Source: Parcubacteria group bacterium GW2011_GWC1_45_14 (GTDB lineage Bacteria > Patescibacteriota > Minisyncoccia > Moranbacterales > GWC2-37-73). From it: DNA of 39,723 bases. Positions 1 to 39,723 of the stretch are shown one piece after another (positions within the stretch are counted from its first letter, which is position 1; the number at the start of each line of letters is the position of its first letter). Below the pieces are notes generated by a model that saw nothing but the letters and a program-made list of their open reading frames with translations, had not been told where the DNA came from and did no database searches. The translations under genes and the position numbers were made by a program. The stretch is taken from positions 1 to 39,723 of the forward strand of contig LCKI01000008.1 in assembly GCA_001001345.1 (NCBI GenBank), read 5' to 3'.

Positions 1-67
1 AGCCTGCTGCGTCCTTCATCGCTTACTTCAGTCAAGGCATCCACCATATGCATTAAGTAACCTTTCA
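1..67 (-). rRNA. rrl: 23S ribosomal RNA, 5' end only
   Basis: Read on the minus strand, the first 67 bases match the start of bacterial 23S rRNA: the hallmark GGTGGATGCC (complement of 36-45), followed by GCGATGAAGGACG. Counting back 22 nt as in E. coli puts the mature 5' end near 67. The rest of the gene lies beyond the left edge. No 16S or tRNA gene lies in the 650 bp upstream, so this 23S is not in a standard 16S-23S arrangement. Confidence 0.93.
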
Positions 68-80
68 TTATTTAACGGTT

Positions 81-109
81 AGCAGTTAACAATCACTTAT
101 TTAACTGCT
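81..109 (-). repeat. Inverted repeat just upstream of 23S
   Basis: Perfect 9-bp arms AGCAGTTAA and TTAACTGCT separated by 11 nt, ending about 14 nt before the mature 23S 5' end. It would form a hairpin in the rRNA leader. A role in rRNA processing is inference from position. Confidence 0.6.
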
Positions 110-284
110 TGTGTATTTGTTCACGGTGTTGTTTGTATCTTTTTAGGGATACGCAATTTTTTTTGACCTACTTTTTTGACTAATCATGTATTGCGCCCAG
201 TTTCCCTTTTTTCCGCATAAAAATGTGAAAAGGAAATAACCCTACACGCACATGAAAAGACTCCTATTCTATTGTAAAGGTGAT

Positions 285-316
285 CGCGTAAAATGATTCT
301 TGCGAATCATCACGCG
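285..316. repeat. Hairpin in the 23S leader
   Basis: Two nested stems: outer CGCGT/ACGCG and inner ATGATTC/GAATCAT around a TTGC loop. It has no T-tract, so it is not a terminator. It lies inside the predicted 23S leader transcript; its function is unknown. Confidence 0.6.
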
Positions 317-568
317 ACTGGCGCGGAAACATACTTCCCAAAGTCCGTTTTTTCATCGAGCTTTTGAAACTTGTTTCGGTACCATTTTAAAGAAACAAAA
401 AACCGCCTTTTGCAGCGGACCCAACCGAGGACCTATTTGGCCTTCTTGGTTCACCCGCTTTTTCGCATTTCGTTTTTCTGGATATTTCTCAAATATTTGA
501 AAAATGAATTATATCCCCTTGTGTCCTATTTGCCTTTTATGTGGCGAATATTTTTTAGACGTAAATAC

Positions 569-596
569 ATAATAGCAAATATAAAAAACCTGTCAA
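569..596 (-). promoter_or_regulatory. Promoter reading toward 23S rRNA
   Basis: On the minus strand: -35 TTGACA (591-596, perfect), 16-bp spacer, -10 TATTAT (569-574). This gives a start near 562 and a leader of about 495 nt before 23S. It supports transcription of 23S from its own promoter. Confidence 0.65.
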
Positions 597-670
597 GTGT
601 TTGGAATAATCCATATTTATTACAACGGAATATGGCTATTATTCCCTGTTTTTTCCTTATTTTTAAGGAT

Positions 671-700
671 AAAAAAACCGCCCTGATTCGGGCGGTTTTT
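671..700 (-). terminator. Rho-independent terminator
   Basis: Stem CCGCCC/GGGCGG with a 6-nt loop flanked by A and T runs, 24 bp past the stop of the TM-helix gene at 724. The flanks suit either direction, but the minus-strand gene is the obvious user. Confidence 0.85.
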
Positions 701-723
701 CAAGTGTATTTTTATATTTATCC

Positions 724-1413
724 TTATTTCTTCTCGGAAATCTCCTCTCTGATTTTTCGAAGAAGAACTCCTGCTTCCTCTTTTCCGCCAAGCCCGAACG
801 AAAGTCCGATTGCCAGCGAAAGTGCGGCCACAAAACCAATGAAAAGGGTGTTAACGATCGATTCAGCTATTCCAAGCTGCACGAGCGCGGTCAAAACTCC
901 GAAAACGATGATCGCCCATTTGGAAACCGAAGCCAAGAGCGAAGCGCTCATGACGCCGGCAGCCCTCACGCTCCCGCGGACAAACTTATACACGAAATTC
1001 GCCAGAATAAAGGCGATAGCCAGAACCACGATCGCGACGACCACGTTCGGGATGTACATTATGATACTGTTGAGGAAATTCGTAACTTGAGTGAGCTGCA
1101 AAATGTCAGTAGCTGCCATAAGGAAAACCAAAATCAAAAACCATCTCACCACTTCGCCGAAAACTTTCGAAAGACTAAGCTCCAATCCCACTTCCTCAAA
1201 CTTCTTGGTAACTTCGGATTTCTCCATAGCCCTGTCCACTCTCGTCAATTTGATTCCTTTTTCCACCGCATTTCCCAAAACCTTCGCCACGATAAGGCCG
1301 ATGACGAAGACCAGCACTGCGCCGATAAATGTCGGCAGGAAACTTGCAAACCTGATTCCCAGGCTTGCCAGGGATTCGGAGATGGCCGATCCCCATGTTT
1401 GGAGTTGATTCAT
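724..1413 (-). CDS. TM-helix (mechanosensitive-channel-like) membrane protein
   Basis: A 229-residue integral membrane protein. Four to five hydrophobic segments are visible (roughly residues 25-50, 88-105, 118-145, 160-180 and 190-210), with glycine/alanine-rich helices and the end pattern GLSFGLGGKE. This matches the 'conserved TM helix' repeat proteins (PF05552 type, CmpX-like) related to small-conductance mechanosensitive channels. It lacks the large C-terminal beta domain of full MscS, so channel activity is inferred, not shown. The ATG at 1413 is the only reasonable start. It is monocistronic, ending in the terminator at 671-700. CPR genomes commonly carry such proteins. Confidence 0.75.
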   Translation of the reverse strand: MNQLQTWGSAISESLASLGIRFASFLPTFIGAVLVFVIGLIVAKVLGNAVEKGIKLTRVDRAMEKSEVTKKFEEVGLELSLSKVFGEVVRWFLILVFLMAATDILQLTQVTNFLNSIIMYIPNVVVAIVVLAIAFILANFVYKFVRGSVRAAGVMSASLLASVSKWAIIVFGVLTALVQLGIAESIVNTLFIGFVAALSLAIGLSFGLGGKEEAGVLLRKIREEISEKK

Positions 1414-1528
1414 ACGCTTTGTTCAATTTCACCGAAATCCCTTTTCGGAATTTCACGGCAAAGTTGAAAATTTATAATTAATTACTGACTTACGAAAAAA
1501 CTGTGGGCCTGGGCAGCGATCCGCGCTC

Positions 1529-2116
1529 CTACGCCCCCATCTTAACTATCGCGTCATCGAATTCCATCCTGATTTGTTCCAATATTTGCAATTCCGGGTG
1601 ACCGTCCGCGGAAAGCTTCGCTATCCGGCTTTTGCACATATTCTCCTTGATTATCTTCATATCCCAATGCTCTTTTTGCGCTTCTAAGAAAAGGAGCGAT
1701 ATCTTTTTCATATATCCTATGAACTCCAGGCAGTCAGCGCAGGCCGCATATTTTTCCATGAGCTTATCCGCCGCTTCATGCACCTGTTTGACGGTAATAT
1801 ATACCATGCCGAAATCGTCACGGATAGTCTTGAAGACGTCCTCGTCGATTCCCGAATCCAAGGAAAAAAAATGGATTTCATTTTTTACTAACTCTTCCTT
1901 GGCCTGCGTGTTTGTCCAACTTTCTATTCGGGCCTGCGCGAACAACTTCTCCATTCCTTTGAGATATGCCACAAACCCCTGAAGCTCCTTGTATTCCTTA
2001 TATTTTTCCGTAAGCTTGTCCGCTACCAATTCGATCTTTTCAAACTCCTTTTCTATCCTGAGCTGATTCTCAAAATGAAGCTCCATATTTTCCGGCGATT
2101 TCTGAATAGTGTTCAT
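1529..2116 (-). CDS. Hypothetical protein built of two tandem repeats
   Basis: A 195-residue soluble, helical, acidic protein without signal peptide or membrane segments. I do not recognise a family. It is an internal duplication: residues about 30-110 and 113-193 align, for example VADKLTEKYKEYKELQGFVAYL with AADKLMEKYAACADCLEFIGYM, each followed by a helix ending in EHW or ESW and a 'D..IL..IR.EF' helix. Each unit looks like an alpha-helical bundle. It sits alone between the TM-helix gene and gyrB, with a promoter at 2152-2179. Three cysteines lie in the second unit only. Function unknown. Confidence 0.7.
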   Translation of the reverse strand: MNTIQKSPENMELHFENQLRIEKEFEKIELVADKLTEKYKEYKELQGFVAYLKGMEKLFAQARIESWTNTQAKEELVKNEIHFFSLDSGIDEDVFKTIRDDFGMVYITVKQVHEAADKLMEKYAACADCLEFIGYMKKISLLFLEAQKEHWDMKIIKENMCKSRIAKLSADGHPELQILEQIRMEFDDAIVKMGA

Positions 2117-2151
2117 CTTTCGTTTTTTAAGATTATTATCTTTATGCTTTT

Positions 2152-2179
2152 ATAATAGCATTTTTTGGCGATTTCTCAA
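2152..2179 (-). promoter_or_regulatory. Promoter for the duplicated-repeat protein
   Basis: Minus strand: -35 TTGAGA (2174-2179), 16-bp spacer, -10 TATTAT (2152-2157), 36 bp before the ATG at 2116. The -35 matches 5 of 6 consensus positions. Confidence 0.45.
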
Positions 2180-2196
2180 AAATACCGGCTATAAAG

Positions 2197-2224
2197 AAAA
2201 CCGCGCTTACGAAAGCGCGGTTTT
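2197..2224 (-). terminator. Terminator after gyrB
   Basis: Stem CCGCGCTT/AAGCGCGG with loop ACGA, flanked by A and T runs, 8 bp past the gyrB stop at 2232. Confidence 0.88.
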
Positions 2225-2231
2225 CAAAAGG

Positions 2232-4590
<2,359 letters not shown>

Positions 4591-4625
4591 ATGGATTTGT
4601 ATTTTTATCTTTTTTCTACTTCCCT

Positions 4626-4654
4626 ATCATATCCTAAATTAGGCCCAAATGCAA
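4626..4654 (-). promoter_or_regulatory. Candidate promoter of the gyrB operon
   Basis: Minus strand: -10 TATGAT (4626-4631), 17-bp spacer, weak -35 TTGCAT (4649-4654). It lies 36 bp before the first ATG of the operon. Confidence 0.45.
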
Positions 4655-4732
4655 GGATAAAATCATTTTCATTAAAGCATAAAAACATGAAAACAAAAAA
4701 ATAAATCCTGGAAACTCAATCTCGATCTACGT

Positions 4733-4826
4733 CGGGACTTATGCTTTTGATCGCAGCGAGAATGAGTATTTCCCGCCGGTGGCGGGATAGAGGCTCGTTC
4801 GAGCAAGAGCAAATGCATAAGTCCCG
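4733..4826. repeat. 94-bp nested palindromic element
   Basis: Perfect 12-bp outer arms CGGGACTTATGC (4733-4744) and GCATAAGTCCCG (4815-4826) enclose two smaller hairpins: TCCCGCC-GGT-GGCGGGA near 4770-4786 and GCTCG-TT-CGAGC near 4793-4804. It lies in the 345-bp gap between the gyrB operon promoter and the next gene. No open frame fits it. It resembles a MITE or REP-like element, or a structured RNA; I cannot tell which. Confidence 0.7.
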
Positions 4827-4840
4827 TGCATAAAAACATA

Positions 4841-4876
4841 AAAACCGCTCATTCTTTGCGAAAAAGCGGTTTTTAT
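4841..4876 (-). terminator. Terminator after the UPF0316-like gene
   Basis: Arms AAAACCGCT (4841-4849) and AGCGGTTTT (4865-4873) with T-tracts on both sides, about 60 bp past the stop at 4935. Confidence 0.75.
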
Positions 4877-4934
4877 TTATAGTCCTCTATTCCTATATGG
4901 GGAATATCGTCACTCATTTTTTATATTTTAATAT

Positions 4935-5204
4935 TTATACTTGCTCAGCAAGCCTGTTTTTGGACTCCTCTTTCCTGTTGAAATAATATGTGCTTATGAC
5001 AGTCCCTACCGCGCATCCAAGCGCATAGAGCGCGACCAACTTCCAATTGTCGATGTCGTCGATTATCGTCTGAAGCACATAGTACCAGATCAGGATATTG
5101 ACCATAGTTATGGCCCCGCTGGCCATGACCTTGTTTTCCGTAACGACCTTGGTCCAAGCCGTAACGATGATCATCTCCAAAACCCCTACCAAAAATAGTA
5201 CCAT
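4935..5204 (-). CDS. UPF0316/DUF5698-like membrane protein
   Basis: An 89-residue protein with three transmembrane helices. The pattern VLEMIIVTAWTKVV, then NILIWYYVLQTIIDDIDN, then ALYALGCAVGTVISTYY, matches the N-terminal membrane domain of UPF0316 proteins (DUF5698), whose longer relatives add a cytoplasmic DUF2179 domain that is absent here. Function is unknown in the family. The start ATG at 5204 has no clear Shine-Dalgarno sequence, which is common in this window. It is monocistronic. Confidence 0.7.
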   Translation of the reverse strand: MVLFLVGVLEMIIVTAWTKVVTENKVMASGAITMVNILIWYYVLQTIIDDIDNWKLVALYALGCAVGTVISTYYFNRKEESKNRLAEQV

Positions 5205-5355
5205 AGGCGTAGCGTAGATTAATTCTATTTATCAAAGTTCGACCTTTCCAGGCTGAATAAAAAACATCCCCCTGGGATAGTTTTTGGCTTATATTCGAGC
5301 CGCAAACCATTCTAGCAGAAATTTCCCTTCCGGTCAATTGAAAACAAACCCACGG

Positions 5356-5383
5356 TTGACAAGTAATTAAATCTGTCTATAAT
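5356..5383 (+). promoter_or_regulatory. Strong promoter of the fMet-Met-Asp tRNA cluster
   Basis: Perfect -35 TTGACA (5356-5361), 16-bp spacer and perfect -10 TATAAT (5378-5383). A start near 5390 precedes both the tRNA-fMet fragment copy and the three tRNA genes. Confidence 0.85.
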
Positions 5384-5405
5384 AAGTAGTATTGCAAGTA
5401 TTCAT

Positions 5406-5460
5406 AGCGGGGTGGAGTCCGCCAGCTGGCGGAGCAGCTCTCCGCCGGTTGGCGGATCAT
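5406..5460 (+). pseudogene. Partial 5' copy of tRNA-fMet interrupted by two palindromes
   Basis: Bases 5406-5417 repeat the first 12 nt of tRNA-fMet exactly. Next come a 16-bp palindrome (TCCGCCAGCTGGCGGA, 5418-5433), the tRNA D-arm piece GCAGCTC (5434-5440), a second palindrome (TCCGCCGGTTGGCGGA, 5441-5456) and TCATA, which matches the anticodon region. The tRNA segments thus appear in order, with the intervening 7-nt parts replaced by palindromes. A word ATTGCAAGT also precedes both this fragment and the real tRNA. It cannot fold as a tRNA. Confidence 0.7.
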
Positions 5461-5498
5461 AGCCGATACGATTATTGCAAGTTCCAAATTCAATATAC

Positions 5499-5572
5499 AG
5501 CGGGGTGGAGCAGTCCGGCAGCTCGCGTGGCTCATAACCACGAGGTCACAGGTTCGAATCCTGTCCCCGCAA
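5499..5572 (+). tRNA. Initiator tRNA-fMet(CAU)
   Basis: A full cloverleaf of the same length as E. coli fMet without CCA. Initiator marks are an unpaired 1:72 (A and A), the A11:U24 pair, GG-CTCATAA-CC in the anticodon arm with anticodon CAT, and T-arm ACAGG/CCTGT. The 29:41 pair is U-A, so only two of the three classical G-C pairs are present. The gene-encoded 3' end is A73 then CA, not CCA. First of three tRNAs from the promoter at 5356. Confidence 0.93.
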
Positions 5573-5576
5573 CAAG

Positions 5577-5709
5577 TTGTGCTTTTCCGACCCTGTTTTA
5601 TTCGAAATGGGAAAGGGGTCGGGAAAACGGGAGTTTTCCCGCGATGGAAGCATTGAAACCGCAAGGTTTCAAGAAGCGAAGCGCGTGAGATTCCTGTCCC
5701 CGCAACAAG
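5577..5709 (+). repeat. tRNA-fMet trailer element ending in a copy of the tRNA 3' end
   Basis: About 130 bp follow the gene and end at 5689-5709 with a 20/21 match to the last 21 nt of the fMet region (5556-5576). The body contains hairpins CGGGAAAAC/GTTTTCCCG and TTGAAACC/GGTTTCAA. This body is clearly homologous to the one after the next tRNA (5816-5938), although the terminal copies match their own tRNA. No open reading frame. Confidence 0.85.
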
Positions 5710-5739
5710 CACGGTTTAAAGGTGAAGCGCAGCTTCGAT

Positions 5740-5813
5740 GCCAGGGTAGCTCAGTTGGTTAGAGCACAGGACTCATAAGCCTGGGGTCGTGAGTTCAAAT
5801 CTCACCCCTGGTA
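5740..5813 (+). tRNA. tRNA with CAU anticodon (elongator Met or Ile2)
   Basis: Cloverleaf with GCTCAGTTGGTTAGAGC D-arm, anticodon loop CTCATAA and T-arm GTGAG-TTCAAAT-CTCAC. The acceptor stem closes with a G1-U72 wobble and the anticodon stem has a 31:39 A-G mismatch. The anticodon is CAT; it is not the initiator (C11-G24). Whether it is elongator Met or lysidine-modified Ile2 cannot be settled by eye. The encoded end is A73-CA. Confidence 0.9.
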
Positions 5814-5938
5814 CAGGATTGGGAAGAGATTTGAACCAGGAAAGGGGTCGGGAAAACCTGGGTTTTCCCGGGGTGGAAGTATTGAAACCGAAAGGTTTCA
5901 AGGAGCATAAGCGACGTGAATATCTCACCCCTGGTACA
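5814..5938 (+). repeat. tRNA-Met trailer element ending in a copy of the tRNA 3' end
   Basis: The last 17 nt (5922-5938) repeat the 3' end of the preceding tRNA (5799-5815) exactly. The body is homologous to the fMet trailer: AAAGGGGTCGGGAAAAC, the hairpin arm GTTTTCCCG, TGGAAG, ATTGAAACCG, AAGGTTTCAA, then a GTGA just before the copy. Spacing of copy to gene is 123 bp. Confidence 0.85.
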
Positions 5939-6070
5939 TAGAAAATTAAAAATTCAAATCTCAAAATTCAAAATTATCGTATCGCTTCGCGATGAACTTT
6001 TTCAGGATAATTGTGAACGAAGTGAACACCTAAATTTTGCATTTTGATTTTTGCATTTTGATTTATTTAC
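5939..6070. other. AT-rich word-repeat spacer
   Basis: No gene. It contains short repeated words: AAATTCAAATCTCAAAATTC near 5947 and a 14-bp repeat GCATTTTGATTTTT near 6038-6064. It resembles the 7-bp tandem words found elsewhere in this window. Confidence 0.6.
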
Positions 6071-6144
6071 GGGGGCGTAGCTCAGTTGGTTAGAGCGTCT
6101 GCCTGTCACGCAGAAGGTCGCCGGTTCGAGCCCGGTCGTCCCCG
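6071..6144 (+). tRNA. tRNA-Asp(GUC)
   Basis: Acceptor GGGGGCG/CGTCCCC, D-arm GCTCAGTTGGTTAGAGC, anticodon stem-loop TCTGC-CTGTCAC-GCAGA with anticodon GTC, T-arm GCCGG-TTCGAGC-CCGGT, discriminator G73 as expected for Asp. The encoded tail is CA, not CCA. Third tRNA of the plus-strand cluster. Confidence 0.95.
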
Positions 6145-6152
6145 CAGAAGTT

Positions 6153-6184
6153 AAAAACCGTGTCCGTAGGGATGCGGTTTTTAA
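6153..6184 (+). terminator. First terminator after tRNA-Asp
   Basis: AAAAACCG (6153-6160) pairs with CGGTTTTT (6175-6182) just after the tRNA. A typical terminator shape. It precedes the trailer element, so the element may be mostly untranscribed. Confidence 0.6.
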
Positions 6185-6309
6185 GTTTTGCCGGGGATAG
6201 GCGCGGGGCGAGAAGTTTACACTCTTCGAGTACAAGTGCCCGGAACGGGTAAGCCCGGCCCGCGTCGACGAGCAAGTCGTCTTGCGAGTCGAGGCGGGTC
6301 GTCCCTGCC
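6185..6309 (+). repeat. tRNA-Asp trailer element ending in a diverged tRNA 3' copy
   Basis: Positions 6288-6309 match the T-arm and acceptor 3' strand of tRNA-Asp (6125-6146) at 17 of 22 positions; this copy is followed by a true CCA, unlike the gene. The body includes GCGAGAAGTTTAC and TGCCCGGAACGGGTAA, close to sequences in the tRNA-Ser(GCU) trailer. The copy is again followed by a terminator (6316-6342). GC-rich, no gene. Confidence 0.7.
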
Positions 6310-6315
6310 AAAAAG

Positions 6316-6342
6316 CAAAAACACCCGCTGGGGTGTTTTTTT
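6316..6342 (+). terminator. Terminator closing the tRNA cluster
   Basis: AAAACACCC (to 6326), loop GCTG, GGGTGTTTTTTT. It lies between the plus-strand tRNA cluster and the convergent minus-strand gene ending at 6367, and can serve both. Confidence 0.85.
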
Positions 6343-6366
6343 ATCGCAATGCCGAACTTCAAATTT

Positions 6367-6909
6367 TTACATAAATTCCAAATACCTCAGGAATTTCTCA
6401 TATATTCCGATTGTCTCCTCCGCCAGCTCCTTGTCCACCCTGAAGCTCTCATCATGCACGATCTTGTTCCTGGTTTGATGCGCTTCCAAGAGCTCCTCCT
6501 GATAATCAAGCTGTCCGGGCTTGAGCTGTTCCAATCTTTCAGTCATATTATTCCCCTTGTGTCCGATTTTTGAAAGGATGTCGTCCACGATCGCATCCGC
6601 TTCCAAAATGGCGACTTTGTACTGTGAAACGCTTTCGGTTTCAAGTCTGGCTTTGACCTTTTCCCATTTCTTCTCCATCTTACCCTTTGAAATGACAGGA
6701 ATATCCATGCCGCGAAGACCCTTCCTGATATCGGCGCCGATTCCCTTCATGATCAAAAGAAGCACTATATCCACCAAAAGTACGAGCGTATAGATGATGA
6801 GGAAGAATTTGACGAAATCAAAAGCTGCAGAATTATAAACCTGCAGAGCGATGTTTGAAGCGATACTCACAAGGTCGGCTCCCTCCGCTGTTTCAAAATT
6901 GAATGTCAT
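6367..6909 (-). CDS. Membrane-anchored HEPN-like protein
   Basis: A 180-residue protein with one clear transmembrane helix (residues about 32-56, FVKFFLIIYTLVLLVDIVLL), then a cytoplasmic helical region. The C-terminal part carries RNKIVHDES, an R-x4-H signature followed by a helix (ELAEETIGIYEKFLRYLE), which is the usual ending of HEPN-type domains. HEPN domains include RNases and nucleotide-binding helpers; which applies here is unknown. It lies directly upstream of the tRNA-cluster terminator and 11 bp downstream of gatA, so it is probably co-transcribed with gatC and gatA. Conserved CPR hypothetical by general appearance. Confidence 0.6.
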   Translation of the reverse strand: MTFNFETAEGADLVSIASNIALQVYNSAAFDFVKFFLIIYTLVLLVDIVLLLIMKGIGADIRKGLRGMDIPVISKGKMEKKWEKVKARLETESVSQYKVAILEADAIVDDILSKIGHKGNNMTERLEQLKPGQLDYQEELLEAHQTRNKIVHDESFRVDKELAEETIGIYEKFLRYLEFM

Positions 6910-6920
6910 ATTCCAAAAAT

Positions 6921-8396
6921 TTAATTTGTTTCAAACGTGTGCGCGGCATCAAGAAGCCCCTCTTCATCGAACCACTTGCCCATCAGTTGTCCTCCCACCG
7001 GAAGACTCTTTCCTTCTTCCTCCAAATTTCCGATCGGAAAAGAAATCGCGGGCACGCCGGCGAGATTGGCCGTGACGGTGTAGATATCAGAAAGATACAT
7101 CTTAAGAGGATTCTCGGTTTTTTCCCCGGCCTTGAAAGCCGTCTCAGGCGCTGTCGGAGAATATATGAAATCGACTTGCTTAAAAGCGTCTTCAAAATCC
7201 TTCTTGATAAGCGCTCTGACTTTCTGGGCCTTGAGGTAATAGGCGTCATAATATCCACTTGAGAGCGCATAAGTTCCGAGCATTATCCTCCTTTTGACTT
7301 CCTCTCCGAATCCGTATTCGCGCGTATCCATATATGTCTCCAAGAGGTTCCTGTCGACGGCGTTCTCCTTGGCGAATTCGGTCTTCGCTTCGTCGTTTAT
7401 CCTGAGGCCATATTTGATGCCGTCGAACCTGGCCAAGTTGGAACTTACCTCCGAGGCCATAATCATATAATAGGTCGCCAGCGCATATGAGCTGTGAGGC
7501 AGACTGATTTCTTTTATTTCCGCCCCGAGCGATTTGAATTTCTCGACTGATTTTTCAAAAACATCCCTTATGTGACCTTCCAAATTTTCAACATATTCCT
7601 TGGGTATGCCGATTTTCCTTCCTTTGATATCTCCCGTCAAATAATCCTCATATCTCTTATCCGCGCTCTGGGCGCTGGTCGCATCCATCCTGTCCTGACC
7701 TGAAATACGCGAAAGAATGATCGCGCAATCTTCGACAGTCTTGGCGAACGGACCTATCTGATCCAAACTGGAGGCCATAGCGAGCAGGCCATACCTGGAA
7801 ACCCTGCCGTAGGTAGGCTTGAGTCCCACGACGCCGCAAAAAGATGCAGGCTGACGGATTGAGCCTCCCGTATCCGATCCAAGCGACCAGACAGCTTCAC
7901 TTGCCGCAACAGCGGCCGCGCTTCCGCCGGAAGATCCCCCGGCAATCCTTTCCGTATCATTTGGATTTTTCGTAACTTGATAAGCGCTGTTTTCCGTGGA
8001 AGAACCCATGGCGAATTCATCCAGATTGGTTTTTCCCAGAATTACCGCACCGACCTCCTTCAATTTTTTTATAACCGTCGCATCATAAGGGGCGATGTAA
8101 TTATCAAGCATCTTGGAGGCGGCGGTCGTCCTGGTCCCGTCGACGCACATATTGTCCTTGACGGCGCATGGGATGCCGGCCAAAAGATCGATATCCTCCC
8201 CGTTGGCGATCCTTTCATCGATGAGCTGCGCCTGCCTCATCGCCAACTCCTCCGTCAAAGTGAGGTATGCTCCGATTTCCCCATCTTTCTTTTTTATCGC
8301 GTCGAAATAATCCCGCGTAAGCTGGACCGAGGTGATTTCTTTGTTAACAAGTTTATTATGAAGTTCCCTGATCATTACTGGAATTTTTAATTTCAA
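6921..8396 (-). CDS. gatA: Asp/Glu-tRNA(Asn/Gln) amidotransferase subunit A
   Basis: Amidase subunit of GatCAB, which frees ammonia from glutamine to convert Glu-tRNA(Gln) and Asp-tRNA(Asn) into the amidated forms. The 491 residues show the amidase signature: catalytic Lys in CAVKDNM, GGSSGGSAAAVAA, and SDTGGSIRQPASFCG with the Ser-cisSer pair. The frame opens with TTG at 8396, two bases before the gatC stop; an ATG at 8375 (MIRELHN) is an alternative start, and neither has a clear ribosome binding site. gatB is not in the window. Length is normal. Confidence 0.95.
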   Translation of the reverse strand: MKLKIPVMIRELHNKLVNKEITSVQLTRDYFDAIKKKDGEIGAYLTLTEELAMRQAQLIDERIANGEDIDLLAGIPCAVKDNMCVDGTRTTAASKMLDNYIAPYDATVIKKLKEVGAVILGKTNLDEFAMGSSTENSAYQVTKNPNDTERIAGGSSGGSAAAVAASEAVWSLGSDTGGSIRQPASFCGVVGLKPTYGRVSRYGLLAMASSLDQIGPFAKTVEDCAIILSRISGQDRMDATSAQSADKRYEDYLTGDIKGRKIGIPKEYVENLEGHIRDVFEKSVEKFKSLGAEIKEISLPHSSYALATYYMIMASEVSSNLARFDGIKYGLRINDEAKTEFAKENAVDRNLLETYMDTREYGFGEEVKRRIMLGTYALSSGYYDAYYLKAQKVRALIKKDFEDAFKQVDFIYSPTAPETAFKAGEKTENPLKMYLSDIYTVTANLAGVPAISFPIGNLEEEGKSLPVGGQLMGKWFDEEGLLDAAHTFETN

Positions 8397-8397
8397 A

Positions 8398-8685
8398 TTA
8401 AAGCACGCTTTTCACTTTCACATATCCGTCCTTGGTTTCCGGCGCATTTTTCAAGATATCATCCTTGCCTATCGAACCGAAATCGGAAAACAGGTCCGAA
8501 CGGAAAACATTTTGCATTCCGGTGATGTGCCCGATCGGCTCCACTTTTTCCGTATCCAATTCCTGAAGCTCGGCAAAGTAATCCAGAACACCGGAAAGAT
8601 CCTTCTGGTATTTTTCGATTTCTTTCTCATGCAGACTTATGCGGGCCAAGCCGGCGATATGTTGTATTTCTTGTCTGGATAACAT
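8398..8685 (-). CDS. gatC: Amidotransferase subunit C
   Basis: The small 95-residue GatC subunit that stabilises GatA-GatB. Typical features are the N-terminal LSRQEIQHIAGLARISL, the central DYFAELQELDTEKVEP and a C-terminal APETKDGYVKVKSVL. It directly precedes gatA with almost no spacer, giving a gatC-gatA order. The start ATG at 8685 is the family start. Confidence 0.93.
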   Translation of the reverse strand: MLSRQEIQHIAGLARISLHEKEIEKYQKDLSGVLDYFAELQELDTEKVEPIGHITGMQNVFRSDLFSDFGSIGKDDILKNAPETKDGYVKVKSVL

Positions 8686-8695
8686 GACGTATTTA

Positions 8696-8802
8696 CTCTA
8701 CGAATTACGAATTTTACGAAACTACGAAATGAAATTCATAAAATCTTTTGATGGGGGAGTTGTTCGTACATTCGTAAAATTCGTAATTCGTAATTCGTAG
8801 AG
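8696..8802. repeat. Large inverted repeat made of 7-bp words
   Basis: Arm 8696-8720 (CTCTACGAATTACGAATTTT and ACGAA) is the reverse complement of arm 8771-8802, which carries one extra 7-bp unit (TAATTCG). The arms are built of repeated ATTCGTA words. It fills the whole gap between gatC and ligA and would form a long hairpin. Confidence 0.75.
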
Positions 8803-8804
8803 AC

Positions 8805-10991
<2,187 letters not shown>

Positions 10992-11017
10992 CTAATTATA
11001 TCATATCCATAATACAA

Positions 11018-11044
11018 TAAAAATCCCTTTTTATAGGGATTTTT
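11018..11044 (-). terminator. Terminator of the type IV pilus operon
   Basis: AAAAATCCCT and AGGGATTTTT around a 6-nt loop, 29 bp past the stop of the last prepilin gene (11073). Confidence 0.85.
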
Positions 11045-11072
11045 CAAACAGCGCAAGCCTGCGCAAAAGATA

Positions 11073-11660
11073 TCATTTATTGACTCTTAAGGAAACGGTC
11101 GTTTGGATCCTGATAGGATTTCCCGTCGTAGCATTGCAAGCGTCGGGATCTCCCCCTTTAGGGCAAAGCTGGAGTGAAACCGTGATTTTGCCTGCGCTGA
11201 CGCCGTCCACGAACGGAGTCACCATGAAGCCGCCAAAAACCCGACCGTCGATCAGAGATGTCCCACCAGGCGGAAGAGCACCTTCGGCGCAAGTCGTTTC
11301 ATCCAAATTCCCCGCCCTGAGACTGAGTTTATCTCCCACTATCACATATTCCAAACAAGCGTTGTCCTCGTCCTCGGCCGCCTTGGAATAGTCATATACT
11401 ATGATCCTGTCCACGGTCCAGGGAGCGGCTGTCGGTGCTATTATCTTGCTCGTCCGGAGCGTCTTGGCCAGGGAATTAAGCGCCAACTGCGCGCCCTCCA
11501 AATTCCGCTGCGTATTCTTGGCATTTTGCTGGGCTCCCAAAAAGCCCACGAAAACATTCGCCAAGGTCGCCACTAAAAGGGAAAAAACGAACAAGGCTAC
11601 CAAGACCTCGATCAAGGAAAATCCTTTCTTCTTTTTATTTTTCTTGAAAATGTTTTTCAT
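11073..11660 (-). CDS. Minor prepilin, PilW/GspJ-like
   Basis: A 195-residue type IV prepilin: basic leader rich in Lys, cleavage site KKKG/FSLIEV with Glu at +5, then a hydrophobic helix (LVALFVFSLLVATLANVFVG). The C-terminal region has paired cysteines (TTCAEG, LCPKG, DACNA). Size and last-of-operon place suggest a PilW/GspJ-type minor pilin that helps start pilus assembly. I chose ATG at 11660, 17 bp after the upstream stop; a GTG at 11687 in frame overlaps the upstream gene and sits almost on a GGGGAG sequence, so it is less likely. Confidence 0.8.
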   Translation of the reverse strand: MKNIFKKNKKKKGFSLIEVLVALFVFSLLVATLANVFVGFLGAQQNAKNTQRNLEGAQLALNSLAKTLRTSKIIAPTAAPWTVDRIIVYDYSKAAEDEDNACLEYVIVGDKLSLRAGNLDETTCAEGALPPGGTSLIDGRVFGGFMVTPFVDGVSAGKITVSLQLCPKGGDPDACNATTGNPIRIQTTVSLRVNK

Positions 11661-11676
11661 ATACGGATAATATCGC

Positions 11677-12225
11677 TTAATTTTCACCTCCCCAATCGGT
11701 CAATATCGTCTCCGCATAGGTGCAGTCGTTTATGTTCAGGCATTGGGAGATGTCATCGCCAGGATTCACAGAACCCCACCAAACGAGACTGACGACTTTC
11801 CGCTCATTGGCCGCGCCCTCTATCATGATCCTTCTGGAGAACTTGGTAGCGATTCCTCCCATGGCATGCGTGAGAAACTGTGGAGTCGCGCCCGAGTCAT
11901 AGTTCAACTTGAAGCCGGTCACCCCCCCACACTCCCAAGAGCCCACCAAAACATCTATCCGGCAAGCGTCGTTTGCGACCAGACTATCGAAAACATTGGA
12001 CGCCGACGGATTCACGATGACATTCGTATCACGAATATTCCTGACAAGCTCGACTCCCTCCTGCGCGAGCTGGGAAGCGACGATGGCGTCCCTGGATTCA
12101 TTGGAGTTGGAGACGGAAGTCGCAATAAGAGAAAGCGTGCCCGTAATCCCGACCGAAAGCACGAAAAGGGCCATGAGGACCTCAAGCAAGGAAAAACCTT
12201 TTTTATTATATATATTTTTTCGCAT
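11677..12225 (-). CDS. Minor prepilin, PilV-like
   Basis: A 182-residue prepilin with cleavage site KKG/FSLLEVLMALFVLSVG, typical of PilV/GspI. The conserved stretch IVASQLAQEGVELVRNIRD after the helix is characteristic of PilV-like pilins in Gram-positive and CPR operons. Four or five cysteines (NDACR, WECGG, QCLNINDC) probably form disulfides outside the membrane. It is followed directly by the PilW-like gene. Confidence 0.82.
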   Translation of the reverse strand: MRKNIYNKKGFSLLEVLMALFVLSVGITGTLSLIATSVSNSNESRDAIVASQLAQEGVELVRNIRDTNVIVNPSASNVFDSLVANDACRIDVLVGSWECGGVTGFKLNYDSGATPQFLTHAMGGIATKFSRRIMIEGAANERKVVSLVWWGSVNPGDDISQCLNINDCTYAETILTDWGGEN

Positions 12226-12234
12226 CTTTCTTTA

Positions 12235-12804
12235 TTAAGGACAAACGTCCGTTCCTATTATCTCCTCGATCCTTCCCGTGGAATAAACGCACACCAAGCC
12301 GAAAATCGAATTGTTGACGGATGACACTATCTTAATTTTCGCAGTTTCAGCCGCTGAAGGAAAAAATCCGATCGTTGAAATCTTGCCGCCCGGAGCCGCG
12401 AAAGAAATGGAGTCGTCTTCTGCCGCCCCCGCTATATTAACCTTCTTTATCGTTTCGCTCCTGGTAATCCTATCGACGCCGTCGCATGCGCCGGACCTCC
12501 AAGAATAGAGAGTGAACGTGGTCGCGGTCGAGTCGGCGGTGTCTCCGTCCCATTCCAAACCGTTGAGGCAGATGTTGACCAAGGATCCGGTCGCGGTATC
12601 CACTTGCTGCTTTCCAGCCAGGGAATTGTTTTGCGCCTCCCTGACCAAAGCAGCTATCTGCCTGGTCGCCGCCTCGACCTCATCCAAAGGCTTCGTTCCT
12701 TGAAAAGATGCCAACGTGAGTCCGATTCCCAACGCCATTATGAAAAGCACGAACAGCAACTCCACCAATGTAAACCCTCTCTTATTCTTTTCTTTCTTTA
12801 TCAT
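12235..12804 (-). CDS. Minor prepilin, FimT/GspH-like
   Basis: A 189-residue prepilin with leader MIKKEKNKRG and FTLVELLFVLFIMALGIG after the cut site. The segment AATRQIAALVREAQNNSLAG is the usual FimT/GspH helix. The C-terminus contains a Cys in GLVCVYSTGRIEEI, resembling the FimT core, and ends in Cys-Pro. It is separated from the PilV-like gene by 9 bp. Minor pilin; role in initiation or DNA binding is inferred from the family. Confidence 0.82.
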   Translation of the reverse strand: MIKKEKNKRGFTLVELLFVLFIMALGIGLTLASFQGTKPLDEVEAATRQIAALVREAQNNSLAGKQQVDTATGSLVNICLNGLEWDGDTADSTATTFTLYSWRSGACDGVDRITRSETIKKVNIAGAAEDDSISFAAPGGKISTIGFFPSAAETAKIKIVSSVNNSIFGLVCVYSTGRIEEIIGTDVCP

Positions 12805-12929
12805 ATCAAATTATCAAAATTGTTCCGAGTTAATTCTGGGCATCGATAAGTGCCGAGTGACCATATCTTTATCTTACAGGCTTTTCCTATTCGAGTCATT
12901 CGAGTGCTATTCGCAAATTAGAGTCGCTA

Positions 12930-13727
12930 CTAAATATAGAAAAGGAAAAATTTCAATTGAGGGAAAATTCTGGGAAGCAGGATGGTCAAAAATATTCCCA
13001 ACACCAGAAACGGCGCGAACGGCACCTGGCTCTTCATCGTTTTTTTCCGAAATAGGACCAGCCCGATTCCGAAAAGGGCTCCGATCGTGAACGAAAGCAT
13101 CAGGGAGATGAAGATCTCAGGCCAACCCACCAATAGCCCGACCAGGAGTCCCGCATAGGCGTCGCCATATCCCATCCAAGTTTCCTTGGAAAAGTGCGCC
13201 AGGGCGAAAAAGAAAGCGAAGGCCACGGCTCCGGCCAAGATTCCGGAAAAAAGCTTCAACGAAAATATGCTTGTGGCGCCGCTGAACGCCTTCCAATCGA
13301 TCGCCAGATAATAAACCAAGACGGCTCCGACCGCGATCCAAAGGATCAGCATCGGGATTTCCATATATTTGAGATCATACACGAAGATGATCAACAGTAA
13401 GGAAAACATCACGAGAAAGAAAAACGTCGGCAAATATGTCGCGGTATTTTCAAGGACGAAGAAATATTTCCCTACCAGCGCGAACAAAATCCCAGTGGAA
13501 AATTCCACGGCCGGATAGCTACAGGAAATCTTCTCCCCGCAATCCCGACATTTGGCCGAGAGCAGCAAAAATGAAAGAAGCGGGATGTTGTCATGCCAGC
13601 GGATTTGTCTTTTGCATTTCGGGCAATGCGAACGCTCCCAAAGGGATTCCACCGCATTGAGACGGTAAACCACGGCGTTGAGGAAACTGCCGATGATAAG
13701 CCCTAACATGAGGAAAATTATGAACAT
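12930..13727 (-). CDS. pilD: Type IV prepilin peptidase
   Basis: A 265-residue polytopic aspartic protease that cuts the leader of the prepilins encoded next to it and may N-methylate the new end. Visible: N-terminal LGLIIGSFLNAVVYRL, zinc-type CPKC...CRDC pair (about residues 35-65), catalytic Asp in FVYDLKYMEIP and in GYGDAYAG, about eight membrane helices. These match PilD/ComC. The gap of 125 bp between it and the FimT-like gene holds no gene. Confidence 0.93.
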   Translation of the reverse strand: MFIIFLMLGLIIGSFLNAVVYRLNAVESLWERSHCPKCKRQIRWHDNIPLLSFLLLSAKCRDCGEKISCSYPAVEFSTGILFALVGKYFFVLENTATYLPTFFFLVMFSLLLIIFVYDLKYMEIPMLILWIAVGAVLVYYLAIDWKAFSGATSIFSLKLFSGILAGAVAFAFFFALAHFSKETWMGYGDAYAGLLVGLLVGWPEIFISLMLSFTIGALFGIGLVLFRKKTMKSQVPFAPFLVLGIFLTILLPRIFPQLKFFLFYI

Positions 13728-13748
13728 AAAAGTGTCATTAAAATGATA

Positions 13749-14174
13749 TCAGCAGGATCCTATCTCCTCGCAACCTTCCGGGTCGCATTCCAACCGGCAA
13801 CCTGAACAATCCCAATCGCTCCCGCCCGGCCCGTCCAGCGTAGTGAAAGACCAACTGGTCGCGCTCGGCGTAACTCTAAAAAAGGGCTCTGCAATTCCAC
13901 ATTTCTGGCTAAGCTCCGGGTATGATCCTGCGATATCAGGATCACAAATGAAAGCAGAGGCGGGACCCGAAAAAACGGTGCCTCCAGTCCCAAGACAAAG
14001 CTCAAGCGCGGTCTGCACGCTTTTCATGGAAGTCTTATATCCGTTGATGGCGGCCTTGTCCCTAGCGGAAGAAATCATAACCAAAATAATAGTTGCGAAT
14101 AAAGATATTATTCCAACAATTATCAATAACTCTATTAATGTAAATGCTTTTTTATTTCTGCTAGCAATTGTCAT
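13749..14174 (-). CDS. Prepilin with Ala at -1 and Cys-rich tail
   Basis: A 141-residue prepilin: [21 protein letters not shown], then a pilin helix (ARDKAAINGYKTSMKSVQTALE). The residue before the cut is Ala instead of the near-universal Gly, which prepilin peptidases tolerate but usually process less well. The C-terminal part is unusual, with a dense cysteine cluster (DWDCSGCRLECDPEGCEEIGSC) likely to form disulfides or bind metal. It lies between the major pilin and pilD, after a pair of hairpins. Confidence 0.78.
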   Translation of the reverse strand: MTIASRNKKAFTLIELLIIVGIISLFATIILVMISSARDKAAINGYKTSMKSVQTALELCLGTGGTVFSGPASAFICDPDIAGSYPELSQKCGIAEPFFRVTPSATSWSFTTLDGPGGSDWDCSGCRLECDPEGCEEIGSC

Positions 14175-14220
14175 AAAAAGTAATTAAATCCATTCCTTAA
14201 ACATCCATTGTTAAATTCAC

Positions 14221-14286
14221 AGCTTCGTGCCAACTCAATAAATTTTAAAGTTGGCACGAAGCTTGCCAATATTGATATTGGCAAGC
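14221..14286 (-). repeat. Two consecutive perfect hairpins after the major pilin
   Basis: On the minus-strand transcript a 12-bp hairpin (14261-14272/14275-14286, GCTTGCCAATAT and its complement) is followed by a 15-bp hairpin (14221-14235/14249-14263, AGCTTCGTGCCAACT and complement). Three bases are shared by both stems. No strong T-tract follows, so it may protect the 3' end of the pilin mRNA or weaken read-through rather than terminate fully. Confidence 0.75.
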
Positions 14287-14306
14287 TAAGAAACCAAAAA
14301 CTATGA

Positions 14307-14681
14307 CTAACAATCTGTTCCGGCAAAAGTTGCGCCAGTTTGTAGTAAAGTTCCAGTACAAGTAATTCCTGCGTATGGAGCCCCAGCTGTATCATCTGTA
14401 TCCACAATTAAAGTACTCCAGCTTCCGTCAGTAGCACAGACTCCTCCTGATGTAACCACTACACCAGTAGGCATAGTTGCTGGAAAAGCATTGCCGGTAC
14501 CATCATCACATTCAATAATACCGTTAGGAACAATACTTGAAGCTGCTGACTTAAACCCAGCAGCTTTTGCTTTTGTTCTTGCGCTGTTCAATGAAACCAA
14601 AACTATTGAAGCCAAGATACCGATGATCGCGATAACGATCAAGAGCTCGATCAGGGTGAAACCTTTATTCATTTTTTTCAT
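14307..14681 (-). CDS. pilA: Major type IV pilin
   Basis: A 124-residue pilin. Start ATG at 14681 is fixed by the excellent AAAGGAGGTG ribosome binding site, the strongest in the operon, which fits high expression. Leader MKKMNKG, then [20 protein letters not shown] with Glu at +5. The rest is short, rich in Thr, Gly and Ala, with cysteines at IIECDD, GVCATD, ITCTG and the C-terminal TDC that can close a D-loop. It is followed by two stable hairpins. Order in the operon after pilC agrees with the role as main subunit. Confidence 0.9.
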
Positions 14682-14949
14682 ATTCACACCTCCTTTCTTC
14701 AAATTCCTTTGTTTTTCCGATCCCGTCGGGAAATTGGAAATCCTGCTAAATTCTGTAGCCGAACTTTCGGCTGCCACGGACGAGCCGCAGGCGGAATTCC
14801 GAGCCCACGCCTTAAAATCAATCGGGCATTGTTCGGAATTTTTACAGGATGACGGATTTTCCTTGGAATCGGAAACTTTTTTGGAATTTTTTTAACTTTT
14901 ATCTAAACTCTCATTTGTCTTTGTTTGGTTCTCTTTTTCTTTTCCGAAA
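14682..14949 (-). other. 268-bp leader before the major pilin
   Basis: No gene between pilC and the pilin start. The minus-strand RNA would contain hairpins such as AGCCGAA/TTCGGCT and GGCTCGGAATTCC nearby. I could not recognise a known riboswitch (a c-di-GMP riboswitch would be the one to look for) or a clear promoter. The length suggests separate control of pilin. Confidence 0.5.
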
Positions 14950-16161
14950 TTACTGGATTTGTCCCGTTATGGAGTATATCGGCATCAAAATGGCGAACAC
15001 CAAAAGGGCGACGCCCAATCCCAGTACCACGATCAATATCGGTTCTATCAAGGCGGTCATGTTCTTTGTCATGCGGTCTATTTCCTGTTCATAGAAAGAC
15101 GAAATGTTCTTGAGCACGTCGCTTATCTTTCCGGTCTCCTCTCCCACTTTGATCATTTTGGCCAAAATCGGCGGAAATTCCTCATATTTAGCAAAAACCG
15201 AACTCATCACTCCTCCGGTCTTCACCTCCTCAGCCGCCCGCAAAATTATCTTGCGATACACGCTGTTATCCACGATGTCCCCCACGATCATGAGCGCCTT
15301 CACGATCGGAATTCCGCCATTTAAGAGCACTGAGAGGTTCTCGGAAAATCTGGCGATATAGACGAATTTGAACATCTTTTTTATTATCGGGAGTTTTATT
15401 TTTATCTGATCGAACTCATCCTTGCCGGAATCCGTCTTGATGTAATAAAGAACGCCGACCACTCCCCCAAGGACGATTATCAACACGGCCCACCAGAAAG
15501 ACTGCATGAAATTGCCCGTGTCCATGATGAGCTGGGTGTACCACGGGATAGCTACGGCCATGTCATCGAATATCTTCGTAAGTTTCGGCAAGATTACCGT
15601 GAAAACGACGAACCCGATAATGACGGACGCGGAAAGAATGAAACCGGGGTACATGAGTGCCGACTTGACCTTGGAATTCAATTGGTACGCCCTTTCCGTG
15701 TTGTCAGCTATGAATATGATGGATTTTTGAAGATTTCCCGAGATTTCACCTGCCTTGATCATGTTGATAGCCAGCGGGGAAAAGACATCCTTGTGCCTCA
15801 TCATACTCTCCGAAAGCGGCATGCCGTCCTCCACGTCCCCGATCATCTCAATAAGAACCGAACCGAGGAGTTTGTTTTCGGTCTGCTCTTCGATCGCCCG
15901 GAGCGCCGTAGTTATCGAAACTTTGGCTTCGACGAGCGTGGCGAATTGGCGGTAAAAGACTGCCAATTCCTGCTGGTCGACGCTGTTCCAAAGCCTCTCC
16001 AGATTCCGAAGGACGTTCATCGATTCATCCTCCTTTTCCAAAACCAGCGGGATCAGGCCTTTTTCCTGAAGCACCGCGATGGCCTCGTCCCTATTCAGGG
16101 ATTCGATCCTTCCTTCCCTGACCTCACCCTCTGAATTTTTCGCTTGAAAATTAAATTTCAT
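14950..16161 (-). CDS. pilC: Type IV pilus inner-membrane platform protein
   Basis: A 403-residue PilC/GspF protein that anchors the assembly ATPases and moves pilin subunits. It shows the N-terminal FNFQAKNSEGEVREGRIES, two cytoplasmic GspF repeats (first with FYRQFATLVEAKVSI, second with FSENLSVLLNGGIPI), each followed by hydrophobic helices, and a C-terminal membrane helix (ALIEPILIVVLGLGVALLVF). Length is normal. It lies between pilT and the pilin. Confidence 0.93.
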   Translation of the reverse strand: MKFNFQAKNSEGEVREGRIESLNRDEAIAVLQEKGLIPLVLEKEDESMNVLRNLERLWNSVDQQELAVFYRQFATLVEAKVSITTALRAIEEQTENKLLGSVLIEMIGDVEDGMPLSESMMRHKDVFSPLAINMIKAGEISGNLQKSIIFIADNTERAYQLNSKVKSALMYPGFILSASVIIGFVVFTVILPKLTKIFDDMAVAIPWYTQLIMDTGNFMQSFWWAVLIIVLGGVVGVLYYIKTDSGKDEFDQIKIKLPIIKKMFKFVYIARFSENLSVLLNGGIPIVKALMIVGDIVDNSVYRKIILRAAEEVKTGGVMSSVFAKYEEFPPILAKMIKVGEETGKISDVLKNISSFYEQEIDRMTKNMTALIEPILIVVLGLGVALLVFAILMPIYSITGQIQ

Positions 16162-16170
16162 ATCTTATAA

Positions 16171-16188
16171 GCCTGTCGACGGACAGGC
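16171..16188. repeat. Small GC-rich palindrome between pilC and pilT
   Basis: GCCTGTC-GACG-GACAGGC hairpin in the 44-bp spacer. Similar short palindromes occur at 5418, 5441, 17300 and 20531. Confidence 0.6.
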
Positions 16189-16205
16189 AGGTTTTATTAA
16201 CCTTG

Positions 16206-17285
16206 TTATTTCTTGCTGATAAGCATCTGGAAATATTCCCTGTTACCCGCATAAACGAAAGCATCGTCAGCAGTTATGATTCCTCTTTGCACCAGACTGG
16301 CCAAAGATTTATCCAATGAAACCATTCCATCTTTAAGACTGGTTTCGATCACGGAATCTATCTGGTACGATTTGTTTTCCCTTATCAAATTCTCCACCGC
16401 GCTGTTTTTTATCAAAATCTCCAAAGCCGGGACCCTGCCTCCTCCGACTTTCGGTATGAGACGCTGCGAGACCACTCCCAAGAGCACGCTGGCGAGCTGC
16501 GACCTGACTTGGTTTTGCTGATGGGCCGGAAAGACATCTACGATACGGTCGATGGTTTGGGCCGCAGAGTTGGTGTGCAAAGTGGCGATGATAAGATGAC
16601 CTGTTTCAGCAGCCGTCATAGCAGTGCTGATGGTATCGAGATCCCTGAGCTCTCCGATCAGCACGACATTGGCGTCCTCGCGGAAAACCGCCCGCACACC
16701 CTCACTGAAAGAATGGGTATCCCTTCCCACTTCACGCTGGTTTATGATACATCTGTCCTGTTCGTAAAGATATTCGATCGGATCCTCGATGGTTATGATG
16801 TGCTTATTTTCATTGTGGTTAAGGTAATCCAAAAGCGCGGCCGACGTCGTCGACTTTCCATGTCCGACCGGACCGGTCACCAGCAAAAGACCTTGTGAAT
16901 AACGCGTGAACTCATAGAGCATGGAAGGAAGGTTGAGTTCTTCCAGGTTTCTGATCCTGCTTGTGATGAGACGCATCGCCAAACTGACATTTCCTTTCTG
17001 ATAGAAGACGTTGACGCGGAACCTCGCTTTGTCATCGAAGTTGTAGGAAAAATCCACCTGCCCCTTCTCCATCAATTCCTTCTTATTATCCTCGCTCATT
17101 ATCGCGTCGCTCAACGACTTCGCTTCATCCACGGTCAAAAGGCTTTCCTGTGAAAGGGGTATGAGTTTTCCGTCAATCCTTACTGTCGGATATCTTCCGA
17201 CGACAAGATGAAGATCCGAAGCGTTTTGCTGGGCAACTATCCTTAAGAGATTTTTTATTTTCTGCTCGCTATGTTCCGTTGTCAT
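16206..17285 (-). CDS. pilT: Pilus retraction ATPase
   Basis: A 359-residue hexameric ATPase that depolymerises the pilus, powering twitching and DNA uptake. Walker A is GPVGHGKSTT near residue 140 (variant of GPTGSGKST), Asp box ITIEDPIEYL, Walker B VVLIGELRD, His box TLHTNSAAQTIDRIVD, and the PilT-specific AIRNLIRE-like AVENLIREN. These favour PilT over PilB. N-terminal domain DLHLVVGRYPTVRIDG is normal. Confidence 0.93.
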   Translation of the reverse strand: MTTEHSEQKIKNLLRIVAQQNASDLHLVVGRYPTVRIDGKLIPLSQESLLTVDEAKSLSDAIMSEDNKKELMEKGQVDFSYNFDDKARFRVNVFYQKGNVSLAMRLITSRIRNLEELNLPSMLYEFTRYSQGLLLVTGPVGHGKSTTSAALLDYLNHNENKHIITIEDPIEYLYEQDRCIINQREVGRDTHSFSEGVRAVFREDANVVLIGELRDLDTISTAMTAAETGHLIIATLHTNSAAQTIDRIVDVFPAHQQNQVRSQLASVLLGVVSQRLIPKVGGGRVPALEILIKNSAVENLIRENKSYQIDSVIETSLKDGMVSLDKSLASLVQRGIITADDAFVYAGNREYFQMLISKK

Positions 17286-17299
17286 TTTTTACTTGCCCT

Positions 17300-17341
17300 G
17301 TTGAATCCGGCTTTGCCGGCGCGCTCCTGGCGCGATTCAAC
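17300..17341. repeat. Nested palindrome between pilT and the receiver gene
   Basis: Outer arms GTTGAATC (17300-17307) and GATTCAAC (17334-17341) enclose CCGGC-TTT-GCCGG. It lies in the 134-bp spacer upstream of pilT. Confidence 0.65.
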
Positions 17342-17419
17342 GGAGTAAATTTTTATTTTTCACTTTTATATTTTTTCGATAAAGATCAATGTCTCTTACT
17401 TTGTAATTATAACAAATTT

Positions 17420-17800
17420 TCATCTTTCCAACAACGCGTTTATTTTCGCCACGACTTCGGACGGAGTGAAGTGGGATTTTATCAGGTAATCATTGACTCC
17501 GAGAGTGTTGGCATCCATCACTCTTTCCTTGTCGGAAAGATTGGACAACATGATTATGGGAATGTCTTTCCACTTCTCGTCCTTCTTGAACTCCTTGAGA
17601 AAATCCATCCCGTCCATATACGGCATGACGATGTCCAGCAAAATCAGATCAGGCAAAAAAGTTTCCAATTTCTTGAGGGCGTCCAATCCGTTTTCTGCCA
17701 TCACGATTTCGAATTTTTCCTGCCTGAGCTTGGTTTCATATATATCCCTGATGAAAACGTCGTCTTCTACCAGCATTATTTTTTTTATACCCTCAACCAT
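17420..17800 (-). CDS. CheY-like response regulator receiver in the pilus operon
   Basis: A stand-alone 126-residue receiver domain. Acidic pair in LVEDDVFIRD, phosphoacceptor Asp in LILLDIVMPYMDG (near residue 55), Ser in IIMLSNLSD and Lys in DYLIKSHFTP. There is no output domain and no histidine kinase in the window. Its place between pilB and pilT suggests control of pilus extension and retraction, like PilG/PilH-type regulators, but this is inference. Confidence 0.88.
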   Translation of the reverse strand: MVEGIKKIMLVEDDVFIRDIYETKLRQEKFEIVMAENGLDALKKLETFLPDLILLDIVMPYMDGMDFLKEFKKDEKWKDIPIIMLSNLSDKERVMDANTLGVNDYLIKSHFTPSEVVAKINALLER

Positions 17801-17807
17801 CTTTTTA

Positions 17808-17837
17808 GAAATTAGAAATTAGAAATTAGAAATTTTT
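17808..17837. repeat. Heptamer repeat before pilB stop
   Basis: About four tandem copies of AGAAATT fill the short spacer between the receiver gene and pilB. The same unit reappears at 35686-35715. Confidence 0.75.
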
Positions 17838-17842
17838 ATATC

Positions 17843-19558
17843 TCACCCCTTGTCATCATCAGTATCCCCACCGACAGAAAGACTTCCCTTGGTCACCCTT
17901 TCGACTTCCGAAAGGGTCGTCATTCCGAGCAGCGCTTTCAAAATCCCGTCTTGCCTGATCGTCACCATTCCGCTTTTTAGGGCGTATTCTTCTATGTGGG
18001 TTTCATTGCCCTCCTTATCTGAAATTATTTCCTTAAGTTCGTCGTCCACCTCGAGCGCTTCGTATATGGCCACTCGCCCCTTATACCCCGTTTCTGCGCA
18101 AGCATCGCACCCTTTGCCATGATAAAACTTCAATCCGCCCTCCCTGCCCATATCGACTTTGTATTTTTTAATCTCCCGCACATCCATTTTTCCGAGTTCC
18201 TCCTTGACATTATGGATCATGGCCGCCGGTATATGCATTTCCTCCTTGCATTTCTCGCATATCCTCCTTACCAACCTTTGCGCCGCCACGACCTGGAGAG
18301 ATGATGACAGGAGGAACGCCTCGATGCCCATATCAACAAGACGAGGAATGGCTCCGATGGAGCTGTTGGTGTGAAGGGTTGAGAAAACCAAGTGTCCCGT
18401 CAGCGCGGCATGGATCGTGAGCTCCGCCGTTTCACCATCGCGGATTTCTCCAACCATTATGACATTGGGGTCCTGACGGAGAATGGAGCGGAGTCCGTTG
18501 GCGAAAGTATATCCTATTTCCGGCTTGACCTGGCTCTGGTTTATGCCTTCGATGGAATATTCGACCGGATCCTCAAGTGTCACTATGTTTCGATCTTCCC
18601 CATTGAGTATCTGCAAGAAAGAATAAAGCGTCGTCGATTTTCCGCTTCCGGTCGGACCGGTAAGTAGGATTATCCCGTAAGGAGACATAATGTTCCTTTC
18701 CAGAATCTCGCGGCTCTTACCGATAAGGCCGAGTGACTCGATGCCGACCTCCTTGTCATTCTTATCCAAAAGACGCATCACGACTTTTTCCCCATCCACC
18801 ACTGGAAACGTGGAGACGCGGAAGTCCACGCTCTTCCCGTCCTCCATGATCTTGAATCTTCCATCCTGCGGTTTTCGTTTCTCATCGATTTTAAGATTGG
18901 AAAGTATCTTTATCCTTGAAACGACCGCCCTGCCCACTTCCTTCGGGGCGACCAAGGAGGAATGCAATACTCCGTCAACCCTAAATCTCACCCTGTACTC
19001 CTTGTCCACCGGCTCGATATGGATATCACTGGCTTTTCCTTCTATGGCGTGCTTGATTATCACGCTCAAAAGTTTCGTTACCGGAGCGTCCTGGATATTT
19101 TCGCCTTCCGTCTTCGCCAGATCCTTGCTATCGACCACATTGCCTTCAAAATCCCTGTCCTCTTTGAGCGATTTTACCGCATCGGCGATAACCTTTTCCG
19201 CGTTCGCCCCGTACTGGCGCAAAATCTCGGCAAAAAATTTCTCGGCTGTCACGTATATCTCCAATTCCACGCCGGAGTTCTCTGAAATGAATCTTAGGAT
19301 ATTAAGCGCTTCGAAATTGCCAGGATCAACCATGCAGATCTTGACGGAATTTCCGTTTTTCTCGAAAGCGGCCATCTTGTATTTTTTGGCCAATTCTTCC
19401 GAAATAACCCCCAGCGCGTCCTTCTTGACCTTGGGAAACTTATCCAAATACAACATGCCCAGGCGTTCGGCCTGTTTATGTAATTCTTCGACAACCGGAT
19501 CCTGTATATCCGAAGCGACGCCGCTTTTTTTATCGTCTTCCTTAGTATCCAAAGCCAT
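17843..19558 (-). CDS. pilB: Pilus assembly ATPase
   Basis: A 571-residue PilB/GspE ATPase that drives pilus extension. N-terminal MshEN-type domain, then the core: KASDIHIEP, RFRVDGVLH, Walker A GPTGSGKSTT near residue 300, TLEDPVEYSIEGINQ, Walker B VIMVGEIRDGETAE, STLHTNSS, and the four-Cys zinc site CEKCKEE...CDACAETG. The C-terminus is acidic. It is located between pilO and the receiver gene. Confidence 0.95.
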   Translation of the reverse strand: MALDTKEDDKKSGVASDIQDPVVEELHKQAERLGMLYLDKFPKVKKDALGVISEELAKKYKMAAFEKNGNSVKICMVDPGNFEALNILRFISENSGVELEIYVTAEKFFAEILRQYGANAEKVIADAVKSLKEDRDFEGNVVDSKDLAKTEGENIQDAPVTKLLSVIIKHAIEGKASDIHIEPVDKEYRVRFRVDGVLHSSLVAPKEVGRAVVSRIKILSNLKIDEKRKPQDGRFKIMEDGKSVDFRVSTFPVVDGEKVVMRLLDKNDKEVGIESLGLIGKSREILERNIMSPYGIILLTGPTGSGKSTTLYSFLQILNGEDRNIVTLEDPVEYSIEGINQSQVKPEIGYTFANGLRSILRQDPNVIMVGEIRDGETAELTIHAALTGHLVFSTLHTNSSIGAIPRLVDMGIEAFLLSSSLQVVAAQRLVRRICEKCKEEMHIPAAMIHNVKEELGKMDVREIKKYKVDMGREGGLKFYHGKGCDACAETGYKGRVAIYEALEVDDELKEIISDKEGNETHIEEYALKSGMVTIRQDGILKALLGMTTLSEVERVTKGSLSVGGDTDDDKG

Positions 19559-19697
19559 TATTTTTATGCTAACTACCAGTTAAACGTTAATTTTCCAACC
19601 GCTCCGAATATTCCAACATTCCCCGTGACCTGAAGCGGGCTACGCGCCCACTCTTTGCTTTTTCAAGCGAGATATTTTGACCGACTATTTCCCGAAT

Positions 19698-20468
19698 CTA
19701 AAGCGAGAAGAAAGGATTGGTCTTGCCTTTCTCGCCTACCTCCAACTTGGAAGCTCCCTGTGAAACGAACTGTTTTATCCTGTCGACCTGGGAAAAATCA
19801 AAAGTGTTGGAATTTAAAACTTTCAAATTATAGCTGTTTTGAGCTTTGACGCTCTTGAGGTAATAAAATTCACTTGCGATTTCGGCGGAAAGGGTGTCGC
19901 TCGGGGCACTATCCTCCTTCTCCGATTTCTGCGAGGAAACACTGATTCGCCTCACGTCGCTCATAAGGGCTATCTTATTCAGTCCCTCTATAAATCCTTT
20001 GATATTTTCATATTTTCCGGCGATCGTAATGTTAAAAGGAACGTTTTTCAGTTCTATCGGGGTTTCCGACTGCGCGGAACTCTTGGGCTGGTTGATTATT
20101 TTCCTGCTCAAGGCGAGCTCCTCATTTGAACCGTCGGTGATACTGCCGCCTCCTTCTATCGAAATATTGACCAGTGAGACGCTCGCTCCCGTGGCCAAGA
20201 AATTGACAGCATCGATGATGTTTTCTTCGTTTTTATTTTCCGCCAAATATTGCTTGACCAACTCTTCCTTGTCGCGGTTTCTTCCGAGTTCCTGATCGAG
20301 GCTCTTGACGGTGTCTTTTTTGCTCCTGATCAAGTCCAGGTTCTCCATCGCTTTCTTGTTTTCAGCTGCCAACGCCCTCACATCCGTTATTTCCGGCCAA
20401 ATGTAGGCAATAAAAACACTGATTGAGGCTATAAGTATCAACGGAAAGAACAGTATCTTTAGTTTCAT
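19698..20468 (-). CDS. pilO: Pilus alignment protein PilO-like
   Basis: A 256-residue protein with one N-terminal membrane helix (ILFFPLILIASISVFIAYIW), a coiled coil (about residues 35-85) and a ferredoxin-like periplasmic-type domain (PFNITIAGKYENIKGFIEGLNKI). This is PilO architecture, and it follows pilM and pilN as expected. PilM-N-O form the scaffold that links the ATPases to the platform. No PilP or PilQ follows, in agreement with a cell lacking an outer membrane. A 139-bp gap separates it from pilB. Confidence 0.82.
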   Translation of the reverse strand: MKLKILFFPLILIASISVFIAYIWPEITDVRALAAENKKAMENLDLIRSKKDTVKSLDQELGRNRDKEELVKQYLAENKNEENIIDAVNFLATGASVSLVNISIEGGGSITDGSNEELALSRKIINQPKSSAQSETPIELKNVPFNITIAGKYENIKGFIEGLNKIALMSDVRRISVSSQKSEKEDSAPSDTLSAEIASEFYYLKSVKAQNSYNLKVLNSNTFDFSQVDRIKQFVSQGASKLEVGEKGKTNPFFSL

Positions 20469-20530
20469 TTTTATTTTTTCCCAAAGATGGCGACCTGTCT
20501 GCCAAAAAATGGGAATCTTTTATTTGTTAT

Positions 20531-20545
20531 TGCCGCTTGGCGGCA
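20531..20545. repeat. Small palindrome between pilN and pilO
   Basis: TGCCGC-TTG-GCGGCA hairpin, extended by TTGT/ACAA arms, in the 109-bp spacer. It has the same type as the other short GC palindromes of this operon. Confidence 0.6.
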
Positions 20546-20577
20546 GTGATGACAAGCTTGAATCAACAAACCCCTAC

Positions 20578-21111
20578 TTATTTCAAATTGGCGACCACGT
20601 TAAAGGTGATGCCTTTCTCATCTCTCGCTATTTCCTGGACAGAAACATCCATAAATGATTGATTCTCCTTAAGACTCAATATCTGTTTGGCTATCGAAAC
20701 GAAATCCCCTCCCGTCATCTCAATGTTAACCTTCGGTTTTCCCGTTTTTTCATTGGTATATGAAAGCGAGGTGACATTTACGCCCTTGATCATGCTTCCC
20801 TCCAGCGCTGAGAATATCCCGTTCGTATCACGCTTCGTCGCTATGCTATTAGTCGACTCATCAACCCTGGCCTGGAAATCAACGATTCTGTTAAGATCGC
20901 TTCCCGTGAAACCGGCGCTCTCCTGCTCTATGGTGTCAGACAGGGACTGCTTCTTGGTTTCCAAGTTGCCTGAAACCAGCTTCAAACCTCCAAAGGAAAG
21001 CATGATGATAAGAAGAAGGCTCAGCGACCAAAAAAAGCCGCTGTCCACCAAAGTCAGCTTCTTCCTCTGACCGCTTTCTGCCGACGATTGGTAAAGATTG
21101 ATGTTCGTCAT
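20578..21111 (-). CDS. pilN: Pilus assembly protein PilN
   Basis: A 177-residue bitopic protein. It begins with MTNINLYQS, the conserved cytoplasmic INL peptide that binds PilM, followed by one membrane helix (FFWSLSLLLIIMLSFGGLKLV), a coiled coil and a small ferredoxin-like fold (VNVTSLSYTNEKTGKPKVNIEMTG region). Its position directly after pilM supports the call. Confidence 0.88.
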   Translation of the reverse strand: MTNINLYQSSAESGQRKKLTLVDSGFFWSLSLLLIIMLSFGGLKLVSGNLETKKQSLSDTIEQESAGFTGSDLNRIVDFQARVDESTNSIATKRDTNGIFSALEGSMIKGVNVTSLSYTNEKTGKPKVNIEMTGGDFVSIAKQILSLKENQSFMDVSVQEIARDEKGITFNVVANLK

Positions 21112-21151
21112 TTTTTTAAATTAAATTTTTTAATGATATCAAATGGGTGGA

Positions 21152-22243
21152 TTATTTCTTGCTGCGGATCTCTTCAATCCCTCTTAGTGCGAGCCCTATG
21201 GCGACCGAAAAAGAGGAACCGATCTTTTCCATATTCGAAGCCAACTTCTTGTCATAACTTATGTTCTTCAGGGGATCTCCTTTGGAAACCTCCAATCCCA
21301 GCATGTTCTGGAAATATTTCTCTATTCCGGTAAGTCCGCACGATCCACCTGAAATGATAAACTTGTCTATCTTTGAAGCCTTATTCTTCTCCTTATATGC
21401 GGTCATGATCCTTTTGGCTTCCCCTCCCAGAAGTTCAAGCACCGGAATAAGAATGGAGTTTTCCTTGTCGTTTATGAAATCCTTTCCTTCCTTTTTGAAG
21501 ATTTCCGCGCGCTGTTTGGATATATTGAGGCTGTCGGCGATGGTGTTGGTTATGTCATTTCCTCCCATATCTATGGACCTGTTTATGATAACCGAGCCGT
21601 TTTCCACCAATATCATATTGGTCGCCCGTGAGCCCATGTCCATTATCAAAAAACTTCCTTTCTCGTTTCCGATAAGCGCCCTTGTGATGGAAAACGTTTC
21701 CAATTCGATTGATTGCATCTTCAAGCTTGTGCCCTCGAACAGTGAGCTATATTTCTCTATCTCTTTTTTCGGAGCGGCGACAAGCAGGATGTCCACCTTG
21801 TTTTTCAATACCCCTTGCTCATCTTTGCTTTCATCCTTGCTGTTTATGATCTCCCAGCTGATTGAGACCTCCTCAACGGAAGTCGGTATATATTTGTGGG
21901 CTTCGAATTCGATAGCCTTGTCGATTTCATCATTTTTCATGTTCGGAAATTCAATCAGGACCACCAGCCCACTGAATCCCGGAATAGCCACATGGACGCT
22001 GTTGTTTTTGATGTTGAGTTTCTTCAGGAGATTATGCAGGGCCGCCTTAAGCTTGTCCTCATATGAACTGAATTTCTGCTGCCTGACGTCCACGGGCTGG
22101 AGAATGCCGGACAAATCAAACCAGCCGTAATTTTCCAGTTGCGGCTTCTGATCCTTATATGAAAGTTCAATAACTTTTATCGCGGAAGTTCCAAAATCAA
22201 TTCCGACAAAACGATTTCTCTTACTCTCGAATAATCCCAGCAT
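21152..22243 (-). CDS. pilM: Pilus assembly protein PilM
   Basis: A 363-residue actin-like cytoplasmic protein. It shows phosphate 1 loop FVGIDFGTSAIKVIEL, the phosphate 2 region LIMDMGSRATNMILVENG, the adenosine motif FIISGGSCGLTGIEKYF. First gene of the pilus operon. Its 5' leader contains a dispersed palindromic repeat (22250-22309) and a candidate promoter at 22348. Confidence 0.93.
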   Translation of the reverse strand: MLGLFESKRNRFVGIDFGTSAIKVIELSYKDQKPQLENYGWFDLSGILQPVDVRQQKFSSYEDKLKAALHNLLKKLNIKNNSVHVAIPGFSGLVVLIEFPNMKNDEIDKAIEFEAHKYIPTSVEEVSISWEIINSKDESKDEQGVLKNKVDILLVAAPKKEIEKYSSLFEGTSLKMQSIELETFSITRALIGNEKGSFLIMDMGSRATNMILVENGSVIINRSIDMGGNDITNTIADSLNISKQRAEIFKKEGKDFINDKENSILIPVLELLGGEAKRIMTAYKEKNKASKIDKFIISGGSCGLTGIEKYFQNMLGLEVSKGDPLKNISYDKKLASNMEKIGSSFSVAIGLALRGIEEIRSKK

Positions 22244-22249
22244 ATTTTT

Positions 22250-22309
22250 ATTATCAAGCGAAGCGAGGGAAATGAAAGTCCATTTTCATTTCCGAGCGAG
22301 TGCAGGTAA
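22250..22309. repeat. Dispersed palindromic repeat, copy 1
   Basis: GAAATGAAA/TTTCATTTC hairpin flanked by CGAAGCGAG and CGAGCGAG. A second copy in opposite orientation lies at 29297-29357 with nearly identical arms and flanks but a different loop. This copy sits in the pilM 5' leader. Confidence 0.85.
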
Positions 22310-22347
22310 CAAATTTATTTATTTTTATTTTAGCTTCTTTCGCATTT

Positions 22348-22376
22348 ACAATACCACGAAAATGCCGATAAATCAA
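22348..22376 (-). promoter_or_regulatory. Candidate promoter of the pilus operon
   Basis: Minus strand: -35 TTGATT (22371-22376), 17-bp spacer, -10 TATTGT (22348-22353). The leader would be about 100 nt and includes the palindromic repeat. Confidence 0.4.
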
Positions 22377-22494
22377 AAAAGGCATTTGTCCACATAAGCA
22401 TAGCTTGATTATACATCAAATGACCGGAAATCAGAAGCTGATGGTTCCGGACAATCTTCCTTGGCCGGACAGAATTTGCCGATTGACATCGTTG

Positions 22495-22500
22495 TATAAT
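22495..22500 (+). promoter_or_regulatory. Candidate -10 box for clpC
   Basis: Perfect TATAAT 51 bp before clpC, but no good -35 at the right distance; a TTGACA at 22483 is too close. No CIRCE element or clear CtsR site was seen. Confidence 0.35.
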
Positions 22501-22550
22501 GAAAATAGAATACAAAGACGATATTTTTAAAAAACCTAGAAAAACCAAAC

Positions 22551-25031
22551 ATGATGTTCCAATCGGATATATTCAATAAAATGACTCTCCATGCCAAAAA
22601 AAGCCTGACCGAGGCCGGGGTTTTGGCTTTGCATTACAAAAGCGAGTACATAGAACCGATCCACCTGCTTTTCGCGATACACCTGGAGGAAGGGAGTTTG
22701 GGAAGCAATATGCTCAAAGGCATGGGCCTTAAAAAAAGCCACTTTAGTTCCGTACTCCCTACCAGATCAAAAAAAGCCGCCCACCAAATCAACAAGGAAA
22801 TCCAACCGACCCCCTCGGAGTCGTTGCAAGATCTCATAACCAGGGCCTACTCCCTTGCCAGCAGTTTCAGTTATCCCTATGTAGGCACGGAACATCTGCT
22901 ATATGCGCTCATAGAATCGGACGACGAATCCATCAAGAAGATATTCCAAAAGACTTCCATAAAAAAAGGTGATCTGGAAATGCTTTCGCAGCTCCCCATG
23001 GATGGAGAGCCTTTTTCCGATTTGGCCAACTCATTGCCGTTTCCTGACATAAAGTTGTCCAAAGGGAAAAAAGGTGATCACGGCACGAACTATCTGAAAC
23101 AGTTCTGCATCAACCTCAATGAAGAATCGGAAAGGCGCGGCGAGGTCGTGAGCGGTAGGGATGGGGAAATCGAAAGACTCATCCATATCCTCGGCAGAAA
23201 AACCAAGAACAATCCCCTGCTTATCGGGGACCCGGGTGTGGGAAAGACCGCCCTCATTTCCGGCTTAGCTAGAAAAATAAATTCCGGAGAAGTCCCGCCC
23301 TACTTGGCTAACAAGACCATCTTTTCCCTGGATATGGCTTTGGTCGTGGCCGGAACGACGTTCCGCGGAGAATTCGAAAACAGGCTAAAGGAAATAATCT
23401 CCGAAGCCACCCACAATGAAAACGTGATCCTTTTCATCGACGAAATCCACATCATAGTGGGGGCCGGCAATTCGCAAGGTGGGTTGGACGCGGCCAACAT
23501 CCTCAAGCCCGCCCTCTCCAAGGGAGACATCCAGTGTATCGGCGCGACGACGTACTCGGAATATAAAAAGTACATCGAAAAGGACCCGGCCCTCGCCAGG
23601 CGCTTCCAGCCCATGCAGCTGTTGGAACCTTCGATCGAAAGCGCCAAGGCCATTCTTCGCAAAATAAAAAACCAATACGAAAAATTCCACCATGTTTCCA
23701 TTTCCAGCGATGCGATCGACAGCGCCGTTGAACTCAGCGTCAGATATATCAGCGACCGTTTCCTTCCGGACAAGGCGATCGACCTTTTGGATGAAACGGC
23801 CTCGGCCGTCAAAAACAGGTTGTCCTCCTCTGAATTCATGAAGCTGCTCAAAAAGTATGAGATCGAGCATAGGAAAACCGCGGCTGAAAAAGAGAAGCTG
23901 GTGCAGGAGCAAAAATATAGCGAAGCTATGAAGCTCCAGAAAAAAGAATCTCTCCTTGCGAAGAAAATTTCCGACCTAAAAAGCGAACAGCTTGAGGGAA
24001 GGGGCAATCCCTTGCCGCTTACCGCGGAGGATGTCACCGCGACCGTTTCAAAAATCACCGGCATTCCCATGGAAAGGATTTCAATAAAGGAAAACCGATC
24101 CCAGATGGCGGACATCGAAAAGAAACTCAATGAATCCGTGACGGGACAGGAAAAAGCTATCCGCACGATTTCCGAAGTCCTTTTGCGCTCCTATAGCGGC
24201 ATCACTAATCCGGATAGACCCATGGGCTCATTCCTCTTTTTGGGTCCAACCGGAGTCGGAAAGACGCTTACCGCCAAGATGGTCGCCAAAGAAGTCTTCT
24301 CCAGTGAAAATTCGATCGTAAAGATCGACATGAGCGAGTTTTCCGAAAAACACACCGTGGCTCGACTCGTGGGCGCGCCGGCAGGATACGTCGGTTTCGG
24401 CGAAGGAGGAGCGCTCACAGAAAAGGTCCGCCACAGACCATACAGCCTGGTCCTTTTCGACGAAATCGAAAAAGCGCATCCCGATGTCCTCAATATCCTG
24501 CTCCAAATCCTGGAGGATGGGATCCTTACCGACGCGGAAGGTCGACAAGTCAATTTCAAAAACACCATCATCATCCTGACCTCCAATATCGGCACCTCGG
24601 AATTCACCGACAGCGCGAAACTTGGATTCTCGGAAAAGGAGAGCGAACTCAAAATCCGCAAAAATTTCGACCATATCAAAAACGACGTGATAAAAAAACT
24701 CTCCGAGCGAATGAAGCCGGAAATCCTGAACCGCCTCGACCACATAATAATTTTCGACGCGCTCTCTGAAAAGGACATCGCCAAGATAGTTTCCGCCGAA
24801 ATCAAGGCTCTCGCGCAACGCCTCAAGAAACAGGGGGTTTCCCTTAAATACGCTCCGGCAGTGGAGGAATCCATCACTAAAAAAAGCGGCGTCGCCGAAT
24901 ATGGAGGAAGACTCGTCAGGAAAAACATCCAAGATCTCTTGGAAATCGAAATCGCCAAATCCATAATTAAAAATCCCGCAAAGAAAACCGTCTTTCTGAC
25001 GGTGAAAGGGGGAAAGATTATCGCGAAGTAA
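22551..25031 (+). CDS. clpC: ClpC-type AAA+ unfoldase
   Basis: An 826-residue ATPase that unfolds proteins for ClpP (not in this window). Order: double Clp N-domain (residues about 1-145, ALHYKSEYIEPIHLLFAI and PYVGTEHLLYALIES), AAA-1 with Walker A GDPGVGKT near 226 and FIDEIH, a short middle domain with a UVR-like helix (about 443-475), AAA-2 with GPTGVGKT near 562 and LFDEIEKAHPDV, and the LGF tripeptide near 690 that docks ClpP. The short middle domain and LGF loop point to ClpC, not ClpB. comF follows 12 bp later. Confidence 0.92.
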   Translation: MMFQSDIFNKMTLHAKKSLTEAGVLALHYKSEYIEPIHLLFAIHLEEGSLGSNMLKGMGLKKSHFSSVLPTRSKKAAHQINKEIQPTPSESLQDLITRAYSLASSFSYPYVGTEHLLYALIESDDESIKKIFQKTSIKKGDLEMLSQLPMDGEPFSDLANSLPFPDIKLSKGKKGDHGTNYLKQFCINLNEESERRGEVVSGRDGEIERLIHILGRKTKNNPLLIGDPGVGKTALISGLARKINSGEVPPYLANKTIFSLDMALVVAGTTFRGEFENRLKEIISEATHNENVILFIDEIHIIVGAGNSQGGLDAANILKPALSKGDIQCIGATTYSEYKKYIEKDPALARRFQPMQLLEPSIESAKAILRKIKNQYEKFHHVSISSDAIDSAVELSVRYISDRFLPDKAIDLLDETASAVKNRLSSSEFMKLLKKYEIEHRKTAAEKEKLVQEQKYSEAMKLQKKESLLAKKISDLKSEQLEGRGNPLPLTAEDVTATVSKITGIPMERISIKENRSQMADIEKKLNESVTGQEKAIRTISEVLLRSYSGITNPDRPMGSFLFLGPTGVGKTLTAKMVAKEVFSSENSIVKIDMSEFSEKHTVARLVGAPAGYVGFGEGGALTEKVRHRPYSLVLFDEIEKAHPDVLNILLQILEDGILTDAEGRQVNFKNTIIILTSNIGTSEFTDSAKLGFSEKESELKIRKNFDHIKNDVIKKLSERMKPEILNRLDHIIIFDALSEKDIAKIVSAEIKALAQRLKKQGVSLKYAPAVEESITKKSGVAEYGGRLVRKNIQDLLEIEIAKSIIKNPAKKTVFLTVKGGKIIAK

Positions 25032-25043
25032 GAAAACAAAAAA

Positions 25044-25796
25044 TTGAAAGAAACATTCCGGGAAAAAGCGCAAGCCCTCCATGTCTTCTTTTTGGACATC
25101 CTTTTTCCCGTGGCCTGCCTCGAGTGCGGCAAGCAAGAAGAGTGGCTCTGCGGAAATTGCCTTTCGAAAATAAAGACCGTCGACGAACAGCTTTGCCCCC
25201 TTTGCGAAAGGGCGATCACTCCGGACGGAAGAATATGCTTTGCCTGCAAAAAAAGGTCGCCACTGGACGGCCTTTTGGTTTGCGCGTCATATAAAGAGAA
25301 GACCGTTTCCAGAGCCGTACACAATTTCAAATACCGCTTCATCTCCGACCTTTCCGTGCCTTTGGGAAAAATAATGACCAAAAAAATATTGTCATCCTCC
25401 CTTCCCTTGCCCGATTTCCTGCTTCCCGTCCCGCTCCATTCCAGAAGACTTCGCTGGCGCGGATTCAACCAAGCCGAACTTCTAGCGGGGATCATCAGCA
25501 AAAATCTCACGCCGGGAATGGAGATTCCCATCCCCCAAAACGTCCTTGTCAGGAGAAAATATACCTCGTCCCAAATGAAGATAAAAAATCTTCAACAAAG
25601 AAAAAGGAACATCGAAAATGCGTTTCTTGTCCGGGACCCCCGATCGATCAAGGGCAAAACCATATTCCTCATCGATGATGTCGCCACAACCGGCGCCACC
25701 CTTTTTGAATGCGCCAAAACCCTCAAAACCAAGGGGGCCCGCGAGGTCTTCGCGATCGTGATCGCCAGACAGGAAATGAAAGTGCGTGACCAGTAA
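25044..25796 (+). CDS. comF: ComF-like phosphoribosyltransferase-fold protein
   Basis: A 250-residue ComF/GntX family protein linked to DNA uptake in naturally competent bacteria. N-terminal zinc ribbon with four CxxC-type pairs (CLECG, CGNC, CPLC, CFAC), then a PRTase-like domain with LLPVPLHSRRLRWRGFNQAELLA and the PRPP-loop motif FLIDDVATTGATL. The frame starts at a TTG (25044) 12 bp after the clpC stop, with no ATG before the core, so TTG is the likely start. Presence with the pilus operon suggests uptake of DNA. Confidence 0.9.
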   Translation: MKETFREKAQALHVFFLDILFPVACLECGKQEEWLCGNCLSKIKTVDEQLCPLCERAITPDGRICFACKKRSPLDGLLVCASYKEKTVSRAVHNFKYRFISDLSVPLGKIMTKKILSSSLPLPDFLLPVPLHSRRLRWRGFNQAELLAGIISKNLTPGMEIPIPQNVLVRRKYTSSQMKIKNLQQRKRNIENAFLVRDPRSIKGKTIFLIDDVATTGATLFECAKTLKTKGAREVFAIVIARQEMKVRDQ

Positions 25797-25830
25797 TCAG
25801 TTATCGGTTATCGGAAACGAAGACTGGACA

Positions 25831-25836
25831 TATAAT
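25831..25836 (+). promoter_or_regulatory. Candidate -10 box before the 72-residue gene
   Basis: TATAAT 69 bp upstream of the small gene; the -35 position reads TTATCG, a weak match. Confidence 0.35.
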
Positions 25837-25904
25837 GTTTTTCGTGCTAGAGTATTTTGTGTTTGCAACATCATCGTTGTTCTTTCAACCCCAAGGAGGA
25901 TAGC

Positions 25905-26123
25905 ATGCCTAAAACGTTCGACGCAGTGGCAATTGCCAACGAAGTCATTGTCAGAGCCAACCATCATAACCAAGATGGGGATATCCTGAAAGCGCTCCAT
26001 CAAGTAATCAGAAAAAAGGAGGACTACAGCGATTTGAGACACTCCGGAGACCTGATTCTTCATGAAATTGGAAGGATCTTGAATCAAAAAAACAACAGCG
26101 CAGGCGTCCAATTGTCCGCATAG
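25905..26123 (+). CDS. Small hypothetical protein, 72 residues
   Basis: The start ATG at 25905 is set by a perfect AAGGAGG ribosome binding site. The product is soluble and helical (AVAIANEVIVRANHHNQ, ILKALHQVIRKK, LILHEIGRILNQ) with several His residues. I do not recognise a family. It has its own terminator (26139-26172) and possible promoter, so it is an independent small gene with strong translation signals. Confidence 0.65.
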   Translation: MPKTFDAVAIANEVIVRANHHNQDGDILKALHQVIRKKEDYSDLRHSGDLILHEIGRILNQKNNSAGVQLSA

Positions 26124-26138
26124 CGAATTGCGCCGCCC

Positions 26139-26172
26139 AAGAGGCCGTCCGAAAATCGGATGGCCTCTTTTG
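26139..26172 (+). terminator. Terminator after the 72-residue gene
   Basis: Long stem AAGAGGCCGTCCGA with its near-complement TCGGATGGCCTCTT followed by TT, 16 bp past the stop. Confidence 0.85.
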
Positions 26173-26202
26173 CTTTATATGGAGCCAAATACGGTAATAA
26201 CC

Positions 26203-26263
26203 TTGCAAAATACGTTAAAATATGATATAATATAAAATACCGTGCTTCTTTTCGTGCTATAAT
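26203..26263 (+). promoter_or_regulatory. Promoter region of the 143-residue gene
   Basis: TTGCAA (26203-26208), 17-bp spacer, TATAAT (26226-26231). A second candidate is an extended -10, TGCTATAAT (26255-26263), 30 bp before the ATG but without a -35. Confidence 0.6.
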
Positions 26264-26293
26264 TAAGCCATAAAAACATTTAAGACTATTTCC

Positions 26294-26725
26294 ATGTCAA
26301 AAGAAATATTTTTCCAAGGTACGCCGCCAAAAAAAGAAACTCCCAGAGAAGAACAATTGGAATTAGAATTCCATTATGACAAAGAATTTTTCGAAAAAGC
26401 CAAGGGCTTAATCAAGGAGAGATATTTCGAGGAAAAAAAATCTCCGCGGTTCGCATTCTATGATCTTTATGAGGCGGATGGTTTACGAAAAGATGGCGAT
26501 TACCGTGAAAGGGAGAAATATTTCGCGCTCTTTATGAAAGAAATGTTCAGTGTGGACAATGAGCCGGCTTTGGTTGAAATTCTTTCGAGAGAGAAGGGAG
26601 AAATGGTCAGAAACGAGATGAGAGAATCCCATGCGCAAATTGAGGAGTCAGAATTTTCAACCGAACAAAGAAAAAGGATGATCGAGGAAGCGAAAAGGAG
26701 GTCCCGCGGCCTGCCCAAAGGATGA
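26294..26725 (+). CDS. Hypothetical charged protein, 143 residues
   Basis: A highly charged, probably helical cytoplasmic protein (EEQLELEFHYDKEFFEKAKGL, then many Glu, Lys, Arg). No membrane segment, Cys cluster or known motif. The C-terminus is basic (RMIEEAKRRSRGLPKG). The start ATG at 26294 follows a promoter and the gene ends at a terminator. I do not recognise it. Confidence 0.6.
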   Translation: MSKEIFFQGTPPKKETPREEQLELEFHYDKEFFEKAKGLIKERYFEEKKSPRFAFYDLYEADGLRKDGDYREREKYFALFMKEMFSVDNEPALVEILSREKGEMVRNEMRESHAQIEESEFSTEQRKRMIEEAKRRSRGLPKG

Positions 26726-26754
26726 CAAAAAACTGGAACCTAAAACGAATATCA

Positions 26755-26787
26755 AAAAGAACTTCCTTTCAATGGGAGTTTTTTTTA
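26755..26787 (+). terminator. Terminator after the 143-residue gene
   Basis: AACTTCC and GGGAGTT pair around a 7-nt loop, followed by eight T. Confidence 0.75.
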
Positions 26788-26891
26788 TTTCAAATAGTCC
26801 TTCAAGACCACGGACAAAAAAATCGCCAGGGAAAGCGACAGAAAAAGGCGGACGGCCAAGGGTTTTATTTTTATGTTTTCCATTTTTGCTT

Positions 26892-27302
26892 TCAACATTT
26901 CCATACTTTTTTGTTTTTGTTGTTAAAAATTATAACGAACGCCAAAAAAATTGCCGCCAACTCCGCCACGATGAAAAGGGAGTCGCTGAGGGGCGCGCTT
27001 TTCACTTGAAACAGTTCCAGTGAGAGTCCGGAAAGGAAAAAAATGTTATATGAGATATGCAGATTGAATTCTTTTATTTTCCACCTTTTCGGGAAACTTT
27101 TCCAAAGCCAGGCTACATAGATAAGATAAAGAACGGCCATTCCGATAATATTCGGAATGAAAAGCGACATCGCATAAATCCGCGCCACACTCTCCGCCAT
27201 GATCCCGTCATTAAGATTGTATTGCGCGAAGTACACAAGAAAGGCGAACGCGACGAAGACCGCATGAAGCGACGTGAGTATTATGAAGGTTTTTCTTTTC
27301 AT
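26892..27302 (-). CDS. Four-helix hypothetical membrane protein
   Basis: A 136-residue protein with four hydrophobic segments (about residues 6-26, 42-66, 83-98 and 106-126) joined by short loops; WLWKSFPKRWKIKEFN forms a basic cytoplasmic loop. No known family recognised. It has its own promoter (27330-27357), and its 3' end is convergent with the 143-residue gene. Confidence 0.55.
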   Translation of the reverse strand: MKRKTFIILTSLHAVFVAFAFLVYFAQYNLNDGIMAESVARIYAMSLFIPNIIGMAVLYLIYVAWLWKSFPKRWKIKEFNLHISYNIFFLSGLSLELFQVKSAPLSDSLFIVAELAAIFLAFVIIFNNKNKKVWKC

Positions 27303-27329
27303 AAATGTTCAAAGAGAATCTATGCCTTC

Positions 27330-27357
27330 ATTATACATTTAAACTTACGCATCGCAA
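27330..27357 (-). promoter_or_regulatory. Promoter of the four-helix membrane protein
   Basis: Minus strand: -35 TTGCGA (27352-27357), 16-bp spacer, perfect -10 TATAAT (27330-27335), 28 bp before the ATG at 27302. Confidence 0.55.
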
Positions 27358-27443
27358 AATATTTAATTTCAAGAAAATAAATCCATATTGGCCGATTCGT
27401 TATCCGCGCCCTCTCGGAAATGCAAACAGGATCAATCACCGCA

Positions 27444-29063
27444 TTAACATTTTTCCAGTGCTTCCTGCGTGCTAGCGAAAACCATCTCCTTTTCATGAAG
27501 TCTCATGAACCATCCCTCCTTCTTGAGAGGTTTGGCCACCAAGCCGTTGATCGCGCTGAGCATCACGCGCTTTCCCTTGCCCTCCAAAATTGAAACCATT
27601 TCATTTATGGAATTGATGCCGTCAACGTCCAAAAAGAAGAGGTTACGGAAGCTTAAAATGACAGTCTTCGTCTCCCCGTTTATGCGACCTATATTATTGA
27701 GATGGGACTGGGCGTTCACATAGGTCAGTTGCCCGGCGAAACGGTATACGAGAACGTCCCCATGATCCTTGGTTTTTAACAGTTGGGCTGAGTTTATCCT
27801 CTTTATCAACTGTTTATCCTTATTCAGGGTTATTTCCGTATCCGCTCGCGACATATTGTTGGCAAAAATAAGCAAGGCTATAGTCGCCCCCACCAAGATT
27901 CCCGCAATCGGGTCCTCGACGACCGTTATGGCCGCGACCAACAAAGAAAGGAAAAGAGCCGACTTGTCGTGCTTATAAAGATGCAGGAAATGTTTTTTCT
28001 CCACCATCTGCACTGCAGTGAAAACCAGAATGGCGGCCACGGTGGCGAGCGGAAGATACTTAAAAAAGGGCAACAGGACTAAAGAAATGACGACTATGGA
28101 AACGCTGCTGATGGCCGCTGACATCTTGTGGTCGGCTCCGCTTTTGATGTTGAGCGCGGTCCTGGCCAAAGCGGCCGTCGCCGGGATACCCCCGAAAATT
28201 CCCGAGGCTATATTGGCCACCCCTACGCCCAAAACTTCTTTGCGGGTATTGTGTTTGGTCTTCGACATGCCGTCCGCTATCTTGGCGGAAAGGAGCGTTT
28301 CTAAAATAGCTACCAACGCGATGGTCATAGCTCCTATGAATATGTCCTTGTTCAAGAAAAGACCCGCCTGCGGCAACGCCCACAACTTTCCCGAGATATC
28401 CCCGAACCTGGAAAACAATGTCTGAAGATTTATCGCGATGTCCCCGCCTTGGGAAAGATATCCCAACAGCATACCAAAAGGCGCCACGATGATGACTCCT
28501 GGAATTTTTACGAAGAACCTGCGCCACACCAACAAGAAAACGAAGCTTACCGCGAACAGCATGAGGGCGGCCAGATTGGTCCGCTCCAGATTCAAAAAAG
28601 TTTCCCCGATGTTAGCGATGAGTCTTTCATGCTGGGCGATTCCGGTTATCCCCAAGGAGAAATTCAATTGCCCTAGGGCGATGATAAATGCCACGCCTAA
28701 AGTGAATCCATGGATCACGCTCGAGGGAATAAAGATGATATACCTCTCAAATCTCAAAATGTAAACCAGGAGAATGAACAGGCCGGAAAGGATCGCCAAA
28801 AAAGGTAGAATGGCCACTCCATAGGAAAGAGCGTACACGACCAATATCCCGGACAGTGCCCCGGTCGGTCCGACGATATTGTAATTGCTTCCTCCCAGGA
28901 CGGAGGCGGCTAGACCCGCCCAAACAGCAGTGATCACGCCCATCAAAGGAGTGGCCCCGGCCGCCACGGCCAATGAGATCGAGAGCGGGAGGGAAACAAA
29001 GGAAACAGTGATTCCGGATTTCCAATTCTTTTTTATTTTTTCTTTTAAAAATCGTTTGTCCAT
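27444..29063 (-). CDS. SulP-family anion transporter with STAS domain
   Basis: A 539-residue secondary transporter of the SLC26/SulP family, which moves sulfate, bicarbonate or other anions. The N-terminal half has about 12 membrane segments, with the signatures VSLPLSISLAVAAGATPLMG and NIVGPTGALSGILVVYALSYG. A C-terminal STAS domain (about residues 430-539) contains FLDVDGINSINEMVSILEGKG. The substrate cannot be told from sequence; bicarbonate is a common alternative to sulfate. It stands alone between terminator-like structures. Confidence 0.9.
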   Translation of the reverse strand: MDKRFLKEKIKKNWKSGITVSFVSLPLSISLAVAAGATPLMGVITAVWAGLAASVLGGSNYNIVGPTGALSGILVVYALSYGVAILPFLAILSGLFILLVYILRFERYIIFIPSSVIHGFTLGVAFIIALGQLNFSLGITGIAQHERLIANIGETFLNLERTNLAALMLFAVSFVFLLVWRRFFVKIPGVIIVAPFGMLLGYLSQGGDIAINLQTLFSRFGDISGKLWALPQAGLFLNKDIFIGAMTIALVAILETLLSAKIADGMSKTKHNTRKEVLGVGVANIASGIFGGIPATAALARTALNIKSGADHKMSAAISSVSIVVISLVLLPFFKYLPLATVAAILVFTAVQMVEKKHFLHLYKHDKSALFLSLLVAAITVVEDPIAGILVGATIALLIFANNMSRADTEITLNKDKQLIKRINSAQLLKTKDHGDVLVYRFAGQLTYVNAQSHLNNIGRINGETKTVILSFRNLFFLDVDGINSINEMVSILEGKGKRVMLSAINGLVAKPLKKEGWFMRLHEKEMVFASTQEALEKC

Positions 29064-29087
29064 AGGATGTATTTTTCAAAACAAATT

Positions 29088-29120
29088 AAAAAAACATATG
29101 CTTGGCGGCATATGCTTTTC
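29088..29120 (-). terminator. Terminator-like hairpin between the MFS and SulP genes
   Basis: Arms AAAACATATGC and GCATATGCTTTT; on the minus strand seven T follow. It would end transcripts from the MFS gene before SulP. Confidence 0.6.
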
Positions 29121-29232
29121 TTTGTTTTGTTCAGAGGGCTGAGAAAAGCCAGAAAGTCCTGCTATTTGAAAATTCAAAGGTTCCACACCCTTGGAATTAT
29201 AATCCTGCCGGAAAATAAAGTAAATGGACATT

Positions 29233-29284
29233 TACCCCAGGGCAAGCCCTGGACCCTTCGGGTTCCGCAGCAAGCTGCGGGGTA
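29233..29284. repeat. Cloverleaf-shaped palindromic element
   Basis: Outer TACC/GGTA closes three hairpins in a row: CCAGGGC-AA-GCCCTGG, ACCC-TTC-GGGT and CCGCAG-CAAG-CTGCGG. It has no tRNA consensus (no GTTC loop), so it is not a tRNA. Lies between the MFS stop and the terminator at 29088. Confidence 0.65.
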
Positions 29285-29296
29285 TTAAGCCAATTT

Positions 29297-29357
29297 ATTA
29301 TCTGCTCTCGCTCGGAAATGAAAGCTTGCTTTCATTTCTCTCGCTTCGTTTGATAAT
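29297..29357. repeat. Dispersed palindromic repeat, copy 2
   Basis: Inverted copy of the 22250-22309 element: CTCGCTCGGAAATGAAAG, loop CTTG, CTTTCATTTCTCTCGCTTCG, with TTATC/GATAA tips. It touches the stop codon of the MFS gene (29357-29359). Confidence 0.85.
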
Positions 29358-30565
29358 CAAGCCGCGACCGTGACTTCCTCCAGCTTCTTCCCCATCTCCC
29401 CTTCCGGCATATCCTTTCTGAACAGCTTTATGACAAAAAATGACACCAATATCGCGAGCGAACTGAATACGAACGGCAGGCTCGCACGGATATCAAAAAG
29501 AGCTCCTCCGATAATAGGCCCGAAAATCATGGCGGCTGACATTATGGAAGACATAGCCCCAAGAGCCTCTCCTCTCCTTGCCGGTCCGGCAAAGCCGGCC
29601 ACCCTGCTCGTGACGATGACTCGCAAGAGTGATTGACTGAAGGCCATGACCAAAAGGCCTAGAAAAAATATGGCCAGATTCCCAAAGCTCATCAAAAAGA
29701 AGCCGACTGCGAAAAAAAGAAATGGCCAAAGCTCCAATGACGATTCTTTGAAATTTTTAAGCCAGAACCTTTTAAGGGCGAAACCCTGGTTGAAAATCAT
29801 GATCGCTCCCATGCCGGTAAAAATATACCCTATCGCGGACGGACTGAAATTAAATCTCTCATGCATATAAATAGCGAACGTCGCTTGCATACCCGCCACG
29901 GCTAAGCCGAAAAAGAACCAGGCGATATATCGGGCCTTGAAAAGCGGTTGCTTGATTGCACGGATCAAAGGACTCAGTGGATTTATTTCTATTTTCCTTT
30001 TTTTATCCATCTCTTTATGAGTCTCAGGCAAGAAGAAATAAGCCGCGACAGTGTTGGCTGTGGCGAGTATTCCGACGACCCAGAAAGGAAGTGCCGGGGA
30101 AATCGATCCGAGCGCTGCGCCGACCGCCGGACCGATTATGAATCCTATGCCGAATGTCGCACCGGTTATTCCGAGATTAGCAGTCCGCTCTTTGTCGTCC
30201 TTGGAAATATCGGAAATGTAACTTTGAGCGATCGGGAAATTCCCTGCCGCGATTCCATCGACAATCCTTCCTAGAAAGAGAAAGAATGGATTTTTCGCGG
30301 AAGCGAAAATAAACCATCCCAACGCCGTGCTGGCTATGCTTAAAATCAGCACAGGTCTCCTACCAATCCTGTCCGAAAGAGCTCCCAAAAAAGGCGCACT
30401 GAAAAAAGAAAAAAGCGCGAAGACCGCAAAAAGCAGCGTCATTTCAAAAGCGGAGAGACCGAAGCTTTCAACATAAAACGGGAGAACGGGAATGACGATT
30501 CCCATACCAACCACATCGATAAGTATGGTCAGGATTATGATCCATTTTTCCTTGGAAAATTTCAT
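29357..30565 (-). CDS. MFS transporter, TetA-like exporter
   Basis: A 402-residue major facilitator with 12 predicted helices. N-terminal LIDVVGMGIVIPVLPFYVE and motif A GALSDRIGRRPVLI match the DHA1/TetA drug-exporter group; the second-helix loop motif and the conserved SDISKDDKERTANLG segment are also typical. Substrate unknown, so a resistance role is only possible. It ends at a palindromic repeat and uses ATG 30565. Confidence 0.85.
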   Translation of the reverse strand: MKFSKEKWIIILTILIDVVGMGIVIPVLPFYVESFGLSAFEMTLLFAVFALFSFFSAPFLGALSDRIGRRPVLILSIASTALGWFIFASAKNPFFLFLGRIVDGIAAGNFPIAQSYISDISKDDKERTANLGITGATFGIGFIIGPAVGAALGSISPALPFWVVGILATANTVAAYFFLPETHKEMDKKRKIEINPLSPLIRAIKQPLFKARYIAWFFFGLAVAGMQATFAIYMHERFNFSPSAIGYIFTGMGAIMIFNQGFALKRFWLKNFKESSLELWPFLFFAVGFFLMSFGNLAIFFLGLLVMAFSQSLLRVIVTSRVAGFAGPARRGEALGAMSSIMSAAMIFGPIIGGALFDIRASLPFVFSSLAILVSFFVIKLFRKDMPEGEMGKKLEEVTVAA

Positions 30566-30582
30566 TTGCTTTTGTTTTATAA

Positions 30583-30607
30583 TAAAAAAACCGCTTTCGG
30601 TTTTTCC
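30583..30607 (-). terminator. Terminator downstream of the tRNA-Arg copy
   Basis: AAAAAAACCG, loop CTTTC, GGTTTTT. Together with the hairpins in the 78-bp repeat it closes the tRNA-Arg region, read leftward. Confidence 0.65.
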
Positions 30608-30611
30608 ACAT

Positions 30612-30689
30612 TTCTATTCCTGACGAGAGCGAAGCAATTCACTCTCTCTTGGAAACATTCACTTGTTCATGTGTCCTTGGCAGGAATCG
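30612..30689 (-). repeat. tRNA-Arg 3' end plus trailer, distal copy
   Basis: A 78-bp direct repeat of 30787-30866 with about four mismatches and one indel. It includes the last 19 nt of tRNA-Arg plus CA and the trailer hairpin GAGAGTGAATTGCTTCGCTCTC. The offset is 176 bp. Confidence 0.9.
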
Positions 30690-30786
30690 GTCACGAGTAA
30701 ATTTCCTGACGTAAATTTCTCTCGACCCCGCCTCGCGGCGTTCGCCTTGCCCGCCAAAGCGGACAAACTCACGCACCGCTCCGGCT
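30690..30786 (-). repeat. Filler between the two tRNA-Arg 3' ends
   Basis: About 97 bp, GC-rich and palindromic (GGCGGGCAAGGCGAACGCC region), with GCGGGGTCGAGAGAAATTTAC, which resembles GCGCGGGGCGAGAAGTTTAC in the tRNA-Asp trailer. No open frame. Confidence 0.6.
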
Positions 30787-30847
30787 TTCGATTCCTGACG
30801 AGAGTGAAGCAGTTCACTCTCTCCTGGAAACATTCACTTTGTTCATG
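30787..30847 (-). repeat. tRNA-Arg trailer, proximal copy
   Basis: Trailer of tRNA-Arg with the hairpin GAGAGTGAACTGCTTCACTCTC. Just after the hairpin it carries CAGGAATCGAA, a perfect 11-nt complement of the T-arm segment TTCGATTCCTG of the tRNA itself, so a rival fold is possible. The distal copy has one mismatch there. Confidence 0.7.
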
Positions 30848-30920
30848 TGTCCTTGGCAGGAATCGAACCTGCGACCTTTTGGACCGCAACCAAACGCTCT
30901 ATCCACTGAGCTACAAGGAC
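30848..30920 (-). tRNA. tRNA-Arg(GCG)
   Basis: Acceptor GTCCTTG/CAAGGAC, D-arm GCTCAGTGGATAGAGC, anticodon arm TTTGG-TTGCGGT-CCAAA with anticodon GCG, T-arm GCAGG-TTCGATT-CCTGC, discriminator A73 then CA. GCG is unusual in bacteria, where Arg CGN codons are normally read by ACG with inosine. Confidence 0.92.
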
Positions 30921-31009
30921 AAATTATGCCGACTACTGACAACATCTAACTTACAGCAAAAGGCGCAAAAAGGCAACCTTGCCGAGGACATCTCCCGCCG
31001 ACGAAGGGC

Positions 31010-31585
31010 TCAGATGTGCAGGAACCTTTCCAACGCATCGACGAATCCCGCTTCCTGTTTTTCCTCAGACAAAAACCTCATCATCACTTCGCGCACGACA
31101 GCCGGATCCTCGTCTGCGAGCGGAATATGCACGAACGGCATAAAAGAAGCTTTTGTATGAAGACTTAGGGTTTTGGTATGTGGCGGATCATAAAAAATCC
31201 AAAAAGATTCCATATTCTCAAATTCGTACATCTCATCCCCCGCCTGCACGCCCATATGACTTATGGAAAAATCCAACATCCTCGGGTCTTTCTGAAGATA
31301 GATATATCCCACGACTCCGATCAGGATGAAGGTGATCGCCATAATCGGACTATTTGTCCACATCGCATAAGCCGCTATGGCTAAAAATATCAAAGCGGCG
31401 ACCGAATACCAAGTCGCGCTTTTTTCATAAATCTCATATTCCGGCGCCCTCCATGAAATAGATTCCAGATAGCGATCCTCGGAGGTATCGGACTCTTCAA
31501 ATTCTTCCCTGGGCATCCTTTTCTCCGTTTCTCTTACTTCCCCTCCGGCGTTGACGGTTCTCGCTTTTTTCAAGTCGAAAGACAT
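31010..31585 (-). CDS. Two-helix membrane protein with PH-like tail
   Basis: A 191-residue protein: charged, disordered N-terminus (REFEESDTSEDRYLE), the segment SISWRAPEYEIYEKS, two membrane helices (about residues 58-75 and 80-97), then a cytoplasmic beta-rich domain (DFSISHMGVQAGDEMYEFENMESFWIFYDPP, then LSLHTKASFMPFVHIPL) resembling bacterial PH-like domains. The WRAPEYE motif is common in CPR proteins of this type. Function unknown. Transcribed toward tRNA-Arg; only a weak hairpin lies between. Confidence 0.65.
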   Translation of the reverse strand: MSFDLKKARTVNAGGEVRETEKRMPREEFEESDTSEDRYLESISWRAPEYEIYEKSATWYSVAALIFLAIAAYAMWTNSPIMAITFILIGVVGYIYLQKDPRMLDFSISHMGVQAGDEMYEFENMESFWIFYDPPHTKTLSLHTKASFMPFVHIPLADEDPAVVREVMMRFLSEEKQEAGFVDALERFLHI

Positions 31586-31650
31586 ACTTTTTTAATCCAG
31601 TATAAGACTTATGGATTAAATATAGCACAATGGGTTACGCATTCAAAACG

Positions 31651-31675
31651 AAAAAGTCCTCTTCAAGGACTTTTT
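31651..31675 (-). terminator. Final terminator of the tRNA-Ser locus
   Basis: AAAAAGTCCTCTTCAAGGAC and T-run; the third copy of this hairpin after tRNA-Ser(GCU). Confidence 0.8.
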
Positions 31676-31710
31676 CTTTTTGCGGAGAGGGCGAGATTTA
31701 CCCCTCCGGG
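31676..31710 (-). repeat. Copy of the tRNA-Ser(GCU) 3' end
   Basis: Positions 31681-31698 repeat the tRNA 3' end and its CA exactly (18 bp; genuine at 31832-31849), offset 151 bp. On the minus strand it follows TGCCCCGGAGGGGTAA, related to the tRNA-Asp trailer. It is followed by its own terminator. Confidence 0.85.
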
Positions 31711-31830
31711 GCATGAACTTCTCATCTCGCCTCTCATCAGAAAAAGTCCCTTTCAAGGACTTTTTTCTTGGCATGAACTTCTCATCTCGCCTCTCATCAG
31801 AAAAAGTCCCTTTCAAGGACTTTTTTCTTT
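31711..31830 (-). repeat. Two 60-bp tandem repeats with terminator hairpins
   Basis: Units 31711-31770 and 31771-31830 match at 59 of 60 bases. Each contains AAAAAGTCCCTTTCAAGGAC and a T-run (terminator on the minus strand) and GCATGAACTTCTCATCTCGC. The open frame across it is a by-product of a 60-bp period and is not a gene. Confidence 0.92.
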
Positions 31831-31833
31831 TTG

Positions 31834-31920
31834 CGGAGAGGGCGAGATTCGAACTCGCGAGGGCGGTTAAACCCTGCCTCGTTAGCAGTGAGGTGCTTTC
31901 GGCCACTCAGCCACCTCTCC
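31834..31920 (-). tRNA. tRNA-Ser(GCU)
   Basis: Class II tRNA with long variable arm. Acceptor GGAGAGG/CCTCTCC, anticodon loop CTGCTAA (anticodon GCT), T-arm GCGAG-TTCGAAT-CTCGC, discriminator G73, then CA. Second of two serine tRNAs on the minus strand. Confidence 0.94.
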
Positions 31921-32034
31921 GTATTTATTTGCTTCGCAAATGTAAAAAACTGTGGGCGAGAGGCCGCCAGGGTTCCCTTTTGGAACCCGTCAAATGCTCA
32001 TTTGCTCGCATTTGACCCACTCAGCCACCTCTCC
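31921..32034 (-). repeat. tRNA-Ser(GCU) leader element beginning with a copy of its 5' end
   Basis: Positions 32017-32034 repeat the first 18 nt of tRNA-Ser(GCU) exactly, 114 bp upstream of the real 5' end. After the copy come hairpins TCAAATGC/GCATTTGA and GGGTTCC/GGAACCC, then ACTG-T-run-ACATTTGCGAAGCAAATAAATA. The body is homologous to that before tRNA-Ser(UGA). Confidence 0.9.
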
Positions 32035-32071
32035 AATATATTAAATTTTTCAACCGTTTCAATCATGAGTG

Positions 32072-32158
32072 CGGAGGCGGTGGGATTCGAACTCACGGTA
32101 CCCTTTCGGGCACGACAGTTTTCAAGACTGTTGCCTTCAACCACTCGGCCACACCTCC
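32072..32158 (-). tRNA. tRNA-Ser(UGA)
   Basis: Class II tRNA. Acceptor GGAGGTG/CGCCTCC, anticodon arm ACAGT-CTTGAAA-ACTGT (anticodon TGA), long variable arm CGTGCCCGAAAGGGTACCG, T-arm GTGAG/CCCAC with one A-C mismatch, G73, then CA. Confidence 0.93.
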
Positions 32159-32271
32159 ATATTTATTTTCTTCGAAAATGTTAAAAACTGAAAGACCTCG
32201 GGCTCCAGGGTTTCTTTTGAAACCCGTCAAATGCTTCCTGTTTCACATTTGACCCACTCGGCCACACCTCC
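32159..32271 (-). repeat. tRNA-Ser(UGA) leader element beginning with a copy of its 5' end
   Basis: Positions 32254-32271 repeat the first 18 nt of tRNA-Ser(UGA) exactly, at a 113-bp offset. The body aligns along its full length with the Ser(GCU) leader: GGGTCAAATG, GCATTTGACGGGTT, AAACCCTGG, CAGTTTTTAACATTT and AAATAAATA. Confidence 0.9.
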
Positions 32272-32297
32272 ATACAATAGGCTTTTTTAACTTTTCC

Positions 32298-32326
32298 ATG
32301 ATATCAGCAATAAGCCTCCTTGTAAA
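32298..32326 (-). promoter_or_regulatory. Promoter of the two tRNA-Ser genes
   Basis: Minus strand: -35 TTTACA (32321-32326), 17-bp spacer, -10 TATCAT (32298-32303). It lies just upstream of the Ser(UGA) leader element. Confidence 0.55.
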
Positions 32327-32356
32327 TATCCGACTGGAAATAAACTATATCGCCTC

Positions 32357-32384
32357 TTGACATTTTCCTGTTTTCTGCTATACT
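32357..32384 (+). promoter_or_regulatory. Promoter of the DksA-like gene
   Basis: Perfect -35 TTGACA (32357-32362), 16-bp spacer, extended -10 TGC-TATACT (32379-32384). The leader is about 130 nt and contains an AAAGGAGGTG at about 32444 that has no usable start after it. Confidence 0.75.
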
Positions 32385-32521
32385 GCTTGCAGCTCTTTTC
32401 ACGCCTTTTCATAAGGCAAAACATTAATGCAATCATCCACGAAAGGAGGTGAAGATAGGGCCTGGAAATGCAATAATGTGATGTTGTTATGAAGAGCACA
32501 ACTACATCAGGAGGAAATCGC

Positions 32522-32992
32522 ATGAGCAAAGGTTTGGCTACACAATTCAGCAAGCCCACGACCAAAACAGCGATAACAGAAGAAGATCGCCGAATCGCAA
32601 ATCTTTCAAATTGGGATTTTTCAGAGCATCAAAGGAATGTCCTAAAGGCGATGCTCAGGGAAAATCCCTGCACCGAAAACCTGCGGAAACAAGCGCCTGG
32701 ACAAATCGGCACGACAAAAAATGCCGACCCCGTGGACGTGGCTCTCGAAGCAGGCTCGAAAAATGCCGCCTTACTGATGCTGGAAAGGGGCAATGCCCAG
32801 TGCGGAGAAATTCTGCGGGCCTTGAGGAAAATCGAGGAGGGCACCTACCTCCACTGCGGTCACACAGACGCGGACGACGACACTGTTGGTTGCGGACTCG
32901 AAATAGGCCGATTGAGATTAATCAAGAGACCTACCGCGACGCTTTGCATTGAATGCAAGACAGAGCAGGAACGAGCACAAAAAAGGCCGTGA
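32522..32992 (+). CDS. DksA/TraR-type zinc-finger protein
   Basis: A 156-residue protein. Start ATG at 32522 is set by AGGAGG; an upstream ATG at 32489 lacks a binding site. The C-terminal part is DksA/TraR-like: CGEILRALRKIEEGTYLHC, GCGLEIGRLRLIKRPTATLC, IECKTEQE. DksA-type proteins bind in the RNA polymerase secondary channel and tune rRNA and stress genes. Here the first Cys pair is spaced by 11 residues (C-GHTDADDDTVG-C) instead of two. The N-terminal half is not recognisable as a DksA coiled coil, so the polymerase role is uncertain. Confidence 0.78.
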   Translation: MSKGLATQFSKPTTKTAITEEDRRIANLSNWDFSEHQRNVLKAMLRENPCTENLRKQAPGQIGTTKNADPVDVALEAGSKNAALLMLERGNAQCGEILRALRKIEEGTYLHCGHTDADDDTVGCGLEIGRLRLIKRPTATLCIECKTEQERAQKRP

Positions 32993-32999
32993 CGATTGT

Positions 33000-33164
33000 A
33001 TGGTTTCTCCCGATCAAGATGGAAACGGTACCAAGCCATGGCACCATCTCCGTCGGGAGGAGCTCCACCTCTGCCACTACGGCGAGCTTCTCTTAAAAGC
33101 AAAAAGCGAAAGCCCTGCCGAAAACAGGCTTTCGCCAGCAAAAAAACGAAAGTCAAAACATTGA
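33000..33164 (+). CDS. Possible small open frame, 54 residues
   Basis: ATG at 33000, 8 bp after the DksA-like stop. The middle reads WHHLRREELHLCHYGELLLK and could be a peptide, but there is no ribosome binding site and the 3' third is encoded by two hairpins. It may just be the untranslated tail of the upstream gene. Confidence 0.22.
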   Translation: MVSPDQDGNGTKPWHHLRREELHLCHYGELLLKAKSESPAENRLSPAKKRKSKH

Positions 33165-33200
33165 CTTTCGTCGCAACAAGTGAACAGATATCTTGTTCAC
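33106..33200 (+). repeat. Row of three hairpins before the terminator
   Basis: GCGAAAGCC/GGCTTTCGC (33106-33135), ACGAAAGTCAA/TTGACTTTCGT (33146-33171) and GTGAACA/TGTTCAC (33180-33200). They lie in the 3' region of the DksA-like transcript and look like mRNA-protecting or repeat-derived structures. Confidence 0.65.
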
Positions 33201-33214
33201 GCTTTATCTCCTTA

Positions 33215-33247
33215 GGGGGTCAGTTCGTAACTGACCCCCATTTTTTT
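33215..33247 (+). terminator. Strong terminator after the DksA-like gene
   Basis: Perfect 11-bp stem GGGGGTCAGTT/AACTGACCCCC with loop CGT, then A and seven T. Confidence 0.93.
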
Positions 33248-33307
33248 ATCTTAAAACCACATATTTGAAAGCTTTATACATAATACAAGATACCTTATAC
33301 TGGGCTT

Positions 33308-35530
33308 ATGCCTACGCTCGAAACCCCAATTGAAAAAATACCCAAGATAAATCCGAAATATCGGAAAGCTTTGGGAAAACTCGGGATCGCAAATGTCCGG
33401 GACCTGCTTTTCCATTTCCCTTTCCGCTATGACGATTATTCCGAACTTTTGCCCATCTCCGATTTGAGCGCGGGTGAAACCTCCACCGTCGAAGGCGAAG
33501 TCGCGGCCAGCCGGCAGATACGGACCTGGAAGAAAAAGATGCGCATCGCGGAAGTATTCATCAAGGACGGTTCCGGCTTTGTCCGCGCGGTCTGGTTCAA
33601 CCAGCCTTTCATTACGAATTCACTTCCCAAAGGAAAGATGGTGCGGCTCAGTGGAAAAGTTTCACTCGACAAAAACGGATTGTTTTTTTCCAACCCCGCT
33701 TGGGAAAACGCCACCCGCGAACCTACCAACACGGCCGGACTGGTTCCGGTCTATCCGGAAACCGAAGGCATCACTTCTAAATGGCTGCGCTGGCAGATCC
33801 AAGGACTCTTGCGCTTGGCCAAAAAAATCGAAGATCCTATTCCGGAAAAAATCCTGGAGCAGCTACACCTCCCCTCCCTTTCGTCCGCGCTGAAATATAT
33901 CCATTTTCCACAAAACCCTCAGGAATACATACTCGCCCAGAAAAGGTTCGCCTTTCAGGAAATGCTCGCGCTCCAGATCGCCTCGCTCAAAATCAGAAGC
34001 ACCTGGAAAAAAGAAAGCGCCGCGAAAATACCTTTCGATGAAAAATCCATACAAAACTTCACAAAATCCCTTCCTTTCGAACTTACCGGCGCGCAAAAAA
34101 AAGCGGCTATGCAGATTTTCCAAGATCTCGAAAAACCCCAGCCGATGAACAGGCTCCTTAATGGCGACGTGGGATCGGGAAAGACTTTGGTCGCAGCCCT
34201 TTCCGCTCTTTCGGCGATTAACGCCGGTTTCCAAGTCTCCCTCATGGCTCCGACCGAAGTTTTAGCGCGCCAGCATTTCGAATCCATTTCCAAATCATTT
34301 TCAAATCAAAATACAACCATCGGATTATTAACGAATTCATACAAAATGATAAATGTTTGTCATTCTGAACATAGTGAAGAATCCCGTAAAAACATGGATG
34401 ATACAAGTAAATTCAGGGATTCTTCGACTCCGCTTCGCTCCGCTCAGAATGACAAGATGGTATTAGATATCAAACGCGAAGAATTATTAAATGAAATACG
34501 TGCAGGGAAAATTGACATGATTATCGGCACCCATGCCATCATCCAAAAAGATGTCCGCTTCAAGAACCTTGCCCTCGTGATCGTCGACGAACAGCACCGC
34601 TTCGGCGTCATGCAGCGCGCCTATCTCCAACAGGAAATAAAAACCATCAACGACCCCGTAAAGACCGACCCGAAGTCGGTCCACGGGGCAGGCGGCCTGA
34701 AAATACCACATTTATTAAGCATGACCGCTACCCCGATTCCAAGAACTTTATCGTTGGCTTTTTTCGGCAACCTGGACATATCCGTGCTCGACGAAATGCC
34801 AAAAAACAGGAAACCGATCGAAACGAAGATAATCAACGAAAAACAAAGGGAGCAGGTGTATGAATTCGTCAGGGCTCAAATAAGAAGCGGCCGACAAGCT
34901 TTCGTCATCTTCCCTCTCGTGGAGGAGTCCAAGGCCCTTTCCGAACTCAAAGCCGCAACTGCGGAACACAAAAGACTTTCAGAAAACATCTTTCCGGATC
35001 TTTCCCTGGGCCTTCTTCATGGCAAATTGAAATCCTCCGAAAAGGAAAAAGTGATGGACGATTTCAAGAATAAGAAATTCGACATCCTGGTCGCCACCTC
35101 GGTCGTGGAGGTCGGTATCGACGTCCCCAACGCCACGGTCATCATCATCGAGGACACTGAGCGCTTCGGCCTTTCCCAGCTCCATCAATTCAGAGGACGC
35201 GTCGGTCGAGGCGAACACCAATCCTACTGCTTCCTTTTTACGGGAAGCTCGACAGCGAAAACCAAATCCAGACTCGGAGCGCTGGAAAAAAGCAACAGCG
35301 GCTTCGATATCGCCCAAAAGGACCTGGAACTGCGAGGCCCGGGACAATTCCTCGGAACGCGCCAATCAGGCCTTCCTGACATCACCATGGAAAACATCGC
35401 CAATGTGCGCCTCATAGAGATTTCCAAAAAATACGCCGAAGAAATAATAAACGACGATCCTGATTTGGAAAACCATCCCCTTTTAGCCGAAGAAATAGGC
35501 AACCTCAACCGCAGTATACACCTCGAGTAA
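33308..35530 (+). CDS. recG: ATP-dependent DNA helicase RecG
   Basis: Branched-DNA helicase for fork reversal and recombination repair. 740 residues: N-terminal wedge/OB domain, Walker A GDVGSGKT near residue 286, motif Ia APTEVLARQH, motif II DEQHRFGV, motif III SMTATPIPRTL, and the C-terminal VATSVVEVGIDVPNA, QFRGRVGRGEHQSYC. E. coli RecG has 693 residues; much of the excess is two in-frame insertions encoded by palindromic repeats, near residues 351-382 and 449-461. Helicase motifs are intact. It stands alone. Confidence 0.95.
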   Translation: MPTLETPIEKIPKINPKYRKALGKLGIANVRDLLFHFPFRYDDYSELLPISDLSAGETSTVEGEVAASRQIRTWKKKMRIAEVFIKDGSGFVRAVWFNQPFITNSLPKGKMVRLSGKVSLDKNGLFFSNPAWENATREPTNTAGLVPVYPETEGITSKWLRWQIQGLLRLAKKIEDPIPEKILEQLHLPSLSSALKYIHFPQNPQEYILAQKRFAFQEMLALQIASLKIRSTWKKESAAKIPFDEKSIQNFTKSLPFELTGAQKKAAMQIFQDLEKPQPMNRLLNGDVGSGKTLVAALSALSAINAGFQVSLMAPTEVLARQHFESISKSFSNQNTTIGLLTNSYKMINVCHSEHSEESRKNMDDTSKFRDSSTPLRSAQNDKMVLDIKREELLNEIRAGKIDMIIGTHAIIQKDVRFKNLALVIVDEQHRFGVMQRAYLQQEIKTINDPVKTDPKSVHGAGGLKIPHLLSMTATPIPRTLSLAFFGNLDISVLDEMPKNRKPIETKIINEKQREQVYEFVRAQIRSGRQAFVIFPLVEESKALSELKAATAEHKRLSENIFPDLSLGLLHGKLKSSEKEKVMDDFKNKKFDILVATSVVEVGIDVPNATVIIIEDTERFGLSQLHQFRGRVGRGEHQSYCFLFTGSSTAKTKSRLGALEKSNSGFDIAQKDLELRGPGQFLGTRQSGLPDITMENIANVRLIEISKKYAEEIINDDPDLENHPLLAEEIGNLNRSIHLE
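34359..34453. repeat. Palindromic repeat inserted in frame in recG
   Basis: Ends GTCATTCTGAAC and GCTCAGAATGAC are inverted, as are GAAGAATCCC and GGGATTCTTC. This is the common dispersed element that translates to peptides like CHSEHSEES and DSSTPLRSAQND. It lies between helicase motifs Ia and II. Confidence 0.88.
34654..34688. repeat. Second palindrome in frame in recG
   Basis: CCCCGT/ACGGGG and GACCGAC/GTCGGTC nested stems encode TDPKSVHGAGG just before motif III. E. coli RecG has no matching loop. Confidence 0.7.
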
Positions 35531-35721
35531 GTAAACCGACGAGGTTGAAAATATACGAGAAATAAGATATTATTGGCTTGTTCAAGGTTTTCAAAAGCGA
35601 TTTAAATTTTAAATTATTAATTTTTAATTTTGAATGAATTTTCAAATTTCCCAATGATTTAAAAAATTCAATCATTAAGATTTGATTAGAAATTAGAAAT
35701 TAGAAATTAGAAATTACTCAT
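35531..35721. other. AT-rich spacer between recG and the phosphomannomutase gene
   Basis: No gene or clear terminator. Made of TTTAAATT, TTAATTTTT and TTTTGAATG words and, at 35686-35715, four copies of the heptamer AGAAATT also seen at 17808. Confidence 0.65.
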
Positions 35722-37104
35722 ATGAAATATGAGATATTCAAAGCCTACGATATCCGAGGACTCTATCCCCAGGAAATAGACGAACTGGGAGCATACAAGA
35801 TCGCCACAGCTCTTTGCGACTATTTGAAACCCAGCGAACTCGTGGTCGGATGCGACGTGCGCCTCTCTTCCCCATCGCTCAAAAAAGCGGCCATCAAAGC
35901 TATCACCGACAAAGGGGTAAAGGTCATCGACGTCGGGGATATCTCCACCGACATGCTCTATTTCGCGGTCGCCAACTACGGCTACGCCGGGGGGCTCACC
36001 GTCACGGCTTCGCACAATCCCAAAGAATACAACGGGATGAAGATCGTACGGGAAGAGTCCAAACCGATTTCCGGCGACTCGGGCCTTTTCGATATCCGGG
36101 ATGCGGCCATGGCCATGGAATTGGATCCTTCCGTGCTTGAAGGAGAAGCGGATCAAAAATTAGTGGAGAAAAAGAACATCACTTCCGATTACGTGGAAAA
36201 AGTAAGATCCTTTGCGGATTTTTCCAAAATAAAACCTTTCAAGGTAGTCGCCAACCCGAACTTCGGAGTGGGCGGAAGGGTCGTCGATCAGATCCTGGAA
36301 GGAACCGGGATAGAACTCGTGAAACTCAACTGGGAATCCGACGGCAATTTCCCCAAGGGAAGACCCGATCCGCTTATTCCGGAAAACCGCGAGGAAATTT
36401 CAAAGCTTGTCGTGGAAAACGGAGCTGACTTGGGAGTGGCCTGGGACGCCGACGCCGACAGATGTTTCTTCTTCACCGAAAAAGGACAATTCATCGAAGG
36501 ATATTTCATAACCGCGCTTTTAGCTAAGATATTTTTGGAAAGAAAAAGTGGCGAAAAAATCATCCGCGACACCAGGCTTTCCTGGGCCATCGACGAGATG
36601 GTGGCGGAAAAGGCAGGGACCGCTATTTCCACCAAGGCCGGACATTCCTTCATCAAGGAAAGGATGCACCGGGAGGATGCGGTCTTCGGAGGGGAAATGA
36701 GCGCGCATTATTATTTCCGAGATTATTTCTATTGCGATTGCGGCATGACTCCTTTCGTCATGATATTGGAATTCCTTTCCAAGCAGGACCGACCGTTTTC
36801 CGAAATTATGCAGGAACTCTTCTGGGAAAAATATTTCGTGAGCGGAGAGATCAACAACGAAGTTTCCGACGTTCCGAGCGTCGTCGCCAAGATAAAGGAA
36901 GCTTATATCGAAAAAGCGACTTCGATCGACGACCAAGATGGAATTTCACTGGACTTTATCGATAGCGATGACGCTTCGAATAGTTGGAGGTTCAATGTGC
37001 GCGCTTCGAACACCGAACCGCTCATCCGTCTCAACGTCGAAGCCAAATCCCAGCAAATGATGGAAGAGAAAAGGGACGAACTTCTGAAACTCATCCGGGA
37101 ATAA
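35722..37104 (+). CDS. Phosphomannomutase / phosphoglucomutase
   Basis: A 460-residue alpha-D-phosphohexomutase interconverting mannose-6-P and mannose-1-P (or the glucose forms) for nucleotide-sugar synthesis. Four motifs are visible: active-site phosphoserine loop TVTASHNPKEYNG near residue 95, metal loop DADADRCFF near 243, sugar-binding GGEMSAHYYF near 325 and phosphate-binding RASNTEPLIRL near the end. It begins FKAYDIRGLYP as in ManB/AlgC. Substrate preference cannot be fixed by eye. Confidence 0.92.
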   Translation: MKYEIFKAYDIRGLYPQEIDELGAYKIATALCDYLKPSELVVGCDVRLSSPSLKKAAIKAITDKGVKVIDVGDISTDMLYFAVANYGYAGGLTVTASHNPKEYNGMKIVREESKPISGDSGLFDIRDAAMAMELDPSVLEGEADQKLVEKKNITSDYVEKVRSFADFSKIKPFKVVANPNFGVGGRVVDQILEGTGIELVKLNWESDGNFPKGRPDPLIPENREEISKLVVENGADLGVAWDADADRCFFFTEKGQFIEGYFITALLAKIFLERKSGEKIIRDTRLSWAIDEMVAEKAGTAISTKAGHSFIKERMHREDAVFGGEMSAHYYFRDYFYCDCGMTPFVMILEFLSKQDRPFSEIMQELFWEKYFVSGEINNEVSDVPSVVAKIKEAYIEKATSIDDQDGISLDFIDSDDASNSWRFNVRASNTEPLIRLNVEAKSQQMMEEKRDELLKLIRE

Positions 37105-37110
37105 ACCCCG

Positions 37111-37183
37111 TGTCATGCTGAATTTATTTCAGCATCTCTTGTGGTAAGATTTATTTAGATCCTGAATCAAGTTCAGGATGCCA
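37111..37183. repeat. Intergenic double-hairpin repeat
   Basis: ATGCTGAA-TTTA-TTTCAGCAT followed by ATCCTGAA-TCAAG-TTCAGGAT. Its outer ends (TGTCATGCTG...) resemble the start of the recG insertion at 34359, so the two may belong to one repeat group. Confidence 0.7.
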
Positions 37184-37210
37184 TTTAATAAAATTTGATT
37201 TAGGATATAC

Positions 37211-37239
37211 AAAACCGGCCATTCGAAGGCCGGTTTTTT
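37211..37239. terminator. Bidirectional terminator
   Basis: AAAACCGGCC, 7-nt loop, GGCCGGTTTTTT, located between the convergent phosphomannomutase and receiver genes. Confidence 0.88.
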
Positions 37240-37251
37240 ATATTGTAGATA

Positions 37252-37635
37252 CTAAGCAATAAGACCTTTTATTTTTTCCGCCAACCTCTTCGGGGTCCAA
37301 TCCACTTTTTTGAAATATTCCTTAGCCCCAAGTCCCAAAGCCACGCTGCGATCACCGGCGTTGTCCAGATTGGTTATCACGTAAATAGGGATTTTTTTAT
37401 AATCGTCGTTTTTGAGCATCCTCTCCATGATTTCAAAACCGTCCACTTTCGGCAAAACTATATCCAACAAAACCGCTCTTATTTTGTCATGATTTTCTTT
37501 CAGGTATTCCAAAAACTCCTTTCCATCTCCGGCTTTGACGACCTGTAAACCTTCAGCCAAAAAGGCCATGGCATATTGCTCCCTTATCTCGGAGTCATCT
37601 TCCACTATTACTATTTCATTTCTGCTTTCTGACAT
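37252..37635 (-). CDS. Stand-alone response regulator receiver
   Basis: A 127-residue CheY-like domain: IVIVEDDSEIREQYA acidic pair, phosphoacceptor in RAVLLDIVLPKVDGFEI, Thr in IYVITNLDN, Lys in EYFKKVDWTP. No output domain, no kinase nearby. It differs from the receiver in the pilus operon (17420) but shares the pattern of a Y/L-x-K-x followed by TP. Role unknown. Confidence 0.87.
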   Translation of the reverse strand: MSESRNEIVIVEDDSEIREQYAMAFLAEGLQVVKAGDGKEFLEYLKENHDKIRAVLLDIVLPKVDGFEIMERMLKNDDYKKIPIYVITNLDNAGDRSVALGLGAKEYFKKVDWTPKRLAEKIKGLIA

Positions 37636-37705
37636 TTTTTTGTATTAAAAAGTATCTACCTGTTACTACAAAGAAGAATGCTTGCATGCTACTCCCCGGG
37701 AGCCT

Positions 37706-38839
37706 CTAAAGTCCGATTTGCCTGACCAGGGCCTTGAAGTTATTGCCGACCATCTCCAAAACCGTATCCTTGGGATGGGGCGTGCGCAAGGAATACTCAC
37801 TGGACACGGCCTCCGCGCCTTTGCCGTCTTCGGACTTCACTTTGAAGTAATAGACCGTTCCGGGCTTGAGAGTCGTAAGGACTGCCGCATGTTTTTTCAC
37901 CTTCTCCTCGCTTATCCGCACTTCTTTTTCATCACCTTCTCTTTCCTCCCTAAAAACCAACACGGATGTTCCCGGCAAGTTCGTTTCCCAAGAGATTATA
38001 GTCTGCACCTTTTCCCTTCCATGCAAATAGTTCTCATTGGCCACACCCAAAACGCGCAAGGTTTCAGGTTTTTCGATTTCATCCGAGGAAGAAACCATGA
38101 ATATTTCACTTTCCCCGTCTTGGACAGGCGTCGTGATTTCCACCGCAGGATCCTCAGCTCCCATCGGCACCGTTTCGCTCTGCGACAAAGCCGGATCTTT
38201 CACGCCTGCAGAACCGCTTGCTAAACAAGTAGGAATAACATCCCCGGTGGCGTATACCGCAATAGGCTCCTTTCCTCCCCAAGAAGAAACTTCCTTGGAT
38301 TTTTCCATGTCTTTTGATTCCGAAGCCGAAATTTTCAGATAATAAATCTTTCCTTCTTCAAGTCCCTCGATGGGGATTATGTGGGTCACGGCAAAATCAT
38401 GAGGCTCCGTCTTTTTCACGAGCTCGCTCAGGCCCTCGTCTGTAAAAACTTCGACCAGGGCGGAGGTAGCCAGGGGCTTATTTTGATTGGCGCTGTCCAG
38501 GGTCTTGAAGATGACGGAGGCTTGGCTCTTGGAAACGTTGCTGATCAAAATGTCTCCGCGACCGCTCGGGATGAATATCTCCGCGCTTTTTTCCGGCGTG
38601 AAAATGGCCGGTCCGATCAGGATACCGATGAACAGGAAAACTATCGCCAAAAAGACGCGAAGAGCCACTTTTCTGATGTGTTTCTGATATCTCTTGAGTT
38701 GGACATATGAACCGAAACGACCCGCTTGCTCTCTTTGCAGACGAAGTTGGTTGCTGGCCGGGCTTTGGAAAATTATCTCCACGCAATCTTTCGACTTACT
38801 ATAACAGAACGTCAGCGCTTTTTTGATTTTTTTTCTCAT
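37706..38839 (-). CDS. Membrane-anchored protein with fibronectin III-like domains
   Basis: A 377-residue protein. A cytoplasmic, basic N-terminus (about 55 residues) is followed by one membrane helix (VALRVFLAIVFLFIGILIGPAIF), then an extracellular part with two fibronectin-III-like repeats: the first ends EEGKIYYLKISASES, the second ends LKPGTVYYFKVKSEDGKGAEAVSSEYSLRT. Between them is a Pro/Ser/Glu-rich linker with one Cys. Such proteins may bind sugars or partner cells; this is inference. Promoter with extended -10 at 38863. Confidence 0.7.
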   Translation of the reverse strand: MRKKIKKALTFCYSKSKDCVEIIFQSPASNQLRLQREQAGRFGSYVQLKRYQKHIRKVALRVFLAIVFLFIGILIGPAIFTPEKSAEIFIPSGRGDILISNVSKSQASVIFKTLDSANQNKPLATSALVEVFTDEGLSELVKKTEPHDFAVTHIIPIEGLEEGKIYYLKISASESKDMEKSKEVSSWGGKEPIAVYATGDVIPTCLASGSAGVKDPALSQSETVPMGAEDPAVEITTPVQDGESEIFMVSSSDEIEKPETLRVLGVANENYLHGREKVQTIISWETNLPGTSVLVFREEREGDEKEVRISEEKVKKHAAVLTTLKPGTVYYFKVKSEDGKGAEAVSSEYSLRTPHPKDTVLEMVGNNFKALVRQIGL

Positions 38840-38862
38840 AGGAATATTTGATTTATATCTCC

Positions 38863-38871
38863 ATTATAGCA
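38863..38871 (-). promoter_or_regulatory. Extended -10 promoter of the fibronectin-like gene
   Basis: Minus strand TGC-TATAAT (38863-38871), 24 bp before the ATG at 38839. The -35 is poor, as allowed for extended -10 promoters. Confidence 0.55.
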
Positions 38872-38875
38872 CATG

Positions 38876-38906
38876 AAAAAAGAACCTCCCCGGAGGTTCT
38901 TTTTTC
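38876..38906 (-). terminator. Terminator after trpS
   Basis: AGAACCTCC-CC-GGAGGTTCT with A and T runs, directly past the trpS stop at 38915. Confidence 0.88.
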
Positions 38907-38914
38907 TTATTTTC

Positions 38915-39723
38915 TCAAACGATGAACCCTACTTTTTCTTTGACTTGGTGGAGTTTCTTCCAGGCGACCCCTCCGACTTTTTCCGCTCCGTCGCGAAGGA
39001 TTCCCAAGACCTCCTCGTCCGAAAGAGCGTTGAACCTTTGCTGGAAAGGCTCAAGGAAACCAATGACGACCTCGGCCAACTCGGCTTTGAAATCCCCGTA
39101 ACCCTTGCCCTTATACATCCCCACGATTTCTTTCGCTGTTTTTCCTGAAAAAGAAGCATAGATATTGATCAGATTTTTCAGCGCGGGCTTACCGTCCGAA
39201 TATTCAATCTCACTCCCGCTGTCCGTCACCGCCTTTTTGATTTTTTTCCTGATAGTCTCGGCGTCGTCCAAAAGCTCGATGCGGTTATATGCCGACTCCG
39301 CGGACTTGCTCATCTTCTTCTCTGGATTGTCCAATCCCATTACCCTCATCCCCTCTTCCCTGATGAAAACCTTCGGTACTATGAAAGTCTCCCCGAATTT
39401 ATGATTGAACCTTTTCGCCAAATCGCGGGCGAGTTCCACATGCTGCTTCTGGTCTTCGCCAACCGGCACAACCTCGGTGTCATAGAGCAAGATGTCAGCA
39501 GCCATCAGAACCGGATAATCGAAAAGTCCGACGCCGACGTTTTCGTTCGCGTCTCCCCCTTTGTCTTTAAATTGGGTCATCTTTCGAAGCTCCGACATCC
39601 CGGTTATCGTGTTCAAAATCCAAGCCAATTCGCTGTGCTCGGAAACTTGAGACTGGATGAAGATCGTGGATTTTTTCGGGTCGATTCCTGCGGCCAGATA
39701 TATCTTAGCTATTTCCAGGGTTT
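38915..39723 (-). CDS. trpS: Tryptophanyl-tRNA synthetase, 5' end missing
   Basis: Class I synthetase charging tRNA-Trp. The frame runs off the right edge, so the N-terminus with the HIGH motif is outside. Seen are the upstream segment KIYLAAGIDPKKSTIFIQSQ, then SEHSELAWILNTITG, YPVLMAADILLYD, VGEDQKQHVELARDLA, and KMSKS in DNPEKKMSKSAESAY. It ends with the usual helical C-terminal part. A frame starting at TTG 39628 is only the internal part of this longer gene. Confidence 0.95.
   Translation of the reverse strand, partial: TLEIAKIYLAAGIDPKKSTIFIQSQVSEHSELAWILNTITGMSELRKMTQFKDKGGDANENVGVGLFDYPVLMAADILLYDTEVVPVGEDQKQHVELARDLAKRFNHKFGETFIVPKVFIREEGMRVMGLDNPEKKMSKSAESAYNRIELLDDAETIRKKIKKAVTDSGSEIEYSDGKPALKNLINIYASFSGKTAKEIVGMYKGKGYGDFKAELAEVVIGFLEPFQQRFNALSDEEVLGILRDGAEKVGGVAWKKLHQVKEKVGFIV

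Follow-up and report, generated by a model that had tools for sequence, protein, structure and literature searches.

Gene-less hairpin elements with target-specific inverted arms at tRNA and protein-gene ends in Patescibacteria

The stretch of DNA analysed here (the window; 39,723 nucleotides of contig LCKI01000008.1 from Parcubacteria group bacterium GW2011_GWC1_45_14) carries genes for tRNA-fMet, tRNA-Met and tRNA-Asp, the first two of which are each followed by a short element (Table 1). The end of each of these two tRNA genes recurs behind its element as a direct repeat, matching at 20 of 21 positions for tRNA-fMet (5556-5576 versus 5689-5709) and exactly over 17 bp for tRNA-Met (5799-5815 versus 5922-5938). 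The bodies of the two elements (5600-5677 and 5829-5906) are 85% identical over 78 nt and have in common a structured core of about 77 nt. The original prediction that homologous elements follow the two genes, each ending in a copy of its own tRNA end, is thus upheld. It had overlooked a third, inverted partial copy of the tRNA end, which lies directly 5' of each core; the order at both loci is gene end (S), spacer, inverted partial copy (S'), core and second S. In the window copies the space between the direct repeats is too short for any gene, and a recombinase is not encoded there.

Table 1. Positions of the tRNA genes and of the parts of the two elements in the window.
Feature	Position	Strand	Basis
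tRNA-fMet	5499-5573	+	
Target end S, copy 1, tRNA-fMet (T-loop to 3 nt beyond the tRNA; functional copy)	5552-5576	+	Present once in the empty site of G001
Spacer after tRNA-fMet (starts TTGTGC, near-complement of the tRNA end GCAACAA)	5577-5599	+	Sequence; missing in G001
S' of fMet element (ATTCGAA, complement of the T-loop TTCGAAT at 5553-5559)	5600-5606	+	Pooled target-specificity
Conserved core, fMet element	5608-5684	+	Match to covariance model R1 at 5609-5685
Hairpin P2, fMet element (CGGGAAAAC-GGGA-GTTTTCCCG)	5620-5641	+	
Hairpin P3, fMet element (TTGAAACC-GCAA-GGTTTCAA)	5653-5672	+	
Second copy of fMet end (GTGAG at its start in place of GTTCG)	5685-5709	+	20/21 match from 5689
tRNA-Met	5740-5814	+	
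Target end S, copy 1, tRNA-Met	5793-5815	+	
S' of Met element (GAGATTTGAAC, 11-nt exact complement of GTTCAAATCTC at 5793-5803)	5826-5836	+	
Conserved core, Met element (GCGAC at its end)	5839-5915	+	R1 match at 5838-5915
Hairpin P2, Met element	5849-5870	+	
Hairpin P3, Met element	5882-5901	+	
Second copy of Met end (GTTCA changed to GTGAA, then 17-bp exact copy)	5916-5938	+	
tRNA-Asp	6071-6145		

A genome of the same genus, G001, has tRNA-fMet and tRNA-Met in the same order with neither insert present: its ...CCCCGCAACAAG is directly joined to the sequence that in the window comes after the second copy. Since G001 is cleanly empty at both places, the two window loci are independent insertions. 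The fMet insert measures 133 bp with one copy of its 20-21 bp duplication counted in; the duplication takes in three bases (AAG) past the tRNA. A further comparison is provided by the rpsI site of the genus g7, which is empty in G013, where the stop codon runs straight into ATCTTCCAAAACACTCC, and filled in G007, G011 and G017. In G017 and G007 this native terminator, unchanged or almost so, follows copy 2, beyond the insert; copy 2 is therefore the native end, displaced, and the insert contains copy 1. Copy 1 makes the gene whole and was functional in every pair inspected by eye, while copy 2 usually reads GTGA in tRNA copies and carries a frameshift or substitutions in some protein genes. The direct repeats can extend into the terminator (L116, L009 and L071). 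Tandem inserts are also found, two each at rpsI of G001 and of G011, and as identical units at tRNA-Arg of G129. Tandem duplication of a single locus was ruled out by the clean, independent empty sites and the dispersed copies. An intron spliced from RNA was likewise ruled out: the intact gene end, copy 1, belongs to the insert, and copy 2 is often altered.

The core contains at least three hairpins, P2, P3 and P4. The covariance analysis of the body proposed with the original prediction shows that P2 and P3 covary, with 26 cells of both-side changes against 6.5 in shuffles, above any slid version, although on two of five summary measures (pairs with both-side changes, further pair types) the values are no higher than in the shuffles. 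P4 commonly spans just 8 nt and elsewhere is a long stem of many different sequences. Folding z-scores range from -1.3 (L011) to -4.2 (L083) for RNA (five sequences) and from -2.9 to -5.1 for DNA (three sequences), from which a single strand is predicted to fold into an imperfect hairpin. Refolded hairpins contain more G-T than A-C (15 versus 5), whereas fixed alignment columns, where shifted subtypes misalign, contain 16 versus 25; this is a weak sign, and not a robust one, that the plus strand may be the folding strand. The suggestion that the element is a scar finds no support, since a core that is conserved and covarying does not look like a random residue.

The inverted piece is specific to its target. 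Across 84 tRNA copies, S' matches the T-loop consensus and beyond it follows its own tRNA: the match to the own tRNA is 0.76 at position 5, 0.81 at position 7 and 0.46 at position 12, compared with 0.50, 0.29 and 0.25 for other tRNAs, and over positions 7-12 the own tRNA fits better than the others in 70 of the 84. S' fits copy 1 (mean 8.9) better than copy 2 (mean 7.0), the mismatched controls scoring 6.1 and 6.2, respectively. Many S' pieces span no more than 7-12 nt and have central mismatches. At a gene for a fibronectin-type-III protein, two copy-1 changes between the orthologous inserts L106 and L085 are, by eye, paired with matching changes in S'. The flanking copy is also specific to its own gene, as had been predicted, with a mean upstream/downstream direct repeat score of 15.0 against 8.2 for mismatched pairs (89 copies). 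At tRNA sites the T-loop GTTC of copy 2 has become GTGA-like in 29 of the 44 second copies located and is GTTC/GTCC-like in six, the exact 9-mer rule leaving 40 of 84 unlocated; in copy 2 of the LepA-like gene, GGTC has become GGGA.

A search of this genome and its relatives for the core retrieved many further copies, at both tRNA and protein-gene ends. In this 0.89-Mb genome the pattern AAAGGGGTCGGGAAAAC has four exact matches and one near match; beyond the two window elements, matches to it lie behind tRNA-His and behind a gene read as rpsI. The covariance model R1 (built from 62 cores, namely 61 of 76 distinct cores and the window fMet core, with outliers omitted) finds eight core copies. 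BLAST detected the core in 47 of 139 related genomes. These numbers and the independent empty sites contradict the possibility, raised at the outset, that the element is confined to two loci or that the loci are tandem duplications of one another. With R1, 129 of 383 genomes sampled from the class were found to have the core (119 of the 338 good-quality ones), the highest number being 12 matches in one genome; a sample from the phylum gave 38 of 379. Named matches to a strict pattern belong to Moranbacteria/Moraniibacteriota, one Sungiibacteriota (Sungbacteria), one Parcubacteria-group genome and one unclassified MAG. The distribution is patchy within genera, and two thirds of the class genomes are without the core. 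Several carriers are one contig (for example G182 and G238), so the copies do not stem from misassembly. The tiny mobile element at tRNA 3' ends that had been proposed is borne out by the dispersal of the copies, the clean empty sites, the target duplications and the tandem insertions.

Two sets of copies were used in the comparisons: the 89 copies come from a subset of the BLAST locations together with the window, and the pooled set of 141 adds 52 of 65 further matches after duplicates, one short locus and weak matches had been dropped. The Rfam 15 covariance models, applied at E up to 1, gave only tRNAs and tRNA-overlapping chance matches where the elements lie, and viral contigs and phage and plasmid collections, each queried with one pattern or one 82-nt sequence, gave no match. 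Cores at different targets of one genome are closer (distance 0.209) than cores between genera (0.253), with none of 500 label shuffles as low, and cores from different genomes that share a target are likewise closer than chance (0.205; 1 of 500 shuffles). Both spread at one site and retargeting therefore occur. In G129, near-identical cores with different S stand at tRNA-Arg and tRNA-His.

At tRNAs the insertion point is directly before G53 in the T-loop. Among the 141 pooled copies, every tRNA within 250 nt upstream (85 of 85) or within 40 nt downstream (15 of 15) is on the same strand as the core. In 11 of the 15 copies that directly precede a tRNA, the last GAC of the core abuts tRNA position +1 exactly, and most of the 15 have no second copy of the upstream tRNA end. 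Protein genes, which the original prediction had missed, are also among the targets. As confirmed with Pfam, they include the 3' ends of the genes for ribosomal proteins S9 (rpsI), L33 (rpmG) and L11 (rplK, in L271), for sigma-70 (rpoD) and for a fibronectin-type-III surface protein, and the 5' ends of rplK (in L240), fusA for EF-G (in L242 and probably L061), lepA for a LepA-like elongation factor and dinB for a DinB-like polymerase. At the 5' ends (rplK, lepA, dinB and EF-G) the core runs antisense to the gene; the common rule is therefore that a broken end is restored, whatever the sense of transcription. Gene and core are separated at several loci by a strong hairpin resembling a terminator. 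The proposed layout of attL, element and attR without an integrase thus remains a fair description of the arrangement, but its sites include more than tRNAs. A role as a decoy protecting tRNA genes from integrases finds no support, given the insertions at protein-gene ends and the case of L256, where a large-serine-recombinase island sits between the tRNA and the hairpin element.

The repeated rpsI ends differ mostly at silent positions: in 11 hand-picked pairs, a selection from the rpsI copies, 32 codon differences are synonymous and 6 non-synonymous, where random changes would give about 14:49. This excess argues that the copies diverged mostly while both were coding, and would fit an rpsI end imported from another lineage. 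The junction sequences (TCCACAG at rpsI, GGTCAAT at lepA and GCGAGCG at sigma-70) are unlike one another, and the target sites therefore do not appear dif-like.

The gene families for recombinases, Y1 transposase and reverse transcriptase do not explain the distribution of the element. Tyrosine recombinases are near-universal and show no link to the core (44 of 47 carriers versus 85 of 92 non-carriers, p = 1); Xer-type genes, too, are near-universal in these genomes. Serine recombinases are mildly associated (34 of 47 versus 47 of 92, p = 0.019) and missing from 13 carriers. The Y1 transposase of the IS200/IS605 type is not found in the genome of the window and is not associated with the core (25 of 47 versus 53 of 92, p = 0.72), nor are reverse transcriptase genes (22 of 47 versus 45 of 92), which are missing from 25 of the 47 carriers. 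Upstream flanks were searched for a matching gene end farther off, and two cargo-like candidates emerged, L256 (7.8 kb) and L221 (about 2.2 kb). The first contains an island that has a large serine recombinase gene alongside EcoRV-like and DNA-methylase genes. Of ten located serine recombinases, nine adjoin a tRNA 3' end, as in L256 and L225, and the tenth, from the genome of the window (L297), has no tRNA in its stretch; since these recombinases adjoin tRNA 3' ends, the L256 island was read as a separate element and not as cargo. Two further loci were rejected as cargo forms, L222 for its match of only 14 nt and its ordinary-looking genes, and L225 because the second copy does not match its tRNA-Pro. 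As a separate observation, large serine recombinase genes face the adjoining tRNA 3' ends (L290-L299, L256 and L225), their islands carry defence-like genes, and PF07508 is present in 81 of the 139 relatives.

Several neighbouring and related structures were also noted. In the window, the segment after tRNA-Asp (6146-6310) carries an inverted piece and repeats the end of its tRNA, but the body is a different one, and G001 has a simpler form with an exact copy; this segment is a second class of the same architecture. On the minus strand at 30600-30920 (L135), tRNA-Arg(gcg) is followed by an insert with a third body, the direct repeat of about 90 bp including the terminator and the inverted piece. 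Other tRNAs of the same genome (L141, L149, L151 and L152) have an inverted piece and an end copy with large hairpin bodies, some with a motif like AAGGAG-hairpin-CGACG, and L054 has the core inside the loop of one such hairpin. In L131, L157 and L158 the tRNA is followed by an inverted partial end copy without core or second copy, possibly as deletion remnants. In G139 and G167 (L235, L236, L238 and L246-L248) the core forms part of a longer palindrome (CCTCCCTTGGGGGAGGTGG ... core ... GGAGGAGG) that is dispersed and seems to lie away from gene ends. Behind tRNA-Ser (32071-32158, minus strand, L160) an apparent truncated 5' part of tRNA-Ser precedes a hairpin-rich stretch. Just before the intact tRNA-fMet gene, at 5404-5480, there is a broken copy of its start (AGCGGGGTGGAG), interrupted by a TCCGCCAGCTGGCGGA palindrome and missing in G001.

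The element resembles integrative elements that target tRNA and gene ends (islands and IMEs) in its direct repeats of the gene end at the borders, the restoration of an intact gene by the incoming copy, the displaced far copy, the fixed orientation and the tandem insertion. It differs from them in its length of about 0.1-0.25 kb, in having no integrase and usually no cargo, and in its conserved hairpin core and target-specific inverted piece. IS200/IS605 elements and their MITEs have subterminal hairpins and a short guide pairing with the target, and these Y1 elements insert without target duplication; the fMet insert, by contrast, has its 20-21 bp duplication, in a genome where that transposase was not found. 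The crossover core of integron attC sites is GTTRRRY, and this GTT motif is not present at the protein-gene junctions at rpsI, lepA and sigma-70; the predicted folding of one strand into an imperfect hairpin is a likeness to attC. The excerpted text of PMC4792948 describes, for the single-stranded attP of CTXphi and for attC, inverted repeats that let one strand fold into a site imitating a duplex, and a CTXphi phage that has no integrase of its own. The present element has no phage or cassette genes and its target sites are mutually unlike, while no rewriting of S and S' is known in those systems. Mitochondrial double-hairpin or repetitive hairpin elements, as portrayed in excerpts of PMC2800124, are dispersed, potentially mobile, very short and gene-less, and flanking duplications are reported there to be lacking in the Allomyces elements. 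Dispersed copies of a two-hairpin unit are common to both; those elements, however, are organellar, the fMet element has a flanking duplication, and a target-derived inverted arm and gene-end restoration are not mentioned in the excerpts of PMC2800124. No prior description of the family was found in open-licence PMC papers. A 0.1-kb core without genes, an inverted arm specific to the target and the restoring of the gene end make up a combination that is new as far as can be tested.

The direct repeats, the restored genes, the constant orientation, the tandem inserts, the precise empty sites and the apparently imported ends argue for a site-specific integrative element, whereas the small size, the hairpin core, S' and the lack of an enzyme are not typical of one. 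With S folded on S', the strand would display the target in duplex form beside the structured core, which is why we lean, tentatively, towards a single Patescibacteria family of gene-less integrative elements, possibly pared down to a folded attachment site and mobilised in trans. Such an element would move as a single strand or circle; S' would pair with S, and the folded strand would show a double-stranded imitation of the target site, much like CTXphi attP and integron attC. The folded strand might then be joined to the real site by a recombinase provided in trans, and recombination within S could yield the direct repeats, the restored gene, tandem insertion and the import of a gene end from another lineage. 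Several observations weigh against this folded attachment site. No recombinase is linked to the element, and a single enzyme accepting such different sites would be unusual. The Arg and His cores of G129 and the lower core distance within genomes need retargeting, which site-specific recombination does not provide. The short S', mismatched mid-way even in the recent window copy, and the 15 copies directly before a tRNA, most without a second copy of the upstream tRNA end, also sit poorly with it, and the excess of G-T over A-C in the stems could also mean a role as RNA. Retargeting would be accommodated if the element were guide-like, S' pairing with the target and selecting the insertion point and insertion rewriting S' from the new target, a proposal we consider rather doubtful.

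A template-switch or retro-insertion, which we regard as unlikely, would also explain retargeting, together with the variable repeat length, including the AAG past the window fMet gene. Here the core, as RNA or single-stranded DNA, would be attached to a nick; copying of the target would run forward and reverse its direction at a turn point beyond the gene end, so that S, S', core and S are made in one event with S' as an insertion by-product. The turn often falls at the terminator hairpin or just beyond the gene end, in keeping with repeats that reach the terminator; but a fresh copy should be a perfect palindrome, and recent copies (window fMet, G129 His) are mismatched mid-way, reverse transcriptase genes show no association, and the synonymous divergence of the rpsI copies suggests an imported end. 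The clean duplication at fMet would suit a MITE-like small transposon that makes target duplications of about 20 bp with an ordinary transposase, S' arising or persisting because a core-adjacent hairpin is needed for function; several cores without a tRNA S indeed have a 5' hairpin of other sequence (for example L082, L057 and L068). Such a transposon is nevertheless improbable, as the core has no terminal inverted repeats of its own, the site choice is far too specific, and the Y1 transposase is neither present in this genome nor associated. Equally hard to sustain is a host-useful structured RNA in the trailers and leaders of tRNA and ribosomal-protein transcripts, acting in processing, stability or attenuation and spread by occasional duplication. 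The core's constant placement on the tRNA strand, the GAC set exactly at tRNA +1, the helix covariation and the compensatory look of the L085 and L106 changes would agree with it, but the antisense cores at gene 5' ends, the terminator-like hairpins between gene and core, and the absence from two thirds of the class genomes with patchiness within genera speak against it.

The elements form an abundant and apparently undescribed family of Patescibacteria, present in 129 of the 383 class genomes sampled, which inserts in some of the most conserved genes of the cell and yet leaves them working. For annotation, the family is a warning that duplicated ends of tRNA and ribosomal genes are common in CPR genomes. 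Natural pairs of empty and filled sites are available, and they raise the question of how a new target gets copied into the inverted arm. If self-retargeting proved true, a 0.1-kb element without genes would move between unrelated gene ends, with the gene always left whole.

Follow-up and report, generated by a model that had tools for sequence, protein, structure and literature searches.

Putative structured RNA elements that carry a copy of, and a segment antisense to, the 5' end of the tRNA gene they precede in Moranbacteria and relatives

In Caldiarchaeum subterraneum, the tRNA-Thr gene is disrupted: a 5' fragment lies upstream of the full tRNA, an arrangement that has been ascribed to mobile-element integration (PMC3293823). 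Integrative elements that depend on a tyrosine recombinase are similarly bounded on both sides by a direct repeat of a tRNA end and restore a functional tRNA. T-box riboswitches are structured leader RNAs with segments complementary to tRNA, while group I and group II introns are RNA elements within stable RNA genes that have a segment pairing just 5' of the insertion point. Inserts with homing endonucleases are known from the rRNA genes of CPR bacteria (PMC11270868), and these are included in the comparison with group I and group II introns. Finally, REP and MITE palindromic repeats are short, non-coding, hairpin-rich and present in multiple copies.

The element described here, R1, resembles each of these systems in the respects just given and differs from each in others. 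As in Caldiarchaeum, a 5' tRNA fragment lies upstream of a full tRNA, but the archaeal spacer is 1.8 kb long and encodes a recombinase (PMC3293823), whereas that of R1 is approximately 95 nt long, non-coding, has a conserved RNA fold and is found at many tRNAs in many genomes. Unlike the tyrosine-recombinase elements, R1 has neither an integrase nor an open reading frame, inserts in the 5' arm after GTGG and combines an RNA-strand fold with a gene-specific antisense segment. It precedes tRNA genes and not the aminoacyl-tRNA synthetase or amino-acid genes that follow a T-box, it matches no T-box in Rfam, and it bears both a copy of the tRNA 5' end and an antisense to it. In contrast to group I and group II introns, it has no intron core and no Rfam intron match, and the gene is rebuilt so that the downstream tRNA is complete and splicing is unneeded. 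In addition, and unlike REP or MITE repeats, R1 is nearly confined to tRNA 5' ends, where it has a fixed junction and an antisense matched to the host gene.

The window is the whole 39,723-nucleotide stretch of DNA that was analysed, and it belongs to a source genome (G000) of 888 kb in 32 contigs. It contains two complete tRNA-Ser genes on the minus strand, tRNA-Ser(UGA) at 32071..32158 and tRNA-Ser(GCU) at 31833..31920, each called by ARAGORN and Rfam and each the sole copy found. The first-pass annotation had reported that both are preceded by a leader that opens with the tRNA's own 5' end. This is borne out: for the GCU tRNA, an 18/18 copy of nt 1–18 starts at 32034, 114 nt upstream of the gene, and for the UGA tRNA such a copy starts at 32271, 113 nt upstream. 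By simple arithmetic, one exact 18-mer within 200 nt is expected by chance at about 3e-9, and control comparisons (5' end against downstream sequence, 3' end against upstream sequence) mostly gave 9–12 matches. The two leader bodies, which had been described as alignable, do share GTCAAATG..CATTTGAC, GGGTT..AACCC and AAATAAATA, with 85% identity in the hairpin part. The earlier finding was nevertheless incomplete, as the same element also precedes tRNA-Cys and, as two tandem units, tRNA-Ser(CGA) in the source genome.

Each unit has the same order of parts: nt 1 to k of the tRNA as an outer copy (k is 10 or 18, with a ..GTGG end), hairpins HP1 and HP2, an NGGN linker, the antisense segment P1', a run of five or six T, a third hairpin (HP3), an A/T-rich end and then the complete tRNA. 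In the UGA unit, on the minus strand throughout, the outer copy GGAGGTGTGGCCGAGTGG lies at 32254..32271 and is followed by two covarying helices, HP1 (GTCAAATG..CATTTGAC) at 32226..32253 and HP2 (GGGTTTC AAAA GAAACCC) at 32208..32225. The linker and P1' (TGGAGCCCGAGGTCTTTCAG) span 32188..32207, the five-T run 32183..32187, and HP3 (CATTTTC GAA GAAAAT) with the A/T-rich end, which is defined by alignment only, 32159..32182. The GCU unit, on the same strand, comprises the outer copy GGAGAGGTGGCTGAGTGG at 32017..32034, the covarying helices HP1 at 31989..32016 and HP2 (GGGTTCC AAAAG GGAACCC) at 31970..31988, the linker and P1' (TGGCGGCCTCTCGCCCACAG) at 31950..31969, a T6 run at 31944..31949, and HP3 (ATTTGC GAA GCAAAT) with its A/T-rich end, again by alignment only, at 31921..31943.

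The point at which the body enters the gene is well defined. Nearly always, the body starts right after ..GTGG, with G at positions -4, -2 and -1 in 73, 78 and 77 of 82 units, respectively. The body follows nt 18 in most Ser and Cys genes and nt 10 in Leu and some Ser genes. Extending from nt 1 to the insertion point, the outer copy has a length of approximately 10 or 18 nt. Its identity to its own tRNA over 55 loci, tandem units included, is 97%, compared with 45% in the 12 nt that precede nt 1. As the copy ends at nt 1 whether it is 10 or 18 nt long, the repeat tracks the start of the gene and not a fixed length. This boundary is compatible either with consistent placement of the unit at nt 1 or with the survival of only those insertions that leave a complete tRNA. 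The earlier suggestion of an insertion that rebuilt the tRNA 5' end it entered is thus supported by the GTGG junction, by a copy reaching exactly to nt 1 and by the empty orthologues in close relatives that are described below.

Evidence for the fold comes from several alignments. Seventeen units from the source genome and its relatives align well, and RNAalifold predicts HP1 and HP2 as neighbouring hairpins in which 9 of 16 pairs show compensatory changes; since this alignment was built without a covariance model, it is independent evidence. Among 50 units at the level of the order, in an alignment that was fitted to covariance model R1, two-sided changes are found at 14 of 16 pairs and 97.6% of cells are paired, values that were reached by 0 of 500 shuffles. 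The 33 class-level matches show covariation at 15 of 16 pairs. Such compensatory changes indicate that the fold is under selection, and a leader that serves the host would show them likewise. Read on the tRNA strand, G-U wobbles outnumber A-C mismatches by 44:3 and 17:8 in two counts, and the fold is therefore most likely formed in RNA of the tRNA sense. In Rfam searches, no non-tRNA match was reported at gathering score in the window or at loci L041, L068, L205, L247 and L097, and at E<=1 neither a T-box nor any other known RNA was matched at L181, L187 and L196. No description of the element was found in the open-access literature searched, a body of text without preprints and with few subscription papers.

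A specific feature that the first-pass annotation missed is that the element carries an antisense segment matching the 5' end of its own tRNA. HP2 is followed by a linker with a near-invariant GG and then by P1'; the latter complements tRNA nt ~6–18 (2–9 in the Leu type) and commonly pairs with a tandem G-A step, for example CACGACGGCAC with GTGCCGGAGTG at L250. Across the whole set, no permutation of the tails (0/5000 and 0/10000) equals the pairing of P1' with its own copy; the strong result is this set-wide permutation only, as individual z-scores against shuffled tails are weak. Consistent with gene specificity, the pairing energy of Leu copies is -12.7 kcal/mol for their own tails versus -8.1 for Ser/Cys tails. 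Within the window, pairing with the outer copy is strong for the GCU unit (-19.5 kcal/mol) and weak for the UGA unit (-8.5); P1' also pairs poorly with the outer copy at L026 and in the Ser(GGA) units of two genera. For a minority of units (L187, L196, L088 and relatives), the partner is instead a segment just downstream. Following P1', a run of at least 5 T is present in 76 of 82 units, and beyond this is the third hairpin, often GAGGC..GCCGAG (31 of 82 by a strict pattern). A terminator-pattern scan of the window units matched only the GCU unit, where it found a weak terminator of 5 bp.

Promoter-like sites (at least 10/12) lie 5' of the outer copy at 7 of 53 loci and 0 lie inside the element, so the body is probably transcribed as a pre-tRNA 5' leader. 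In the window, on the minus strand, TTTACA-17-TATCAT at 32298..32326 is located 5' of the UGA outer copy, with the same motif at the same place in G001, and a promoter-pattern scan placed TTGAAA-16-TATATT at 32035..32062, directly 5' of the GCU outer copy. The first-pass annotation had further suggested that the extra 5' strand could compete with the real one for the 3' acceptor strand. The predicted ensembles do put the outer strand on the tRNA 3' acceptor at 49 of 53 loci, but this is not specific to the element: when the body was shuffled and both copies were kept, acceptor pairing was 0.90 versus 0.93 for the native sequence. As shuffled bodies fold alike, the preference stems from having two copies under the energy model. 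Acceptor-strand competition as a designed function was consequently set aside, because this control removes the specific evidence for it.

The distribution of R1 is wide. It was followed in genome scans with the covariance model, whose E-values are rough; the evidence is computational throughout and the genomes are drafts and metagenome assemblies. For the order (Moranbacteria and relatives), R1 is present in 28 of 131 genomes. A class sample of 335 genomes has it in 28, with more than a dozen to about 20 families outside the order, and a phylum sample of 380 genomes has it in 11, of which 8 do not belong to the class. Among named records, the HP1/HP2 pattern is found mainly in Candidatus Moranbacteria, together with one Sungbacteria and one Parcubacteria-group genome. 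Nearly all units are directly 5' of tRNA genes, namely Ser (4 isoacceptors), Cys and Leu (5 isoacceptors), with single Gln, Ala and Glu cases; a few are in a broken outer tRNA or distant from any called tRNA. The first-pass annotation had proposed a comparative search for this leader before other tRNA genes, and such a search finds the element at dozens of further loci. A phage origin was also considered and rejected, as one strict HP1/HP2 pattern was found in none of the viral contigs searched.

Closely related genomes differ in which tRNA genes are occupied. Ser(GCU) is occupied in 5 of 18 genomes of the family. It is occupied in the source genome and empty in its sister genome G001, which is itself occupied at Ser(UGA); similarly, among three congeneric genomes whose tRNA nt 1–18 are identical, G007 and G014 have the element at Ser(GCU) and G010 lacks it. 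It had been considered that the two Ser loci might be one duplicated unit, and against this, G001 is occupied only at Ser(UGA) and G005 has a clear copy only at Ser(GCU). Tandem units are found at Ser(CGA) of the source genome and in G001, G007 and G230. In G222, units precede tRNA-Ala and tRNA-Glu, with hairpins that are 94% identical and P1' segments that differ. Empty sites, tandems and shared bodies are the traces expected of a mobile or mobilisable element, which R1 probably is, although they do not prove movement, and the patchy presence could also reflect ancestral presence and repeated loss via recombination between the direct repeats.

Candidate partner proteins were examined as well. 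Reverse transcriptase shows no association with the element, its genes occurring in 10 of 19 genomes with it and 10 of 19 without it, and GIY-YIG proteins are not discriminating either (19/19 with, 17/19 without). No unit contains an open reading frame or an integrase, and at approximately 95 nt there is no room for the latter. The source genome has two genes of the phage-integrase family, neither of which is within the window.

Copies of tRNA ends are not limited to this family. In the source genome, the 5' end is copied upstream of approximately 10 tRNAs and the 3' end downstream of approximately 14; the bodies are of several types, among which the Ser/Cys type is one clear family. Downstream of tRNA-Ser(GCU) itself, after a terminator-like tandem repeat, there is a 17/19 copy of its 3' end (31682..31700, minus strand), a separate 3' phenomenon. 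A second element, captured by model R2 (AAAGGGGTCGGGAAAAC..GTTTTCCCG..GGAAGTATTGAAACC..GGTTTCAAGGAGCGAAGCGAC), follows tRNA-fMet and tRNA-Met at 5499-5720 and 5740-5940 of the window (plus strand) and is accompanied by a repeat of the tRNA 3' end, from the T loop on; its scaffold is preceded by an antisense T-loop piece (..TCGAAC or ..TTTGAAC). R2 is present in 23 of 57 genomes of the order. It also occurs without a tRNA, at L141 (G000:C1:99023), L118, L120, L130, L135, L151 and L156, where the scaffold is surrounded, in an unchanged order, by a CCCACAATGGGC-like hairpin, its antisense and a partial copy; the 3' type is thus not confined to tRNAs. Also in the window, tRNA-Arg(GCG) is followed (30671-30846, minus strand) by a repeat of its 3' end (a 19/19 copy) together with approximately 60 nt of 3' flank, which contains a hairpin and an antisense T-arm piece; the repeat lies ~158 nt further downstream. 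A palindromic element with inverted ends CCACGTAAAATCATGAGC..GCTCATGATCACGTGG, or shorter ones, starts exactly at the 3' end of tRNA-Phe, Ile, Arg(UCU), Ala(GGC) and Tyr (loci L032, L035, L037, L040 and L041).

Other tRNA genes are interrupted or nested. At the Ser(GGA) loci L088 and L099, a complete tRNA-Ser lies inside the apparent anticodon loop of an outer tRNA-Ser, so that the tRNAs are nested; here, the outer tRNA has an R1 body in its 5' part and its 3' part beyond the inner gene (GGAGGGG/CCCCTCC at L088). At L105, the inner tRNA-Ser is itself split past the anticodon stem, where a hairpin and a GIY-YIG-like reading frame intervene. Of the eight GIY-YIG genes of the source genome, four adjoin tRNAs (Glu UUC, Tyr, Trp and Met-Gly; loci L038, L041, L032 and L044), and in the Glu case a 5' tRNA fragment with an anticodon-loop hairpin precedes the frame. 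A LAGLIDADG frame lies 3' of tRNA-Leu(CAA) in the same genome. Between tRNA-Tyr and tRNA-Trp at L041 is a tRNA-Thr-like gene, GCCGTTGTAGCTC..CAACGGCTC, whose anticodon loop is split by approximately 250 bp; by eye this insert is group I intron-like, and Rfam reports nothing for it at gathering score.

The explanation that we favour is that the leaders are an undescribed structured RNA element with a body of approximately 95 nt, inserted site-specifically in the 5' arm of tRNA genes that are rebuilt in the process; as a whole, with the mobile insert included, it is moderately probable. The body would enter after GTGG, and everything in the gene from nt 1 up to that point would be duplicated, such that the downstream copy is a complete, usable tRNA and the displaced 5' end stays upstream together with the old promoter. 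The leader would then be removed by an RNase P cut at nt 1 of the inner copy. P1' is the sole part that is remade for each target and it pairs with precisely the stretch that borders the insertion point, for which reason a role in target recognition or as a third helix is proposed: most likely it pairs with the adjacent tRNA copy to close a three-helix fold, and this pairing would also be the best candidate for a guide-like choice of a new target. A stronger claim, that these are phylum-wide tiny mobile RNAs whose insertion after GTGG is guided by a retargetable antisense, with the gene rebuilt from nt 1 and no protein gene of their own, is speculative and in our view doubtful.

The main rival is a cis-regulatory leader that serves the host. 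Here, the outer copy and P1' would form a helix (P1) that, with the T run, sets the levels of certain tRNAs, either as a conditional intrinsic terminator or as a processing switch, with the tRNA copy being mimicked or sensed. The conserved RNA-strand fold, the gene-specific P1', the upstream promoter-like sites and the near confinement to tRNA 5' ends would all suit such a role, as would the position of the T run, a few bases past P1' in most units (76/82, at least five T); this stem, however, ends 2–6 nt short of the T run, and the HP3 beyond it is often conserved too. It is also harder to see as a switch something that is missing from the same tRNA in most close relatives, that occurs as two tandem units, an odd arrangement for a switch, that varies in position (nt 10 or 18) yet tracks GTGG, and that is found, as type (ii) copies, in broken outer tRNAs. 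We regard this reading as possible, if on the unlikely side. tRNA genes are classic attachment sites, and an exact direct repeat up to the tRNA end, an intact tRNA and the existence of empty sites would also be left behind if a tyrosine recombinase or other integrating element had used the tRNA 5' end for attachment and the body were its remnant. The Caldiarchaeum gene, in which a recombinase lies between the 5' tRNA-Thr fragment and the full gene, is a precedent (PMC3293823). Such elements leave the conserved, G-U-biased fold on the tRNA strand unexplained, as a DNA relic would not keep a strand-specific RNA fold over a phylum; with no unit that has an open reading frame or integrase, and with a P1' that tracks the tRNA sequence, an integration relic is improbable.

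Slippage could have produced a partial tandem duplication of the tRNA 5' end that REP-like hairpins invaded later, and both the tandem units and the other source-genome tRNAs that have 5' fragments with various palindromic hairpins in their loops are in keeping with this. Set against a single alignable body family whose order and junction are constant across genomes from many families, covariation across these families and the antisense P1', it is very improbable. Alternatively, the insert could be intron-like, with the tRNA made by joining the outer 5' end to nt 19 onward and the body plus the inner copy spliced out. Predicted folds that put the outer strand on the 3' acceptor, and type (ii) loci in which the outer tRNA resumes past the body, would agree with this, but the fold preference is generic by the body-shuffled control, the inner tRNA is complete and needs no splicing, and no Rfam intron is matched. 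No locus was found where the sole tRNA copy requires removal of the body: the seemingly interrupted tRNA at L084 was rejected as a functional intron because its outer 5' end mismatches the 3' acceptor, and the locus looks rearranged. An intron of this kind is scarcely credible.

The element adds a widespread structured RNA to one of the least-understood branches of bacteria, and it does so on essential, mostly single-copy tRNA genes. If the favoured insertion model is correct and the element is mobile, it would rank with the smallest known site-specific elements, and a guide mechanism could be tested directly through its remade antisense. Should it prove immobile, it would be a new type of tRNA leader that bears a copy of, and an antisense to, its own tRNA. 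Either way, the annotation and expression of tRNAs in Patescibacteria merit re-examination.
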